64,000 bases of DNA. Origin: Anaerolineae bacterium (lineage in GTDB: Bacteria; Chloroflexota; Anaerolineae; Aggregatilineales; Phototrophicaceae). The position numbers were made by a program, and so were the translations under genes. The DNA is taken from positions 1 to 64,000 of the forward strand of contig JAJEFB010000023.1 of assembly GCA_022820665.1 (NCBI GenBank), given 5' to 3'. The notes beneath the pieces are model-generated. The model worked only from the letters and a program-made list of their open reading frames with translations, ran no database searches and was not told the origin of the DNA. Shown piece after piece: positions 1-64,000 of this stretch (the first letter of the stretch is position 1; each line of letters starts with the position of its first letter).

Positions 1-180
1 TCTCTTTAACCATTCCTGTTTATCCTCGCCAAAATCAACAATGTCCACCCGGGTCTCCGCACCGCTGATCACCGCGCAGATAGCGATGATGATGATATCC
101 AGCAACTGGTGTAATTGGCCATGTTCGCGGCGCGGGTCTTCCAAACCGGCAAAGGCTTCCGCTATGCCACTTGGGCTCAT
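1..180 (-). CDS. ISAs1-family transposase, N-terminal fragment (runs off the left edge)
   Basis: The minus-strand frame starts with ATG at 180 and stays open to base 1, giving 60 residues. AGGAG lies 8 nt upstream of the ATG. The residues include LEDPRREHGQLHQLLDIIII and AICAVISGAE, the pattern of the DDE_Tnp_1-associated N-terminal domain of ISAs1 (H-repeat) transposases. The DDE catalytic core would lie beyond the window, so completeness cannot be judged. It is transcribed divergently from the sugar operon to its right. The family call is confident; whether the element is intact is unknown. Confidence 0.85.
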   Translation of the reverse strand, partial: MSPSGIAEAFAGLEDPRREHGQLHQLLDIIIIAICAVISGAETRVDIVDFGEDKQEWLKR

Positions 181-268
181 CTCGCTTACTCCTCAATCCA
201 TATCGATGAACCCAGTCAAATCTTCTTTCATTTTTGAAGCGATTGCTCTGCACATCTGCGCTGGAAAC

Positions 269-297
269 TTGACAGGATAGAAGACACGTGATAAACT
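269..297 (+). promoter_or_regulatory. Putative sigma70-type promoter of the first sugar operon
   Basis: TTGACA at 269-274 and TAAACT at 292-297 are separated by exactly 17 bases, which places the start site near 304. It faces the hydrolase gene at 421, leaving a 5' leader of about 115 nt. The rest of 181-420 contains no convincing gene. Found by eye from consensus match only. Confidence 0.6.
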
Positions 298-311
298 CTC
301 GACAATATAAA

Positions 312-327
312 TATTCATGCTTGAATA
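312..327. promoter_or_regulatory. Inverted repeat at about +10 of the promoter, possible operator
   Basis: TATTCA-TGCT-TGAATA is a perfect 6-bp inverted repeat in an AT-rich patch starting 15 bases after the -10 box. A repressor bound here would block initiation or early elongation. The SorC-family regulator at 9348-10316 in the same operon is the obvious candidate ligand-responsive protein, but this pairing is inference. Confidence 0.4.
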
Positions 328-420
328 AATATCCAGAAGGCGCGAGAGATAGGTTCCGGTGACAAGCAGCGTGTTGTATGCGCACAGTCAAGCAGCGACG
401 CCTTTGTGAGAGGAGGAGAT

Positions 421-1947
421 TTGCGCACCGATATCGAGAAATGGGATTATTTCGAACTCGTTCTAGAAGCTGAAACCCCAGGCAATCCTTTTTTGGATGT
501 CGATTTCAGCGTCGTGTTCTCGCTCGGACATCGCTGCTTGCCGGTCGCTGGCTTCTATGACGGCGATCTGCGGTTCCTGGCGCGCTTCATGCCGGATACT
601 GAAGGCGAGTGGCAATATATGACAGCAAGCAATATCCCTGCCCTGGACGGTGTCAGCGGATCGTTCACTTGCGTCCCGCCGAGCGCCGGCAACCGTGGTC
701 CCGTCCGCGTGATCGACTCGTATCACTTCGCCTACGCCGACGGCAGCGCTTATCACCCGGTCGGCACCACCTGTTATGTCTGGAATCACCAAGGCGATGC
801 GCTGGAAGAAGAGACCTTGGCGACGCTTGCTTCCGCGCCTTTCAATAAGATACGAATGTGCGTCTTCCCCAAGCGCTACGTCTACAACAACAACGAACCG
901 CCCCTCTATCCCTTTGAAGGCGAGCGGTCCAGCCCTTGGGATCCTGCGCTTCTGAACAATTATCGCTATCCGGAAACTCCCGATTTCTGGGACTTTGAGC
1001 GCTTCAATCCGGCCTATTTCCAGCACTTGGAAAAGCGCATCCTGCAATTGCGCGACATGAATATCGAAGTGGACTTGATTATCTTTCATCCCTACGACTA
1101 CGGCGCCTGGGGCTTCGATAAAATGCCCGCGGAAGTCAATGATCGCTACCTGCGTTACTTGGTGGCGAGGGTGGCCGCCTTGCGCAACATCTGGTGGTCC
1201 TTCGCCAACGAATTCGATCTGATGGCGGATCATTCGCTGGCGGATTGGGACCGTTATTTCAAGCTGGTGCAGCAGCAGGACCCCTACGATCACCTGCGCT
1301 CGAACCACAATGCCCGCCGATTTTACGATCATGGCAAGCCTTGGGTCACGCATTGCAGTATCCAGCGCCACGACATGACGCAGATTCCTCGCTGGCTCAA
1401 TGAGTACAAGAAGCCGGTCATCGTCGATGAGTGTGGCTACGAAGGCGACATTGGGAACGCCTTCGGCTCCCTGTCGGCTGAAGAAATGGTCGCGCGGCAT
1501 TGGCTCGGCTTTGCCACCGGCGGGTACGTCGGACATGGCGAATGCTATGAGCACGACGACGATGTCTTGTGGTGGTCCAAAGGCGGCAAGCTCTATGGCG
1601 AGTGCCCAGCGCGCATCGCCTTCCTGCGCGAGATCATTGAAGCCGTGCCACCGCCCGGTCTCTTTCCGCTGTCGACCGATAGGGAGGTGCTAGACATGCT
1701 TGTCGACCGCCCCTACAACGGCATCACGGTCGGGCACAATGGCGTGGACTACCTGCTGATCTATTATTGGATGCACCAGTTGAAGTATGCCCGGCTCAAT
1801 CTACCCCAGGACAAGCGCTATCGCATCGACATTATTGACACCTGGCATATGACGATCATCGAAGCGGAAAACGCGGCCACGGGTTCAGTACAAATTAAGC
1901 TGCCGCGCAGGAATTACATCGCCGTTCGCGTCGAGCGTGCGCATTGA
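421..1947 (+). CDS. DUF5060 / apiosidase-like (DUF4038) glycoside hydrolase, cytoplasmic
   Basis: Predicted intracellular glycosidase of 508 residues. The N-terminal ~95 residues match DUF5060, residues ~100-400 form the DUF4038 apiosidase-like (GH140-related) TIM barrel, and the C-terminal ~90 residues look like the DUF5605-type beta domain. Candidate catalytic acids are Glu264 in WWSFANEFD and Glu337/Glu341 in VDECGYEG. No signal peptide is present. An open frame extends back to a GTG at 406, but the Shine-Dalgarno AGGAGGAG lies inside that extension, directly before TTG 421. The paralogue at 7803 aligns from this point (both continue into EKW), so TTG 421 is chosen. It is the first gene of an ABC importer/sugar catabolism operon. 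Substrate is inferred, not shown. Confidence 0.85.
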   Translation: MRTDIEKWDYFELVLEAETPGNPFLDVDFSVVFSLGHRCLPVAGFYDGDLRFLARFMPDTEGEWQYMTASNIPALDGVSGSFTCVPPSAGNRGPVRVIDSYHFAYADGSAYHPVGTTCYVWNHQGDALEEETLATLASAPFNKIRMCVFPKRYVYNNNEPPLYPFEGERSSPWDPALLNNYRYPETPDFWDFERFNPAYFQHLEKRILQLRDMNIEVDLIIFHPYDYGAWGFDKMPAEVNDRYLRYLVARVAALRNIWWSFANEFDLMADHSLADWDRYFKLVQQQDPYDHLRSNHNARRFYDHGKPWVTHCSIQRHDMTQIPRWLNEYKKPVIVDECGYEGDIGNAFGSLSAEEMVARHWLGFATGGYVGHGECYEHDDDVLWWSKGGKLYGECPARIAFLREIIEAVPPPGLFPLSTDREVLDMLVDRPYNGITVGHNGVDYLLIYYWMHQLKYARLNLPQDKRYRIDIIDTWHMTIIEAENAATGSVQIKLPRRNYIAVRVERAH

Positions 1948-2047
1948 AAACCTGGCGCCAGCTCACGTTAGTACAAAGGAGGTGCGAGTCGGGCAAGAAA
2001 CTGCTGCACATTTTCACTCGTAAGTTTCCGATGAATGGAGAAGAACC

Positions 2048-3961
2048 ATGAGAAAGTTGCTCTGTATCTTCGTTGTGATTGCTGTTGCGCTAACCGGCTT
2101 CAGTTCGGTATGGGCGCAAGACCTGACCGATGTCGGCACGCCACGCGCTGACACCGTCATCTTCCAGACCTTTGACCGCCAGACTCAAACGCCGGATCAG
2201 CATAACCCGCTGATGTCCTTCGCTGTATGGCGCGGCTTTAGAGAGCTGGGCTGGGGTTTCCTTTGGGAGACCGATACCGGCACGGGCGAGTCCTATCCCG
2301 AGGTCGCTGCTGAGATGCCGATTCCGCTGAATGACGAGTTCACCTCGTTTGAGGTTCGCTTGCGCGATGACTTGTATTGGAGCGATGGCGAACAATTCAA
2401 TGCCGATGATGTGATGTTCACCCTCGACACCTACTTTGGTCCCCAGAGCGATACCTTGACTTGGTGGGGTGTCAACCGCATCAAGGGTTATGTGTCTGGG
2501 TACGAGAAGATTGACGACTACGCGGTGCGCATTGATACGATCAACCCGGCCTTCGATTTCAGCACCGTGCTGGGCGTCTATACCTGGGGCTCGGCTTTCA
2601 ACATCGTGCCCGAGCATGTCTTCTCGCAAGTCGAAAATCTGTCGGAATATCGCAACACCTATCCGGTCACGCTTGGTCCATACACGGTCAAGGAATATGA
2701 CCCCAATGGCTTCTGGCAATTGTGGGAATTGCGCGAGGATTGGGAACGCTCGGCTTGGGGCTTTCTGGATGCAGACGGCTACATGCCCCAATACATCCTC
2801 TACAAGGACTTCGGTCCGGAAGAGACCCGTTCGCTCTCCTTCGTACAGAACGCCTACGATGCCGATACCTTCATGAGCCCGGACGGCATCAAGGCGGCGC
2901 AGGCGCGCAACAGTAATATCACCACTTTCTCGCCGCAGTTGCCCTACCACAATATGGATGACGCCTGCTCCTACGGCATCTTGCTGAATTTGCAGAAGGC
3001 GCCGCTGGATAATGTAGCGGTACGCTGGGCGCTGGCGCTGGCGATTGACCTCAAGTCAGTTGGCATCAACGCGCTGAGCGGCGAGTTCAAGGCTTCGCCC
3101 CTGCCGATGGTGGATACGCAGATTCTGCGCCCCATTTACTTCGAGCCAAACCTGCAATTCTTGCGCGACCTGGAAATTGGCGATGGCTATAAACCCTTCG
3201 ATGAAGGCTTCGCATCCGACCTGGCGGATAACCTGCGCGCGATCGGCACGGATGAGTCACAGATTCCGCAGACCGCGGAAGATCTTTCGGTCGCTTTCGG
3301 CATCGGCTGGTGGAAGCATGACCCCGCGCAAGCTGAAGCGCTGCTGCTTTCCGCCGGCATGAGCAAGAACGACGCCGGAAACTACGTCAACGCCGACGGC
3401 GAGGAATGGGTGCTGGACTTTGTCATCCCGGGCGACTGGAACAAGGTTATGCAGCGCGTTGGCTTCTCGATCGCTGATAGCTGGCGTAAAGCCGGCTTGC
3501 AAGTGAACTTGCGTCAAGTCGACAACGCTGAGTTCGGTGTGGTGCAGAATACGAATTCCGAGCGTGAAGCCCTGCTTCAATGGACGAACTGCGTCTTCAA
3601 TCCCAACTACCTGAATGCCTGGCACTCTGTTAGCATTGCCAATGTGCAAGCCGGTGATGCGACCGAGCCCAACTCGGGCAACGTCTATCAGTGGGCGAAC
3701 GAGACAGTGGACGGCTTGGTGGCGGAGGCGAAACAGCACGAAACGACCACCGAGGAATTCTATGAACTCGGCCGCCAAATCATGCAGGAATTCGTGAAGG
3801 ATATGGCCTACATCAACATCATGAATATCCCGACTACGATTCCGAACAACGAAACCTACTTCACAGGTTGGCCCAAGCAAGACAACTACTACGCCGTGCC
3901 CTATTCCTGGTGGAGTTCCATCAAGTCGGTCATCGCCCGCCTCGAGCAAACCGGGGCATAA
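2048..3961 (+). CDS. ABC transporter substrate-binding protein, family 5 (Opp/Dpp type)
   Basis: 637 residues with an N-terminal signal peptide (hydrophobic residues ~4-20, likely cleavage after VWA) followed by a family 5 extracellular solute-binding fold (SBP_bac_5), the class used for peptides, nickel and plant-wall oligosaccharides. GGAGAAG precedes the ATG. No lipobox cysteine is obvious. Its position between a glycosidase and permeases dedicated to the same operon suggests an oligosaccharide or glycoside ligand rather than peptides. A stable hairpin lies between this gene and the permease genes, consistent with the binding protein being made in excess. Confidence 0.88.
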   Translation: MRKLLCIFVVIAVALTGFSSVWAQDLTDVGTPRADTVIFQTFDRQTQTPDQHNPLMSFAVWRGFRELGWGFLWETDTGTGESYPEVAAEMPIPLNDEFTSFEVRLRDDLYWSDGEQFNADDVMFTLDTYFGPQSDTLTWWGVNRIKGYVSGYEKIDDYAVRIDTINPAFDFSTVLGVYTWGSAFNIVPEHVFSQVENLSEYRNTYPVTLGPYTVKEYDPNGFWQLWELREDWERSAWGFLDADGYMPQYILYKDFGPEETRSLSFVQNAYDADTFMSPDGIKAAQARNSNITTFSPQLPYHNMDDACSYGILLNLQKAPLDNVAVRWALALAIDLKSVGINALSGEFKASPLPMVDTQILRPIYFEPNLQFLRDLEIGDGYKPFDEGFASDLADNLRAIGTDESQIPQTAEDLSVAFGIGWWKHDPAQAEALLLSAGMSKNDAGNYVNADGEEWVLDFVIPGDWNKVMQRVGFSIADSWRKAGLQVNLRQVDNAEFGVVQNTNSEREALLQWTNCVFNPNYLNAWHSVSIANVQAGDATEPNSGNVYQWANETVDGLVAEAKQHETTTEEFYELGRQIMQEFVKDMAYINIMNIPTTIPNNETYFTGWPKQDNYYAVPYSWWSSIKSVIARLEQTGA

Positions 3962-3981
3962 GCTCTATCGATTGTTTAGAC

Positions 3982-4010
3982 GTTGGGGTAGCTCACCGAG
4001 CTGCCCCAAC
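3982..4010 (+). promoter_or_regulatory. Stable intercistronic stem-loop between binding protein and permease genes
   Basis: A 13-bp stem (3982-3994 with 3998-4010) closed by an ACC triloop, with one G-U pair. The arms are GTTGGGGTAGCTC and GAGCTGCCCCAAC. There is no T-tract after it, so it is more likely an mRNA 3'-end stabiliser or partial attenuator than a full terminator. It begins 20 nt after the binding-protein stop codon. Confidence 0.65.
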
Positions 4011-4024
4011 TCCGGAGACCGGGC

Positions 4025-5026
4025 ATGAAGCTGTTGCAATACCTCGGGTCGCGCTTTGTCGCTTACATCGCTGTGCTCTTCATCGGCGTCACCATCACTT
4101 TCTTCTTGCCGCGCCTGATGCCCAGCGACCCCATCGAAGGTTACATCGCGCAGATGCAGAACCAAGCCGGGCAAACTATCACTCCTGAAGCGATGGATGA
4201 ATTGCGCGTGCAGCTGCGGCGTTTATATGGCTTGGAAGGTTCACTAGTCGAACAGTATATCAATTACATCAACAAGGTCGTGCTACAATTCGATTTTGGT
4301 CCCTCGCTGTATTCTTATCCGCGCCCGGTGGCCGAGTTCATCTGGACGGCGCTTCCCTGGACCCTGGGCTTGCTCGGCGTGTCCATCGTCATCTCCTGGA
4401 TCATCGGCAACTTCATCGGTCTGCTGGCCGGCTTTTTCCACAACAGTCGCTTTGCCACGACGCTTGAAGTGGTCGGCGTCGTGATATATCCGATACCCTA
4501 TTACATCCTTGCCCTCTTGCTGATATTGCAGTTCGCCTATATCTGGCAATGGTTTCCGCTCTCCACCACCATCCGCCCCGGTCCGCTGACGTGGGAGAAA
4601 GTCAACGCGATCATCTATAATTCCTTCCTGCCTGCGATGACATTGATTATTGCTGGTTTCGGCTGGAATATCCTCAGCATGAAGGCGCTGGCTTTCGCCA
4701 CCAAAGAAGAGCCTTACGTCGTCTTCGCGCGGCTCAAAGGTGTCAAACCGCGCCGGATCATGACCCGCTATGTCTTCCGCAATGCCACTTTGCCGCAGAT
4801 TACGGCATTGGCGCTATCAATCGGCACGATATTCAATGGCGCTCTGCTCACCGAAATCCTCTTCTCTTATCCGGGTTTGGGTCTGCTGATGCGCACAGCC
4901 ATCGGCAGCGGCGACTTCAATTTGATGTACGGTACGATCATCGTCTCCATCGTGTCGGTGGCGACCGCGGCTTTTTTCATCGACCTCATCTATCCCCTGA
5001 TAGATCCGCGGATTCGGCTGAGGTAA
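4025..5026 (+). CDS. ABC transporter permease, OppB/DppB type
   Basis: 333-residue integral membrane protein with an N-terminal transmembrane segment (residues ~10-30), a periplasmic stretch of ~75 residues, then five further hydrophobic segments, the OppB/DppB layout. The cytoplasmic coupling loop reads YVVFARLKGVKPRRIMTRYV. It forms half of the channel with the next gene, in the importer served by the family 5 binding protein upstream. The gap to the next gene is 4 bases, so translation is probably coupled. Confidence 0.88.
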   Translation: MKLLQYLGSRFVAYIAVLFIGVTITFFLPRLMPSDPIEGYIAQMQNQAGQTITPEAMDELRVQLRRLYGLEGSLVEQYINYINKVVLQFDFGPSLYSYPRPVAEFIWTALPWTLGLLGVSIVISWIIGNFIGLLAGFFHNSRFATTLEVVGVVIYPIPYYILALLLILQFAYIWQWFPLSTTIRPGPLTWEKVNAIIYNSFLPAMTLIIAGFGWNILSMKALAFATKEEPYVVFARLKGVKPRRIMTRYVFRNATLPQITALALSIGTIFNGALLTEILFSYPGLGLLMRTAIGSGDFNLMYGTIIVSIVSVATAAFFIDLIYPLIDPRIRLR

Positions 5027-5030
5027 GCGC

Positions 5031-5855
5031 GTGAGGCTCAACTTTCGGCTAAAACTCGGCATTATCATTCTGCTGATTCTCACCATTGGCAGCTTCGTTT
5101 TGCCAATCTTCACCGATGTCAATCCGTCGGAGCAGGGCACTTACTTCAAGAATATGCCAATCAGCCGCGATCATCCGCTGGGGACTAATTCCATCGGCCA
5201 GGATATCTTTTGGTACCTCGTGTTTTCCCTGCGCAATTCGCTTGTGCTGGGCGTCGGCGTCAGCTTCTTCGCCGTCATTCTTTCGCTGCTGCTGGGCTTG
5301 AGTTCCGGTTATATCGGTGGCGTTTACGACCGGGTTATCATGCTCGTCACCGATTCTTTCATCGCTATTCCCAGCTTTCCCATCCTTATCGTGTTGGGCA
5401 CGTTGATACGAGGTCAGACCTCGTTTTGGTATCTGGGCACGGTTTTGGTAATCTTCGGCTGGGCTTGGAACGCGCGCACGGTGCGCTCGATGGCGCTGTC
5501 CTTGCGCGAGCGCGAATTCATCAACACGGCGCGCTTCTCCGGCAGCAATACGCTTGAGATCTTGCTGCAAGAAATCTTCCCGTATGTCTACGCCTATCTG
5601 ATCGTCGGTTTCATCAATTCGATCCTTTTTGTCATCAATACCGAGGCGGCGCTGGCGGTCATCGGCTTGTCCAACGTAGAGGTGCCTACGCTCGGCTCGA
5701 TCATCTTCTGGGCGCTCAATTACAACGCCATGTTCATCGGACAGTACATGTGGATTGTGGCGCCGGTGGTGACTACCGTGCTGCTCTTCCTCGGCCTGTT
5801 CCTGACGTCGACCGGCTACAACCAGTTGTTCGCCACGCGCCGGGGGCACTCATGA
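5031..5855 (+). CDS. ABC transporter permease, OppC/DppC type
   Basis: 274 residues starting with GTG at 5031. An N-terminal transmembrane helix is followed by the short conserved segment ending RDHPLGTNSIGQDIF, typical of OppC/DppC proteins, then five hydrophobic segments. The coupling loop is EREFINTARFSGSNTLEILL. Its TGA overlaps the ATG of the first ATPase gene (ATGA at 5852-5855). It is the second half of the channel in the operon's importer. Confidence 0.88.
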   Translation: MRLNFRLKLGIIILLILTIGSFVLPIFTDVNPSEQGTYFKNMPISRDHPLGTNSIGQDIFWYLVFSLRNSLVLGVGVSFFAVILSLLLGLSSGYIGGVYDRVIMLVTDSFIAIPSFPILIVLGTLIRGQTSFWYLGTVLVIFGWAWNARTVRSMALSLREREFINTARFSGSNTLEILLQEIFPYVYAYLIVGFINSILFVINTEAALAVIGLSNVEVPTLGSIIFWALNYNAMFIGQYMWIVAPVVTTVLLFLGLFLTSTGYNQLFATRRGHS

Positions 5856-6826
5856 TCCGGCTCAATCAACTGGTTGCGACCTACACCACGGTGCGGGGTA
5901 CGGTCAAGGCAGTCGATGGCGTGGATTTGGAGATTCCCAGCGGCAACATCGTCGGCATCGCCGGAGAGTCGGGCTGCGGCAAGACTACGCTGCTTAAGGT
6001 GATCTACGGCGACCTGGTTTATCCACTGGCGCTCGATTCCGGAGGTGTCGATTATGTCTTCGCCGATGACGACCGGCAAGAAGTGACCACGGAAACGATC
6101 CAGCAATACTGGTTCAAGCGCATCTCTTACATTCCGCAGAGCTCGATGAGTTCGCTTAATCCGGTGGTGAAAATACGGAAGCAATTCGTAGACTTTCTTG
6201 AACCCAAGGCAAATAAAGAGGAGACGCTCGACCGCGTCCGCCAGTTCATCCGCCAGCTGGATTTGCCCGCCGAAGCGCTTGATTCGTATCCGCATCAGTT
6301 GTCGGGCGGCATGCGGCAGCGAATGATGGTGGCGCTGGCGACTTTTTTCCAGCCCGATATCATCCTGGCGGACGAGCCGACCACCGCGCTCGATGTCGTT
6401 GTGCAGAAAGGTATCCTGCTGCTGCTGGTGAGGCTGCAGAGGCAAATGCAGAATACGGTGCTCTTCGTCTCGCACGATATGGGTGTTCATTATCAAATCT
6501 CGCACCGCATGCTCATCATGTATGCGGCCAAAGCGGTTGAATTCGGCGAGTCAGCCGAGGTGTTCTCGGCGCCGCTCCACCCCTATACGCGCATGCTGAT
6601 CGATTCGCTGCCGAATATCGGCGACGACCACATGCGCCAGGGTGTCTCCGGTCGCCCCCCCAGCCTCTGGGATGATCTGCGCGGCTGCCGCTTCGCCGCC
6701 AGGTGTCCGCTGGCAACGCAACGTTGCCGTGATGAAGAGCCTGCTTTCATTGAACACCGCCCGAACCATTTCGCCGCCTGTCATTATGCCGGCGATGAAC
6801 TGCCCAAAGTGGAGCCTTCGGCATGA
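5852..6826 (+). CDS. ABC transporter ATP-binding protein, OppD/DppD type
   Basis: 324 residues from ATG 5852. An in-frame upstream ATG at 5750 lies inside the permease gene and is rejected in favour of the ATGA overlap. Walker A is GESGCGKTT, the signature is LSGGMRQR, Walker B is ILADEPTT, and the switch histidine is in VSHDMG. The C-terminal extension ([15 protein letters not shown]) is the cysteine-bearing oligopeptide/dipeptide transporter C-terminal region. It powers import together with the next gene, with which it overlaps by 4 bases. Confidence 0.9.
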
Positions 6827-7806
6827 AAACCATCCTCAAGACCAATGACCTGCACAAGGTTTATCGTCTCGGCGGCTTGCTGAACCGGGTGCGCATTAAT
6901 GCGCTGGATCGGGTCAACCTGCATGTGCAGAGCGACGAACCGGTCATCATCAGCTTGGTCGGTGAATCGGGCAGCGGCAAGACCACCCTGGCCAAAGTTA
7001 TGCTCCGTTTGATCGAGCCTAGTGCTGGACAAGCGATCGTTTACGATCAAGTCGTCGCCGGCAAAGGCGCCAGAACGGACAAAAAATCATTCCTGTCCAT
7101 CGTACAGCCCATATTCCAAAATCCGTTTGAAGCATTCAGCAGCTATCGAACGGTGGATACATATCTCATACGCACCGCCAACAAGATCACTGGCTTGCCC
7201 ACGGCCGAGTGCGAAGACTTGGTGGAAGAGGCGCTGGTTTCGGTCGGGATGCACTATGCCGATGTCTTGGGCAAGTATCCCAATCAGTTCTCCGGCGGCG
7301 AATTGCAGCGGATTTCGGTGGCGCGAGCCTTGATTCCCAAGCCCGGTATCATCATCGCCGATGAACCGGTGAGTATGATCGACGCCTCGCTGCGCATGAA
7401 CGTCATCAATCTATTCCTGAAATTGAAAGAAGAGACCCGCACTAGCTTCCTCTACATCACCCACGATCTGGCGACCGCCTACTATATCAGCGACTATCTG
7501 GCGGTGATGTACCGCGGCACAATCGTGGAATTCGGTCACGCGCGCACGATCTTGTCGGATCCACAGCATCCGTACACGCAGCTGCTGCTTGATTCGGTGG
7601 CCACGATGAACCAGAAGTGGACCGAAACCGAAATCGCCATGCAGGATATGGAAGCGACTGAATTCACCGCTGTCGGCTGTCGCTTTCGCCATCGCTGCCC
7701 GCTGGCCGAGGAAATCTGCGCCGAGGTGCGGCCGGGGGCGACTCTGCTGCCCGATGAGCGCGAAGTCTATTGCCATGTCGTTGAACGAGAATTGGAGAAA
7801 GTATGA
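6823..7806 (+). CDS. ABC transporter ATP-binding protein, OppF/DppF type
   Basis: 327 residues. Walker A is GESGSGKTT, the signature is FSGGELQR, Walker B is IIADEPVS, and the switch histidine is in ITHDLA. The C-terminal region (GCRFRHRCPLAEEIC) again matches the Opp/Dpp C-terminal motif. It overlaps the upstream ATPase gene and the downstream hydrolase gene by ATGA at each end. The importer and the second glycosidase are therefore probably translationally coupled, which ties the hydrolase to the imported substrate. Confidence 0.9.
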   Translation: MKTILKTNDLHKVYRLGGLLNRVRINALDRVNLHVQSDEPVIISLVGESGSGKTTLAKVMLRLIEPSAGQAIVYDQVVAGKGARTDKKSFLSIVQPIFQNPFEAFSSYRTVDTYLIRTANKITGLPTAECEDLVEEALVSVGMHYADVLGKYPNQFSGGELQRISVARALIPKPGIIIADEPVSMIDASLRMNVINLFLKLKEETRTSFLYITHDLATAYYISDYLAVMYRGTIVEFGHARTILSDPQHPYTQLLLDSVATMNQKWTETEIAMQDMEATEFTAVGCRFRHRCPLAEEICAEVRPGATLLPDEREVYCHVVERELEKV

Positions 7807-9341
7807 CCAAGAACCAAGTCGAAAAATGGGGCATGTATGAAGTCGAGTTGACCGGCCCGGCAGATGGTAATCCTTTTCTTGAGGTCCAGTTCAATGCGCA
7901 GTTCCGCTGCGGAGAAACCGTCATCGACGCCGCTGGCTTCTACGATGGATCGGGCATATACAAGATCCGCTGCATGCCCACTCTGACGGGCAGCTGGGAA
8001 TACGTCACCAGCAGCAACCGTCCCCAACTCGATCAGAAGTTGGGCTCGTTCACTTGCATTGAGCCGAGCGCATCGAATCACGGACCGGTACAAGTGCATA
8101 ATCAGTTTCATTTCGCCTATGCCGATGGCACGCCCTATTATTCCTTCGGCACTACCTGTTACGCCTGGACGCATCAAGGCGACGAACTCGAAGAGCAGAC
8201 GCTGCGGACGCTGGCGGAGAAACCCTTCAACAAGATTCGCTTCTGTGTCTTCCCCAAGCATTATCCCTTCAACCGCAACGAGCCGGACTATTATCCCTAC
8301 CCGCGCGATGACGCCGGCAATAACGATTTCACCCGCTTTGACCCGACCTTCTTCGCTCATTTTGAAAAGCGACTGTCGCAATTACTCGAGCTAGGCATCG
8401 AAGCCGACATCATCATCTGGCACCCCTACGATCGCTGGGGTTACGCCGAAATGGACGAAGAGAGCGATTATCGCTACCTGCGCTATCTCATCGCGCGCCT
8501 GGGGGCGTATCGCAATGTCTGGTGGTCGCTGGCGAATGAATACGACTTCATGCTCAACGACAAGCCAATGGGACGCTGGGATAATTTCTTCCGCATCTTG
8601 CAGGAGGAAGATCCGTATTCGCATCTGCGCTCCATCCACAACGGCGATCCGAAGATGAATTACGACCATACCAAACCGGCGGTCACGCACGTCTGCATCC
8701 AAAACTGGGACGTGAAACGCGTAGTCGAATGGCGTGAGGAATATGGCAAGCCAATCATCGACGATGAATTCGAATACGAAGGCAATATTCCCTTTTTCTG
8801 GGGCAATATCTCCGCCGAAGAAGAAGTGCATCGCTTCTGGATCATGGTTGCTAACGGCGGCTACGGCGGCCACGGCGAAACGTATATGCACCCGGAGGAC
8901 ATCCTGTGGTGGTCGAAAGGCGGCGTTCTGCATGGCGATAGCTGGCGCGGCATCGCTTTCCTGCGTCGAATCATCGAAGAATTACCGCCCGGCGGTCTCA
9001 CGCCGCTGGCAACCTCCGCGGACAACGATCTCTACCCGCATCCTTTCACGCGCTGGTTCTGGACGCGCGTATCCGGCGGTGTCATTGGCGACAGCACGCT
9101 GATATATCTGGGTGAACACCAGTTGCAAATCATGCCCAATTATTCCAAACACGGCCACTATGATGTTGAGATTATCGACACCCGTGAGCTGACCATCACG
9201 CCTACGGCCATGAAGCCATTTGACCTCGCCAAGATGGAAAAGCAGACCTATTCCGAAAGGACGACGCCCTCTTACTACATCGAGCTGCCCAGCAAACCCT
9301 ATCTTGCCGTCCGCTTCACCGAGCGAGCGGCGACGGGATGA
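7803..9341 (+). CDS. Second DUF5060 / apiosidase-like glycoside hydrolase, cytoplasmic
   Basis: 512 residues and a clear paralogue of the first gene of the operon, with DUF5060 at residues ~1-95, a DUF4038 apiosidase-like barrel at ~100-395 and a C-terminal beta domain. Candidate catalytic residues are Glu246 in WWSLANEYDF and Glu322/Glu326 in DDEFEYEG. There is no signal peptide. The C-terminus carries ~20 extra residues around 455-480 (KPFDLAKMEKQTYSERTTPS) that the first paralogue lacks. Two related cytoplasmic hydrolases around one importer suggest either two linkages in one imported glycan or two substrates. Confidence 0.85.
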   Translation: MTKNQVEKWGMYEVELTGPADGNPFLEVQFNAQFRCGETVIDAAGFYDGSGIYKIRCMPTLTGSWEYVTSSNRPQLDQKLGSFTCIEPSASNHGPVQVHNQFHFAYADGTPYYSFGTTCYAWTHQGDELEEQTLRTLAEKPFNKIRFCVFPKHYPFNRNEPDYYPYPRDDAGNNDFTRFDPTFFAHFEKRLSQLLELGIEADIIIWHPYDRWGYAEMDEESDYRYLRYLIARLGAYRNVWWSLANEYDFMLNDKPMGRWDNFFRILQEEDPYSHLRSIHNGDPKMNYDHTKPAVTHVCIQNWDVKRVVEWREEYGKPIIDDEFEYEGNIPFFWGNISAEEEVHRFWIMVANGGYGGHGETYMHPEDILWWSKGGVLHGDSWRGIAFLRRIIEELPPGGLTPLATSADNDLYPHPFTRWFWTRVSGGVIGDSTLIYLGEHQLQIMPNYSKHGHYDVEIIDTRELTITPTAMKPFDLAKMEKQTYSERTTPSYYIELPSKPYLAVRFTERAATG

Positions 9342-9347
9342 TGACGC

Positions 9348-10316
9348 ATGGTTACCGCCCGTAGCACAGCCACGCAGGAAGAGCTGCGTCTGATGACGAG
9401 AGTCGCGTATTTGTATCACACACGCGGTCTCAAGCAGTCGCAAATCGCGCAGCAGCTTGATCTGTCGCAAGCGACTGTATCGCGGGTCCTCCGCCGGGCG
9501 GAGAGCGAGCGCATCGTGAAGACATCGGTGAATATTCCCACCGATATCCATACCGACCTTGAAGATGCATTATGCCGCAAGTACGGGCTGAAATCGGCGA
9601 TTGTCGTTCACTGCGACGATGACAGCGACGATGCCATTGTTCATCATATCGGCAGCGCCGCCGCCTTTTACGTGGAGCGGACCTTGCATCCGAATGAGGT
9701 GGTTGGCTTGTCGTCGTGGAGCGCCAGTTTGCTGGCGATGGTGAATGCAATGCACCCCACGCCAAAAGGCTCGAATGCGAAGGTGGTGCAGATTCTGGGG
9801 GGCGTGGGCCAGCCGTCCGCAGAAATGTACGCTACGCGCATTACTGAGCGCTTTGCCACGCTGGTGCAGGGTGAGCCGGTTTATTTGCCCGCGCCCGGTG
9901 TCGCCAGCTCGGAAGAAGTCCGCAACCAATTGATCGCTGATGTCTACGTTCGTGAGGCGCTCGATCTGTTCGACCGCGTTAGCCTTGCCATTGTTGGCAT
10001 CGGCAGCATCGAACCGTCAAAGCTATTAGTCAGCAGCGGCAATGTTTTCACCAGCGAAGAATTAAATGCTCTGGAAGCAGCCGGGGCGGTCGGCGATATC
10101 TGTTTGCGCTTCTTTGACGCCGATGGGCGCCCGGTGGCGCTGCCGCTTGATAAACGCGTCGTGAGTATGCGCCTCGAGCAACTCGCCAAAGCGCAGCGAG
10201 TGCTTGGCCTTGCCGGCGGGAAGCGCAAGAGCACAGCTATTTGCGCCGCCTTGAGGGGCAAGCTCGTCAACGTACTGATCACCGATCACAAGACTGCCGC
10301 CACTCTAGCGGATTAG
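9348..10316 (+). CDS. SorC-family sugar-binding transcriptional regulator
   Basis: 322 residues. The N-terminal ~60 residues hold a helix-turn-helix (LKQSQIAQQLDLSQATVSRV). The remainder is the SorC/DeoR-like sugar-phosphate-binding domain, including the NagB-fold motifs VVGLSSWSASLLAMV and VGIGSIEPS. Family members bind a phosphorylated sugar effector and control the adjacent operon. It starts 6 bases after the preceding stop codon and is embedded in the operon it probably regulates. A likely site is the palindrome at 312-327. Confidence 0.88.
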   Translation: MVTARSTATQEELRLMTRVAYLYHTRGLKQSQIAQQLDLSQATVSRVLRRAESERIVKTSVNIPTDIHTDLEDALCRKYGLKSAIVVHCDDDSDDAIVHHIGSAAAFYVERTLHPNEVVGLSSWSASLLAMVNAMHPTPKGSNAKVVQILGGVGQPSAEMYATRITERFATLVQGEPVYLPAPGVASSEEVRNQLIADVYVREALDLFDRVSLAIVGIGSIEPSKLLVSSGNVFTSEELNALEAAGAVGDICLRFFDADGRPVALPLDKRVVSMRLEQLAKAQRVLGLAGGKRKSTAICAALRGKLVNVLITDHKTAATLAD

Positions 10317-10338
10317 ATAGGCTTGCTAGGGAAGCCCT

Positions 10339-11163
10339 GTGCATATGCGAACGCTGCAACGGAAGTCAATCGAATACAGGAAAACGATTCTGCGCATCAT
10401 CAAGGCGGCCAATGCCGGGCATACCGCCGGTAGCCTATCCTGCATTGACATACTCAACGTGCTCTACAACTATGTCATGGACATCACGCCGCAGAACTTC
10501 AGCTCGCCCCAGCGAGACCGCTACATCCAGAGCAAGGGGCATTCGGTCGAAGCGCTGTACGTTGTACTGGCTGACAAAGGCTTCTTCCCCGCGGCGGAAC
10601 TGGACACACTGGGCCGCTTCCGCTCTCACTTCGTTGGCCATCCCACGCGCAAAGTACCCGGCATCGAACACAACACTGGCGCGCTTGGCCATGGCTTGTC
10701 GGTCAGCGTCGGGCTCGCCTTGGGCGCGAAGTATAGAGGCAGCCCCCATCGTGTCTTCACGTTACTCGGCGACGGCGAGCTGGCAGAAGGCTCGAGCTGG
10801 GAAGCGCTGATGGCGGCTGGGCATTATCAGCTCGACAATCTCGTCATCATTGTCGACCGCAATCGTCTGCAAATCACCGGCTCGACCGAAGATGTCATGG
10901 GCTTGGAGCCGTTGGCAGACAAGTTCGCCGCCTTTGGCTGCGCGGTGCGGAGCTGTGACGGCAACGATGTCGAGGCTCTGACACAGGCTCTGGAGCAGTT
11001 GCCATTTGTGCGTGGCAAGCCAAACCTGTTGCTGGCCCAAACGACGAAGGGCAAGGGCGTGAGTTTCATGGAAGATGTCGCCCGCTGGCACCACAGGGTG
11101 CCGGCCGATGAAGAATACGCCGCCGCCCTGCGCGAACTGGAAACGGCGGAGATGACGCTGTGA
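10339..11163 (+). CDS. Transketolase-like protein, N-terminal (TPP-binding) subunit
   Basis: 274 residues. Thiamine-diphosphate-binding motif GDGELAEGSSWEALMAAG followed by the Asn of VDRNRLQ. GHTAGSLSC and GALGHGLSVS are transketolase active-site loops. It is the N-terminal half of a split transketolase, as in archaeal enzymes and in AptA/AptB and SqwG/SqwH systems. The start is GTG 10339, with AGGGA 6 nt upstream; ATG 10345 is the alternative. It overlaps the next gene by GTGA. Generic TktA-type proteins are about 660 residues in one chain, so this is a specialised split enzyme. The inferred substrate is a ketose phosphate made by the downstream isomerase and kinase. Confidence 0.88.
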   Translation: MHMRTLQRKSIEYRKTILRIIKAANAGHTAGSLSCIDILNVLYNYVMDITPQNFSSPQRDRYIQSKGHSVEALYVVLADKGFFPAAELDTLGRFRSHFVGHPTRKVPGIEHNTGALGHGLSVSVGLALGAKYRGSPHRVFTLLGDGELAEGSSWEALMAAGHYQLDNLVIIVDRNRLQITGSTEDVMGLEPLADKFAAFGCAVRSCDGNDVEALTQALEQLPFVRGKPNLLLAQTTKGKGVSFMEDVARWHHRVPADEEYAAALRELETAEMTL

Positions 11164-12110
11164 TCGCCCCGGCAATCGGACGCGCCAATCTTGAAGTCTT
11201 CGCTGATACCGTGCTGGAGCTGGCGCGGCAAGACCCGTCGATCATGGTCGTTACCAGTGATTCCCGTGGATCGGGCAAGTTAGTCCCGTTTGGTGAAGAG
11301 CTGCCCGACCAAATCATCGAGATGGGCATCGCCGAGCAGAATCTGGTCGGCGTCGCCGCTGGCTTGGCGATGTCCGGCGCGACGGTCTTCGCCGTCTCGC
11401 CCGCCTGTTTCCTCACTGCCCGCGCCCTGGAACAGATCAAGAACGACGTGGCTTATTCAGATCATCCGGTGAAATTGATTGGCATCAGCGCCGGCGTGAG
11501 TTATGGCGCTCTCGGCGCCACTCATCACTCCATACATGACTTCGCTGCCCTGCGCGCCATCAATAATGTGGGCATCGTTGTGCCGGCTGACAACTTTGAA
11601 ACGCGAGAGGCGATTCGCGCCGCGCTTGCTCACGCGCGTCCGTTGTATATTCGCTACGGCAAGAAGCCCATGCTCGATCTGCACTCGCCCGACACGCGCT
11701 TTGAAATCGGCGAAGCCATCGTCATCCGGGAAGGCGAGGACCTGACCTTCATCGCGACGGGAGAACCGACCGGGCGGGCGCTCCTGGCGGCGCAGAACCT
11801 GGAAGCGGACGGTATCAGCTGCCGCGTGATCAGCATGCACACCGTCAAGCCGCTCGATATGGAGGCGCTGCTCTACGCGGCGCGGCATTCCAGCGCCATC
11901 ATCACTGTGGAAGAGCACAGCATCTACGGTGGCCTAGGCGAAGCCTGCGCCGCAATCCTGCTGCAGCACGGCATCTGCCTGCCCTTCAAGATTGTGGCGA
12001 TCCCCGATGATTACACGGTGACGGGTGATCAACTGGAAATCTTCGACCATTACGGCATTTCGGCTGCGGGATTATCGGCGGCGGCGCGAGATTTGCTGGC
12101 GAAGGGCTGA
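11160..12110 (+). CDS. Transketolase-like protein, C-terminal (pyrimidine-binding) subunit
   Basis: 316 residues, GTG start overlapping the upstream stop codon. It contains the pyrimidine-binding domain with the activating glutamate in EMGIAEQNLVG, followed by a transketolase C-terminal domain (~residues 185-310). It completes the thiamine-dependent enzyme with the preceding subunit. Note that the window also encodes a TPP-riboswitch-controlled thiamine importer (46149-50137), which would supply the cofactor. Confidence 0.88.
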   Translation: MIAPAIGRANLEVFADTVLELARQDPSIMVVTSDSRGSGKLVPFGEELPDQIIEMGIAEQNLVGVAAGLAMSGATVFAVSPACFLTARALEQIKNDVAYSDHPVKLIGISAGVSYGALGATHHSIHDFAALRAINNVGIVVPADNFETREAIRAALAHARPLYIRYGKKPMLDLHSPDTRFEIGEAIVIREGEDLTFIATGEPTGRALLAAQNLEADGISCRVISMHTVKPLDMEALLYAARHSSAIITVEEHSIYGGLGEACAAILLQHGICLPFKIVAIPDDYTVTGDQLEIFDHYGISAAGLSAAARDLLAKG

Positions 12111-12113
12111 GGC

Positions 12114-13589
12114 ATGGGACGGATCTTGGCGATTGACCAGAGCACATCGGCGACTAAAGCGCTGATGTTCAGCGCTGACGGCGTCCTGCTCGATGACGTA
12201 TCGCTGCCGCATCAGCAGTATTATCCCCGCGCTGGTTGGGTCGAGCATGACGCGGACGAGATCTACCGCAATACAATTTGCGCCGCCCGGCAGCTCCTCG
12301 CGCGCGATCCTACGGGCGGCGGCGACCTCCTCTGCCTCAGCATCACGAATCAACGAGAAACGATCGTTGTCTTCGACCGTGAGACGGGCGCGCCCCTCCA
12401 CCCCGCTATCGTTTGGCAGTGTCGCCGCGGCGATCCCATTTGCCAACACCTGATCAGCGCCGGTCATGAGACGACCGTGCACGCCAAGACCGGCTTGAAA
12501 ATCGACACCTACTTTCCCGCGTCTAAACTGACCTGGCTGCTGCGGGACAACAACGACATCCGAGAGCAGATTGACGATGGCAGCGCATTGGTCGGTACGA
12601 TCGACAGCTATCTAATATACCGGCTTACACAGGGGGCGGTTTTCGCGACCGACCACAGCAACGCCAGCCGGACGCTGCTGTTCAACATTCGTACGCTGTC
12701 ATGGGATGAGGAACTCTGCGCGTTATTTGAGGTGCCTGTATCTGCCCTGCCGACTATCCAAGAAAGCAGCTCGCATTTCGGCGAAACCAATTTGGAAGGC
12801 ACGCTTGAGCGTCCGTTGACTATCTGTGGCGTCATGGGGGATTCGCAGGCAGCGCTTTTGGCGCAGCGCTGCTTTTCGCCTGGCGAGGCAAAAGTGACGC
12901 TCGGCACTGGATCCTCCGTATTGCTCAATATCGGCGCCGAACCCGTCTATTCGAAGAACGGCATATTGACCGCTTTGGCTTGGGTGCGCGAAGGCGAGCC
13001 GGTATATGCTTTCGAAGGCATTATCAATTTCGCCGGCGCGACAATTGCCTGGCTGCGCGATCAACTGGAGCTGATCGAGTCTGTCGCCATGTCTGAACAG
13101 CTGGCGACGTCGGTAAGCGATAGCGGTGGCGTCTATTTTGTCCCTGCGTTCGTCGGTCTTAACGCGCCTTATTGGCGCGCCGATGTCAAGGCGGCCATCG
13201 TCGGGCTCTCCCCGTCCAGCACCAAAGCGCATGTTGTACGAGCCGCCCTGGAATCGATCGCGTTTCAAATCAATGATGTGCTCGAACTGATGGCGGCAGA
13301 TTCCCAAACCGAGCTGACGCGAATCCGCGCGGATGGCGGCGCCATTCGTAATCGATTCTTAATGCAATTCATCGCCGACCTTGCCGGCATCACGGTAGAT
13401 GTGCCCCGGTTTTCCGAGCTCTCGGCGCTTGGCGCTGTGTACGCCGGCCTGTTGGGCTTGAAGCTGTGTACAACGGACGAGCTGGGCAAGTTCTCGACTG
13501 CCTACCTGGCCTATAAAGCTGAAGCAAGCGTAGATGAAATCGCCGAACTGGTTGCAGGTTGGAGAGCGGCGGTGCAAAAGATTCTGTAG
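12114..13589 (+). CDS. FGGY-family carbohydrate kinase
   Basis: 491 residues. The N-terminal actin-like domain shows DQSTSATKALMF and the ITNQRET motif of the glycerol-kinase branch. The catalytic base region is GVMGDSQAAL and the adenosine site is ADGGAIRNRFLMQF. FGGY kinases phosphorylate ketopentoses, glycerol and related polyols. Given the split transketolase just upstream and an aldose-ketose isomerase just downstream, a ketopentose such as apulose or xylulose is the most likely substrate. Glycerol itself cannot be excluded from sequence. It starts 3 bases after the preceding stop codon. Confidence 0.85.
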   Translation: MGRILAIDQSTSATKALMFSADGVLLDDVSLPHQQYYPRAGWVEHDADEIYRNTICAARQLLARDPTGGGDLLCLSITNQRETIVVFDRETGAPLHPAIVWQCRRGDPICQHLISAGHETTVHAKTGLKIDTYFPASKLTWLLRDNNDIREQIDDGSALVGTIDSYLIYRLTQGAVFATDHSNASRTLLFNIRTLSWDEELCALFEVPVSALPTIQESSSHFGETNLEGTLERPLTICGVMGDSQAALLAQRCFSPGEAKVTLGTGSSVLLNIGAEPVYSKNGILTALAWVREGEPVYAFEGIINFAGATIAWLRDQLELIESVAMSEQLATSVSDSGGVYFVPAFVGLNAPYWRADVKAAIVGLSPSSTKAHVVRAALESIAFQINDVLELMAADSQTELTRIRADGGAIRNRFLMQFIADLAGITVDVPRFSELSALGAVYAGLLGLKLCTTDELGKFSTAYLAYKAEASVDEIAELVAGWRAAVQKIL

Positions 13590-13618
13590 CGCCGATTCTA
13601 TTCTTGAGAGGAATGAAA

Positions 13619-15034
13619 ATGGCTGAGAATAAACTAACTCTGGGTGTGATTGTGGGCAATCGAGACTTCTTCCCCGATGTCTTGATCACGGAGGGACGCC
13701 AGGACATCCTCGATGTTCTTGCGGAAGTGGATGTTCGCCCCATTATGCTCGACGAAGCCGCCACCAAACTGGGCGCGGTCGAAACCTGGGAGGACGCCAA
13801 GAAATGCGCTGCGCTTTTCAATCAGCATCGCTCAGATATCGATGGTATCCTGATCGCCTTGCCTAACTTTGGCGACGAAAAAGGCATCGCCGAGACAGTC
13901 AAGCTATCCGAGCTGCGGGTGCCCATTTTAGTGCAAGCCTATCCCGATAACCTCAATGCGCTGATCCCCTCGCGGCGCCGCGATGCTTTCTGCGGGAAGA
14001 TCTCGGTCTGCAACAACTTGTATCAGTACGGCTGCGATTACAGTGTCACCAGCCAGCACACGGTGCACCCAAAGTCGGAATCATTCCGCGCCGATCTGCA
14101 GAAGTTTCTGGGCGTCTGTCGAGTCGTCCGTGGCCTCAAGCGCGCTCGGCTCGGCGCGGTTGGCGCGCGTCCCAATGCTTTCAACACGACAAGGTACAGT
14201 GAGAAGTTGCTTCAGAGCATAGGGATCAGCGTGCAGACTCTAGACCTGACCGACGTGTTTGGTCCGGCGCGAAAGCTGGCTGATGATGACGCGCGCGTGC
14301 AAGAGCGGATCAGCAAGATCACCGCTTACGTCAAGACAGAGGGCGTCCCGCATCCCTCCCTGCTCAAGATGGCGAAGATTGGCGTTGTCTTGGACGATTG
14401 GATGGATTCGCTTGATATCACCGCGACCGCCCTGCAATGCTGGGATTCGCTGCAATTGAATTACGGGGTTAACGTTTGTACCCTGATGAGTATGATGAGC
14501 GAGCAGCTACTCCCGAGCGCCTGCGAGGTCGATATCACCGGCGTGGTTTCGATGTACGCGTTGCAGTTGGCTTCAGGGACGCCGAGCGCGCTGGTCGATT
14601 GGAACAACAATTACGCCGACGACCCAAACAAATGCGTGCTCTTTCACTGCGGCAACTGGGCGAAGAGCTTCTTTGATGAAGACTTCAAGATGGAATACGC
14701 GCCGATCCTCGGCTCAACCCTGGGAGACGAAAATACCTATGGCGTGGTCGCCGGGCGGACGCCCCCGGGTCCTTTCAGCTACGCGCGGGTTACGACCGAT
14801 GATCGTCATGGCGCGATAAGGGCTTATGTCGGCGACGGCATGTTTGTCGATGATCCCCTGGATACCTTCGGCAGCCGCGCCGTGGTCGAAGTGCCGGCGT
14901 TGCAGTCGCTGATGCGGCATATCTGCAAGAACGGCTTTGAACACCACGCTGCGATGAACCGCTCGCATTCGGCCGAAATCCTTAACGAAGCCTTTTCATC
15001 ATATTTCGGCTGGGATGTCTATCACCATAACTGA
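13619..15034 (+). CDS. L-fucose/L-arabinose isomerase-fold sugar isomerase
   Basis: 471 residues from ATG 13619, chosen because AGAGGA lies 6 nt upstream; the open frame extends back to 13559 inside the kinase gene. The fold is that of the FucI/AraA superfamily. Probable metal ligands are Glu303 in CEVDITG, Asp327 in VDWNNNY and His343 in LFHCGNW. These enzymes interconvert aldoses and ketoses with Mn2+ at the subunit interface. It closes the catabolic operon and would supply the ketose for the kinase. It does not resemble the xylose-isomerase-like barrel expected for described D-apiose isomerases, so the exact substrate is open. Confidence 0.82.
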   Translation: MAENKLTLGVIVGNRDFFPDVLITEGRQDILDVLAEVDVRPIMLDEAATKLGAVETWEDAKKCAALFNQHRSDIDGILIALPNFGDEKGIAETVKLSELRVPILVQAYPDNLNALIPSRRRDAFCGKISVCNNLYQYGCDYSVTSQHTVHPKSESFRADLQKFLGVCRVVRGLKRARLGAVGARPNAFNTTRYSEKLLQSIGISVQTLDLTDVFGPARKLADDDARVQERISKITAYVKTEGVPHPSLLKMAKIGVVLDDWMDSLDITATALQCWDSLQLNYGVNVCTLMSMMSEQLLPSACEVDITGVVSMYALQLASGTPSALVDWNNNYADDPNKCVLFHCGNWAKSFFDEDFKMEYAPILGSTLGDENTYGVVAGRTPPGPFSYARVTTDDRHGAIRAYVGDGMFVDDPLDTFGSRAVVEVPALQSLMRHICKNGFEHHAAMNRSHSAEILNEAFSSYFGWDVYHHN

Positions 15035-15346
15035 GCGCCAATTGATCACCGTTCGTTGTTGTAGCGAGCAGCAAGGATGGCGCGGTGACTTTTGCGAATG
15101 TGAACGTAGGAAATGAGGCCGCGCAATTTGCTGGGCATCGGCGATAATCGGTAGCGGCGATGTGCTTGAGGGATAAGCAGATGATCTGGTCCATGGGCAT
15201 TGTATCGATACTGAGACGTTTGCGGATTTAGCATACGGAGCCTTTGGACGCCCCCTGAGCCGTTTGAAGGTGGCTTGCGGTGATCTGTTCAACATGTGTG
15301 AGCCAGGCGACTCAAATCTGCTTCAATCGCGGTCAACACCAGCAAT
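15035..15346. other. Intergenic region after locus A; possible weak terminator
   Basis: No convincing gene. TCACCG (15046-15051) and CGGTGA (15083-15088) can close a stem that encloses a second one (TTGTTG with CAGCAA) and is followed by CTTTTG, a weak candidate terminator for the upstream operon. A 10-base palindrome, GTATCGATAC, occurs at 15202-15211. Small minus-strand frames here (for example 15046-15234) lack ribosome sites and recognisable domains. Confidence 0.35.
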
Positions 15347-15375
15347 TTGACAGACTGAAAGCGGCTGTCTATACT
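15347..15375 (+). promoter_or_regulatory. Putative sigma70-type promoter of the second sugar operon
   Basis: TTGACA at 15347-15352 and TATACT at 15370-15375 with 17 bases between them, a near-perfect sigma70-like match. It implies a start near 15382 and a leader of about 105 nt before the binding-protein gene. It separates locus B from locus A as an independent transcription unit. Confidence 0.65.
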
Positions 15376-15488
15376 TGAAAATACAGGTGGCGCATTTACG
15401 ACTATGCGAGCTTGAGGAGGTCCTATAGAGAAGTTTCTCGATGCAGCAGAGCCCGCCAACATATTTTTGAGAAATGAGGAATTGTGCC

Positions 15489-16736
15489 ATGAAACTTTTA
15501 GCAAGAGTTGTACTAGTAAGCTGTCTCATCCTGACATTTGCGACACCTGCGCTGTCACAGGATGACGTTGTCCTTCGCATCATGCACTGGACGTCCAGCA
15601 TGAGCAGCGAATCCGAGTGGTGGAACGCCATACTTGACGGCTTCGTTGAAATGCATCCCGGCGTCACTATTGAGAACAATTTTGTGCCCTTCCCGCAATA
15701 TTTACCTACACTTGAATCGATGATTGCTGGTGAGGAGTTGCCTGATGTCTTCTTCGGGCACGTCAAAGCGGCGGAGTTGGGTCGCGGCGGACTCTCGGTG
15801 AATTACAGCGAGGTTATGGACGAGGAATTTTTGGGTCAGTTTTATGAGGGCCCGACACGCCAATTCACCTTTGACGGTCAAATCTATGCCATCCCCTGGA
15901 CGGCGCAGATGTTTGGCATCTTCGTCAATCCGGCCATCATGGAAGAATTGGGGTTGGAACCGGCCGAGACCTGGGATGATTTGATCGCGATGGCGCCCAC
16001 AATAAACGATGCGGGTTATATACCCGTGGCTTGGGGCAACTCTGCGATGAATGTCTGCCCCGATTTCGTGCTGCCTATCATCACGCAGTTCGGCGGCGAT
16101 GTTTGGGCGCTTGATGATCTGAGCGATCCAGATGTGTCATGGGATTCCGAGCCGGTGGTGCAGGCGCTGGCGCTGTTGCAGGACCTCGCGATGAACGGCG
16201 TGTTCATGCCGGGCATAAATGGCGTAAGCGAGGCGCAAGGCGCGCAGATATTTTATCAGGGGCGCTCGGCCATGTTTTACGGCGGGTCCTGGTATCCGGG
16301 CATCATCGTCAATGAAGCGCCCGAGGAACTGGCTGCCAACTACTATGTGGCCAAGAATCCCGCCCTGACCGCTGATGATATCCACTGGTCGGGCAATGGC
16401 AGTGGTGAAGGCTGGGTGACGAAGGCGAACAGCGAAAACACTGAGTTGGCGCTGGAGCTCGTCAAATACCTCATGAGCCCAGAAATCTATTCGCAGCACA
16501 TCACAGAAACACAAAACATGCCGTCAATGGAGGCGGGGCTCGAATTTGTGGAGAATGAAATCGTGCGGGAAATGACCAGTTGGCTGACAACTGACGGCGC
16601 GAATCACATTCTCTTCGGGCAAGGCAGTTGGGACGGCATCTCGGGCGTCTGCGCCAGCATTCTTGATGGTTCGATCACGCCGGAAGATGGCGCGGCCGAG
16701 ATCCAAGCGAATGTGTTGGCAGCCCGTGCCCGCTAG
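15489..16736 (+). CDS. Sugar ABC transporter substrate-binding protein, family 1
   Basis: 415 residues from ATG 15489, selected because GAGGAAT lies 6 nt upstream; ATG 15474 is the in-frame alternative. The signal peptide is MKLLARVVLVSCLILTF followed by an ALS cleavage region. The mature part is a SBP_bac_1 (CUT1, maltose/multiple-sugar) binding protein with the usual KAAELGRGGLS and NPAIMEELGLEPAETWDDL segments. It delivers a sugar to the two permeases encoded next. No ATPase gene is nearby, as is common for CUT1 systems that share an MsmK/UgpC-type ATPase encoded elsewhere. Confidence 0.88.
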   Translation: MKLLARVVLVSCLILTFATPALSQDDVVLRIMHWTSSMSSESEWWNAILDGFVEMHPGVTIENNFVPFPQYLPTLESMIAGEELPDVFFGHVKAAELGRGGLSVNYSEVMDEEFLGQFYEGPTRQFTFDGQIYAIPWTAQMFGIFVNPAIMEELGLEPAETWDDLIAMAPTINDAGYIPVAWGNSAMNVCPDFVLPIITQFGGDVWALDDLSDPDVSWDSEPVVQALALLQDLAMNGVFMPGINGVSEAQGAQIFYQGRSAMFYGGSWYPGIIVNEAPEELAANYYVAKNPALTADDIHWSGNGSGEGWVTKANSENTELALELVKYLMSPEIYSQHITETQNMPSMEAGLEFVENEIVREMTSWLTTDGANHILFGQGSWDGISGVCASILDGSITPEDGAAEIQANVLAARAR

Positions 16737-16784
16737 CCACTTGTAGTTCGGCGGCGAACGAAGAGAACACGCTGGCGAGTTTAG

Positions 16785-16819
16785 GAGCGGGGCGACGGCA
16801 GTTCGCCGGCGCCCTGCTC
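16785..16819 (+). promoter_or_regulatory. Stable intercistronic stem-loop between binding protein and permease genes
   Basis: GAGCGGGGCG (16785-16794) pairs with CGCCCTGCTC (16810-16819). After a single A/G mismatch an inner CGGC/GCCG stem (16796-16799 with 16805-16808) is capped by AGTTC. That is 14 base pairs in total, including one G-U. It lies 48 nt after the binding-protein stop codon, is followed by GCCTCGTTATTT and lacks a clean T-tract. It is likely to stabilise the binding-protein mRNA or partly terminate. Confidence 0.65.
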
Positions 16820-16875
16820 GCCTCGTTATTTCCATCCTCAGCATAGCGCGCTGGCGCGTCAAATGATGAGATCTT

Positions 16876-17811
16876 ATGACGGTTTCCTCTGTCAGGCCCA
16901 AGAGTGAAGACCTTTGGATGACACAGTTGAAAAAGTTTTTGCTGCCCGCCGCGTTTCTTTTTCCGGCCGGCTTCTTCCTAGCTGCGTTCATCGCCGTGCC
17001 GATGATACAAGCGATACTGCTGGGCTTTCAACGTTGGAATGGCATAGAACCGGCAACCTGGGTAGGTTTGCGCAACTATGAGAATCTGCTTCAGGACAAG
17101 GTTTTCTGGCAATCAATGGGCAATGTCGTGTACTACACTGTCGCCACGACCGTCTTCCAGACGACGATACCACTACTGATCGCCAACATACTGAATTCAG
17201 GATTGCGAGGCAGCACCGCCTTTCGCTTCCTGTATTTCCTGCCTGTGATCATCTCCTTGACGATAACAGGCTTGCTATGGCGCATGATCTATGAGCCCAA
17301 TTTTGGCGTCTTGAACGAGATACTGCGCAGTTTGGGGTTGCGCGATTGGACGCAACTTTGGCTGGCAGACAGAAATCTGGTGATTCCTTGCATCATCGCG
17401 GTATCCATCTGGCAGTCGCTTGGATTTTTCATGATGATCTTTTTCGCCGCCATGCAGGGCATCCCCCAAGACTTGTATGAGTCTGCCTCGATTGATGGCG
17501 CTAACGTCTGGCATCGTTTTCGCTTCATTACCATCCCGATGTTGAGGAGCACAATGACTGTGGTCATCGTGCTGAATACGATCGGCGGCATCCGCGCCTT
17601 TGATCAGATTTGGGTGATGACCACTGGCGGACCTAATCACGCCAGCGAAACGCTCGGTACATATTTGTACCGCACTGCCTTCGGCGCCCTTGGCAGTTCT
17701 AACCCGCACCTTGGTTATGCGACCGCCATCGCCATCGTAATTCTTGTCTTCAGCTTGATATTCAGCATCATCCAGATTCGAGTCGGGCAGGTGAATGAAG
17801 TAGAGCTATGA
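16876..17811 (+). CDS. Sugar ABC transporter permease (MalF/UgpA-like)
   Basis: 311 residues with six predicted transmembrane segments. The cytoplasmic EAA loop reads YESASIDGANVWHRFRFITI. It is the first channel subunit of the CUT1 importer. ATG 16876 gives a 14-residue polar leader before MTQLKKFLLPAAFLFPAG. ATG 16918 is a credible alternative start, since homologues usually begin close to the first helix. The end overlaps the next gene by ATGA. Confidence 0.87.
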   Translation: MTVSSVRPKSEDLWMTQLKKFLLPAAFLFPAGFFLAAFIAVPMIQAILLGFQRWNGIEPATWVGLRNYENLLQDKVFWQSMGNVVYYTVATTVFQTTIPLLIANILNSGLRGSTAFRFLYFLPVIISLTITGLLWRMIYEPNFGVLNEILRSLGLRDWTQLWLADRNLVIPCIIAVSIWQSLGFFMMIFFAAMQGIPQDLYESASIDGANVWHRFRFITIPMLRSTMTVVIVLNTIGGIRAFDQIWVMTTGGPNHASETLGTYLYRTAFGALGSSNPHLGYATAIAIVILVFSLIFSIIQIRVGQVNEVEL

Positions 17812-18650
17812 TCGCTACCGACCAGTACCGCGTGATCCAGCGCATCCGCGAGCTCGTGACATATGCCTTCTTGATTCTGCTATCGATTGTGATGGCGTTT
17901 CCACTGCTGTGGATGGTCATGACATCAGTGAAAGAGCAGCGTGAAGTATTTACATCATTCTTGCCGCGGCAACTGGATTTCTCCAACTATGAACGCGTCT
18001 GGCACGCGATGGATCTGCCGAATCACTTGGGAAACTCGCTTTATGTAGCGGGCATCAACGTTGCTATCGTATTGGTAACGGCAACTTTGGCCGGCTATGC
18101 CTTCGCCCGCTTCGAATTCCCCGGGCGAGACTGGATATTCTACGTCTTCCTGGCGGCGATGATGATTCCCGGGCAGGCGATCTTGATCCCCATGTTCCAG
18201 TACCTGAAATCGCTTGACCTGTTAAATACACATGTTGGCTTGGCACTATCGATGACGGGTGGTGCTATATCCTTTGCGACATTCTTGATGCGCGCTTTTT
18301 TCCGAACGCTGCCCTTTGAATTAGGTGACGCCGGCAAGATCGATGGCTGTTCCGAATGGGGTGTCTTTTGGTATGTCTATTTGCCGCTGGCGCGCCCTGG
18401 CATCGCGACCGTATTGATATTCCAATTTATGGGCGTATGGAACGAATTCATGTTCTCTACAACATTCCTGATTTCGCCCAAACTCAAAACGATTCAGCCG
18501 GCGCTCTATCAAGTCATCGGGCGCTATTCCGTCGACTACACGGCGCTCAGCGCCGGCTTGCTTCTGGCGATCCTGCCGATTTTGGTCGTCTTTCTGCTGC
18601 TTCAAAAACAGTTCATAAAAGGGCTGACCGCGGGCGCCTTCAAAGGCTAG
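17808..18650 (+). CDS. Sugar ABC transporter permease (MalG/UgpE-like)
   Basis: 280 residues with six hydrophobic segments. The EAA loop is GDAGKIDGCSEWGVFWYVYL. The N-terminus (YAFLILLSIVMAFPLLWMVM) is typical of MalG-type subunits. It pairs with the preceding permease, which it overlaps by 4 bases. The final residues include KQFIKGLTAGAFKG, the conserved C-terminal pattern of this subunit class. Confidence 0.88.
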   Translation: MIATDQYRVIQRIRELVTYAFLILLSIVMAFPLLWMVMTSVKEQREVFTSFLPRQLDFSNYERVWHAMDLPNHLGNSLYVAGINVAIVLVTATLAGYAFARFEFPGRDWIFYVFLAAMMIPGQAILIPMFQYLKSLDLLNTHVGLALSMTGGAISFATFLMRAFFRTLPFELGDAGKIDGCSEWGVFWYVYLPLARPGIATVLIFQFMGVWNEFMFSTTFLISPKLKTIQPALYQVIGRYSVDYTALSAGLLLAILPILVVFLLLQKQFIKGLTAGAFKG

Positions 18651-18717
18651 AGTGAATGAATCAAAGTCCGCAAAGCGCCGCTTGGGATGTACGCGATGCT
18701 GCAAGAGTGGGGGTACC

Positions 18718-18731
18718 TTGGCACTTGCCAA
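18718..18731. promoter_or_regulatory. Inverted repeat upstream of the aldo-keto reductase gene
   Basis: TTGGCA-CT-TGCCAA is a perfect 6-bp inverted repeat 31 nt before the ATG at 18763, in the 112-nt gap after the permease genes. It has the size and symmetry of a dimeric repressor site. No regulator gene is adjacent. Confidence 0.35.
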
Positions 18732-18762
18732 AGTCACCTGAAAAACTGCTGGGTTAAATGCC

Positions 18763-19728
18763 ATGCTCGAAAACGTTCAGATCAGCAATAATACACAATC
18801 CCATGCGCCGCTCGGTCTGGGTTGCTCATTTTACGGCGTGGCTCGCTACGAAGAAAGCGAAGTGGCTGACCTTCTCGATGCAATGGCGGCATCGCTAGAG
18901 GGCGGTGTCACGCATTTTGATACCGCTCACGATTATGGCGACGGCGAATCCGAGCGTTTGATTGGTCGCTTTCTCGCAGAAGATGTGAACCGGCGCGATC
19001 AAATCCTTTTGGCGTCGAAAGCCAATTTGAAGGACATGTCTACTGTGGCGATGCAGCGGGCAATTGATGTAAGCCGACAGCGACTCGGTACCGATATTAT
19101 CGACATCTACTATATTCACTGGCCCATCCCCGATGCGGATATGCGCCCCTGGGCGGAAGCGCTGGAATCTGCGCGCCGGCAAGGGCAAATCCGAGCGATA
19201 GGCGTGAGCAATTTCTCCATTGCGCAGATTGAGCAAGTTGCCGAAGTTGCACAGATCGACGCCCTGCAGCTTGGATATAACTTGCTCTGGCGCTTCTCCG
19301 AAGTGGACTTAATTCCCTACTGTCACGAGCGAGGCATCTCTGTAATCGCCTATAGCGCTCTGGCGTCCGGCATCCTGGCGGGCAAGTACCAAAGGCTGCT
19401 AAGCTTTGCTCCGCACGATCAACGTTGGGGCATTCTGCATTTTCGTGACGGCATTTGGGGCGCGCTCTATCCGCTGGTGGAGCAATTCAATGCGGTTGCC
19501 GCGCGCGCTGGTATCGCGCTCAGCCAGCTGGCGCTGCGCTGGATTCTGCATCAACCTGGCGTCATGGCTGCTCTGGTCAGCGCGAAGAACAGGCGCCAAG
19601 CTCTTGCAAATTGTGCCGCGCTGCAGGCGGAGCTTGATGTGTCAATCTTGGAGGAACTGAGCGCGATCAGCGATGAAGCTATGAGACAGATACCTGATGA
19701 GGGGAATCCATTTGGCTATCATCCCTGA
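18763..19728 (+). CDS. Aldo-keto reductase
   Basis: 321-residue NADPH-dependent oxidoreductase with an AKR TIM barrel. The catalytic tetrad is visible as Asp and Tyr in FDTAHDYGDGESE, Lys in LLASKANLK and His in IYYIHWP. GVSNFS precedes the cofactor-binding half, and SAKNRRQALAN resembles the C-terminal NADPH phosphate-binding motif. It would reduce or oxidise a sugar or sugar-derived carbonyl delivered by the preceding ABC system. The specific substrate is unknown. No clear Shine-Dalgarno precedes the ATG. Confidence 0.87.
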   Translation: MLENVQISNNTQSHAPLGLGCSFYGVARYEESEVADLLDAMAASLEGGVTHFDTAHDYGDGESERLIGRFLAEDVNRRDQILLASKANLKDMSTVAMQRAIDVSRQRLGTDIIDIYYIHWPIPDADMRPWAEALESARRQGQIRAIGVSNFSIAQIEQVAEVAQIDALQLGYNLLWRFSEVDLIPYCHERGISVIAYSALASGILAGKYQRLLSFAPHDQRWGILHFRDGIWGALYPLVEQFNAVAARAGIALSQLALRWILHQPGVMAALVSAKNRRQALANCAALQAELDVSILEELSAISDEAMRQIPDEGNPFGYHP

Positions 19729-19764
19729 CAGAGCGGCATACGCCTGACTAGAGGAGAAACTGGC

Positions 19765-20718
19765 ATGAGCAAAACAGCTAACAACGACAAGACCATCGCC
19801 CAAGTCTGCATCATTGTGGCGGATGTGGAGAAGAGTGCGGATATCTGGAGGCAGGTATTCAATTGGGGGATATCCGAAGAAGTCGAAATAACACACCCGC
19901 ACGAGCATACCAAGGCGACCTATTACGGGGAGCCGACCGACGCGCGGGCGAAGATTGTACATTGCGGCATTGGCGATATACATTTCGAGATGTTGCAGCC
20001 CCTGGAACCGCCGAGTTCTTGGCAAGACTTTCTCGATCAACGCAGCGAAGGGATTCATCACGTCGCCTTCTTCGTTCCCGATACGGCAGCGGCGCTAGAG
20101 CCCTATCTTGCCGAGGGTTATCAGGTTGTGCACCAAGGCTTGTTTACCGGACAAGGCGGGATGTATACCTATCTGGACACGGACAAGGACATGGGCATTG
20201 TCATTGAGCTGCTGGAAGCATTTGGAAATACTCGCCTGCCGCCGGCGCCACTTTTCGACCGCTCGACCGGCATCGGTACCGACGTTATCTGTCAGGTGGG
20301 CGTCATCGTGAATGATGTCCTCGCGACCTCCGCGCGCATCTCTGCTGTCCTAGGGCAAGCGCAGCCGCCGATAATCCAAACACCGGGCTATGACTTAGCG
20401 AAAACGATGTACAGAGGCGCGCCTTCGGAAGCAACCGCCAAACTCGCCTTCTTTGATTTTGGCCAAGTGCAAATCGAACTGATCGAGCCGGATGAAGAGC
20501 CGAGCGTATGGCGTGATTACCTGAATGCGAAAGGCGAAGGTCCGCAGCACATCGCCTTTCAAATTGACAATACGCGCACGGTTACCGATTATCTGGCTGG
20601 GCACGGTATTGATGTGATCCAGCAGGGGCTATATGCCGATGGCAGTGGCATGTACACCTATCTCGACAGCGATAACTTGCTAGGTACCACAATTGAATTG
20701 CTTGAAAATTTCAGTTGA
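19765..20718 (+). CDS. Two-domain VOC (glyoxalase/bleomycin-resistance) family protein
   Basis: 317 residues made of two tandem VOC modules (residues ~10-150 and ~170-315) that resemble each other, including GGMYTYLDTD in the first and SGMYTYLDSD in the second. The modules look like methylmalonyl-CoA epimerase-type domains. The usual first metal ligand His is Gln in both (AQVCIIV, CQVGVIV), while later His (GIHHVAF, GPQHIAF) and Glu (VIELLE, TIELLE) positions remain. AGGAGAAA precedes the ATG. It lies in the sugar operon after the reductase. Function is unassigned: an isomerase, epimerase or lyase acting on a sugar acid is possible. Confidence 0.8.
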   Translation: MSKTANNDKTIAQVCIIVADVEKSADIWRQVFNWGISEEVEITHPHEHTKATYYGEPTDARAKIVHCGIGDIHFEMLQPLEPPSSWQDFLDQRSEGIHHVAFFVPDTAAALEPYLAEGYQVVHQGLFTGQGGMYTYLDTDKDMGIVIELLEAFGNTRLPPAPLFDRSTGIGTDVICQVGVIVNDVLATSARISAVLGQAQPPIIQTPGYDLAKTMYRGAPSEATAKLAFFDFGQVQIELIEPDEEPSVWRDYLNAKGEGPQHIAFQIDNTRTVTDYLAGHGIDVIQQGLYADGSGMYTYLDSDNLLGTTIELLENFS

Positions 20719-21133
20719 ACCATGTTCTTGCCAATATAGGCCAGAATAACCACTAGTTGCTGACTCTCGCGTAGCTGTCGATCGTGAATTGCCGGCACTG
20801 CAAGTGCGGCTTCTATGGCGCTGACCCAGTAGACCACAGAAAGACGGAATAGCGCCAATCTAATGCCCCGCCTGCTGCTTTGCTCGGCCAGCACCGGATC
20901 ACATATTGAGGACTGATCTTGGATAGCTACGAGAGCAACGCCCCGATGGACAGTATGCCGAGCGTTTCTGACGCCTTCATGCAGAAATGGCGTTCCAGGA
21001 ACTGCGTTAAGCGATTTTGAGCAGTCGCAGGGCATCTCAGTACCCTTATTTTCTGCGGGCTTTGTCATTTGCGTCGGTATGCCGCTGCTAGATAATCTTA
21101 TAGAGTCCAGAAACCGTACATACGCGACACATG
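20719..21133. other. Intergenic region between convergent operons
   Basis: Between the VOC gene and the locus C terminator. A 170-codon minus-strand open frame (20658-21170) covers it, but that frame runs into the VOC gene, has no ribosome site and shows no recognisable domain. It is not called. No repeats or RNA genes were recognised. Confidence 0.4.
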
Positions 21134-21163
21134 AAAAAAGACCGATGAGATGCCCCACCGGCC
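21134..21163 (-). terminator. Intrinsic terminator of the locus C operon
   Basis: Read on the minus strand, GGCCG (21163-21159) pairs with CGGTC (21144-21140) and is followed directly by TTTTTT (21139-21134). It begins 35 nt after the binding-protein stop codon. The stem is short with a 14-nt loop, so strength is uncertain. Confidence 0.5.
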
Positions 21164-21198
21164 TTTCCATCCACTCACTGCGAAGCTACTAGGACTTA

Positions 21199-22491
21199 TC
21201 ACTCGATATGCCCGCCGTCGCGAAGGATCTGCAGGATTTCAGCCTCGATCGTCGCGGCGGTTTCTTCAACTGTCAATTCTCCAGTGACCATTGCCGACAG
21301 GAGGCGCGGCAGTACTTCACCTCTTACATCGCCGTATTCGGGAATATTCGGGGTGCTGATGATGTTCAATCCCTGAATGCCAGCGGCGATGTCGCCTAAC
21401 CAGGGGAAGCGAGCCAGCGCGCGTTCGTCCTGCAAGACTGAAATCCGCGATGGCGAATTGCCCAGTTTCGTTGCGGTGACGCCGTGGACACCGCTTTCCG
21501 TATTGGTCAAGCAGACCAGCATTTCAAAGGTCTTCTCCGGATTCTCGGTCGTGCTGGAGATGGCCGGACCCCACTGGCTAAGGAAGCCTTCCGGCTCTTC
21601 GACCCCGTCGCCTGGCAAGGGAATCAATTGGAAGCCGATATTGCCCGCCACTTGCGAGGTATCCGGATCGTTGCCGTAGAGCAGGACGCTATTCCAGGTG
21701 ACGAGGCTGTAGTCACGCCCGGCGGTGAAGTTGGCGTTGCCTTCGACCCAGCCGGCGGTGTACGAAGCCGGATCCGCATATTCGTAGAGCATCATCATAT
21801 CGTTCAGCGCGGCAATGCCACTCGGCGTGTTAACGCTTATCTCAAGCGACTCGTTATCGACGACTTGGAGCCCGTACATGAAGGACAGGGCTTCATGCAA
21901 GATCGTGATCCAGGGGGCGCGCAAGCCGTAGGCGATATTGCCGTACAAGCCTTCGTCCGGCCGATTAAAGTGGGCAACCTGATCGAAGTACTGCTGCATG
22001 CTCTGCGGCGCGGCCAGTTCATAGCCATACGCTTCCATGAAAGCCGCTTGTTCATCCGGGTCATTCATCAGGTCGGTCCGATAGAGGATGCCCTGATATT
22101 CATTCAGCCAGGGAACGAGCCAGTGCTTGCCTTCGTATTCGGTCAAGTTGAAGAAGGCGATATCGTCGGGATCGAGCGCGTCTATATCAAAGTCTTCCAG
22201 CGGCAGCAAGTAATCAGCGGCGACGAACTGCGCGATCTTGCTGATGGGAATATAGGCAATGTCATAGAGCCCGCTGCGAACGGCTGCTTCTGTCGGAAGG
22301 ATAGAATTGATCCACTCGCCGGGCGGCAGTTGATGCGCCTCGTAGTTGACACCCACTTCCATCGCGCAGCGCTCGGCATTGGCGATCAGGGCATCGGCGT
22401 GCACGCCAGTTTCGGAGCCGATCGAGATGGTGACATCTTGCGCTTGCGCCGTGGGAAGCCCGAGCAACAAAGCAAGCATCAGAAGGATCAT
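21199..22491 (-). CDS. Sugar ABC transporter substrate-binding protein, family 1
   Basis: 430 residues. The signal peptide MILLMLALLLGLPTAQA is followed by a family 1 extracellular solute-binding protein. The Shine-Dalgarno AAGGAG lies unusually far upstream (about 20 nt), and the intervening codons (GAA AAG AAA ACG AAA CGG ATT) would make a basic n-region, so translation may begin at a non-standard codon such as ATT. It is the last gene of the operon, after both permeases, the reverse of the order in loci A and B. One partner permease gene is broken. Confidence 0.85.
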   Translation of the reverse strand: MILLMLALLLGLPTAQAQDVTISIGSETGVHADALIANAERCAMEVGVNYEAHQLPPGEWINSILPTEAAVRSGLYDIAYIPISKIAQFVAADYLLPLEDFDIDALDPDDIAFFNLTEYEGKHWLVPWLNEYQGILYRTDLMNDPDEQAAFMEAYGYELAAPQSMQQYFDQVAHFNRPDEGLYGNIAYGLRAPWITILHEALSFMYGLQVVDNESLEISVNTPSGIAALNDMMMLYEYADPASYTAGWVEGNANFTAGRDYSLVTWNSVLLYGNDPDTSQVAGNIGFQLIPLPGDGVEEPEGFLSQWGPAISSTTENPEKTFEMLVCLTNTESGVHGVTATKLGNSPSRISVLQDERALARFPWLGDIAAGIQGLNIISTPNIPEYGDVRGEVLPRLLSAMVTGELTVEETAATIEAEILQILRDGGHIE

Positions 22492-22590
22492 AATCCGTTT
22501 CGTTTTCTTTTCTCCTTATCAGTCTGTAATTCAGGCTTACGAAATTGATTCAACAGGGCTTATGGATACCCTCCTTTCCGTTGCTTGGTT

Positions 22591-23418
22591 CTACTTGCCG
22601 GAGCCGGACACCAGCCCCATGACCAAGTGCTTCTGAACCAGCAGGCCGGCAATGACAATCGGCGTCGCCGACAGAACGCCGGCCGCCGATAGCTCACCCC
22701 AAGCGATATTCTGATTGGTGACAAAGGTATACATCGTCACCGGCAAGGTCCGCGCATGACGCGCGGTCAGCGTGACCGCCAACGCAAACTCGTTCCATGA
22801 TGACAGCAACATGAAGATGGTGACTGACGCCAGGCCCGGTCGGATCAAGGGCAATACGATATGCCAGATGACGCCCAGGCGGGAGGCGCCATCAATCATC
22901 GCCGCGTCTTCAATCTCATCCGGGATCGTCGAGATGAAACCGACTAGCATCCAAATCGCCAACGGCAAGGAGAAAAATGTATACAAGACCACCAACGAAC
23001 CTTGCTTGTCGTAGAGATTGAGGCCGCGGGCGATGGCGAAAAGCGGAATGATATAAGCAACCGGGGGCAGGAGCCGCGCCGTAAATATCACCAGCATCAT
23101 CTTTGAGCCGCCAACGCGAAAGCGCGCCATGCTATATGCCGCCGGTATGCCCAGCACGGCCACTGCCAACAGCGTGGTTCCGGCGATCATCAGCGAGTTC
23201 TTAACCGAATTGATGACCTTGGCGTCACTGAAAAGGTTGATGTAATTGTCCAGAGTTGCCGGCGCTGGAAACCAGATCGGCGGAATCGCGAATTGCTGAC
23301 CATCGGTTTTGAATGAACTGACAATCAGCCAGTAGATGGGAAACAGAAAGACGACCAGCAAGCACAGCCACATGGCGTATGTCAAAAGGCGGTTGGCTCG
23401 TCTCGTTTTGAGGTCCAT
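22591..23418 (-). CDS. Sugar ABC transporter permease (MalG-like)
   Basis: 275 residues with six hydrophobic segments. The EAA loop is DAAMIDGASRLGVIWHIVL, and the C-terminus (QKHLVMGLVSGSGK) fits MalG-type subunits. It is intact, and its ATG lies immediately after the stop codon of the disrupted permease gene upstream. With that partner broken, the importer may be non-functional in this genome. Confidence 0.87.
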   Translation of the reverse strand: MDLKTRRANRLLTYAMWLCLLVVFLFPIYWLIVSSFKTDGQQFAIPPIWFPAPATLDNYINLFSDAKVINSVKNSLMIAGTTLLAVAVLGIPAAYSMARFRVGGSKMMLVIFTARLLPPVAYIIPLFAIARGLNLYDKQGSLVVLYTFFSLPLAIWMLVGFISTIPDEIEDAAMIDGASRLGVIWHIVLPLIRPGLASVTIFMLLSSWNEFALAVTLTARHARTLPVTMYTFVTNQNIAWGELSAAGVLSATPIVIAGLLVQKHLVMGLVSGSGK

Positions 23419-23419
23419 T

Positions 23420-24330
23420 TCAATCCGCCTGGCTGAACATCAAGCGCGCGTAAATGAGACTGACGATGAAAGCGACGATCAGTTGCACGACCGCTATGCT
23501 TGAGCCATAACCGATTTTCAGTGTGCGGATACCCACCCAATATTGGTACATCGCCAGCACTTCAGTTGAGTCACCGGGACCGCCGCCCGTCATGATGAAG
23601 ATCATTTCGAAAGCTTTGAAGATGAAGAGGGTCGTCAAGAATGCGGATATCAGAATTGCGTAACTCACCAAAGGCAAGGTGATATAGCGCAGAAGCTGCA
23701 ATCGGTCCGCGCCATCCACGCGAGCGGCCAGGTAGAGCTCTTCCGGTATCGTCTTTAACCCGCCCGTGACCACCAGCATCGTGCCCGGCACACCATTCCA
23801 GACGTGCACAAGAATCAAAGCGCCAAGAGCTGTTTTTGGGCTCCCCAGGATTGAAGTCTGGGTGATCACATCAAAACCAAGGAAATCGAGCATTTGCGCG
23901 ATGACCCCGATGTTTGGCGCCATCATGAAGGGAAATTGAATCCACTGATGAAGGGCGCGGTGAGCCTGGGGATCAGCAGAAGCGTGCGCACCAGCCCTTC
24001 GCCACGAATGTTGCGATTCAGTAACAGAGCCGGGCTCACGCCCAGAACCGTCTGAATCGAGGTCGTCGCAATAGTGAAGGTTGCGGTGATGCCCAGCGAG
24101 GAATAGAAACGCTCATCCGCCAGCAGCTTGCCGCAATTGTCGAGCCCGATGAATGTCTGCCCCAGATCGAGACACGTGAGGCTCCAGGCGGTCATCGAAT
24201 TGTAGAGCAGGTAGCCGGTCGGATACAGTATCCCGGCGATGATGAAGAGGAACGCGGGCTATGCCAACGCGTATTTCACCCGCTTGGGACTGATAAACCA
24301 ATTTCTCGGGCTGACAATTAAGGTGGTCAT
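23420..24330 (-). pseudogene. Sugar ABC transporter permease (MalF-like), broken by a stop codon and a frameshift
   Basis: Reading from ATG 24330, the frame gives MTTLIVSPRNWFISPKRVKY then ALA, and stops at TAG (24261-24259, codon 24). It continues in the same frame as a normal first helix (PAFLFIIAGILYPTGYLLYNS) to about 23930. There it runs out of frame at FISGF, and the rest (MMAPNIGVIAQ onward, including the EAA loop AARVDGADRLQLLRYITL) is in another frame. A TTG-to-TAG change and loss of one T in the run read as GGATTCAATTT would explain both. Two independent lesions argue for a pseudogene rather than one sequencing error. TAG is an ordinary stop elsewhere in the window. Confidence 0.85.
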
Positions 24331-24365
24331 TCTAGCCAAATGACATAAGCCGACGATCGGCCGCG

Positions 24366-25217
24366 TTAGATGTCCAGCGAGAATCCGAGTTCTTCTGTCA
24401 AGAACTGCCTGCCTGTTTCCGCGCTCGCCTTGGGATCATCGTGCTGGTCCAGCTCGCCCAAGATCCAGCCATCGTAGTTGATCTCTTCCAAAACGCCGAT
24501 AAACCCTTTCAGGTCTACAGTTCCCATGCCTAGCGGCGCATAGCCGGCGGGCATAGCCAAATCCGCGCCCATCTCACGCAGTTCGGGCCAATTCGTCGCG
24601 ACATCTTTGAGATGCACGTGCGCGATGCGGTCCGCGTACTTCCTGGCAGTCGCAACTGGATCACCATCGCCTTTGGCGATCTGTCCGCTGTCGGGCGCGA
24701 AGAACACATAACGCGGGTCGGTCAAATCCATAATCAAATCGATTTCTTCCGGGCTCTGCACATAGGTGCCCCAATGCGGATGCAAAGCCATCGTCGCGCC
24801 CATATCGAGCGTGCGACGGCCAATTTCATTCAAGGTAGAAGCCACAACCTTAAAGTCCTCAAGCGTCCAGCGTGGCGCGTCATCGGGCACGCCGATTGGC
24901 ACGGTCATGAGGATCTCGCCGCCATGATCAAGCAGAAATCTCGTGGCCTCTTCATGCTCGGCGATGATGTCCTCGGTCTGGTTCGGATCCTGATACACGG
25001 AGCGGATCATATCCAGGCAAGCCACGTGCAAATTGAGCTCCTCCAGCAGCGAACGGAATTTCCCCGCTGGATCGTCATATTCCATCGCCGTGTTGGAAAA
25101 GGCCTCGAAGGCGCGGAAACCGAGCGCCGAAATGTCCCTCATCCCTTGCTCCATCCAGTCCGTGCCCCCGGCGACGGCCCAGGTAACAGTCGTGTAGCCG
25201 ACTTTTGGCTGATACAT
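24366..25217 (-). CDS. TIM-barrel sugar phosphate isomerase/epimerase family protein (IolE-like)
   Basis: 283 residues of the xylose-isomerase-like TIM-barrel family that includes inosose dehydratase, keto-sugar epimerases and hydroxypyruvate isomerase. Probable metal ligands are visible in LHPHWGTYV, FFAPDSGQI, HVHLKDV and the C-terminal GELDQHDD. It sits between the SDR and permease genes in one minus-strand operon, suggesting a step in sugar or cyclitol catabolism. The reaction cannot be fixed from sequence. Confidence 0.83.
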   Translation of the reverse strand: MYQPKVGYTTVTWAVAGGTDWMEQGMRDISALGFRAFEAFSNTAMEYDDPAGKFRSLLEELNLHVACLDMIRSVYQDPNQTEDIIAEHEEATRFLLDHGGEILMTVPIGVPDDAPRWTLEDFKVVASTLNEIGRRTLDMGATMALHPHWGTYVQSPEEIDLIMDLTDPRYVFFAPDSGQIAKGDGDPVATARKYADRIAHVHLKDVATNWPELREMGADLAMPAGYAPLGMGTVDLKGFIGVLEEINYDGWILGELDQHDDPKASAETGRQFLTEELGFSLDI

Positions 25218-25242
25218 AATCTTCTCCCTTCAAGCTAAAAGT

Positions 25243-26028
25243 CTAATTTACAGGCGCGCGGGCTAAATGCACAAGCATGCCGCCGTCGACCACGATGGGA
25301 CCACCGACCATGAATGAGGCTTCCGGCGTACAAAGGAATAGCGCGACCTTGGCGACTTCCGCGGGATCGCCCAAACGACCCAGCAGCGAGGCATCAAGCA
25401 ACCAGTCCATGACGCCTTGCGCGTCGCCGGAATCGGCCATCGATTGTGCCAACAGGGGTGTGTCTATTGGACCGATCACCAGGCAATTGGCGCGAATATT
25501 GTCTTTTGCATAATCCATCGCCAGGCTGCGCGTCAGCTGCAGGATGGCGCCTTTTGACGCCACATAAGCCGCGCGCTCATCCGCCACGCGATAGGACAAG
25601 GTCGACGCCGAATTGATGATGACGCCACCGCCTACCTTCCGCATCTCGGGTATGGCATATTTGCTACAGAGCCAGCTGCCCTTGACGTTGGTGCCCATGG
25701 TTGCGTCCCACTCTGCTTCGCTGAGCTGGGTAGCGCTGCCCCGGATTTCGATGGCGGCGTTGTTATAGAGGATGTCCACCGCGCCAAAGGCGGCCACCGC
25801 TTGATTCACCATGGATTCAACTTGCGCCTCGCGCCGGACATCAGTCGATATAAACAGAGCATCCCCGCCGGCGGCTTGGATCAGTTCGACGCTTTTTGTA
25901 CCGGCGTCTTCGTTCAGATCGGCAACAACGACCTTGGCGCCTTCTTCGGCAAAGAGCAATGCGCTCGCGCGTCCGATGCCGCTGCCAGCGCCAGTGATAA
26001 TGGCAACTTTTCCGTCCAGTTTTCCCAT
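25243..26028 (-). CDS. Short-chain dehydrogenase/reductase (SDR), classical type
   Basis: 261 residues. The N-terminal NAD(P) loop is TGAGSGIG. The acidic residue at the end of the second strand (VVVADLNED) favours NAD+. The structural motif is NNAA and the active site is Tyr/Lys in YVASKGA. The C-terminus FMVGGPIVVDGGM is typical of glucose-1-dehydrogenase/FabG-like SDRs. It probably oxidises a sugar, sugar lactone precursor or cyclitol in the locus C pathway. Confidence 0.87.
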   Translation of the reverse strand: MGKLDGKVAIITGAGSGIGRASALLFAEEGAKVVVADLNEDAGTKSVELIQAAGGDALFISTDVRREAQVESMVNQAVAAFGAVDILYNNAAIEIRGSATQLSEAEWDATMGTNVKGSWLCSKYAIPEMRKVGGGVIINSASTLSYRVADERAAYVASKGAILQLTRSLAMDYAKDNIRANCLVIGPIDTPLLAQSMADSGDAQGVMDWLLDASLLGRLGDPAEVAKVALFLCTPEASFMVGGPIVVDGGMLVHLARAPVN

Positions 26029-26108
26029 AATCTGCCTCCAGCTCGTTTGATGACGCGTTTACGCTAGGCGCGTCGTCTCACGGTTCGTTATCGTTGTTGC
26101 GCCCCTTA

Positions 26109-26831
26109 CTAATCCTCGATGATCGCAATTGCGTGCACGGGCGCCGCCGTCGTGCCGACCCACTTGATTGGCAGCACCGACAAGGTAAAGCCGTGCGCCT
26201 TTGGTATTGCCTCCAGATTGCACAGATTTTCCAGGTGATAGTACTCCCGGTCGATCATCACACGATGGGATTCCCAAAATTCTTTGCGCTCGAACATCGC
26301 CCAAACCGGCGGATCCCAGGTTATGGCGTCGATGCCTGTGACTTTGACACCTTGATCGAGAAGCCAGTGGGTCGCTTCTTTGGACATGCCACAATGCTCG
26401 GTCAAATAGCGCTCTTCGTGGTTGTAGCTGCCGGCGCCCGTCATGATCAGCACAATGTCCAGCGCTTTGATCTCGTAATTGATCTTGTTCAGAGCTTCAT
26501 GCATATCGGCGACCGAGATGGCAGCGCCGTTTTCCATGTGACGGAAATCAAGCACCACGCCATCGCCATAACAGTATTCGACGGGAATGCCCTCGGGTCC
26601 CGCTCCGCCTTTGCGAAAATGCTTCAATGCGTCGATATGCGTGCCAACGTGATCGCCCAAAACCGTCATCGAACTGGCCGCCAACGCGGTAACACCATGC
26701 TCGGCGGCGCCGATGCCTTCGGCGAATTGCTCCCAATCTTCGTACATGAGAAGCGCCGGACGCACCACGCGCGGAAATACAACCATGTCGCCGTGAACGG
26801 GCATACTCAAGTCTATGATTTGTCGTGTCAT
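26109..26831 (-). CDS. Cyclase-family metal-dependent hydrolase (kynurenine formamidase-like)
   Basis: 240 residues with the family signature HVGTHIDALKHF (HxGTHxDxxxH), which binds the active-site metals. Family members hydrolyse formyl-amides or cyclic compounds. In a sugar-catabolic operon a lactone- or cyclic-acid-opening role is plausible after the SDR, but this is inference. The ATG overlaps the regulator remnant's stop codon (ATGA, 26828-26831), the usual sign of a coupled operon. Confidence 0.83.
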   Translation of the reverse strand: MTRQIIDLSMPVHGDMVVFPRVVRPALLMYEDWEQFAEGIGAAEHGVTALAASSMTVLGDHVGTHIDALKHFRKGGAGPEGIPVEYCYGDGVVLDFRHMENGAAISVADMHEALNKINYEIKALDIVLIMTGAGSYNHEERYLTEHCGMSKEATHWLLDQGVKVTGIDAITWDPPVWAMFERKEFWESHRVMIDREYYHLENLCNLEAIPKAHGFTLSVLPIKWVGTTAAPVHAIAIIED

Positions 26832-27245
26832 GGTTCTTCAACCTTTGCTGCTGAATTAACTTCCGACTGTGCTTGCCTTTCCGAATAATGTGTTGTAATT
26901 CTGTCGATAAGTTCTTCAATGTGGTCTTGAAGCGTCTTGGCGATGAGGTCCGGGTTACCGGTGTTCAGGGCATCCAAGATTTTGTAATGGCGGCGCGCCT
27001 GATAGGGGAGGTTGTAACCCGTCAATATAGTTGACGCGTAGGTCCAATAGGCGAATTGAAGCATGTCATAAAGGCGGATCAACGTATTGTTGCCGGCGGC
27101 GGCGACGATCGTCTGATGAAAAGCGAAATCAGCTTTGGCGAATTCGTGCGGATCGTTATCTTGCGCGTGCCTCATCATGCGCTCCATCAACATCTCTAAA
27201 CGCACAAACACGTCTTCCGTCAGATTGGGCGTGGCTAGGCGACCC
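26828..27245 (-). pseudogene. GntR/FCD-family regulator missing its DNA-binding domain
   Basis: The minus strand encodes a clear FCD ligand-binding domain from about LATPNLTEDVFVRLEML to the end. It includes the metal-site regions KADFAFHQTIVAAAGN and QARRHYKILDAL, and stops by overlapping the cyclase gene. The expected ~100 N-terminal residues with the winged helix are absent. The frame stays open to 27343, but those extra codons are antisense to the adjacent dehydrogenase gene and have no homology. The truncation point (about 27238-27250) coincides with the truncation of that dehydrogenase, pointing to one deletion or a chimeric join. As it stands it cannot bind operator DNA. Confidence 0.75.
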
Positions 27246-28229
27246 GCCATCGCTGAGATTAACGGTGTCAACATCGTCGCTGTTGCGGACAATTTGCCGG
27301 GCAAACTGCCCGGACCTAATATCACTTTGGGTGAATGGGCCAACAGCTTGGGCGCGAACGCCTATACGGACGGCATAGAGATGATTGAGAATGCTGACAT
27401 TGACGCCGTCGATCTGTGCGTTTCGCCAAAATGGCGTGTCCCCTTGGTTGAAGCGGCCGCTGCGCGTGGTCTTCCAGTCCTGCTCGAAAAGCCCTGGGCC
27501 ACTAATATGGCGCACGGCCATGCCATTGCCGACATCATCAAGAAGTCGAATCTCCTGCACATGGTCGAGTTTCCTCTGCGCCATTTTCCGCCGATTAGCG
27601 CGCTAAAGAAACTGCTCGATGATGGCCCGCTCGGACGACCTTTCGTCGTCAATGCCGAGATCGTCATGGGAGAGACGCCCGCAAAGATGCCCGAACACTG
27701 GATGTGGGACCCCGGGAACGGCAACGGCGCCATCAATGAGAACACCTGCCACGTTTTCGATACGATCTGCTATCTGTTGGGCACACCGGTCTCTTTGCAC
27801 GCGTTTGGCGCCAGTTACCACGGCGCAGAGTCCACGCTGCCCGATGGCGCCGTCGCCAATATTCGCTTTGAAAGCGGCGCCGTCGCTTCCGTTACGGGTG
27901 GCTCCCTCGGCGCCGATTGTCTGCGTACGCCAACCTGGCTGGATGTCTATACCGAAAGGGGACAAGCCTTGGTGACCGGCATAGATCATATGTATGACAC
28001 GCTCACCTGGGGAACGGCCGCGGACCAGGGTGAGCCCAAGCGCGAACATTGGCCCAATCCGCCGCTCCGGACGCTCATCGTGCGCTACGCGGTTGAAGAA
28101 TTTGTAAACAGTATTCGGACTGGCAAACAACCCGAAAGCGACGCCGACGCCGGTCTCAAGGCGCTGGCGCTTGCGATGGCGGTAAACGAGTCGGTGGCGA
28201 CGGGCGAACCGGTAGATCTGAGCTGGTAA
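27243..28229 (+). pseudogene. Gfo/Idh/MocA dehydrogenase lacking its N-terminal nucleotide-binding loop
   Basis: Homology begins abruptly at IAEINGVNIVAVADN, normally about residue 25-35 of this family. Everything after it looks normal: VDLCVSPKWRVPLVEAAAAR, the Lys of LLEKPWATN, the active-site region INENTCHVFDTICYLLG, and the C-terminus. The first Rossmann strand and GxGxxG loop are missing. The open frame back to 27135 is antisense to the regulator remnant and supplies no replacement. NAD(P) binding is therefore unlikely. Before the deletion this gene would have been divergent from the regulator. An assembly error is a live alternative. Confidence 0.75.
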
Positions 28230-28540
28230 ATTAGCGCTCGAAGCCAAAGAGACCTGTAACTTCATACTTGAGAATGCTCCCTATTGGAGTTTCTCGGCGG
28301 TTACAGCATCTGAATCGCCTCCGCGGTTTTGGCTGCATTTGTAGGAGCAATGCCCGTTTCGGTCAGTGTTTTATGCGCATCTCTCACGTGAATGCGGCTG
28401 ATTCGATAGCTGGGCGATACTGCTCTTTGGACGCGCCCTCGCAGTACTTGACACTGGTCATCTTATGCGCAGACCTGAAAGAAGTGATGTCTTGATATGA
28501 ACCGCTCCCGCTGCTTCGCCTTCTGCCCCTAGCGCGACGC
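28230..28540. other. Intergenic region between the dehydrogenase and the MFS gene (convergent)
   Basis: 311 bases. A 75-codon plus-strand frame (28268-28495) has no Shine-Dalgarno and no recognisable domain and is not called. No strong hairpin with a T-tract was seen on either strand. Confidence 0.4.
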
Positions 28541-29749
28541 CTAGTTCTGATGCGGAAGCAGCCGCCACATGATGAAAAACGCGATCACGCCCAGTCCGCC
28601 AGCGATAAGACCAACCACTGTGAAGTTGCCATTTGATACGGCATATACCCAGGCGCCCAGCGCCGCGCCGACCACGCGCCCCAGGGAATGCGCGCCCATA
28701 TTGGCGCTCATCATCACGGCCCGCGATTTCGGCAGAATCTCTGTGAACAGCGGCAACGCCGAGACAATCGACGTCTCGATGGCGATAAACATGATGAATA
28801 TGACCAACATGGCCAGCGGCAAACTGAAAGACAGATAAGGGATGATGAAGAAGCATATCGCCGCGATCAACATGCCAGTCATCGAGGTAATCCTGGTTCC
28901 GAGCCGGTCCGCAACGGTAATAACGATAAACTCGCCAATGACCTCGGCGACGGCAATGGCGATCGTTACCGCTCCAAGCGCCGTGAGAACCAAGCCAAAG
29001 GAGTCCTCCATCCAGAGACCGTAATTGATATAAAAGATCTCGTGGGAGAGCGTAAGACACATGGAATACAGGAGGGCGAAGACCGCCGGCGGGTGCGCGC
29101 TGACCGTGCGTATGGCTGTTAATGGATTGATGATGCGTATCCGTTCGTGGCTGTGATCGGGCCGCTCGTCGGACTCAACGAATATCCATAATGCCACTGC
29201 TCCCAGCGCCAGCGAGACGGACAGAAAAACGAACACAGACTGTAGATTGCTGTTGTCCAACAAGAAACCGGCGACGGGCGCGGCCACAACCAGTGACAGC
29301 GCCCAGCTCAGTTCGGAAATGCCCATCACACGAGCGCGCCTGCCGAAGGGCACCAAATCTCCCAAATATGCCTGAAACGTGGGGTCGTAGATGGTCTTGC
29401 AGATGCCGAAGGAAAACATCACCACCACAAAGACGCCGTAGTCGGCGAATACCGCGCCAAGCATACTCATGATCGCCATCATCCAGAGCATGCTGACCAT
29501 CACGACCTTGCGCCCGTAATGTTCGGAAATAATTCCCAATACCGGGCTGAGCAATCCGGCGCCATTCGTCAAAGCGATCACGTTCTGGATGTTGTCAGCC
29601 GGCACTCTGAAGCTGTCGGCAATGGCGGAGACGAAGGGGTAGGGGAAGCGCTTGGAAATGTTAATAACCAGGCGACCGAAGACGATTGCCAGAATCGACT
29701 TGATAACCTTGTCGTTGAAGAATGGCTCGCTGCTGCGCTTGTTTTTCAT
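28541..29749 (-). CDS. Major facilitator superfamily transporter
   Basis: 402 residues with about twelve hydrophobic segments. The cytoplasmic loop GIISEHYGRKVVMVSML matches the MFS loop 2-3 signature, and a related one (VADRLGTRITSMTGML) sits in the second half. It is the last gene of a long minus-strand run beginning at alaS. It overlaps the upstream phosphatase-fold gene by one base (TGATG). The substrate is not predictable; drug or metabolite efflux is common for this type. Confidence 0.85.
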   Translation of the reverse strand: MKNKRSSEPFFNDKVIKSILAIVFGRLVINISKRFPYPFVSAIADSFRVPADNIQNVIALTNGAGLLSPVLGIISEHYGRKVVMVSMLWMMAIMSMLGAVFADYGVFVVVMFSFGICKTIYDPTFQAYLGDLVPFGRRARVMGISELSWALSLVVAAPVAGFLLDNSNLQSVFVFLSVSLALGAVALWIFVESDERPDHSHERIRIINPLTAIRTVSAHPPAVFALLYSMCLTLSHEIFYINYGLWMEDSFGLVLTALGAVTIAIAVAEVIGEFIVITVADRLGTRITSMTGMLIAAICFFIIPYLSFSLPLAMLVIFIMFIAIETSIVSALPLFTEILPKSRAVMMSANMGAHSLGRVVGAALGAWVYAVSNGNFTVVGLIAGGLGVIAFFIMWRLLPHQN

Positions 29750-30678
29750 CAGGAATCGAACAGGATTCTATCACAAGCTGGCACAAAATCAGTCAGGGAC
29801 TTGTAGCCCGCGGCGAAGTCTTCGGCTCGCTCGCCGACGACAAGCGTCGGCACCATGTTTAGCGTATGGCGGCGGGTACTTAAGTCCTCCATGTTGCCGT
29901 GATCGCTGACGACGATTATCAGGCCCTCGCCAGCGTCCCATTCGTCCAACGCGCCGGCCATCACTTCGTCGAAAGTCTCCAGTATGCTGACGCCGCGCGC
30001 GAAGGGACCGCGGTGACCGACGCGATCCGTGAGCCAGTGCGAATGGAAGGCAAAGTCGTAACCGCGCGAAAGCCGCGCCAGCAATCGACCGGCTTGGCGC
30101 GGCGAATAGTTGGGCAGGCTCGGGATTCCCAAATAGCGTTGCCAACCTGCGGTGATCCATTCTGCGGTCAAAGCCCGTTTCTCAACGACGTCCTTCACCG
30201 AGAAGTGGTCTTTGCCGGATTCGTAAGCCGCTTGCTGGATGCTGGAGCGAAGCGTCTTGCCGCGGGCGAAATCCTGCAAAAGGCGTGGAGGATAAGCGGT
30301 GAGCAACCGGGCTGTCTTGCCGCGTTCGCCCAGTGATTTGAAATAACTGTGCCGGGCTATGATTGTGCGGGTTTCTTGATTGGGTTTCGGTCCGTAGTGC
30401 TTTCCTATCATCTCTGGCACGTTCAAACCGGTGAGCAGGCTGGCTTGGCCGGTGCCGCTTTGAGGACGACCGGCGACGCCCAGGCAGGCATCAGTCGGGA
30501 CAAAGACCGCGTTGTGACCTGCGACCAGTCCGGTGTTTGCCAGCCATCGCTTTCCATTGCTAAGACGATGGAGCGTGGGTAAATCAGCGACCGCGAAAGG
30601 ATTGACCTTGGGGTCATCCGCGCCAAGCCCAATGCCATCTAGGAAGAGCGCCAGGATATGCGAGCCCGACGGTCTCAT
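29749..30678 (-). CDS. Alkaline phosphatase-superfamily metalloenzyme
   Basis: 309 residues. The alkaline phosphatase/phosphoglycerate mutase fold is indicated by the metal-binding Asp in LFLDGIGLG, a nucleophile-type Ser/Thr in SGTGQASLLTGLN, and VVSDHGNMED followed by RRHTLNMVP with the late metal ligands. It is shorter than GpmI (~510 residues) and lacks that enzyme's inserted transferase domain, so it is probably a phosphatase or nucleotidase/phosphodiesterase. Its substrate is unknown. It is encoded between the MBL hydrolase and the MFS transporter. Confidence 0.8.
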   Translation of the reverse strand: MRPSGSHILALFLDGIGLGADDPKVNPFAVADLPTLHRLSNGKRWLANTGLVAGHNAVFVPTDACLGVAGRPQSGTGQASLLTGLNVPEMIGKHYGPKPNQETRTIIARHSYFKSLGERGKTARLLTAYPPRLLQDFARGKTLRSSIQQAAYESGKDHFSVKDVVEKRALTAEWITAGWQRYLGIPSLPNYSPRQAGRLLARLSRGYDFAFHSHWLTDRVGHRGPFARGVSILETFDEVMAGALDEWDAGEGLIIVVSDHGNMEDLSTRRHTLNMVPTLVVGERAEDFAAGYKSLTDFVPACDRILFDS

Positions 30679-30718
30679 CGGATGAGGAGGCGCAACTGTA
30701 AACGCTCGGCGGAAGAGA

Positions 30719-31378
30719 TCATTGCGCGTCCCCGTCGAATGAGAGCAAGAAGGGATTGCTATTTCGTTCGCGGCCGATGGTGGTCGCGCCCATATGCCCT
30801 GGCAAGATGCGATACTCGTCGTCCAGCGGCATCAACTTCTCAAAGATGGAGCGCATCAAGAGCGGATAGTCGCCGCCAGGCAAGTCCGTGCGCCCGATAC
30901 TGCCGGCGAAAAGCGTATCGCCGCTGAAGAGGATTCTTTGGCTCTCCAACAGCAGACTCAAGTGGCCCGGCGCGTGCCCGGGCGTATAAAGCGTTTTCAG
31001 GCGGATGGCGTCCAACTCGATGACTTCGCTCGCGCTAGTCAAAAGGCGATCCGGCTGGGCGGCCGCCGGCGTATCACCCATGCCGAACAATTTAGCTTGC
31101 GCGGGCAGATCCGCCAGCCAGGGCAGGCATTCCTCGTGGATGTAAAATGGTATTTTCAAGCTATCTTTGATTGCTTTGCTCGCCATGACGTGATCGAGAT
31201 GAGCGTGCGTTGCGATCATTATCCGAATGCGCCATCCGCGCTCGGACGCAGCGGTTAGGATTACCGGCGCGTTATCAACCGGGTCGATGAGAATCGCGTT
31301 CCGGGATTCGCTATCCGCCACTAGATAAGCGTTAGTGGCAAAGGCGCCCAAAGTCATGGACAGGACTTCAATCGGCAT
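30719..31378 (-). CDS. MBL-fold metallo-hydrolase (glyoxalase II-like)
   Basis: 219 residues. The zinc-binding motif THAHLDHV (HxHxDH) is followed by metal ligands in PGHAPGHL and FSGDTLF and a C-terminal ILPGHMGATTIG. These define a glyoxalase II-type beta-lactamase fold. It probably hydrolyses a thioester such as an acyl-glutathione or other low-molecular-weight thiol ester, or detoxifies. The precise substrate is not readable. It lies 16 bases downstream of murJ. Confidence 0.85.
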   Translation of the reverse strand: MPIEVLSMTLGAFATNAYLVADSESRNAILIDPVDNAPVILTAASERGWRIRIMIATHAHLDHVMASKAIKDSLKIPFYIHEECLPWLADLPAQAKLFGMGDTPAAAQPDRLLTSASEVIELDAIRLKTLYTPGHAPGHLSLLLESQRILFSGDTLFAGSIGRTDLPGGDYPLLMRSIFEKLMPLDDEYRILPGHMGATTIGRERNSNPFLLSFDGDAQ

Positions 31379-31394
31379 GCGCTCTCCTTTTCCG

Positions 31395-33053
31395 TCAGGC
31401 CATCGACCGGCCGCGAATTATGTTCAGCAAATCGGACAACTCTTGCATTCTGATGAGGGCGGCGACGACAACGAAGACCACCAGGCCCGTGAGCCCCTGC
31501 GCGATCAGGCGCAAGATCATCAGCGAGAAGCCGCTTCCAGGTCCCCAGGCTTGCCACAGCGTATCCAGCAGAACAATTGCCCCAGCCATGACCAGCGACG
31601 CGACTAGCGACTTAAGCAGGCTGCTAGCCAGCGTACCTTCCCGGATGCCGCGCCAGCGTCTGCGCAAGACAAGCAGTAGGCAAAGGACCTCGAACATCAC
31701 GCCCAGGGAATTGGCCAGAGCCAATCCGCTGACGCGGCCAATATACGGCTCAAAGCCAAGGACGGGAAATGCCCGCGCAATCGAGTTGGCAAACAATCGT
31801 GAATCAACTGTTGATACGTCGCTGAGCAAGATAGCGAAGACCAAGTTGATGGCCGCGCCGCCGAGCGCCGCGTACAGGGGAGTCAAGGTGTCTTTGTCCG
31901 CGTAAAAGCTGCGGGCGATGACTTCCAGCGCGGAATGCACGATAAGCCCAAGCGTAAACATGCTCAAGGTGCTGTAGACCAGCGCCGATGCCGCCGCGTC
32001 GAATGCGCCGCGTTCCAGAAGTCCGATGAGCGGCCTGCCCAAAACGATCAAACCCACCGCAGACGGGATGCTGGTGACCAGGACAAAGCGCAACGCGCCG
32101 GACATGGCGTCGCGCTTGCCGTCGAGATCTCTCACTTCGCTCAGCGCAGCCAGGGTCGGAAAGATCACGATCCCCATCGCCGTGCCGATCAAGGTCTGCG
32201 GGATTTGCATCAAGCGCCAGCCCCAGTCGAGAGCGCTCACCGAGCCGACGCTCAGTCGCGAGGCGATGTTGTTCATGACCAGGAAGTTCAGCGCGAAAAC
32301 GCCAAGTCCGCCGATTCGCGGCAGCATCAAACGAATCACGCGCCACAATGCCGGGTTCGCCAGGCCAAGCCCGCGCTTCCAGGACATTTGGTATTTGATC
32401 AAGCCGGGCACCTGGATGCTGAAATGCAAGGCGGAGCCAATCACGGCGCCAATCGCGATTCCGTGTACACCAAAGCCGGGCAGCAAAAACAAGACGCCGA
32501 ACAGAATGCCGATATCAAACATAATCGGCGCCAGCGCCGGCAAAAGAAAATGCTGGTGAGAATTGAGTATGCCGCTGAAGATGCCGCTGATCGAAAAGAT
32601 GATCGTGCTCAGCAGGAGGATGCGCATCATTTCAATCGTGGTTTGCGTTGTGGCGCCGTCAAAGCCGGGCGCGACTACCTGGCTCACAAACCAAGGCGCC
32701 ATGAAAAAGACGACTGCGCTCAAGATCAACGCCAGCGTGAATATCGAATTGATCAGGTTGCTGGACAATTGCCAGGCGGCGTCGATCTTTCCCTGCGCCA
32801 AATAGCCGCTGAATACAGGAATAAAGGCGTGCGTCAAGGCGCCGCCAGAGATCAAAACAACGATCAGTTCGGGTATGCGGTTAGCCGCAACATAGGCGTC
32901 CAATTCACTCCCGACGCCAAAGGCTTGCGCAATGATCAAGGTCTGAAAAAGACTGATCAATTTGGCAGCCGCAAAGGCGATCATCACAGTCAACGTGGAT
33001 CTCGCGATTCTGCGATTGCGCTGGAGAATTCCCTTGCCAGCGGAGGATGCCAT
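31395..33053 (-). CDS. murJ: Lipid II flippase MurJ (MviN)
   Basis: 552 residues with about fourteen hydrophobic segments. MurJ family features include the N-terminal AFAAAKLISLFQTLIIAQAF, the LISGGALTHAFIPVFSGYLA region, and the PRIGGLGVFALNFLVMNNIA segment. It moves the peptidoglycan precursor lipid II across the cytoplasmic membrane. It lies in the alaS-ruvX cluster, 8 bases after the C39/TPR gene, so the two are almost certainly co-transcribed. Confidence 0.88.
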   Translation of the reverse strand: MASSAGKGILQRNRRIARSTLTVMIAFAAAKLISLFQTLIIAQAFGVGSELDAYVAANRIPELIVVLISGGALTHAFIPVFSGYLAQGKIDAAWQLSSNLINSIFTLALILSAVVFFMAPWFVSQVVAPGFDGATTQTTIEMMRILLLSTIIFSISGIFSGILNSHQHFLLPALAPIMFDIGILFGVLFLLPGFGVHGIAIGAVIGSALHFSIQVPGLIKYQMSWKRGLGLANPALWRVIRLMLPRIGGLGVFALNFLVMNNIASRLSVGSVSALDWGWRLMQIPQTLIGTAMGIVIFPTLAALSEVRDLDGKRDAMSGALRFVLVTSIPSAVGLIVLGRPLIGLLERGAFDAAASALVYSTLSMFTLGLIVHSALEVIARSFYADKDTLTPLYAALGGAAINLVFAILLSDVSTVDSRLFANSIARAFPVLGFEPYIGRVSGLALANSLGVMFEVLCLLLVLRRRWRGIREGTLASSLLKSLVASLVMAGAIVLLDTLWQAWGPGSGFSLMILRLIAQGLTGLVVFVVVAALIRMQELSDLLNIIRGRSMA

Positions 33054-33061
33054 GCAGTTTC

Positions 33062-34546
33062 CTAGTTGAGCTTGGCGAGCGCCGCGCGCGCTTCGTCATA
33101 GTTTGGGTTATATGCCAGCGCCCGCCGAAACGAGGAGGCGGCTTGCTCGGGCTTGCCTTGCGCCTGCAAAACCAGCCCTTGCCAATAGTAGGTCTCCTCG
33201 ATTTCCTCTGCGTTGTTCAGGTTGACCTTCACCAGGCTCAATACGTCATCGTATCTGCCCAGTTGATAATAAGCCTCGAAAGCGCCGAACTGGTACCACA
33301 TCATCCGCCAGGGCGGTCCAAGCCTGCGGGACTGATCGAAAGCCGCTGCAGCTTCTTGGTATCGCCCCAAGGCGACCAGAGATGTGCCCATATTGAACCA
33401 GGCAAAGGCATCGCTGGGGTCCAGGCGCGCTTCGGCCTGCGCGACGTCGAAGGCAAGCTGAGCCGCGTCCTTTGCATCCCAGTGACTGTCCATGAGACTG
33501 CGCAGGAGCCCTTCCCTCTGCGGCTCGTAGACGACAATGAAAGTACGGTTGAAAGCCTGCCAGTCCCGGTCAACTTCGTCGTAGCTTATCGCCACGCCCT
33601 GCGCGCCGTCGCCGACGCCCAGGAAGCTATCAAAGAAATAGAATCGCTGATAGGTGTCATCGTAGGCGACCAGGGCGCGATAATGGCCGATCCAGTCATA
33701 GGCTTCAAACATGGCGCCAGTCTCTATGACGACCGGAAACTCGTTTGCCACCAAGCGCTTTAGCAGGTCCACGTTGCCGCCCATGCGCACGATCGCTTTG
33801 AGATCGCTGGCTTCCTCCACATATGCCGCCATCTCGTGCGGGCTCACATTTTTGTCTTCGCGATTCGGTTTGAGCGCGCTGCCTGCGGCAGCCTGGTCCT
33901 GCTGCCATCCGTAATAGCTCATCGCCATCGTGATGGTCGCGGGTCCGCAATTGTTCCATGTTTGCTGCTGATGAAGAATGCCGTAGATCCTTGCGGAGGA
34001 GGGAAACTCCCCGCCAGATAGGTTGACCGGGGCAACGGCGATCTCTTTTGCGGTGGTCGCAGGCGGCGGAGTTGCCGAGGGGAGCGCGGTTGCAATTGTT
34101 GTGGCGTTGCCGACTGTTGTCGTCGCTGTGGACTGCCTGACCGCCGCGGTAGCCGTCGATAGAACTACGGTCTCCACCAGCACTGCGGGGGGCGTCGCTG
34201 AGGTCCTGCTTGCCGGAGGACTGGGACTGGCTATTTCCAGGGGCAAATCCAGAAGCGCCAGCGCATCGCTTTCGCCCGAACGCGAGGCCAGCGTCGGAAA
34301 GAGACCGCCGACGGGCGTTGGCTCTTTGAACATTCGCATGAAGGGCAATTGATCAATCACACGCTGCTGTTGCGCCGGTTGCAGAACTTCGCGGAAACCG
34401 ATTATGGCGCCGCCGACGCCGACGATTATGAGCAGCGCAAACAGAATGACGCCCCACAAGAGAAGCCTGGGTGGACCCTTCACGCCGACATTGTAGTTTT
34501 GCAAATAGTAGCTGCGGCTCGGTTGCGTATCGTCGATATCTCGCAT
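33062..34546 (-). CDS. Membrane-anchored C39-like cysteine peptidase with TPR repeats
   Basis: 494 residues. One transmembrane helix (~27-50) is followed by a Ser/Thr/Pro/Ala-rich linker (~100-170), a C39-type papain-like domain (~185-330) and TPR repeats (~345-490). The candidate triad is Cys200 in WNNCGPAT, His288 in IGHYRALVAYDD and Asp306 in FFDSF. The orientation puts the peptidase and TPRs outside the membrane. Linked to murJ, it may process or assemble a surface polypeptide. The combination of peptidase and TPR in one chain is typical of Chloroflexota-type proteins, but its target is unknown. Confidence 0.8.
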   Translation of the reverse strand: MRDIDDTQPSRSYYLQNYNVGVKGPPRLLLWGVILFALLIIVGVGGAIIGFREVLQPAQQQRVIDQLPFMRMFKEPTPVGGLFPTLASRSGESDALALLDLPLEIASPSPPASRTSATPPAVLVETVVLSTATAAVRQSTATTTVGNATTIATALPSATPPPATTAKEIAVAPVNLSGGEFPSSARIYGILHQQQTWNNCGPATITMAMSYYGWQQDQAAAGSALKPNREDKNVSPHEMAAYVEEASDLKAIVRMGGNVDLLKRLVANEFPVVIETGAMFEAYDWIGHYRALVAYDDTYQRFYFFDSFLGVGDGAQGVAISYDEVDRDWQAFNRTFIVVYEPQREGLLRSLMDSHWDAKDAAQLAFDVAQAEARLDPSDAFAWFNMGTSLVALGRYQEAAAAFDQSRRLGPPWRMMWYQFGAFEAYYQLGRYDDVLSLVKVNLNNAEEIEETYYWQGLVLQAQGKPEQAASSFRRALAYNPNYDEARAALAKLN

Positions 34547-34675
34547 AATGGTTCCTAGCGATAACCGAAGGTCATAATTCCACGCCCGCGGTTTCTTTTG
34601 TTTCGGTTGGCGGTCCGTTGCACCCAGTATAGTGCTTTTTCGCTCTTCATGCGGGTCTGGCGGTTACAGCGTTGC

Positions 34676-35095
34676 CTAAGAGTAGCTTTGCGCGTCAAGA
34701 TACGATTGCAGTATGACCCTGGCAGCCAAATCGTCGATCGGTTCATCCGGTTTGCGCTTGAGTTGACGCGCCAAATCCCTGGCTTCCTCGCTCGTTAGAT
34801 ATTCGCTGACTTCAGTTATCGGCAGATCTGTGTAAGTCCGCAGCTGCTTGATCCAGCGCTTCACTTTGTCAGCTTGAAGCTCTGCGCCCTTTGGCGCATT
34901 AGGATTGTGAGGGACGCCCACGACGAAACCACAAGCCCCCTCACGCTGGGCAATAGCCAAAATTTGCTCGAAATCCCTGGCGCGCGTAGTCCTTTGTACG
35001 ATGCTTAACTCTCGCGCTACGATACCCAAGCCGTCGCTAACGGCAAGACCGATGCGCTTGCTCCCGTGATCAAGGCCGATCAAACGTCCGGTCAT
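34676..35095 (-). CDS. ruvX: Putative pre-16S rRNA nuclease / Holliday junction resolvase RuvX (YqgF)
   Basis: 139 residues, the usual length. The RNase H-like core begins LIGLDHGSKRIGLAVSDGLG with the first catalytic Asp, then GFVVGVPHNPNAPKG and a C-terminal PIDDLAARVILQSYLD with the last acidic residues. YqgF processes the 5' end of 16S rRNA and has been linked to Holliday junctions. Its ATG overlaps the stop codon of the baseplate-J-like gene. The alaS-yqgF neighbourhood is widely conserved in bacteria. Confidence 0.92.
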   Translation of the reverse strand: MTGRLIGLDHGSKRIGLAVSDGLGIVARELSIVQRTTRARDFEQILAIAQREGACGFVVGVPHNPNAPKGAELQADKVKRWIKQLRTYTDLPITEVSEYLTSEEARDLARQLKRKPDEPIDDLAARVILQSYLDAQSYS

Positions 35096-36645
35096 GTGGG
35101 CAGCCGCACCTGGAGATCAATCCTGACCGACAATAGAGGCATCCTGTTGAAGCCTTCTGGAAAAACGTCAATCGATGATGCAGTCGGCGCGGCCAACTCC
35201 GGCTGCGACCGCAGGATCTGCAAGGCGTCCGCGATCGATACACCCGCAAGCCTGTCGAGCAACCCTGCGGTATCAAGCTCTGCGACAAGCGTGCCGCTGG
35301 TTTCGGCGACAAAGGAAACGCGCTCGCCTGAACTCGGCTGTGTCAAAGGACCGCGGACATATTCCAGGGCATCAGCAAGCAAGGTCCTGTCGGGTGGCAC
35401 CCGGGCGCGCAGGCGCGCTAGCGATACCTGACGCCCCAGGCGATCGTCAATCACCAGCGCCGAAACAACTGCGCGCATGTTCAGCGTCAATTCCTGCGCC
35501 ATCAAGCCAACGTCCGAGGAAAAATTCGTCCAGTCTTTCCGTTCCTCGTCTATCGCAATTGACTCGATGATGATGACCTGAGACGCGCTCAATGTGGATT
35601 GGATTTCCTCATAACCGAGCGATTGTAACTGTCCGCGAACGATGTTTAGCAGCCTGTCTTTGTCGGCGGCGGAGACGATATTGACCGCGCGCAATGTCCC
35701 GCCGCTGGCCGGCGCTGGATTTGTTACTGTTATGCTTTCCGCCAGGGGCCCGACGACCAGGTTAATCTGTCCTGCCGCTACGTTGCCTTCCTCACCGCGG
35801 TATTGTTGCATGGCCTCGAATGGCGCGTTCACCGTCTGAGCAGCTCCGGCAGGCAAGTATACGTCTACGACAGTACGGAACAGCAAGGGCGCGGCGGCGG
35901 CGGTACTCAGAATCGTGTTTGCGGGAATGGTCAATGGCCTGTCGGTCAAATTAGTGAAACTCACCATGCCGCGCGCAGGTACTTCATCCAAGTTGCGCAA
36001 GCCCGTGGTTGGAAGGGTCGCAGTGGTCTCGACGGTGGCGCGGGCGATTTGCGCAGGGATAATTCCCTTGTCTGGATCGACCCCGTCGGCTCTGGTATCG
36101 GCGATGATGGTCATCGCGGCTTCGATGGATTCCGCGCGCAAGCGCACTTCTACGGTTGCGCCGGGAACAACCACGTAGATTGCCGCAAGCATTACAAATA
36201 AGAGCAGCCCCAGGACAAACAGTCTTTCCAAATAGGTCCGCAAGCGGGATGGGTGGCGATTGCGCTGTAATACGCGGCTTGCTATCGACCTGAGTTCGTC
36301 GGGCGGCTGCGGCTTGCTCGGCTGGTGGTGACGAGGCAAAAACACTTTCTGTCGTCCGCGTTTCCATCTGCTTTTTTGGCTGGCCTCGACAGAATCAAAG
36401 CAACTGATATTGAGTTCCCTGGCATAGGCGATAATGTCGGATTCGCGGCTGACCAGAGCCAGCTGAATCGCTCGTCGGTGCGCTTCACGCTGCAAAAGGA
36501 TCAAGTCCAGTTTACGTTTGAAGAGCGTTCCGGACGGGGAAAGGAGCAACAAGACTCGCTTGCCCCGCAGGTCCGAAAGACGTAGCCTCACTGACGTGAC
36601 CGTGTCACTAGGATCGAGTTTTACCTCTACGGTCTCTGGAGCCAT
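35092..36645 (-). CDS. Baseplate J/gp47-like single-pass membrane protein
   Basis: 517 residues. The N-terminal ~105 residues form an alpha/beta domain (GKRVLLLLSPSGTLFKRKL, then IQLALVSRESDIIAYARE) of the kind that precedes baseplate-J-like domains in Actinobacteria and Chloroflexota. A basic linker and one transmembrane helix (~145-165, FVLGLLLFVMLAAIYVVVPG) follow. The large C-terminal beta-rich region contains the ARGMVSFTNLTDRPLTIPAN motif seen in this group. No other phage genes are nearby, so it is a chromosomal envelope protein rather than a prophage part. It sits between alaS and ruvX with a 4-base overlap. Confidence 0.75.
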   Translation of the reverse strand: MAPETVEVKLDPSDTVTSVRLRLSDLRGKRVLLLLSPSGTLFKRKLDLILLQREAHRRAIQLALVSRESDIIAYARELNISCFDSVEASQKSRWKRGRQKVFLPRHHQPSKPQPPDELRSIASRVLQRNRHPSRLRTYLERLFVLGLLLFVMLAAIYVVVPGATVEVRLRAESIEAAMTIIADTRADGVDPDKGIIPAQIARATVETTATLPTTGLRNLDEVPARGMVSFTNLTDRPLTIPANTILSTAAAAPLLFRTVVDVYLPAGAAQTVNAPFEAMQQYRGEEGNVAAGQINLVVGPLAESITVTNPAPASGGTLRAVNIVSAADKDRLLNIVRGQLQSLGYEEIQSTLSASQVIIIESIAIDEERKDWTNFSSDVGLMAQELTLNMRAVVSALVIDDRLGRQVSLARLRARVPPDRTLLADALEYVRGPLTQPSSGERVSFVAETSGTLVAELDTAGLLDRLAGVSIADALQILRSQPELAAPTASSIDVFPEGFNRMPLLSVRIDLQVRLPT

Positions 36646-36691
36646 GTCCTAGATACGTTCACCTGAATGCTGGATCCTGGCTTTGCCGGGT

Positions 36692-39388
<2,697 letters not shown>

Positions 39389-39558
39389 GCTCTGTTTCCT
39401 TGTCTTTGACTATAAGACGTCTTCACCGTCTTTAAGGCGCAACAATAATGATAATCCCAACCCGTTGGCAAGACTATGGCTAGAACTGCCCAACCTGAAC
39501 AATTAGCGGCTGCTATGGTATACTGCCCGTTCCGACAATGAATTGATACAATGAGTTA

Positions 39559-40803
39559 ATGAATATGGCGACAATCGAAGAACAAGTCGAAGTGTTGATG
39601 TCAGGCGCGGCTTACGGCGATCCAGCGATTCGCGACAATATGGCGAAGGATCTGCAGGAACGGTTGTTGGAGTGCCAGGCGGAAGGGCGACCGCTGCGCG
39701 TCTACTGTGGCTACGATCCGCGCACCTCTGATTTGCACTTGGGCCACACCATAACCATGCGCAAGCTGCGGCAATTCCAGGACTTCGGGCACGATGTTAC
39801 CTTCTTGATCGGCACATTTACCAGTTTGATCGGCGATCCCTCAGACAAAGACTCCGCGCGGGATCAATTGACCATGCGGAATGTCGAAGACAACGCCCGC
39901 ACTTACGCGGAGCAAGCCTTCAAGATTCTCGATCCTGATCTGACGCGGGTCCGCCGCAACGATGAGTGGCTGGCAACCCTGGATTTCGCCGACATCATTC
40001 GGCTGGCGAGTCATTTCACGGTTCAGCAATTCCTGGTGAGGGAAAACTTTACCAAGCGCATCGATGAAGGCAAGGCGATCTTCTTGCACGAATTCTTCTA
40101 CGCGCTGATGCAAGCCTACGACGCCGTCGCGCAAGAGGCGGACGTGCAAGTCGGGGGCCAAGATCAATTGTTTAACATCCTGGTGGCTGGCCGCAAGTTG
40201 CAGACCGGGTTGGGCCAAAAGCCGCAGATCGCGGTCATCATGGGCGAGAGCCTGCCCGGTACCGATGGCGATGTGAAGATGTCGAAGAGCCTGGGCAACC
40301 ATATTCCTCTCTTGTCCGAGCCTTGGGACATGTACGGCAAGGTCATGAGTTTGCCCGACAAAGCGATGGGCATCTATCATAAGCTGATATTGGGATGGAC
40401 GCCGGCAAAGGTGGAGGATCTGGAGCGCAAGCTGCGATCCGGCGAGTTGCATCCCAATGAAGCCAAGATGAATCTCTCTGGCGAGATCGTCAGCATCTTT
40501 CATGGCAGCGCCGCTGCGGAAGCGGCGCAAAGCCGCTGGAACGAGGTGTTCCGGGGCGGCAGCGGGATCCCGGATGATATTGATGAGGCAGTGATTCCAG
40601 CTACCGAAGAGATCCGCGATATTCTGGTTCGGCTGCGGATGGTTGGCAGCCGAGGCGAAGCCAAACGACTAATTCAACAGAATGGCGTGCGGCTAAATGA
40701 AGAAAAAGTAGCTAGCTTGCAAGCTGTCGTTTCGCCGGAGATGCTCCCGGCAATCTTGCAAGTGGGCAAGCGTCAATTCGTTCGTCTGGTGAAAGCCGAG
40801 TAG
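39559..40803 (+). CDS. tyrS: Tyrosyl-tRNA synthetase
   Basis: 414 residues. The class I signatures are HLGH in SDLHLGHTITM (the HIGH motif) and KMSKS in VKMSKSLGN. The C-terminal ~65 residues form an S4 RNA-binding domain (SRGEAKRLIQQNGVRLNEEK). The overall pattern is the TyrZ-type bacterial enzyme. No T-box leader was recognised in the 170 bases upstream. The CoA-transferase subunit gene follows 21 bases downstream. Confidence 0.95.
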   Translation: MNMATIEEQVEVLMSGAAYGDPAIRDNMAKDLQERLLECQAEGRPLRVYCGYDPRTSDLHLGHTITMRKLRQFQDFGHDVTFLIGTFTSLIGDPSDKDSARDQLTMRNVEDNARTYAEQAFKILDPDLTRVRRNDEWLATLDFADIIRLASHFTVQQFLVRENFTKRIDEGKAIFLHEFFYALMQAYDAVAQEADVQVGGQDQLFNILVAGRKLQTGLGQKPQIAVIMGESLPGTDGDVKMSKSLGNHIPLLSEPWDMYGKVMSLPDKAMGIYHKLILGWTPAKVEDLERKLRSGELHPNEAKMNLSGEIVSIFHGSAAAEAAQSRWNEVFRGGSGIPDDIDEAVIPATEEIRDILVRLRMVGSRGEAKRLIQQNGVRLNEEKVASLQAVVSPEMLPAILQVGKRQFVRLVKAE

Positions 40804-40824
40804 AACGTTCCTTAAGGAATCCTT

Positions 40825-41649
40825 TTGGCAGAAGACCCCGAATATACAATTGACGAACAAATCTGCGTCTGCATATCGAAGCAAGTTGTGGACGGCGATG
40901 TCTGGGCGCAGGGGATTAACACTCCGCTGGTATCGGCCGGTTTAATCCTTGGCAAGATTCGCTATGCGCCGCGCGCTCGGTTCACTTCGGCAATCGGGCA
41001 GGCGCTGGTTCAAGATTGGGGTCCCCTGGGCATCGCAGACATCGAAAGCCTGTGGGTGGGCAAGGGACTCATTCATCTCGGTTTCGCGGCTGGCGCCGCG
41101 GATATTCTGCCCAAGTATCGGCCGAAAGAGTTTTTCCGCCCGGCGCAGGTCGACAGCCGCGGCAACTTCAACAATATCGCTTTTGGCAAGAACTATCACA
41201 GACCGCGTATGCGGTTGCCGGGAAGCGGCGGCATACCGGACGTAAGTCCGCTATATGATCACAGCTTTCTGTATGTGCCGCGTCATTCGCGCTTGACATT
41301 TGCCGCGAAGATCGATTTTCTCAGCGGTATGGGCCACGCGCCGCAACGGAAGCGGGGGGGAGGACCCCGATACCTGGTATCTGATTTGGGTCAGTTTGAC
41401 TGGTTGGAAGGGCGCATGCGCCTCACCTCGCTGCATGCCCATGTCGATATCGAAAAGGTCAAGCGGAAGACCGGCTTTGACTTGGAGATTGCGTCGGATC
41501 TATACAGGACCCCGCCGCCGGACGCGGAGGATCTCAGGCTCTTGCGAGAAGAGATTGATCCATTGGCGACGCGCAAATTGGAAACCTTGGGCGGCGTTGC
41601 GCGCAAAGACTTGCTGCGGGAAATCTTGCGACAAGAAGGCGCTCTTTAG
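40825..41649 (+). CDS. Family I CoA-transferase, beta subunit
   Basis: 274 residues starting with TTG at 40825, preceded by AAGGA. Related to glutaconate CoA-transferase beta (GctB) and to the IpdB subunit of the steroid-ring enzyme. N-terminal ~residues 12-45 carry the GxxxP-like oxyanion region, and IADIESLWVGKGLIHLGFAAGAADI resembles the core of the subunit. Its alpha partner is not adjacent but at 45333-46133. The stop codon overlaps that of the convergent binding-protein gene (TTAG). Confidence 0.8.
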   Translation: MAEDPEYTIDEQICVCISKQVVDGDVWAQGINTPLVSAGLILGKIRYAPRARFTSAIGQALVQDWGPLGIADIESLWVGKGLIHLGFAAGAADILPKYRPKEFFRPAQVDSRGNFNNIAFGKNYHRPRMRLPGSGGIPDVSPLYDHSFLYVPRHSRLTFAAKIDFLSGMGHAPQRKRGGGPRYLVSDLGQFDWLEGRMRLTSLHAHVDIEKVKRKTGFDLEIASDLYRTPPPDAEDLRLLREEIDPLATRKLETLGGVARKDLLREILRQEGAL

Positions 41650-43421
41650 CTGGTCTTTTGGTTAGACGCGGCGGCGAACCGCCAGGAACTTATGCCGCGA
41701 AATCGGTCGGAGGCACTGCCGATAAATCCCAGCCGGACACCGTCAATCGTATCGCGGACGATCATGGAATATAGCGGGTAATACAAGGGAATGGCGACCG
41801 CCTTTTCAGCGAATATCTCTTGAAATTGCTGATACATTTGGTGACGGGCAATGCCATTGCTTGCCCGACGCGCGCTATCCAGCAACGCCGCAATCTCGTT
41901 TTCCGCCGCGCTGCCGTAGTTCTGCCCCTTGATGGATTGCGCAGGATGCCAAAAGCGATAGACGTCGGGTTCTCCTCCAACGCGCTGTGAAACGATCGCC
42001 GCGTCGAACTCGCCGGCGCGAAGCCGCTGCATGAACTGATCGGGCATGACTGGCGCGACATCTACCGCCAGTCCAATCTTGCGCCATTGGGCCGCGATGT
42101 CGGAAGCCAGCCCGGTCAACGAGGCGGTATCTTCTACCAGCAAGCTAAAAACAGCCGTGGGGGCGCCGTCGCCTTCTGTTTCGCCGCTTTCTCCCGCATC
42201 TGAATTGGCGCTGGAAACCCCTTCAATCAGTGAGACCGCAAGCGCCAGGTCATGCGCGCTCCAGAATTGCTGCGGCTGATAGACTGGCATTCCCGGAATA
42301 AGAGGGCTGTCAGCATATATAGCCTCACCCGCCACGTGCGCCTCGACAAGCGCCACCTGATCGAGCGCCAATGCCAGGGCGCGCCGCATTCGTCTATCGG
42401 CAAATGCCGGCTCTTCCCAGTTGAAAATGAGGATTTGCACGGTCGAATCGATGTTGGTATGCAGTCGCGCCCGGGGCAAACTGAGCAGATCCTCCCGCGA
42501 TCCAACATTTGCCAATACATCGACTTCGCTTCGGCGATAGGCTTGAATCGCCTCATCCGCATTCGCATAAAGCCTGAAGAGCAGTTCCCGCAGCTGATGC
42601 TCGTTTGGCGCATCGCCGCGCATCTCGTAAACGGGCGAGAGTTGCAGCAGAATGGCGTTGACCTTGCCCGACGCGTCAGCGCGCAATTCGCCGCGTTGGT
42701 AGGCTCCCGTGCCAATTGGCGACAAGTTGAATGGGTGCTTTGCCAGTGCCGAAACTGTCGTGCCGCGCAAGGCATGTTCCGGCAAGATGCCAATTGTCAA
42801 AAGACGCGGGAAGCTCGCCAGTGGCTGCGCCAGGCGAAAACGCAGCAGATGATCTCCCAGCTTCTGCGTTTCGATCGTGCGCCAAAAGCCTGCGCTTGGC
42901 GAGTAGGCGGCGTAATCCGGATCGCTGAGCAAGGACATCGTATAAATGACGTCGTCGGCGCCGAAGGCGACGCCATCTTGCCATTTAATATCTTGGCGCA
43001 ATTCCAGCACATATTCCAGGTTGTCGCCTGATATGGTCAGGTTTTTCGCCAGATCAAGCACCGGCGCGCCATATTCGTCAGTAGTGAACAAGCCTTGGAA
43101 GATCAGGCTCGTAATATCTCGGTCGACAGGATTGAGGTGCGCGAAGACCGGATTCAGCCGCTGGACCGTTCCGACCAGTCCTTCACGATATGTTGTCCTG
43201 TCTGTGGCTCCGCTTCGAGCTGCGGCAACCTGCCCTGCGACGGTCGGCGCAGGGGGCGCGGAGCTTGGCTTGGGGGTGATTTCGCCGTCGCTGGGAGCGG
43301 GGGTTGACGTTGCAGGCGGCTGAACTTGCGCTACGCGGCTGACACGGAAAACGGCGGCAAATGAAAAAACGGTCGCGGCCAGTATCAGTAACAAAAGATG
43401 CAAACGGAATCCGCGAAACAT
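41646..43421 (-). CDS. ABC transporter substrate-binding protein, family 5
   Basis: 591 residues. One N-terminal hydrophobic segment (~8-26) and a Pro/Thr/Ser-rich linker (~32-75) precede a family 5 solute-binding domain (GLVGTVQRLNPVFAHLNPVD and DIKWQDGVAFGADDVIYTM are typical). The segment may be an uncleaved anchor, since no clear cleavage or lipobox site follows. No permease or ATPase gene is near, so it is an orphan binding protein that must work with a transporter encoded elsewhere, or serves another surface role. It is encoded just downstream of secG. Confidence 0.82.
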   Translation of the reverse strand: MFRGFRLHLLLLILAATVFSFAAVFRVSRVAQVQPPATSTPAPSDGEITPKPSSAPPAPTVAGQVAAARSGATDRTTYREGLVGTVQRLNPVFAHLNPVDRDITSLIFQGLFTTDEYGAPVLDLAKNLTISGDNLEYVLELRQDIKWQDGVAFGADDVIYTMSLLSDPDYAAYSPSAGFWRTIETQKLGDHLLRFRLAQPLASFPRLLTIGILPEHALRGTTVSALAKHPFNLSPIGTGAYQRGELRADASGKVNAILLQLSPVYEMRGDAPNEHQLRELLFRLYANADEAIQAYRRSEVDVLANVGSREDLLSLPRARLHTNIDSTVQILIFNWEEPAFADRRMRRALALALDQVALVEAHVAGEAIYADSPLIPGMPVYQPQQFWSAHDLALAVSLIEGVSSANSDAGESGETEGDGAPTAVFSLLVEDTASLTGLASDIAAQWRKIGLAVDVAPVMPDQFMQRLRAGEFDAAIVSQRVGGEPDVYRFWHPAQSIKGQNYGSAAENEIAALLDSARRASNGIARHQMYQQFQEIFAEKAVAIPLYYPLYSMIVRDTIDGVRLGFIGSASDRFRGISSWRFAAASNQKTS

Positions 43422-43528
43422 GACCCGCCTTATTAGTCTAGATCACGGATAGCCGAAATCCCGCCGTCGAATTGTCGATAACCGAGAGTTGATCGCTTTG
43501 CTTGACGCCGAATTATGTGACCTGAGAC

Positions 43529-43756
43529 TCAACCGGTCGTGGCGACGGAGAACAGGGCTATTCCAAGAAAGGCGATCGACAAGAATATCGTGATGCGAAA
43601 AAGCGTCTTCTCCAGCCCGCGCCGGGTACGGGCAATGCCGCCCCCGGCGTCGCCGCCAAGCAAGCTGCCCAAGGCGCCGCCTTTGACTTGCAGCAAGATG
43701 AGAATGATCATCGCGATGGATATAACGATGGAAGAAATTTGCAAGGCAACAGCCAT
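43529..43756 (-). CDS. secG: Protein translocase subunit SecG
   Basis: 75 residues from ATG 43756, chosen because AAGGAG lies 7 nt upstream; an in-frame ATG at 43807 adds 17 residues with no family similarity. Two transmembrane helices flank the conserved GGALGSLLGGDAGGGIARTR loop with the SecG Gln/Gly pattern (ILLQVKGG). SecG assists SecYEG-dependent export. The window also carries yajC-secD-secF at 51914-54753. Confidence 0.9.
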   Translation of the reverse strand: MAVALQISSIVISIAMIILILLQVKGGALGSLLGGDAGGGIARTRRGLEKTLFRITIFLSIAFLGIALFSVATTG

Positions 43757-43974
43757 GCCATAGCTCCTTGACTTCAACTCCGGCACGAAACACAAATAGT
43801 GTAGCACCGCTTCCGGCTTGTGACTAGCCTTGAATGGATAGCGAGCGCTAGCCAGACACCAGGTATACGGCTTTCGCGCCTTTTAGTCGCGCCATCCTTG
43901 TTTATGCAAACCGCGTCGCGCATACAACGAGAAGGCTTACTCTTGTGCGTGAGCGCGGCTAAGCTTTTCGCCGG

Positions 43975-45183
43975 TTACGCGCCGAGCGGCTGCAGAAACG
44001 CGATTGCCGCCTCGAGTTGCAAGTCATTTTCCCGCTCTTCATCAGTTTCCGGGTTCCATTCGACCATGATATCCGGCGTGATGCCCTGCGCGTGAATCCA
44101 GGACCCATTGGGCGTTAGCCAGCGCTTCACCGTAATGCGCACGCATCCGCCATTGGCCAGCTCAGGGACGATATTCTGTACCGTGCCCTTGCCAAAGGTC
44201 CTTTCACCCATGATAGTTGCCACTCGGTAGTCCTGCATGGCGCCAGCAATCACTTCCGAAGCGCTGGCGCTTGTTTCATCGACCAATACGACTATCGGCA
44301 CATCAATATCGGCGTAGCCGCCTCGGGTGCGGGTGACTTCTTCGCTCTGATCCCGCGAGACTTGCCGCAGGAGCACACCGTCATCTATGAACGCGCTGCC
44401 AATTTCTATCGCGCTCGCCAGCGTTCCGCCGGGGTTGTCGCGAATATCGAAGATCAATCCGCTGGCGTTATTGATGTCGACGTCTTTGAAAGCCTCGTCG
44501 AGTTGAGCGCGCGAGAGGTCGTTGAAGTCCAGCATTTTCACGTGCGCGATGTTGTCTCCAACGATGTCGTACGAGACGTTTGGTAATTCAAAGACCTCGC
44601 GCGTAATTATGAAGGTAAGGAATTCTTCGTCGCGCTTGAAGGTGATTGTAACCGTCGTGCCGCGAGGACCGGGGACGAGCGCCGTTAATTCCGCCTGTGT
44701 CATGCCGCTGACCAACTGACCATCGACCGCGTAAAATACATCGCCGGGCAAGACGCCGGCGCCTTCGGCGGGCGAACCGGGAATGACCGTTACAACCTCG
44801 ATTTCTCCGGTATCTTCAATCCTGCGAATCGTAACGCCAATGCCGGAGAATTTGCCCGAGAAGTCGATGGCGCGATCACACAAGTCGGGCCGAATGTACC
44901 CGCTGTGTTCATCTTCCAGCGCATTGACCATTCCGTCGATGGCGCCGTTGACCAGCGCTTTAACATCGATGGGATCCACATAGCGAGATTCAACAATCGA
45001 AAAAGCGTCCCAGAAGGGCTCGAAAGCTTGGTCGGTATCGCTTAGCGCCATTCGCCCTTGGGCGTCGCTACGATTGGACAGCGCCATGCTCCCCGCGACA
45101 AAGCCGATAAGGAAAACGGCTGCGGTCATCAAAAGCGGTTGCAGAACCCGAGAATGGCGCCGGTAGAACGGCTTTGAAACCAT
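43975..45183 (-). CDS. S41-family C-terminal processing peptidase (CtpA-like)
   Basis: 402 residues. One N-terminal membrane anchor (~16-36) is followed by a PDZ domain (~110-190, GIGVTIRRIEDTGEIEV, GVLPGDVF) and an S41 peptidase core (~205-375). The catalytic Ser lies in TSASASE (residues 304-310) and the general-base Lys332 in GERTFGKG. CtpA-type enzymes trim or degrade exported proteins outside the membrane. It is divergent from the CoA-transferase alpha gene. Confidence 0.9.
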   Translation of the reverse strand: MVSKPFYRRHSRVLQPLLMTAAVFLIGFVAGSMALSNRSDAQGRMALSDTDQAFEPFWDAFSIVESRYVDPIDVKALVNGAIDGMVNALEDEHSGYIRPDLCDRAIDFSGKFSGIGVTIRRIEDTGEIEVVTVIPGSPAEGAGVLPGDVFYAVDGQLVSGMTQAELTALVPGPRGTTVTITFKRDEEFLTFIITREVFELPNVSYDIVGDNIAHVKMLDFNDLSRAQLDEAFKDVDINNASGLIFDIRDNPGGTLASAIEIGSAFIDDGVLLRQVSRDQSEEVTRTRGGYADIDVPIVVLVDETSASASEVIAGAMQDYRVATIMGERTFGKGTVQNIVPELANGGCVRITVKRWLTPNGSWIHAQGITPDIMVEWNPETDEERENDLQLEAAIAFLQPLGA

Positions 45184-45332
45184 GATGAATCTCCGTCAAT
45201 TGAGCGGCTTCAATACCTGTATAGTATACGTTATCATGGCGATATTGCGGAATTGCAAAACATGTCCCCCGGCATACGAACGCATGTCGGCGCTTTTGTT
45301 CATCAGTATTTTGACGGAGAACGCTCAAAGCG

Positions 45333-46133
45333 ATGGGCGAGAATCTCGTTTCCATTGAAGAAGCGGCAGCTCTTGTCAGCGATGGCCAAAACCTGGCTCT
45401 CGGAGGCATGACCCTATATCGGCGGCCAATTGGATTCGTTAGGGCTTTGCTGCGCCGATCGCCTCGCCCGCGCAACCTGACGCTGCTCAGTTTCACGGGA
45501 AGCATGGAGTCCGACCTGTTGATCGGCGCCGGTTGCGTCCGACAGGTTCGATCGGCTTACTTCGGCTTGGAATCCTTTGGTCTGGCGCCGATGTTCACAC
45601 AGGCTGTTCAATCGGGGCGCCTCAAGGTGATCGAAGAAACCGAGGCAAGCATTGTGATGGGCATTCGCGCGGCCATCGCCGGTGTGGGATTCATGCCCTC
45701 GCGCGCCTGGCTGGGGACGGATTTGCCGTCCTTGCGACCCGATGTCAAAACGGTGAAGGATCCCTACAGCGCCGACGAACTGTTGGCTTTCCCGGCGATA
45801 CCCTGCGATGTCGCGGTCATTCATGGCTTGGCGGGGGACAAACACGGCAACGTCCTTATCAACAACAATTTGGGCATTGATATGGAATTGGTCTATGTGG
45901 CGGATACAGTCGTGGCCACCGTCGAAGCGCTTGTTGACGAACTGCGCCCGACCACCGAGGGCGTCATTATTCCTTACCCGGGATGCGACATGCTCGCGCA
46001 TTTGCCGGCCGGGGCGGCGCCGTCGAGTTGTTATCCGCGGTATCCCGTGGATGGCGGAACCATCCTGAAGTATGTCGAAGCCTGCAATTCCGGCCGCTTT
46101 GCGGACTTCCTTGATGACTTCTTGAAGCAATAG
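45333..46133 (+). CDS. Family I CoA-transferase, alpha subunit
   Basis: 266 residues, related to glutaconate CoA-transferase alpha (GctA) and IpdA. Features are DGQNLALGGMTLYRRPIG near the N-terminus, GCVRQVRSAYFGLESFG, and HGLAGDKHGNVLINNN near the C-terminal third. In known systems the alpha and beta subunits are encoded next to each other. Here the beta gene is at 40825-41649, with three minus-strand genes between, on the same strand. The acid substrate is unknown. Confidence 0.82.
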   Translation: MGENLVSIEEAAALVSDGQNLALGGMTLYRRPIGFVRALLRRSPRPRNLTLLSFTGSMESDLLIGAGCVRQVRSAYFGLESFGLAPMFTQAVQSGRLKVIEETEASIVMGIRAAIAGVGFMPSRAWLGTDLPSLRPDVKTVKDPYSADELLAFPAIPCDVAVIHGLAGDKHGNVLINNNLGIDMELVYVADTVVATVEALVDELRPTTEGVIIPYPGCDMLAHLPAGAAPSSCYPRYPVDGGTILKYVEACNSGRFADFLDDFLKQ

Positions 46134-46148
46134 CGCCCGACAGGGCTG

Positions 46149-46177
46149 TTGTCAGCAGACCATGTTGCCTGTATAAT
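46149..46177 (+). promoter_or_regulatory. Sigma70-type promoter of the thiamine-transport operon
   Basis: TTGTCA at 46149-46154 and a perfect TATAAT at 46172-46177, separated by 17 bases. The predicted start (~46184) lies 17 bases before the riboswitch aptamer, an ideal arrangement. Confidence 0.7.
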
Positions 46178-46200
46178 CAAAATACAATTGAATATGTCGA

Positions 46201-46292
46201 GACTTGGGGAGCTTGCGGGCGCAAGCTGAGAGGGCGCGAAAAATCGCGCCGACCCATATACCTGATCCGGATAATACTGGCGTAGGGATGTC
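46201..46292 (+). promoter_or_regulatory. TPP riboswitch (THI element), aptamer domain
   Basis: All conserved elements are readable. GGGGAGC and GCTGAGAGGG enclose the P2 stem (AGCTTGC/GCAAGCT). The P3 stem is GGCGCGA-AAAA-TCGCGCC. The pyrophosphate-side core is ACCTGATCCGGATAATACTGG, abridged here as ACCTGATC and GATAATACTGG, then GCGTAGGGA. P1 is GAC (46201) with GTC (46290-46292). It binds thiamine pyrophosphate and represses the thiamine importer genes downstream. Confidence 0.95.
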
Positions 46293-46311
46293 CACCATGT
46301 ATCAAACTGAG

Positions 46312-46350
46312 CCACCCTTGTAGACATCCTTACAAGGGTGGTTTTCGTTT
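46312..46350 (+). terminator. Riboswitch expression platform: intrinsic terminator with competing antiterminator
   Basis: CCACCCTTGT (46312-46321) pairs perfectly with ACAAGGGTGG (46332-46341), followed by TTTTCGTTT: a Rho-independent terminator ~60 nt before thiB. The loop and first arm bases GACATCCTTAC (46323-46333) can instead pair over 11 bp (one G-U) with GTAGGGATGTC (46282-46292), the 3' end of the aptamer. Ligand binding would lock that strand in the aptamer and release the terminator. Confidence 0.85.
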
Positions 46351-46407
46351 CCGAGCAAAGGGGTCTTCGAGTCGCGGCGGCAAAATCCATTTAGGGGAGC
46401 ATTTAAT

Positions 46408-47460
46408 ATGTTTACAAGATCAGTTCTCGTATTTTTAGTTCTAGTCCTCATCGTGACTACGGTTTTGTCCCAGGAAAAAGAAGCGGTTGTAGTCGTCACG
46501 CACGACAGTTTCGGGGCCTCGGAAACAGCGTTGGAAGCATTTGAAGCCCATACTGGAATGACGGTCGAAATACTGCGCGCGGGCGATGCCGGAACCATGG
46601 TGAATCAGTCGATTCTGAGTGTGAACAATCCCTTGGGCGATGTCTTGTACGGCATTGACAACACTTTTCTCAGTCGCGCGCTGGACGCCGAGATATTCGT
46701 AGCTTACCAATCTCCTGAGCTTCAATTCGTCGACGAGTCATTTGTTCCAGGTCTTGATAACCTGGTCACGCCGATTGACTACGGCGATGTCTGCCTTAAT
46801 TACGACATCGCCTATTTTGACGACAACGAATTGGACCTGCCTACCAGCCTGGCGGATCTGACTTTGGCCGAATACCGGAGCTTGCTCGTCGTCGAGAATC
46901 CGGCTACGTCTTCCCCGGGTCTGGCTTTCTTATTGGCGACAATTGCGGTATTCGGTGCCGAGGGAGATTATACTTATCTCGATTATTGGCGGGACCTGCG
47001 AAGCAACGACGTGCTGGTCGTTGACGGCTGGACAGAAGCATACTACGGGGAATTCAGCGCGCCCGGACGCGACACGGGCGCCCGTCCACTGGTCGTGAGT
47101 TATGCCAGCAGTCCGCCTGCCGAGGTGCTATTCAGCGAAAACCCCGAGGACGGTCCTTTCACCGGCGCGCTGGTTGGCGACGATATGTGTTTTCGCCAGG
47201 TTGAATACGCGGGCATCCTTGTGAATGCGTCTAATCCAGAAGGGGCTCGCCAGTTTATCGACTTCATGCTGAGCCCGGCCTTCCAGGAAGATCTGCCGCT
47301 GAACATGTTTGTATTCCCGGTGCGCGAAGATATCCTGCTTCCAGAGATCTTTGCCGAGCTGGCGGAGATTCCTGAACAGCCGGCTGCTCTTGAGCCGGCC
47401 GACATCGAAGCGAATCGCGAAGAGTGGATCCAGGCTTGGTCCGAGGTCATGATGCGCTGA
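46408..47460 (+). CDS. thiB: Thiamine ABC transporter substrate-binding protein
   Basis: 350 residues. Signal peptide (residues ~4-22, ending VLSQ) and a ThiB/TbpA-type fold with VVTHDSFGASE at the start of the mature protein, YGDVCLNYDIAYF, and VVVDGWTEAYYGEFSAPG around the ligand site. It binds thiamine or its phosphates outside the membrane. AGGGGAG is the Shine-Dalgarno. It follows a TPP riboswitch and overlaps thiP by one base (TGATG). Confidence 0.93.
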   Translation: MFTRSVLVFLVLVLIVTTVLSQEKEAVVVVTHDSFGASETALEAFEAHTGMTVEILRAGDAGTMVNQSILSVNNPLGDVLYGIDNTFLSRALDAEIFVAYQSPELQFVDESFVPGLDNLVTPIDYGDVCLNYDIAYFDDNELDLPTSLADLTLAEYRSLLVVENPATSSPGLAFLLATIAVFGAEGDYTYLDYWRDLRSNDVLVVDGWTEAYYGEFSAPGRDTGARPLVVSYASSPPAEVLFSENPEDGPFTGALVGDDMCFRQVEYAGILVNASNPEGARQFIDFMLSPAFQEDLPLNMFVFPVREDILLPEIFAELAEIPEQPAALEPADIEANREEWIQAWSEVMMR

Positions 47461-49121
47461 TGCGCTTGCGAGAGAGTTACTGGTACGTCGTTTACCTTTT
47501 GCCCTTGACCTTTCTGGCGCTATTCTATTTCTACCCGCTATTGGCGATACTGGACATAAGCCTGCGTCCTGATGGATGGCTGGATCTGTCCGCGTTCCTG
47601 CGCTTGCTCTCGACAGACTATTACGTCGGCGCGTTTCTCTTCACCCTGTATCAAGCGGCGCTTTCCACGGCCTTGACCTTGTTCCTGGCTTTGCCCTGCG
47701 CATATGTGTTTTCGCGCTTTCGTTTCGCCGGCAAGTCGCTTTTGCTGTCCCTGGCAACACTGCCATTTGTACTGCCCACAGTTGTGGTCGCGCTGGCATT
47801 CATGTCTTTGATTGGCAGGCGCGGTCTGCTGAACGATCTGCTTATGACCTTGTTCTCCCTGGACTACAGCCCGGTTCAACTGGAACGTACGCTGGCGATC
47901 ATCATCATTGTGCACGTCTTCTACAACTTCGCCATCGCCTTAAGAATCATGACCAGTTACTGGTCTGCACAGGGTATCGCGGCGGAGGAAGCGGCTCGCG
48001 TACTGGGCGCGGACGAATGGTCGCTTTGGCGCGATATCAGATTGCCGCTGATACAGCCCGCGCTGCTTTCCGCGGGCGCTCTTGTCTTCATGTTTACCTT
48101 CACCAGTTTTGGCGTTGTCCTGATCTTGGGAGGCATTCGCTTTGCAACGCTGGAGGTGCAAATCTACTATCAAGCGATTAGCCTCTTCAATTTGCCCATG
48201 GCTGCGGCGCTTTCGCTTTTGCAAATTGTCGCGATGTTCGCGTTGATGACCGCCTATACGCATTTGCAGCGGGGACTGCAATCTGCAATTGGCAGTGGCA
48301 AGGCGGTAGCGCGGCCTGTCAATAGCCTGCGCGAAAGATCCTTGGTCTGGGGCGTAGTGATCTTCATCTTCGTACTGCTTTTCGCGCCGCTTCTGGCGCT
48401 CGTGGCGCGTTCGGCGCTGAGCAATGGCGCGCTGGACATAAGCAACTACTTGGCGCTTGCTGAATCGTCGCGCGGCTCGCTCCTGTTTATCGCTCCCATT
48501 GAATCCGTAGCCAATTCGCTTCGCTTCGCGCTGATATCAACGGGCATGGCGCTGATCATCGGATTGATCGCATCCTTCATGATTGCCGGCCGCGGCCGCC
48601 TCGCGCGTTTTCTGGACCCACTGCTGATGCTGCCACTGGCGACCAGCGCGGTTACCCTCGGCTTCGGCTTTATCGTCGCCCTGGACGAGCCGCCGCTAAA
48701 CCTGCGGGCATCCTGGCTCATCATCCCCATCTCTCATACCTTGGTCGCTTTTCCTTTTGTCGTTCGCAGCGTATTGCCGAGTTTGCGCGCGATTCCGCCC
48801 TCGGTGCGCGAGGCTGCGCAGGTTTTAGGCGCGCGGCCCTTTGACTTGCTGCGAACCATCGACCTGCCCTTGGTAAGCCGGGGCATCGCGGTGGGGACGA
48901 CCTTTGCGTTTACCGTGAGCATGGGCGAGTTCGGGGCTTCGCTCTTTGTCGCGCAGCGAGAATCTGTGACGATTCCCGTTGTTATATACAGACTAATCGG
49001 CGATCCCGGCTTGGCATCCTATCGCCAGGCGCTGGCGATGAGCGTCATTCTGCTCTTGGTATGCGCCTTGGGCTTTACCATGATTGAGCGACTTCGCGTC
49101 GCTGGAGTGGGCGAATTCTGA
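47460..49121 (+). CDS. thiP: Thiamine ABC transporter permease
   Basis: 553 residues from ATG 47460 (an in-frame ATG at 47424 lies inside thiB). The chain fuses two permease domains with about twelve transmembrane segments, as in ThiP. The two EAA loops are EEAARVLGADEWSLWRDIRL (~residues 175-195) and REAAQVLGARPFDLLRTIDL (~450-470). It forms the whole channel alone and overlaps thiQ by one base. Confidence 0.92.
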   Translation: MRLRESYWYVVYLLPLTFLALFYFYPLLAILDISLRPDGWLDLSAFLRLLSTDYYVGAFLFTLYQAALSTALTLFLALPCAYVFSRFRFAGKSLLLSLATLPFVLPTVVVALAFMSLIGRRGLLNDLLMTLFSLDYSPVQLERTLAIIIIVHVFYNFAIALRIMTSYWSAQGIAAEEAARVLGADEWSLWRDIRLPLIQPALLSAGALVFMFTFTSFGVVLILGGIRFATLEVQIYYQAISLFNLPMAAALSLLQIVAMFALMTAYTHLQRGLQSAIGSGKAVARPVNSLRERSLVWGVVIFIFVLLFAPLLALVARSALSNGALDISNYLALAESSRGSLLFIAPIESVANSLRFALISTGMALIIGLIASFMIAGRGRLARFLDPLLMLPLATSAVTLGFGFIVALDEPPLNLRASWLIIPISHTLVAFPFVVRSVLPSLRAIPPSVREAAQVLGARPFDLLRTIDLPLVSRGIAVGTTFAFTVSMGEFGASLFVAQRESVTIPVVIYRLIGDPGLASYRQALAMSVILLLVCALGFTMIERLRVAGVGEF

Positions 49122-50137
49122 TGCTTCAATTGAAAGACCTGTCCCACGCCTATGACGAGGCTATTTCGCTACGGAAGGTCAACTTGACCGTCGCGAAAGA
49201 CGAGATCCTCTGTCTGCTGGGTCCGAGCGGCTGCGGCAAGACCACGCTTTTGCGCATCGTTGCCGGCTTGATCTCCGACTATGCGGGAGACGTACTGCTC
49301 GACGGGCGCGATCTGCGTCGCCTAGCTGCGCATGAGCGCGGCTTCGGTCTGATGTTTCAAGATTTTGCGCTGTTCCCGCATATGTCGGTATCCGACAATA
49401 TCGCATACGGACTGCGGCGGCAGCGAATGGCTCCGACCGACATAGGGGCGCGAGTGGAACTGATGCTGGATCAGGTTGGCTTGAGGGGCTATGGCGAACG
49501 TGACATTGGGACATTGTCGGGCGGCGAACAGCAGCGCGTCGCATTAGCGCGCAGCCTGGCGCCGGAACCGAGCCTGCTGATGTTGGATGAACCTCTGGGT
49601 TCGTTGGATGCGTTGCTGAGAGACAAGCTGGCTCTCGAATTGAGAGAGATTATCAATAGGGCGGGATTGCGCGCGCTTTACGTCACGCACGATCATCGCG
49701 AAGCCTACGCGATTGCCGACCGGATTGCGGTTATGGACAAAGGAACGATCCGGCAACTGGATCGGCCCATTAACTTGTATCGCCATCCGATCGACGAAAA
49801 TGTCGCGAGATTCCTCGGCTTTTCCAATATTTTTCAATTTGGAGACAATCGCTTTACGCGTGAACTGCGACAGAAATTTCTACCTGATGCCGCCGATAGC
49901 GACGCCTTCTTGATCCATCCGGACGGGATTGCACTCGACGATGAAGGCGAACCTACAGCGATAGCGCGCCGCGGCCGCATCGCGTCTTCCGTGTTCCGCG
50001 GCGAATACAGCGAAGTCAGTATTCGCATGCCGCAGGAAGGATTGACTCTGCGCTGCAAATCACGCGAGGGGCTCCCAACTGTTGGCCGTTCAGTCACAGT
50101 TTCTGTTAAAGGTGAAGCCATTAGGCGACTCCATTGA
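49121..50137 (+). CDS. thiQ: Thiamine ABC transporter ATP-binding protein
   Basis: 338 residues. Walker A is GPSGCGKTT, the signature is LSGGEQQR, Walker B is LLMLDEPLG, and the switch His is in VTHDHRE. It is longer than E. coli ThiQ (~230 residues) because of a C-terminal TOBE-like regulatory domain (~240-335), closer to the PotA/FbpC-type ATPases. Its position directly after thiB-thiP under a TPP riboswitch fixes the assignment. Confidence 0.9.
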   Translation: MLQLKDLSHAYDEAISLRKVNLTVAKDEILCLLGPSGCGKTTLLRIVAGLISDYAGDVLLDGRDLRRLAAHERGFGLMFQDFALFPHMSVSDNIAYGLRRQRMAPTDIGARVELMLDQVGLRGYGERDIGTLSGGEQQRVALARSLAPEPSLLMLDEPLGSLDALLRDKLALELREIINRAGLRALYVTHDHREAYAIADRIAVMDKGTIRQLDRPINLYRHPIDENVARFLGFSNIFQFGDNRFTRELRQKFLPDAADSDAFLIHPDGIALDDEGEPTAIARRGRIASSVFRGEYSEVSIRMPQEGLTLRCKSREGLPTVGRSVTVSVKGEAIRRLH

Positions 50138-50184
50138 CCGAGCCAAGGGCTATGGTCTATGCGGAGAGCGACAATTGCAACTAT

Positions 50185-50212
50185 AATTCGGTGGTCAATC
50201 GCTAACCGAATT
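50185..50212. promoter_or_regulatory. Inverted repeat upstream of purH
   Basis: AATTCGGT (50185-50192) is the exact inverse complement of ACCGAATT (50205-50212) with a 12-base spacer. It overlaps a TATAAT at 50182-50187. No T-tract follows, so it could be an operator or mRNA hairpin rather than a terminator. The rest of 50138-50378 shows a G-rich run (50305-50322) but no gene and no recognisable riboswitch. Confidence 0.4.
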
Positions 50213-50378
50213 GGGGAGTGGTGAATTTCGCAGATATGAAATACCTGTCTACCCTCATATATTCTAAGATGAACTTCCCTCTGCTTCGGATGCTTTGGGG
50301 AAGGGCTGGGGGAGGGGGGTAGAAAAGGCGATACTCCCAATAATCACCACTTCCTCGAACTGATCGGAAGAACATAAG

Positions 50379-51917
50379 ATGCCTCGCGCTTTATTCAGTG
50401 TTTCGAACAAGACCGGAATCACCGAGTTTGCTCACGCCTTGCTGACCTACGGTTGGGAAATCGTCGCCAGCGGCGGGACCCGCAAGACCTTGGAAGAATC
50501 GGGGGTTCCAATCACCAGCGTCGAACAGCTCACGGGCCAGCCCGAGATGCTTGGCGGCCGTGTCAAGACGCTGCATCCGGCCATCCACAGCGGTATCCTG
50601 GCTCGTGATAACGAGGCTGACCTGAGGGAGATCGAGAGTTTTGGCTTCGCGCCGATTTCGATGGTCGTCTGCAACCTATATCCATTCGTAGAAACAGCGG
50701 CTGCCGAGAACGGCGATTTGAGCGGCGTCATTGAACAGATTGATATCGGTGGCGTGACAATGTTGCGCGCGGCAGCCAAAAACTTCGAACGCGTGACAAC
50801 CATCTGCGATCCGGACGACTATTTGTCCATCATGGAGGCATTGCACGAGGCGGGACGGATTGACATGGCGCGCCGCCGGGAGCTTGCGGTCAAAGCCTTT
50901 GCCCATACCAGGGATTACGACGCGGCAATTCACGCTTATCTGTACGAATCCGGCCTGCCCCCACCAGATTCCTCGGGCGTACCCGAAAGCATTTACATCA
51001 GTATGCTGCGCAGCAATGAACTGCGCTATGGAGAAAACCCCCATCAAAGCGCAGCCTATTATTCCTCACATGTATCTGACTTGCCCTTGGGCGCCGCGCA
51101 ATTGGGTGGAAAACAACTGTCCTACAATAATATTCTCGACGTCGATGCCGCCTGGCGCGCTGTTGGCAGCTTTAACGAGCCAACGGTTGTAATCGTCAAA
51201 CATCTGAATCCTACCGGAATCGCGTCTGCCGGCTCCATCACCCAAGCTTATCCCCAAGCCCTGGCCTCTGATCCGGTTTCGGCTTTCGGGGGCATAATCG
51301 CCGTCAATCGCGAGGTCGACGAAGCTTTTGTCGCCGCCTTGGAAGCCTTGTTTGTGGAAGCCATAATCGCGCCGTCTTTTTCGGATGAGGCGCTTGAGCA
51401 ACTGCGCGCCCGGCGCAAGAACTGCAGAATCTTGCAAGTTGACCACCCTTATGGAGGGAGCGGCTTGGAAGTTCGCTCTGTCATGGGCGGGATGCTCCTG
51501 CAGACAATTGACATGGGCGACCCGCCCGAGGCGGTCATGCGGACAGTTACCGCCCGCGTGCCGCTAGATGCGGAATTGCAATCGCTGCGATTCGCCTGGA
51601 AAGCGGTGCAACATGTTAAGTCAAATGCGATTGTGCTTGCTCATGGAAGGCGAACAATCGGCATCGGAGGCGGTTTGCCAAGCCGGGTAGACGCGGTAGA
51701 ACTTGCGATCAAGAAAGCCGGGGACGAGGTGACGAGCGCGGTCATGGCTTCGGATGCCTTCTTTCCGTTTCCCGACGGCATTGAATCCGCGGCCCGGGCG
51801 GGGGTCACCTGTGTCATACAGCCGGGCGGTTCCATTCGCGATGCCCAGGTGATCGAAGCGGCTGACTATTACGACATGGCGATGATCTTCACAGGAGGGC
51901 GGCACTTCCGCCATTAG
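50379..51917 (+). CDS. purH: Bifunctional AICAR transformylase / IMP cyclohydrolase
   Basis: 512 residues. The N-terminal MGS-like IMP cyclohydrolase domain (~1-195: SVSNKTGITEFAHAL, SGGTRKTLEESGV, GGRVKTLHPAIHSGIL) is followed by the AICAR formyltransferase domain (~200-512) with the catalytic Lys-His in VIVKHLNPTGIA and the ELRYGENPHQSAAYY signature. It carries out the last two steps of de novo purine synthesis. The stop codon overlaps that of convergent secF (TTAG). Confidence 0.97.
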   Translation: MPRALFSVSNKTGITEFAHALLTYGWEIVASGGTRKTLEESGVPITSVEQLTGQPEMLGGRVKTLHPAIHSGILARDNEADLREIESFGFAPISMVVCNLYPFVETAAAENGDLSGVIEQIDIGGVTMLRAAAKNFERVTTICDPDDYLSIMEALHEAGRIDMARRRELAVKAFAHTRDYDAAIHAYLYESGLPPPDSSGVPESIYISMLRSNELRYGENPHQSAAYYSSHVSDLPLGAAQLGGKQLSYNNILDVDAAWRAVGSFNEPTVVIVKHLNPTGIASAGSITQAYPQALASDPVSAFGGIIAVNREVDEAFVAALEALFVEAIIAPSFSDEALEQLRARRKNCRILQVDHPYGGSGLEVRSVMGGMLLQTIDMGDPPEAVMRTVTARVPLDAELQSLRFAWKAVQHVKSNAIVLAHGRRTIGIGGGLPSRVDAVELAIKKAGDEVTSAVMASDAFFPFPDGIESAARAGVTCVIQPGGSIRDAQVIEAADYYDMAMIFTGGRHFRH

Positions 51918-52891
51918 CCGGAAGTGGCTTGGGCCAACCCGGCTTCATCAAGCTCGCCGTTTTTCGGCTTCTTGCCGGTAAAGGGAATTTCGCCTTTTTC
52001 CCAGGCAACCAGAAGCGGCACCGCCGTGAAGATCGACGAATAGGTCCCCGATAGCAGACCGATAAACAAAATCGCGATGAATTGCTTGACGGTTTCGCCG
52101 CCAAATAGCAAGATCGCGATCATGATAAAAAATGCGTTCAGTTGTGTGGCGAGTGAACGATGAATGGTCTCCCAAATGCTGCGATTGACGATCGTCTCGA
52201 ACGGCTCGCCCAGATGCTTCGGGATGTTTTCGCGAATGCGGTCAAAAACGACGATCGAGTCCTGCACCGAGAAGCCCACAACGGTCAACACAGCTGTCAA
52301 AAACAAGGCATCGATTTCCCAGCCCAGCAATAGCCCAAAGAGCGACATCACGCCCATCACCACCAGAATGTCGTGGATCATGGCCGCGATGGCGCAGACC
52401 CCGTACCGTATAGCATTGGGAACCTGCCGAAAGGCGATCACGATGAAGCCGGTAATCACCAAAGCGCCGACAGCCACTGCAGCCAGGGCGGAACGAGTGA
52501 CCTCTTGACCGATGGTCGCGGAAACGGTTTCGGCGCGGAAGCTGTCCCGGTCAATCGGAGAAATCGACCCCAGACGAAGCAGGATGTCGTTTGTCACCTC
52601 TACGTCGTGGAAACCGGCGCGCACAGACCAGCGATAATCGCTCGCCGCGCCGATCCGCTGTATGATGATGTTCTCGTCGCCGACAGCGCCAAATACTTGA
52701 CGGATGCCGTCTTCAGTCGCGCCGGCATCCTGGAACTTCAATTCATAGATGCTGCCGCCGACAAAGTCGATGCTCAGGCGGAATGGCGAGCCGGTCGTAA
52801 CTGTCGACACGAGCATGACCAGCAGACCAGGCACGATGACCAGGGCGGATAGCAGGAAGAACCAGCGACGCTTCTCGACAATCTTGAACAT
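51914..52891 (-). CDS. secF: Protein translocase subunit SecF
   Basis: 325 residues. The N-terminal helix (RRWFFLLSALVIVPGLLVML) precedes the periplasmic P1-like domain with SIDFVGGSIYELKF, and five C-terminal transmembrane helices carry the RND-type motif DSIVVFDRIREN. With SecD it uses the proton-motive force to pull proteins outward at late stages of Sec export. It lies 11 bases downstream of secD. Confidence 0.95.
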   Translation of the reverse strand: MFKIVEKRRWFFLLSALVIVPGLLVMLVSTVTTGSPFRLSIDFVGGSIYELKFQDAGATEDGIRQVFGAVGDENIIIQRIGAASDYRWSVRAGFHDVEVTNDILLRLGSISPIDRDSFRAETVSATIGQEVTRSALAAVAVGALVITGFIVIAFRQVPNAIRYGVCAIAAMIHDILVVMGVMSLFGLLLGWEIDALFLTAVLTVVGFSVQDSIVVFDRIRENIPKHLGEPFETIVNRSIWETIHRSLATQLNAFFIMIAILLFGGETVKQFIAILFIGLLSGTYSSIFTAVPLLVAWEKGEIPFTGKKPKNGELDEAGLAQATSG

Positions 52892-52902
52892 TTCGGCTCT
52901 CC

Positions 52903-54390
52903 CTATACGCCAAGCAGCGCGCGATTGCGATCAATGGTGTTACGGAATATGCTGACGAGAATATACAGAAAAGTGCGCGTCACGATGACCGCGGTGAACA
53001 GATTCAAGACCAAACCTATCGCCAGCGTCACGGCGAAGCCGGCTACGATGCTGGCGCCGGGCGTCTGCCCGAACATGAAGAGAATCCCGCAAATGATGAT
53101 CGTCGAGAGATTGGAATCGCGAATGGATGTCCAGGCGCGGTCGAATCCCGCCTTCAGGGCATCTTCCAGCGCGAGGCCCGCGCGCAATTCCTCTTTGATC
53201 CGTTCGAATATCAGAATATTGCCGTCGACAGCCGTACCGATCGATATCAGAAAGCCTGTGATCGCGGGCAAGGTCAACGTCACCGGCAAGAGCTTGAAGA
53301 CCGCGATATTCAAGAAAATGAATACGATCAGCGCCAAATCCGCCGCAAGGCCGGGCAGGCGGTAGTAAATGAGCATAAAGGCGAGCACCACAAGGACGCC
53401 CACGACGCCAGCTTGAACGCTGAGCCGCACCGATTCTTGTCCGAGCGTCGCGCCGACTTCCTGCGTACTCTCAATACGGAGAGGTATGGGCAAAGCGCCC
53501 GATCGCAATTGCAAAGCCAAGGTGTTTGCTTCCTGTTCGGTAAATTGACCGGAAATGACCCCGCCGGTCGACAATTGCGCTTGAATGGTGGGCGCGGACA
53601 GCACTTCGCCGTCCAGGACAATTGCCATCGGTTGCCCGATGCGCTCCCCGGTGAAGCTCCCAAATACACTCTGGAAGTCTTCCTTGATCTCGAAATTGAT
53701 CAGCCATTGGGGATTTCCCGTACCTTGCGCGGGAGCCAATACGGCGCTCGCCGCCTGCAGGCCCGCGCCGGTCATCACTGTGCGGAAGGGCAACCCATTG
53801 ACCGGATGCGCCAGCCGCCCGGCAAGCGGATCGTCTTCGCCACTGAGCTCTCCGCGCAGCGCGATTTGTTCGCTGGTGACGATTTCCCGGCCGATCAGAT
53901 CCGGCACCTGGTTGGACAAGCCGCCGAAGTCAACAAACTCCAACAGCGCGGTTTGCTGGATTGTGGCGATCGCTTGTTCGGGATCGCGAACGCCGGGCAA
54001 TTCAACCAGTATGCGATCGCGACCTTGCACTTGCACGGTCGCTTCGGTCAGTCCCAGCGCGTTTACGCGGCGCGAGACATTATTGGCGGTTTCCGCAAGC
54101 TCTTCCCGGTCAAAATTCTGTATCGGGATATCCGCCTGCAAAAGCACCCGTAAACCCCCGACCAGATCCAAACCAAGACTCTGCGTGATGTTCAGCACGA
54201 ATTCATTCTCGCCATCGCCGTTGGCGTCAATTTCGAGATTCTCGCTGCAACGAAGGGACTCGATTTCCTGCGCCGTAGCTTTTGAACAGGCTTCGGTCTG
54301 CACACCCTTGAACTCGGGAGGACTGGCAACCCAAATGCAGAGTAGGCTCAGCGCAAGAATAAACATCAGCCATCGAACATGACTGCTCAT
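52903..54390 (-). CDS. secD: Protein translocase subunit SecD
   Basis: 495 residues. The N-terminal helix (~6-25) is followed by a large external domain with LGLDLVGGLRVLLQADIP, RVNALGLTEATVQVQGRDRI and FTEQEANTLALQLRSGALP. The final ~170 residues hold five transmembrane helices with TLPAITGFLISIGTAVDGN and the RIKEELRAG motif. It forms a complex with SecF and YajC, encoded on either side. Confidence 0.95.
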   Translation of the reverse strand: MSSHVRWLMFILALSLLCIWVASPPEFKGVQTEACSKATAQEIESLRCSENLEIDANGDGENEFVLNITQSLGLDLVGGLRVLLQADIPIQNFDREELAETANNVSRRVNALGLTEATVQVQGRDRILVELPGVRDPEQAIATIQQTALLEFVDFGGLSNQVPDLIGREIVTSEQIALRGELSGEDDPLAGRLAHPVNGLPFRTVMTGAGLQAASAVLAPAQGTGNPQWLINFEIKEDFQSVFGSFTGERIGQPMAIVLDGEVLSAPTIQAQLSTGGVISGQFTEQEANTLALQLRSGALPIPLRIESTQEVGATLGQESVRLSVQAGVVGVLVVLAFMLIYYRLPGLAADLALIVFIFLNIAVFKLLPVTLTLPAITGFLISIGTAVDGNILIFERIKEELRAGLALEDALKAGFDRAWTSIRDSNLSTIIICGILFMFGQTPGASIVAGFAVTLAIGLVLNLFTAVIVTRTFLYILVSIFRNTIDRNRALLGV

Positions 54391-54420
54391 AGGTGGGACC
54401 TTTCGTGTATTGGGTCTCTG

Positions 54421-54753
54421 TCAGGTTGTTCCACGTTCTGCCCGCTGCTCGCTCAATCCCATATTTGCGTTTCGGGCGATTTCTTGTGAATCATAGACCT
54501 GTTGCAACGCTGCCGTCAGCAGCTTGATAGTTACGCCGTCAGCGATCTCCACGAAGGAGATGCCGGAATCAACATCAATATCCACAATTTTGCCGACGAT
54601 GCCGCCGTAAGTGACGATCTCATCGCCGACGTGCAAGGACCGCACGACTTTCTGTTTGTGCTTGAAAGCGCGCTGCTTTGGGAAGATGAACATGGCCCAG
54701 TAAGCGCCCAAAGCGAGCGACAGAATGGCGAATACCAGCACGAATTCCAACAT
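54421..54753 (-). CDS. yajC: Preprotein translocase subunit YajC
   Basis: 110 residues. One N-terminal transmembrane helix (LEFVLVFAILSLALGAYWAM) with IFPKQRAFKHKQK and the typical SLHVGDEIVTYGGIVGKIVD beta region. YajC accompanies SecDF. The order yajC-secD-secF, with gaps of 30 and 11 bases, is the standard operon. The C-terminal ~20 residues are polar and variable. Confidence 0.92.
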   Translation of the reverse strand: MLEFVLVFAILSLALGAYWAMFIFPKQRAFKHKQKVVRSLHVGDEIVTYGGIVGKIVDIDVDSGISFVEIADGVTIKLLTAALQQVYDSQEIARNANMGLSEQRAERGTT

Positions 54754-54908
54754 AGACAGTTTCCTGATCGCTATGAACCGCGCAATTATATAGGCGCATA
54801 CGACCTTAAGCCAGTGTAATCGACAGGTCCAAGGTTTGCTTGACCATTTCTCAAAACGAAACTACAATACGCAGGTGGGATTGTTGTCGATTGGTTAGGC
54901 AAACTACT

Positions 54909-56765
54909 ATGCTAAGACGGTTGAAGAATGCGCGTTACGGCATCTTTTTTCTGGCGCTTTTGCTCCTGTTGGTATCCCAGCCAGCTACGGCCGGAGACAC
55001 GATCATCAGCAACAACTCCGGCGCTGGCAACCAAGTTTTTATCATCGAAGACGAACCTTCATTGGTGATAAATGGCTTTGATCTGGCGCCTCTGGGTCTT
55101 GGCTTTCCCATTGCGCTTGACGCGGTCACTATATTCGTAAATCGCGCCGTCCCAGGCGTCGCGGTGGATCTGCTCATATATCAAGACGCGAATGGCGGCT
55201 CGCCCGTTGACGCGACGCTGATTCACCGACAGCCGGTGGCGATCAATGGATCCGGCGCCAATCGGATCCTTCTGGAACAAGCGGCGATTGTGACGGAACC
55301 GGTGATCTGGGTCGGTTTCTACTTGCCGGTCGGTTTCCGTTTTAACGCCGACGCCTCCGGTTCATCCGTGCTCACATATTGGGCTTGGACGCCGGGCGGC
55401 TCTTTTGATGTCAACGCCTTGTCAAGCGCGCAGGTCTTGGGACCTGCCGACGGCAGCGAGCCCGTTGGCATCAACATGGAAGGCATCGCGCGGATCACCG
55501 CTGAACTGCGTACGCCGTTTTATGAAGAGACGACAAACGCTGTTCTTGTCGGCAAGCAATTTGTAGACGACTCCGACCAAGACACATCCATTCTGCAAAC
55601 CTATCCCTATTGCGGTGATCTGTTTTATGATTCCGAAGACATCGACATCTCCGGGGAGGGCGCTTTTACAATTACCTGCGGCGTCAACAGAGAGTTCGAA
55701 GCGCCGACAAATGTCGCGCAGCCATCCGGCGAGTTGCTCGATGTACAGCGCGCTGGCCATCTCTACAAGTTGGTGGCGAATATACCGCAGGAGTTGCATG
55801 TTCACGGCGCCATCGGCACCTTGCCGGTGCCGGTAACGCACTGTATGCGTATTCAAGCCATTGATCTGGAGCAAGCCATCATCGCCGAAGCGCGCGATAT
55901 ACCGGAGCGCTGGTATGTATTGCCTTCCGTCCGCTTTGGAGACTTGGTCTGCGTCGAAGTCACGCATGCCAGCTACTTGTCTTATTTCTTGCCGCGCACA
56001 GACGACTCGCCGCAGAATGTGAACCTCGTACTTGGTTGGTCGCGCATCAATCCTCATCCGCTTGAATGCGGCATTTTAACCGGATTTAAGATACCGGTGG
56101 TCAATACCGGTCAGAGCTGGTTCGATACGCCTTCTTCGGATGTCAAAGTGATCGTCGAGAATATCCATATAGGAACCGGAACAGTTACCGGAGCGATGGA
56201 ACTGAAAGTGCCGACATCCAAACTGGGACCGGGCCACCGTCAATTGCTCGAGATAGGTCCGATGATCGTGGACCAATATGTTCATGAGCTTCACCGCCTG
56301 CAGATACGGCTTGACTTCGACGAAAAAGTGGAAGAGACCAACGAATTCGACAATATCTGGTTCAGTGAATATGTCTTGCAGTGGGCCGGGGGCAGCCAAC
56401 GCTGCTACGATAGAGCCTGGCATACACAGACGCCGTATCCGAGCACCTCTTTGGATTATTGCTTCATCGGCAGGCCATATAAAAGCGGCGGTGGCAAGAT
56501 TTTGATTCCCTACTCGCCCGCCTGCGATATTGAATTTCGCTCTGGACATGTCGAGGCGCGTCCTGGTGCTGAAGAGCCGCGGCAGTTCAAGAGAGGGGAT
56601 TGTCACATTGCGATTAGTATCAAGGTGGTCGGTCAGAGCGCCAAGATCCTCTATCGCAAGATTGATGTGCCGGATTCGGATCCGCCATGCCCTGGCGGCA
56701 GCAGCGTACGAGACTACATCGATAGAGACAATGTTGTTTTGGTCATTGATGTCGACGGCGCCTGA
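54909..56765 (+). CDS. Secreted protein with a CARDB-like domain
   Basis: 618 residues from ATG 54909. The frame extends back to 54840, but those 23 codons would precede the signal peptide (LLRR-type basic start, then FFLALLLLLVSQPATA). Residues ~400-500 contain VVNTGQSWFDTPSSDVKV, MELKVPTSKLGPG and VEETNEFDN, the pattern of a CARDB adhesion-type beta domain. The middle (~230-370) is rich in Cys and beta strands without a recognised domain. The protein is exported and probably surface-bound or released. The role is unknown. Confidence 0.72.
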   Translation: MLRRLKNARYGIFFLALLLLLVSQPATAGDTIISNNSGAGNQVFIIEDEPSLVINGFDLAPLGLGFPIALDAVTIFVNRAVPGVAVDLLIYQDANGGSPVDATLIHRQPVAINGSGANRILLEQAAIVTEPVIWVGFYLPVGFRFNADASGSSVLTYWAWTPGGSFDVNALSSAQVLGPADGSEPVGINMEGIARITAELRTPFYEETTNAVLVGKQFVDDSDQDTSILQTYPYCGDLFYDSEDIDISGEGAFTITCGVNREFEAPTNVAQPSGELLDVQRAGHLYKLVANIPQELHVHGAIGTLPVPVTHCMRIQAIDLEQAIIAEARDIPERWYVLPSVRFGDLVCVEVTHASYLSYFLPRTDDSPQNVNLVLGWSRINPHPLECGILTGFKIPVVNTGQSWFDTPSSDVKVIVENIHIGTGTVTGAMELKVPTSKLGPGHRQLLEIGPMIVDQYVHELHRLQIRLDFDEKVEETNEFDNIWFSEYVLQWAGGSQRCYDRAWHTQTPYPSTSLDYCFIGRPYKSGGGKILIPYSPACDIEFRSGHVEARPGAEEPRQFKRGDCHIAISIKVVGQSAKILYRKIDVPDSDPPCPGGSSVRDYIDRDNVVLVIDVDGA

Positions 56766-56828
56766 GCGGGCTAATGGAGACAAAACCAGGGCTGGGAAAT
56801 CGCGCAAACTGGAGTTTGGGGTAGCCTT

Positions 56829-57590
56829 ATGCGGGTCGTCACAAATAAAAAACTGGCTCGCCGCAATCGCAAGTTGACCAATTACCTTTTCTTTGGCACG
56901 TTCGGCGCGCTAATTCTGAGCTTCTTCGTGATCAACGCTTCACTGTTCACCGGTGACATTCCCGATTCGCTGGGCGTGATCGCGCAGTCTGCCATGTTGC
57001 CTATCGCCTTCATCCTGACGGTCCTTTCAGTGCGCATGACAAATCTATGGGCGCGCGTTCCGCGCCCGGAGAAGGCGATCGAGGACGGCTTGAAGGGCTT
57101 GAGCAACAAGAGTGTCTTGTACAACTATTATCATTTTCCGGCGCGCCACGTTCTGATTTGCCCTCAAGGCGTGTACGCGATTGTCACGCGCTGGCACGAT
57201 CAGGAATATACCTTCCGCGATGGCAAGTTCCGCAGTCATCGCAATGTTCTCAGCAAGTTCCTTTCACTGTTCCGGCTGGATGGCGTTGGCAAGCCTCTTC
57301 GCGATGCCGAGATTGCTCGTCAAGACGTACAACGGTCCATTGATGAAATCGCTCCCGATGTCGAGGTGCAACCGCTCGTGGTCTTTGTCGACCCGTCGGC
57401 CAAAATAAACTTCGAAGACGAGTTGGATACGCCCGTTCTTTTCGCTGATACGAGATTGTCCCCCAACTTGAAGGACTTCATGCGCGATGCCAAACGCCGA
57501 ATATCGGAAGAAGCCGGCGACGCAAAAAACGCCAACTTAATGCCGCTTTCTGACGAACAGATCGAAGCTTTCGAAAAAGCGACAATCTGA
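56829..57590 (+). CDS. NERD-like membrane protein
   Basis: 253 residues. Two transmembrane helices (~20-38 and ~47-66) are followed by a cytoplasmic domain. The segment YYHFPARHVLICPQGVYAIV resembles the NERD (nuclease-related) core strand pattern, followed by QEYTFRDGKFR and later VQPLVVFVDPSAKINF. The usual catalytic Lys after the VxAIVT strand is not present (RWHDQ instead), so nuclease activity is doubtful. It is encoded between the secreted CARDB protein and the glycosyltransferase, 6 bases before the latter. Confidence 0.6.
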   Translation: MRVVTNKKLARRNRKLTNYLFFGTFGALILSFFVINASLFTGDIPDSLGVIAQSAMLPIAFILTVLSVRMTNLWARVPRPEKAIEDGLKGLSNKSVLYNYYHFPARHVLICPQGVYAIVTRWHDQEYTFRDGKFRSHRNVLSKFLSLFRLDGVGKPLRDAEIARQDVQRSIDEIAPDVEVQPLVVFVDPSAKINFEDELDTPVLFADTRLSPNLKDFMRDAKRRISEEAGDAKNANLMPLSDEQIEAFEKATI

Positions 57591-57596
57591 GCCCGC

Positions 57597-59489
57597 ATGG
57601 CGCGACCCATAGGCACGGCAATTCTAATACTGATTATCTGGCTCGGCTTTGCCCTGCGCTTACACGAACTGGCTGCAGTGCCGCTGCGCGGCGACGAAGC
57701 TTTCAGCGCGCTGAACTGGGCAGGCATTCCCTTGCATCAGTCCCTGACCGAGATCGCAACGCTCGAGCCGCATCCTCCGCTGACCTACGTATTGTTTCGG
57801 CTTTGGGGGCTTCTCATCGGTGGAATCGACAGTCCCTTTGCCTTGCGCCTGCTCCCGGTCTTTGGCAATCTGATCGGCGTCTCTGGGGCTTACGCCTTGG
57901 CCTCCCGCCTATCCGGAAAGCGAATCAGCGGCATTGCCGCTGCGTTAATCTGGGCAACTCATCCCTACGAAATCTGGCATAGCCAGGACTTTCGCAACTA
58001 TGCTCTCTGGGCCGGCTTAAGCGTGACGAGCTTGTGGCTGGGTCTGCGCCTGATTGATCGGCCGGCTATGAGAAATTGGCTGCTCCATGCCCTGATGGCC
58101 ATCACCAGCGCGCTGATATTCTACACCGAAGTGTTCATGTCGATTGCCTTGGTACTTGTTGCCATTTGCTGTAAGAAAGGCGATCGGCGATTCTTCGCGA
58201 GATTTATCTCCTTGCAGGGCACCGTGGTCTTGATGCCGCTGGTGGCTTTCCTCGTTCTGCAAACCGGGCTTTTAGCCTCGGGCGCATATCCCGGCAACCT
58301 TGATTCGCTATATGTTCCTGACTTCTTGTTCCGGTTCCCGCCGGTCTTGACCCTGGGAGAAACCGCGCCGGGATCGTCACTCTGGTTGTGGATCGTCCTC
58401 GCGCTTGCGCTTGGCTTGTTCGCGTTCATTGTTGCCAGAGGCTCAAGGCGCGAGATTACGTATATCGGGGCTATCGTTCTCGTTCCATTCTTGCTGCTTG
58501 GCGTCCTTTCTTTGCGCGTGAACATTTTCCATCCGCGTTACGTATTGGCGACGGTACCGGGCTTTGTACTGCTGATCTCCCTGGGCAGCGCTCGTTTGGC
58601 TGTCTGGATAGCCAAGGCTGCTGGATTGCGGCAAGGCTACGTAATGCCGCTGCTCTTGGCGCCCTGGATTGTTCTTTCAGTTCTGTCGCTTCACACCTAC
58701 CATAACGACCCGGCATTCCGCAAATCACCCGCCTGGGACGAGCTGGGCGACTTTCTCAACAACAGAGTGACTATCGACGATCTGGTCATTCAGCTAAGCG
58801 CGGACCCCGCCTTTGGCTACTATTACCGCGGCTCAGCCGAAGACCGCGCGCTGCCGTCCGGGCCCCTGCAATCCGCAAGCAGCATCATCGACGCATTGGA
58901 GGCGGCACGGGCGAACTACGACAGCATTTATGTCGTTTCAAATGCGATACCGTCATGGCGGAACGCGCGCGTCGTCGAGGATTGGATGCGGGAAAATATG
59001 CAACCGGTCACGCTCAGCGACGCCTCTGGATTGGCCATTCGTCAATACATGGAATGGACCGTTTTGGCGGCGGACGCCATACCGCTGGCAAGCTTTGGGG
59101 GCGTGGTTGACTTGCTTGACTACCGATTTTTCGACGATCCACTGCCAACCGGCGAGTTGCTGCTGCGCGTTTATTGGCGGTCCCTGGCAATCACCGGAAA
59201 CTCGCTCAAGTCATTTGCGCATGTCTATGGAGACGCGAATCCGGAAACGGGCGCGGTTCTTTGGGCGCAAGACGACCAGTTCCCACAATCCGGGCGCATC
59301 GACAGCAGATCCTGGGCGCCAGCCAAGGTTTTCCGAGATGTCTACTACTTGCCAGCCGAGCCCTTGCAAGATGGCAGCTATGAATTGCGCCTCGGCTGGT
59401 ATGAACCTGTGAGTGGCGATCGACTGCTCACAGATGTCGGATGGGACAGTTTCTTGCTTCAAAACTTCGACTATCCGCCGAAGCCCTGA
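57597..59489 (+). CDS. Glycosyltransferase, ArnT/PMT (GT39/GT83) type membrane protein
   Basis: 630 residues with 11-13 hydrophobic segments over residues ~1-370 and a soluble C-terminal domain (~380-630). The first external loop has RGDEAFSALNWAG with the catalytic acidic pair, then EPHPPLTYVLFRLW and HPYEIWHSQDFRNYAL, characteristic of polyprenyl-phosphate-sugar-using transferases. It probably glycosylates a lipid, glycan or exported protein outside the membrane. The neighbouring secreted and LysM proteins are possible acceptors, by context only. Confidence 0.8.
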   Translation: MARPIGTAILILIIWLGFALRLHELAAVPLRGDEAFSALNWAGIPLHQSLTEIATLEPHPPLTYVLFRLWGLLIGGIDSPFALRLLPVFGNLIGVSGAYALASRLSGKRISGIAAALIWATHPYEIWHSQDFRNYALWAGLSVTSLWLGLRLIDRPAMRNWLLHALMAITSALIFYTEVFMSIALVLVAICCKKGDRRFFARFISLQGTVVLMPLVAFLVLQTGLLASGAYPGNLDSLYVPDFLFRFPPVLTLGETAPGSSLWLWIVLALALGLFAFIVARGSRREITYIGAIVLVPFLLLGVLSLRVNIFHPRYVLATVPGFVLLISLGSARLAVWIAKAAGLRQGYVMPLLLAPWIVLSVLSLHTYHNDPAFRKSPAWDELGDFLNNRVTIDDLVIQLSADPAFGYYYRGSAEDRALPSGPLQSASSIIDALEAARANYDSIYVVSNAIPSWRNARVVEDWMRENMQPVTLSDASGLAIRQYMEWTVLAADAIPLASFGGVVDLLDYRFFDDPLPTGELLLRVYWRSLAITGNSLKSFAHVYGDANPETGAVLWAQDDQFPQSGRIDSRSWAPAKVFRDVYYLPAEPLQDGSYELRLGWYEPVSGDRLLTDVGWDSFLLQNFDYPPKP

Positions 59490-59638
59490 CGTTAGACCTA
59501 CAAGGCTGCCAAGTCTGTAGATTTGGTCAATCGCTCCCTGTAGTATGTCAGTTGAAGAATGGAAGTCGAAATGCGGGCTGGACGTTTCGCGTAAAGACCC
59601 GCGCTTACAAAAGTCTCGCCCGCGAACGGATCTTTAGC

Positions 59639-61210
59639 ATGCGGTTACAGGAGCTGATCATCCGCACCTGTCTGGGAATGGCAATTGCCATGGTTTTCGG
59701 CTTGGCAGCGGAGGCTCGGATGGAGGATCCCGGTTCAGGCTTCAAGGACCCGGTGACTGGGGAGTTGGCAGTCAGCATCGAGCGCTATACCGTTCGCCCG
59801 AACGACACCTTGTATGCCATCGCAAAGCGCTTCAACACCAGCGTGAGGGCTCTTCAGTCGCTGAACGGATTGAGAGGCGCTCATTTGCTTTTCGCGGGCG
59901 ATGCGCTTCTCCTGCCGCGGCTTGATAAGACCGAATTTGTTGCTTACCTGGTAAAACCCGGTGACTCCTTATTCCAAATCGCCCGACGTTTCGATACGAC
60001 GGTCGAGGCTTTGCAATCGCTAAACGGAATCGGCGACCGCAACCATATCCTATCGGGTCAAACGATCCTTTTGCCCCAAAGCCGGATTATGCGCGATTTC
60101 GCTTACGGAATCACGCTATTCCCGGATCTTGAAAGTACGCCGGACATCTTGCGCTGGGTCAAAGAGCTTGGCGTCAATTGGGCCAAGATCGAAGTCAACT
60201 GGGCTGACCTGGAACCGACCGCAACCGATTTCGCCTTTGACAGTTTGGATGCCCTAATCGCGGGCTTGGACCAGCTTGGGATTCAAATTCTGCTAAATGT
60301 ATATGGGGCGCCGCAATGGTCTCGCAGCTCATATACTCGGCAATTGAACAGTTTGCTGCGCGCCAATTCGGGACCCCCGGAGAACCTGGAGACTTTCGCT
60401 ACTTTCATGAGCGTATTGGCGGGGCGCTACGCAGGCATTATCGATGCTTACGAGATCTGGAAATCGCCCAATCTCTTGAAATACTGGACCGCGCCAGTCT
60501 ACGAACAACTGCCAACAATGGGCGCCTCAGGGGACTACGGTTTCCCGGACAAGATAAAAATCGGGGCTGCCTATTACGTGGATCTGCTGAAGATCGCCTA
60601 TGAGGCCATCAAATCGGTCGACAGCGGCGCGCTTGTGATCACCGCGGGTCTGGCGCCTGTTGGATTTACCGACAATTACAACGCTGTAGAAACTGGCGAG
60701 TTTTTAGGGGATATGATCCGTGAAGGCGCGACAGACTACAGCGATGGTATCGGCGCGCTATTTGGCGCGTCGGCGGTCCCTCCGACATTATTCTGCTGCG
60801 AACAGCCGCCGGGCGTGGATACGCACTACGAATCGCATTTACAGTATTTTACCGAGATTCTCTATCTGTATCGCGATATTCTCAGCCGCAAGGCATCCGA
60901 TGACATCCCGATCTACATTACGCAGGTGGGCTGGGGGACAACCGAGGGCTCTAATCTGGCGATTCCAGCGAGCGGTCTCGAGTGGCTCAGGTACACGGAC
61001 CAGGGCGAACAGGCGCTTTACGTCGCTCAAGCCTACGATATTGCCTACAGGCTCAATTACATTGAGGGAATGTTCTTGTACAACCTTAATGGTTGCGCGG
61101 TGGGCGACAGCGAAGCCTGTTTCTTCAGTCTTGTTGACGCCGCCGGGGTGGACAGACCCGCCTTGCAATCTTTCGCGGAAACAGAGAAAGCCGCGACCTA
61201 CACGACTTGA
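59639..61210 (+). CDS. Secreted protein with two LysM domains and a glycosidase-like barrel lacking catalytic glutamates
   Basis: 523 residues from ATG 59639, which gives a signal peptide (LIIRTCLGMAIAMVFGLAAEA). An in-frame ATG at 59441 inside the previous gene is rejected. LysM 1 spans ~48-93 and LysM 2 ~101-146. Residues ~150-520 form a TIM barrel like GH39/GH5-type enzymes. Where homologues read WNEPN this protein has WKSPN (residues 274-278). Where a TE-[FG]W nucleophile motif is expected it has ITQVGW (Gln429). Both expected catalytic Glu are therefore replaced. A peptidoglycan- or glycan-binding role without hydrolysis is inferred. Confidence 0.75.
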   Translation: MRLQELIIRTCLGMAIAMVFGLAAEARMEDPGSGFKDPVTGELAVSIERYTVRPNDTLYAIAKRFNTSVRALQSLNGLRGAHLLFAGDALLLPRLDKTEFVAYLVKPGDSLFQIARRFDTTVEALQSLNGIGDRNHILSGQTILLPQSRIMRDFAYGITLFPDLESTPDILRWVKELGVNWAKIEVNWADLEPTATDFAFDSLDALIAGLDQLGIQILLNVYGAPQWSRSSYTRQLNSLLRANSGPPENLETFATFMSVLAGRYAGIIDAYEIWKSPNLLKYWTAPVYEQLPTMGASGDYGFPDKIKIGAAYYVDLLKIAYEAIKSVDSGALVITAGLAPVGFTDNYNAVETGEFLGDMIREGATDYSDGIGALFGASAVPPTLFCCEQPPGVDTHYESHLQYFTEILYLYRDILSRKASDDIPIYITQVGWGTTEGSNLAIPASGLEWLRYTDQGEQALYVAQAYDIAYRLNYIEGMFLYNLNGCAVGDSEACFFSLVDAAGVDRPALQSFAETEKAATYTT

Positions 61211-61446
61211 TCCCTACAGGTTATATCTGAAAATCTAGGGGCGGCTGACGGCCAGTGTCGAAGGGCTGTGTCCACGCGCCCTGCGCGACCCTACGAGTCG
61301 CCCAAAACATACCCCTTTGTGCCCTCTGCGCCTCTGTGTCGAATCCCCCACAATGCCTTGGGAGCCCCCCGGCCGGGAAACGGCGCTAATCGCCCGGATG
61401 ACTCTGTCGCACGTCTAACTTGAAATTACTTGCTTCATGTACCTTC
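61211..61446. other. Intergenic region between convergent LysM genes
   Basis: 236 bases without a gene. It contains CCCTTTGTGCCCTCTGCGCC-type sequence (61310-61337) of the kind seen as short interspersed repeats in many bacterial genomes, followed by a G/C-rich patch (61362-61386) that can form short stems. No clear terminator for either gene. Confidence 0.35.
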
Positions 61447-62610
61447 TTACCGGCTCGTCCACTCAAAGCTACGCCAGATACCCGGCGCGCCGACAATCGT
61501 ATAGACGCCTTGGGCGTCTCTCCGCGCGACGCTCACTCGCCATTGCATGAGGTGAGACATTCCATCATCTGGCGCAAACCCCGACGGTACGATCAGGTCA
61601 TTCGCTTTGCTGACTAAGGGCAAAGATCTGTTGACAGTCTGATCAATCAGTTCGACCAGGTACTCATCCGCGGCGTTTATGCCGTTGATGCCGACCCATT
61701 GCAGCCGCAGTTCGTTTGTCCGGACCAATGCGCCGTCGGCCGGAAATATGAGGCGTGGCGGCAGATAAGTGGCAGTCGGCGTTGCAGTTTCGTCTCCGGT
61801 CGGCGTCGGCGTTTTGCTTGGCAGCGGCGTTGGCAAAGGCACGAAGACGCACTGGCCGATCTGAATATTCGGTCTGCAGTCGGGTCCGCCGCTTGGTTCG
61901 GTAAAGGCGCAGCCAAAAAACTGGATTTCCTTGTTCAATTGGCTGAGGACTTCCAGCGTCGTGCTGTATTGTTCGGCGATCGCCACGATTGAGTCCCCCG
62001 CTTCAACTTCATAGCAGCCGACGCTTGAACCGGATCGTAGTAGCGCCCCGGTATCCTGATTGACGCCGATCATCGCCAGGACTTCTTCCGTGGCGCTCGC
62101 GCCGACAGCAGTAACGGTTGAGGTCGGCCGCGGTATGAATATCGTATTGCCGACCGGCGGCAGCAGATCAATGTGGCTGATGTTCTCGTTGAGGGCAACC
62201 ACGGTCGCGGCAACCTCCAGGTCGTAGCCGAATCCATGCTGGGGCAGTTGAATGATGTAAAACAGCGTGTCCTCTTCCTGGACCACGTACTCGTAGAATG
62301 CTGATGTCGCCGTGGCTATCCTGGTCGGCGTCGGCGGCGCCGTTGTGTCTGTGGCGGTCGCCGTTGCGATTTCCAACGTAGGCATGCGCGTATCAGTCGC
62401 GGTCGCCGTTGCGATTTCCAACGTAGACACGCGCGTACCTGTAGCGGAGGGCAGCGCTTTGGCAGTGGCTACCAGCGGCGGTTTGGCTGTCGCGATTTCT
62501 TCCTGCTCAATTGTCGGCGTCTTGGAGACCGCGGGAATCCCGATGTTGCAGGCGGACATCGTGAAGAGAACGGCTGTAATAAGCGCGCGAAAGGCTTGTC
62601 CATGTTTCAC
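61447..62610 (-). CDS. LysM-domain lipoprotein
   Basis: 387 residues from GTG 62610, which overlaps the upstream stop codon as GTGA; an in-frame ATG at 62706 lies well inside the upstream gene. The signal peptide ends TMSAC with a lipobox Cys21. A Thr/Pro/Ala-rich stalk (~25-100) contains a duplicated segment. Two LysM-like modules (~105-160 and ~195-280: YEVEAGDSIVAIAEQYSTTL) follow, then a C-terminal Ig-like domain (~300-387: LRLQWVGINGINAADEYLVEL). It is a shortened paralogue of the next gene and probably binds cell-wall glycan at the outer face. Confidence 0.8.
   Translation of the reverse strand: MKHGQAFRALITAVLFTMSACNIGIPAVSKTPTIEQEEIATAKPPLVATAKALPSATGTRVSTLEIATATATDTRMPTLEIATATATDTTAPPTPTRIATATSAFYEYVVQEEDTLFYIIQLPQHGFGYDLEVAATVVALNENISHIDLLPPVGNTIFIPRPTSTVTAVGASATEEVLAMIGVNQDTGALLRSGSSVGCYEVEAGDSIVAIAEQYSTTLEVLSQLNKEIQFFGCAFTEPSGGPDCRPNIQIGQCVFVPLPTPLPSKTPTPTGDETATPTATYLPPRLIFPADGALVRTNELRLQWVGINGINAADEYLVELIDQTVNRSLPLVSKANDLIVPSGFAPDDGMSHLMQWRVSVARRDAQGVYTIVGAPGIWRSFEWTSR
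62354..62426. repeat. 45-bp tandem duplication in the lipoprotein stalk
   Basis: A 28-base block beginning GCGGTCGCCGTTGCGATTTC occurs identically at 62354-62381 and 62399-62426, a 45-base period (15 codons). It encodes the repeated TLEIATATATDT stalk unit. The copy number is two, in frame, so it changes only stalk length. Confidence 0.8.
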
Positions 62611-63926
62611 GATGCGCTGCCTCCGGAGCCCTCCCAAACCAAAGTCCGTGTGCCCGTCGCCTGGGACGAATCGCCGGTACTTTGGCTGACAATCGACACT
62701 TGCCACATATACGTGTGGCGTTGGTCATCGTCCGCCTGCCATTGCCGTGGCAATATGAAAAAAAGATCCCGTGTTTCCGCCGTGAACCTGTTGACCGTGC
62801 CGACCTCGGAAATGGCGACGCGAAAAATTTCATCCGCTGCCAGCGTCCCCGTCGCTACCCAGCGCAGCGTGACCTGATCGCCCGCGCCGAAAAACGCGCG
62901 ATCAGTCGGGCCAACAGCGAAAGGCGCGTTGACCGTTGCCGTGGCTGGCGGTATAGGCGTTTCGCTGCCGGAAAGAGTCGGCACGGGCGTAACTGTCGCG
63001 GTAGGCGCGGGAACGCGCAAGGTCTGTCCTTCGATCAATTCGACAATGCACTCGCCTCCACCGTAAGGCAAGCTAAAATCGCATAAGGCAAATGCCACTT
63101 CCGGGTTCAGGTCGGAAAGTTGCTTGGCGTCGGTATCGTATTGCACGGCGATCGCGATCATGCTGTCTCCTTCCGCAACAGTATGCCATGTCAATCCCGG
63201 CAATATCGTAGGCGTCGCCGTCGGCGCGAATGGATCGAAGGAAAGCAGAGCGAATCCCTCTGAGCCAGGCGTATCTTCCAGGCTCGCGGAAGCGTTCAAT
63301 TGCGGAACTGGCGTTGCAAGCGGATCGGTCGTGGCGCTGGGCAACGGGACGACGATATCCTGGCCTATCTGAATGCGGGTCTCGTCAACGATCCCGTTAA
63401 TCGCTTTCACGGTTGGCAAGATATCCAGTCTGCGGTATCCGCAACCCGCGATAATGCTGATTAATGAGTCCCCCGCGGCGACTCGATGGATGCAGGGCGA
63501 CGGGGTCGGGGTTTCGCTCGGTACCAGCGTAGGCAAAGGAGTTGGGCTGGGAACTGGGCTAGGAAAGCCAGGCGTCACTGTCGCAAAACTCGGGCGCGTG
63601 GGCGCCGCAGTCGGCGACAATTCGCCCAGCGGGACATCTTCGCGCCCTGATAGATTGCTGACGATTGCCAGGGCAAACGCCGCGAGCAGCGCCATCCCCA
63701 AGACGGCCATGCCTGCGAAGAGCCTGCGCGCGGTGTCATTCAGCGCCCCCTCGTACAGGTCGGTCTCGCCATGACGATAGTCGTAGTCCCTCCAGGCCAG
63801 ATTGCTTTCATCCGAGAGCGCTTGCGCCTCGACATCCTCTATCGCCGTTCCGCAAGTAGAACACGTGCTGGCATTGCCATGGTTGCGCGCTTCACAGATC
63901 GGGCAGCGTTTGTATGATTCGGACAA
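62607..63926 (-). CDS. Zinc-ribbon, single-pass membrane protein with LysM domains
   Basis: 439 residues. A four-cysteine zinc ribbon at the N-terminus (Cys8/Cys11 in CPIC, Cys22/Cys25 in CSTC) is followed by one transmembrane helix (~70-92), a Pro/Thr-rich linker, two LysM modules (~140-195 and ~245-310: WHTVAEGDSMIAIAVQYDTD) and a C-terminal Ig-like domain (~335-439: VTLRWVATGTLAADEIFRVAI). The layout puts the zinc ribbon in the cytoplasm and the LysM part outside. GGGAGG precedes the ATG. It is the upstream, probably ancestral paralogue of the LysM lipoprotein, with a GTGA overlap. The remaining 74 bases to the window end hold no gene. Confidence 0.82.
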   Translation of the reverse strand: MSESYKRCPICEARNHGNASTCSTCGTAIEDVEAQALSDESNLAWRDYDYRHGETDLYEGALNDTARRLFAGMAVLGMALLAAFALAIVSNLSGREDVPLGELSPTAAPTRPSFATVTPGFPSPVPSPTPLPTLVPSETPTPSPCIHRVAAGDSLISIIAGCGYRRLDILPTVKAINGIVDETRIQIGQDIVVPLPSATTDPLATPVPQLNASASLEDTPGSEGFALLSFDPFAPTATPTILPGLTWHTVAEGDSMIAIAVQYDTDAKQLSDLNPEVAFALCDFSLPYGGGECIVELIEGQTLRVPAPTATVTPVPTLSGSETPIPPATATVNAPFAVGPTDRAFFGAGDQVTLRWVATGTLAADEIFRVAISEVGTVNRFTAETRDLFFILPRQWQADDDQRHTYMWQVSIVSQSTGDSSQATGTRTLVWEGSGGSAS

Positions 63927-64000
63927 GCGAAATCCTCCCTTGCAGACCCATTATAACGGATAGGGAGGGCGGTATTCGAGTTTTGCGGGATGACGTAGGT

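Follow-up and report, generated by a model that had tools for sequence, protein, structure and literature searches.

Combining profile alignment, structure prediction and a motif survey of relatives, we find that the window, by which we mean the whole 64,000-nucleotide stretch of contig JAJEFB010000023.1 analysed here, encodes a LysM-anchored, glycosidase-like protein of 523 aa (59639..61210, + strand) that lacks both catalytic glutamates of its enzyme relatives and is conserved in 34/34 genomes of its genus. Glycosidase homology, loss of the catalytic residues and a gene under selection would, on the sequence evidence, place it among the pseudoglycosidases. The reading we favour, at somewhat better than even, is that of a conserved, exported pseudoglycosidase which, fixed at the wall, binds but does not cleave a glycan.

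The open reading frame begins with an ATG at 59639 and its stop codon ends at 61210, agreeing with the earlier note on this DNA, and a comparison of starts finds MRLQ common to the five closest orthologues. By inspection, the N-terminal hydrophobic segment (59639..59716, +), a helix over residues 2-25 in the model, is a putative signal peptide or membrane anchor. The two LysM domains that the earlier note had read here are recovered as two stretches of a Pfam LysM match (4.9e-30; 103.7 bits vs a curated cut-off of 20.9), the first at 59786..59917 (+; approximately residues 50-93, boundaries by inspection) and the second, the best-matching stretch, at 59945..60076 (+; residues 103-146). Next comes a PslG-like (beta/alpha)8 barrel (60098..61183, +; approximately residues 154-515), assigned from phmmer, profile, model and a partial Pfam match. 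Signal-like segment, LysM repeats and barrel form the layout of most homologues in the taxonomic order, and judged from these sequences two LysM domains plus barrel is the ancestral arrangement. Many genus members (L018-L035, L037-L039) carry extra LysM repeats before the barrel, in open frames of 700-813 aa. A wall to which such domains could be fixed, as the earlier note had supposed, is indicated by the genes of the genome, among which are four strong matches to Mur ligases and several genes for penicillin-binding transpeptidases; a LysM target therefore likely exists.

Among solved structures, PslG of Pseudomonas aeruginosa, a GH39 endo-beta-glucanase (PDB 4zn2, 5bx9, 9g17), is closest in sequence, found by phmmer at 2e-9 and by a profile built from 38 homologues at 5.7e-31; it is also the best fold match. 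Within Pfam, the barrel of the window protein has only a partial match, to Glyco_hydro_42, and Glyco_hydro_39 is matched by 15 of the 38 homologues (E<=0.01). Structure prediction with 11 sequences was of low confidence twice (pLDDT 55 and 58.7), and in the low-confidence barrel model (pLDDT 58.7, pTM 0.69), which has eight strands, strand 4 ends at K275/S276 and strand 7 contains Q429. PslG 4zn2 tops the VIA list obtained with this low-confidence model (Z 19.7, 260 residues, rmsd 3.6), with GH1 barrels within 1 Z unit and hence tied. Foldseek ranked three PslG entries first with the barrel model and SleL (PDB 4s3j) first with the full model; this spore cortex-lytic enzyme, like the window protein, places two LysM domains before a TIM barrel, but its barrel belongs to GH18 and is catalytically active. 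Sequence and model together point to a clan GH-A barrel closest to a GH39 member, PslG, in keeping with the clan A-type frame first proposed from the letters. The protein is PslG/GH39-like by descent and, by its residues, no GH39 enzyme.

In PslG, Glu165 is the acid/base and Glu276 the nucleophile; the sugar at -1 makes contact with Asn164 and is stacked against Phe319 (PMC11912335). The 38-homologue profile, with PslG chain numbering shifted by +26 to give Glu165 and Glu276, pairs PslG's WNEPN/Glu165 with WKSPN (60458..60472, +; residues 274-278), a vestigial acid/base motif at the end of strand 4, and PslG's TEWGW/Glu276 with ITQVGW (60917..60934, +; residues 427-432), the nucleophile-region motif. 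These are the two motifs from which the earlier note had deduced that both catalytic carboxylates were lost, and the alignment upholds it: Ser276 stands for Glu165 and Gln429 (60923..60925, +; in strand 7 of the model) for Glu276, with Lys275 in place of Asn164 and Tyr481 (61079..61081, +), which keeps the aromatic, in place of Phe319. Both proteins share WxxPN after strand 4, T-x-x-GW in strand 7 and the stacking aromatic position; the window protein differs in the replacement of both catalytic Glu and Asn164, in having two LysM domains where PslG has a carbohydrate-binding domain, and in having no Psl operon. R331/D332 of PslG are not retained in the profile alignment, several cleft residues (T352, A377, S378, F375, Q402) have changed jointly, and the loop after strand 4 holds a genus-specific insert, GDYGFP (60530..60547, +), in which G298, D299, G301 and P303 are near-invariant.

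These substitutions are fixed features of the genus, as alignment with orthologues, the check put forward in the earlier note, makes plain. WK[S/A]PN and TQxGWG occur in all 34 genus genomes examined, with K275 and Q429 each in 34/34, Ser (27) or Ala (7) at position 276, and D299 in 33/34; both the acid/base and the nucleophile Glu of a retaining GH39 glycosidase are absent throughout. Because K275, S/A276 and Q429 recur in 34/34 genomes, the motif change is not a matter of chance or sequencing artefact, and because neither nucleophile nor acid/base is present, the classical retaining mechanism could not operate and is effectively excluded at the level of sequence. Ser276 as a catalytic residue was considered and rejected, since Ala substitutes for it in seven species. 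In the genus, conservation of the cleft face exceeds that of the helices by 0.50 bits (95% interval 0.24-0.77), and in the rest of the family by 0.48 bits (0.19-0.76), whereas mostly intact relatives show no such excess (0.08 bits, -0.18 to 0.32). This comparison is limited to columns filled in all groups and is supportive only, because the face is taken from a low-confidence model.

Beyond what the earlier note had claimed, the sequences of relatives indicate a graded loss throughout the family, and PslG of GH39 as the closest enzyme. A homologue was found in 60/60 relatives searched, and the motif survey covered 110 sequences: the 34 of the genus, 36 from other genera of the family, and 40 from other families, the class and own-genome paralogues. 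Among the last 40, acid/base Glu is kept in 39 and nucleophile Glu in 35. The other genera of the family retain the acid/base Glu in 35/36, and at the nucleophile position they carry Lys (17), Arg (12), Ala (3), Gln, Ser or Glu (2), so that Lys/Arg accounts for 29/36. In a quick tree built without the motif columns and supported by SH-aLRT only, the genus clade (SH-aLRT 100) is nested in the family clade (51 rows, SH-aLRT 99), and the class outgroup is uniformly WNEQN/TEFGW. The nucleophile position must have changed at least seven times and the acid/base position at least three times, counts that do not tell gain from loss. The simplest story from these sequences is that in this genus the nucleophile was lost first and the acid/base second. 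This order is not universal: another family of the taxonomic order shows further losses (L058, L067, L122, L124, L111), with TQFGW three times, TKFGW once and, in L111, WDSPN with intact TEFGW. Inside the Lys/Arg clade, L073 and L113 carry the nucleophile Glu, by retention or regain, where their close relatives L107 and L115 have Ala, a pattern that could reflect regain or very recent loss. The window's own genome holds paralogues with WNE[P/Q]N and TEFGW. On its contig C21, at ~56-59.4 kb, there are probably three tandem PslG-like genes (L003/L004/L006/L007), of which the one that was read carries intact WNEQN/TEFGW motifs. Contig C35 (~76.3-77.2 kb) holds a PslG-like paralogue, L009, whose open frame of 1068 aa carries the motifs WDEPN and SHWGW; with His in place of the nucleophile it is a second candidate variant.

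We propose a PslG-like retaining endoglycosidase of Chloroflexota (GH39, clan GH-A) as the ancestor of the protein. Both catalytic Glu are replaced in every genus member and Asn164 is exchanged for an invariant Lys, and the cleft face stays under purifying selection. Its LysM domains would hold it on peptidoglycan, and the former substrate cleft may bind a glycan uncut, either a surface or matrix polysaccharide of the cell itself or an anionic glycan of the sponge, making the bound protein a lectin-like tether or sensor. The exchange of Asn/Glu/Glu for Lys/Ser-Ala/Gln removes two negative charges and adds one positive. Given the positive charge gained at the old -1 subsite, acidic glycans are a reasonable first guess, and as the favoured ligand an acidic glycan is speculation. 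Among the genomes examined, those with a public title are Chloroflexota MAGs, and the isolate names of several suggest a sponge source; we infer a sponge origin for the window's own genome. Published genomes of sponge Chloroflexi abound in GT83 and CBM50/LysM and suggest a capacity to break down the glycosaminoglycans of sponges (PMC6306507). As precedents, heparanase 2 (HPSE2), a clan GH-A pseudoenzyme, has lost its nucleophile, kept its acid/base and binds heparan sulfate uncut (PMC12406646), and YKL-39, a chitinase-like lectin, binds chito-oligosaccharides (PMC7828330). Heparanase 2 is akin to those relatives in the same bacterial family that lack the nucleophile; it differs from the window protein, which has lost both Glu, in its kept acid/base Glu, its lack of LysM and its animal origin. 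YKL-39 is likewise a barrel glycosidase turned glycan binder, but of GH18 and not GH39-like. Conservation and such precedents make the glycan-recognition or scaffold role first suggested in the earlier note plausible.

The partner of the pseudoglycosidase might instead be a protein, the barrel regulating or scaffolding an active enzyme such as an intact PslG-like paralogue or a neighbouring glycosyltransferase, a reading we consider unlikely though worth keeping in view. The intact paralogues of the same genome speak for it, as does the inhibition of HPSE1 by HPSE2 (PMC12406646). The cleft is remodelled, with a genus-specific loop, and since several of its residues changed together, it may have ceased to accommodate the ancestral glycan, and a protein could be the partner. 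A PMT_2-type glycosyltransferase (57597..59489, +; Pfam 7.4e-8) lies 149 bp upstream of the pseudoglycosidase gene and 6 bp downstream of a gene for a membrane protein with a sub-threshold NERD match (56829..57590, +). The genus gene order is NERD-like gene, PMT_2 glycosyltransferase, pseudoglycosidase gene, then two convergent LysM genes, and we infer an association of the glycosyltransferase with the pseudoglycosidase gene. However, this synteny is confined to the genus, and the loss of the nucleophile extends beyond the PMT_2 neighbourhood; in contig L046 the upstream genes are absent in the stretch retrieved. Among the loci examined there were no conserved neighbours outside the genus of the kind a Psl-like operon would give, and since neighbours there are unrelated, no fixed operon goes with the protein. 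The two convergent LysM genes of the window (61447-63926, -) overlap, have Thr/Pro-rich linkers, are mutually related and are syntenic in the genus; the second has a weak zinc-ribbon-like N-terminus. PADLOC returned no match to anti-phage defence, and no viral copies were found.

An enzyme with different chemistry, for example lyase-like or inverting, in which K275 and Q429 act together with acids of the loops, for instance D299, E448 or E492, appears improbable. The invariance of K275 and Q429 and the near-invariance of D299 would suit it, and Lys plus an amide is the pattern of some polysaccharide lyases; we know of no clan GH-A precedent. The genus-invariant acids (E192, D204, E272, D299, D328, D345, D369, E398, E448, E457, D490, E492, D500) are, however, either common to most intact relatives, as E192, E272 and D345 are, or at least 12 residues past a strand end (D299 +24, E398 +20, E448 +15, E492 +14). 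None of them sits within 3 residues after a strand end, by sequence positions on model strands; E272, 3 residues before the end of strand 4, is the only one within 3 residues of an end, and from sequence and model there appears to be no obvious new pair. A re-tooled barrel, in which K275, Q429 and the D299 loop make a new active site on acidic sponge-matrix glycans, is a long shot; if true, it would add to the GH-A fold a new class of enzyme, anchored by LysM. That the protein is a conventional hydrolase of low rate, with substrate assistance or an exogenous nucleophile coming to its rescue, is very improbable: other genera of the family do keep an acid/base Glu without a nucleophile, the layout of substrate-assisted glycosidases, but with Ser/Ala at the acid/base position in this genus leaving-group protonation is missing too, and substrate assistance is unlikely because of it. 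Decay without function, for which the lost active residues might speak, has a negligible chance, the gene being present in 34/34 genomes with no disabling stops in the barrel, dN/dS of 0.09-0.29 (NG86, close pairs) and invariant new residues; conservation and dN/dS also rule out a pseudogene or assembly error.

We return to a glycan-binding pseudoglycosidase: because both cutting residues are lost in 34 species yet selection keeps the gene intact, the barrel has probably become a sugar-binding surface protein. In the papers searched there was nothing close to an inactive LysM plus GH39 protein or similar clan GH-A pseudoenzyme; pseudoglycosidases are a known kind, and that literature appears to contain no description of a LysM-PslG-like clade in which the loss is stepwise. 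Many well-studied pseudoglycosidases are single animal examples. Here a bacterial lineage holds the intermediates side by side, from an intact enzyme through replacement of the nucleophile by Lys/Arg to loss of the acid/base as well, with the anchored architecture constant, and such natural intermediates make the transition from enzyme to binder testable. For the organisms themselves, our findings point to a wall-bound, putative glycan-binding protein in all the genomes examined from a genus associated with sponges.
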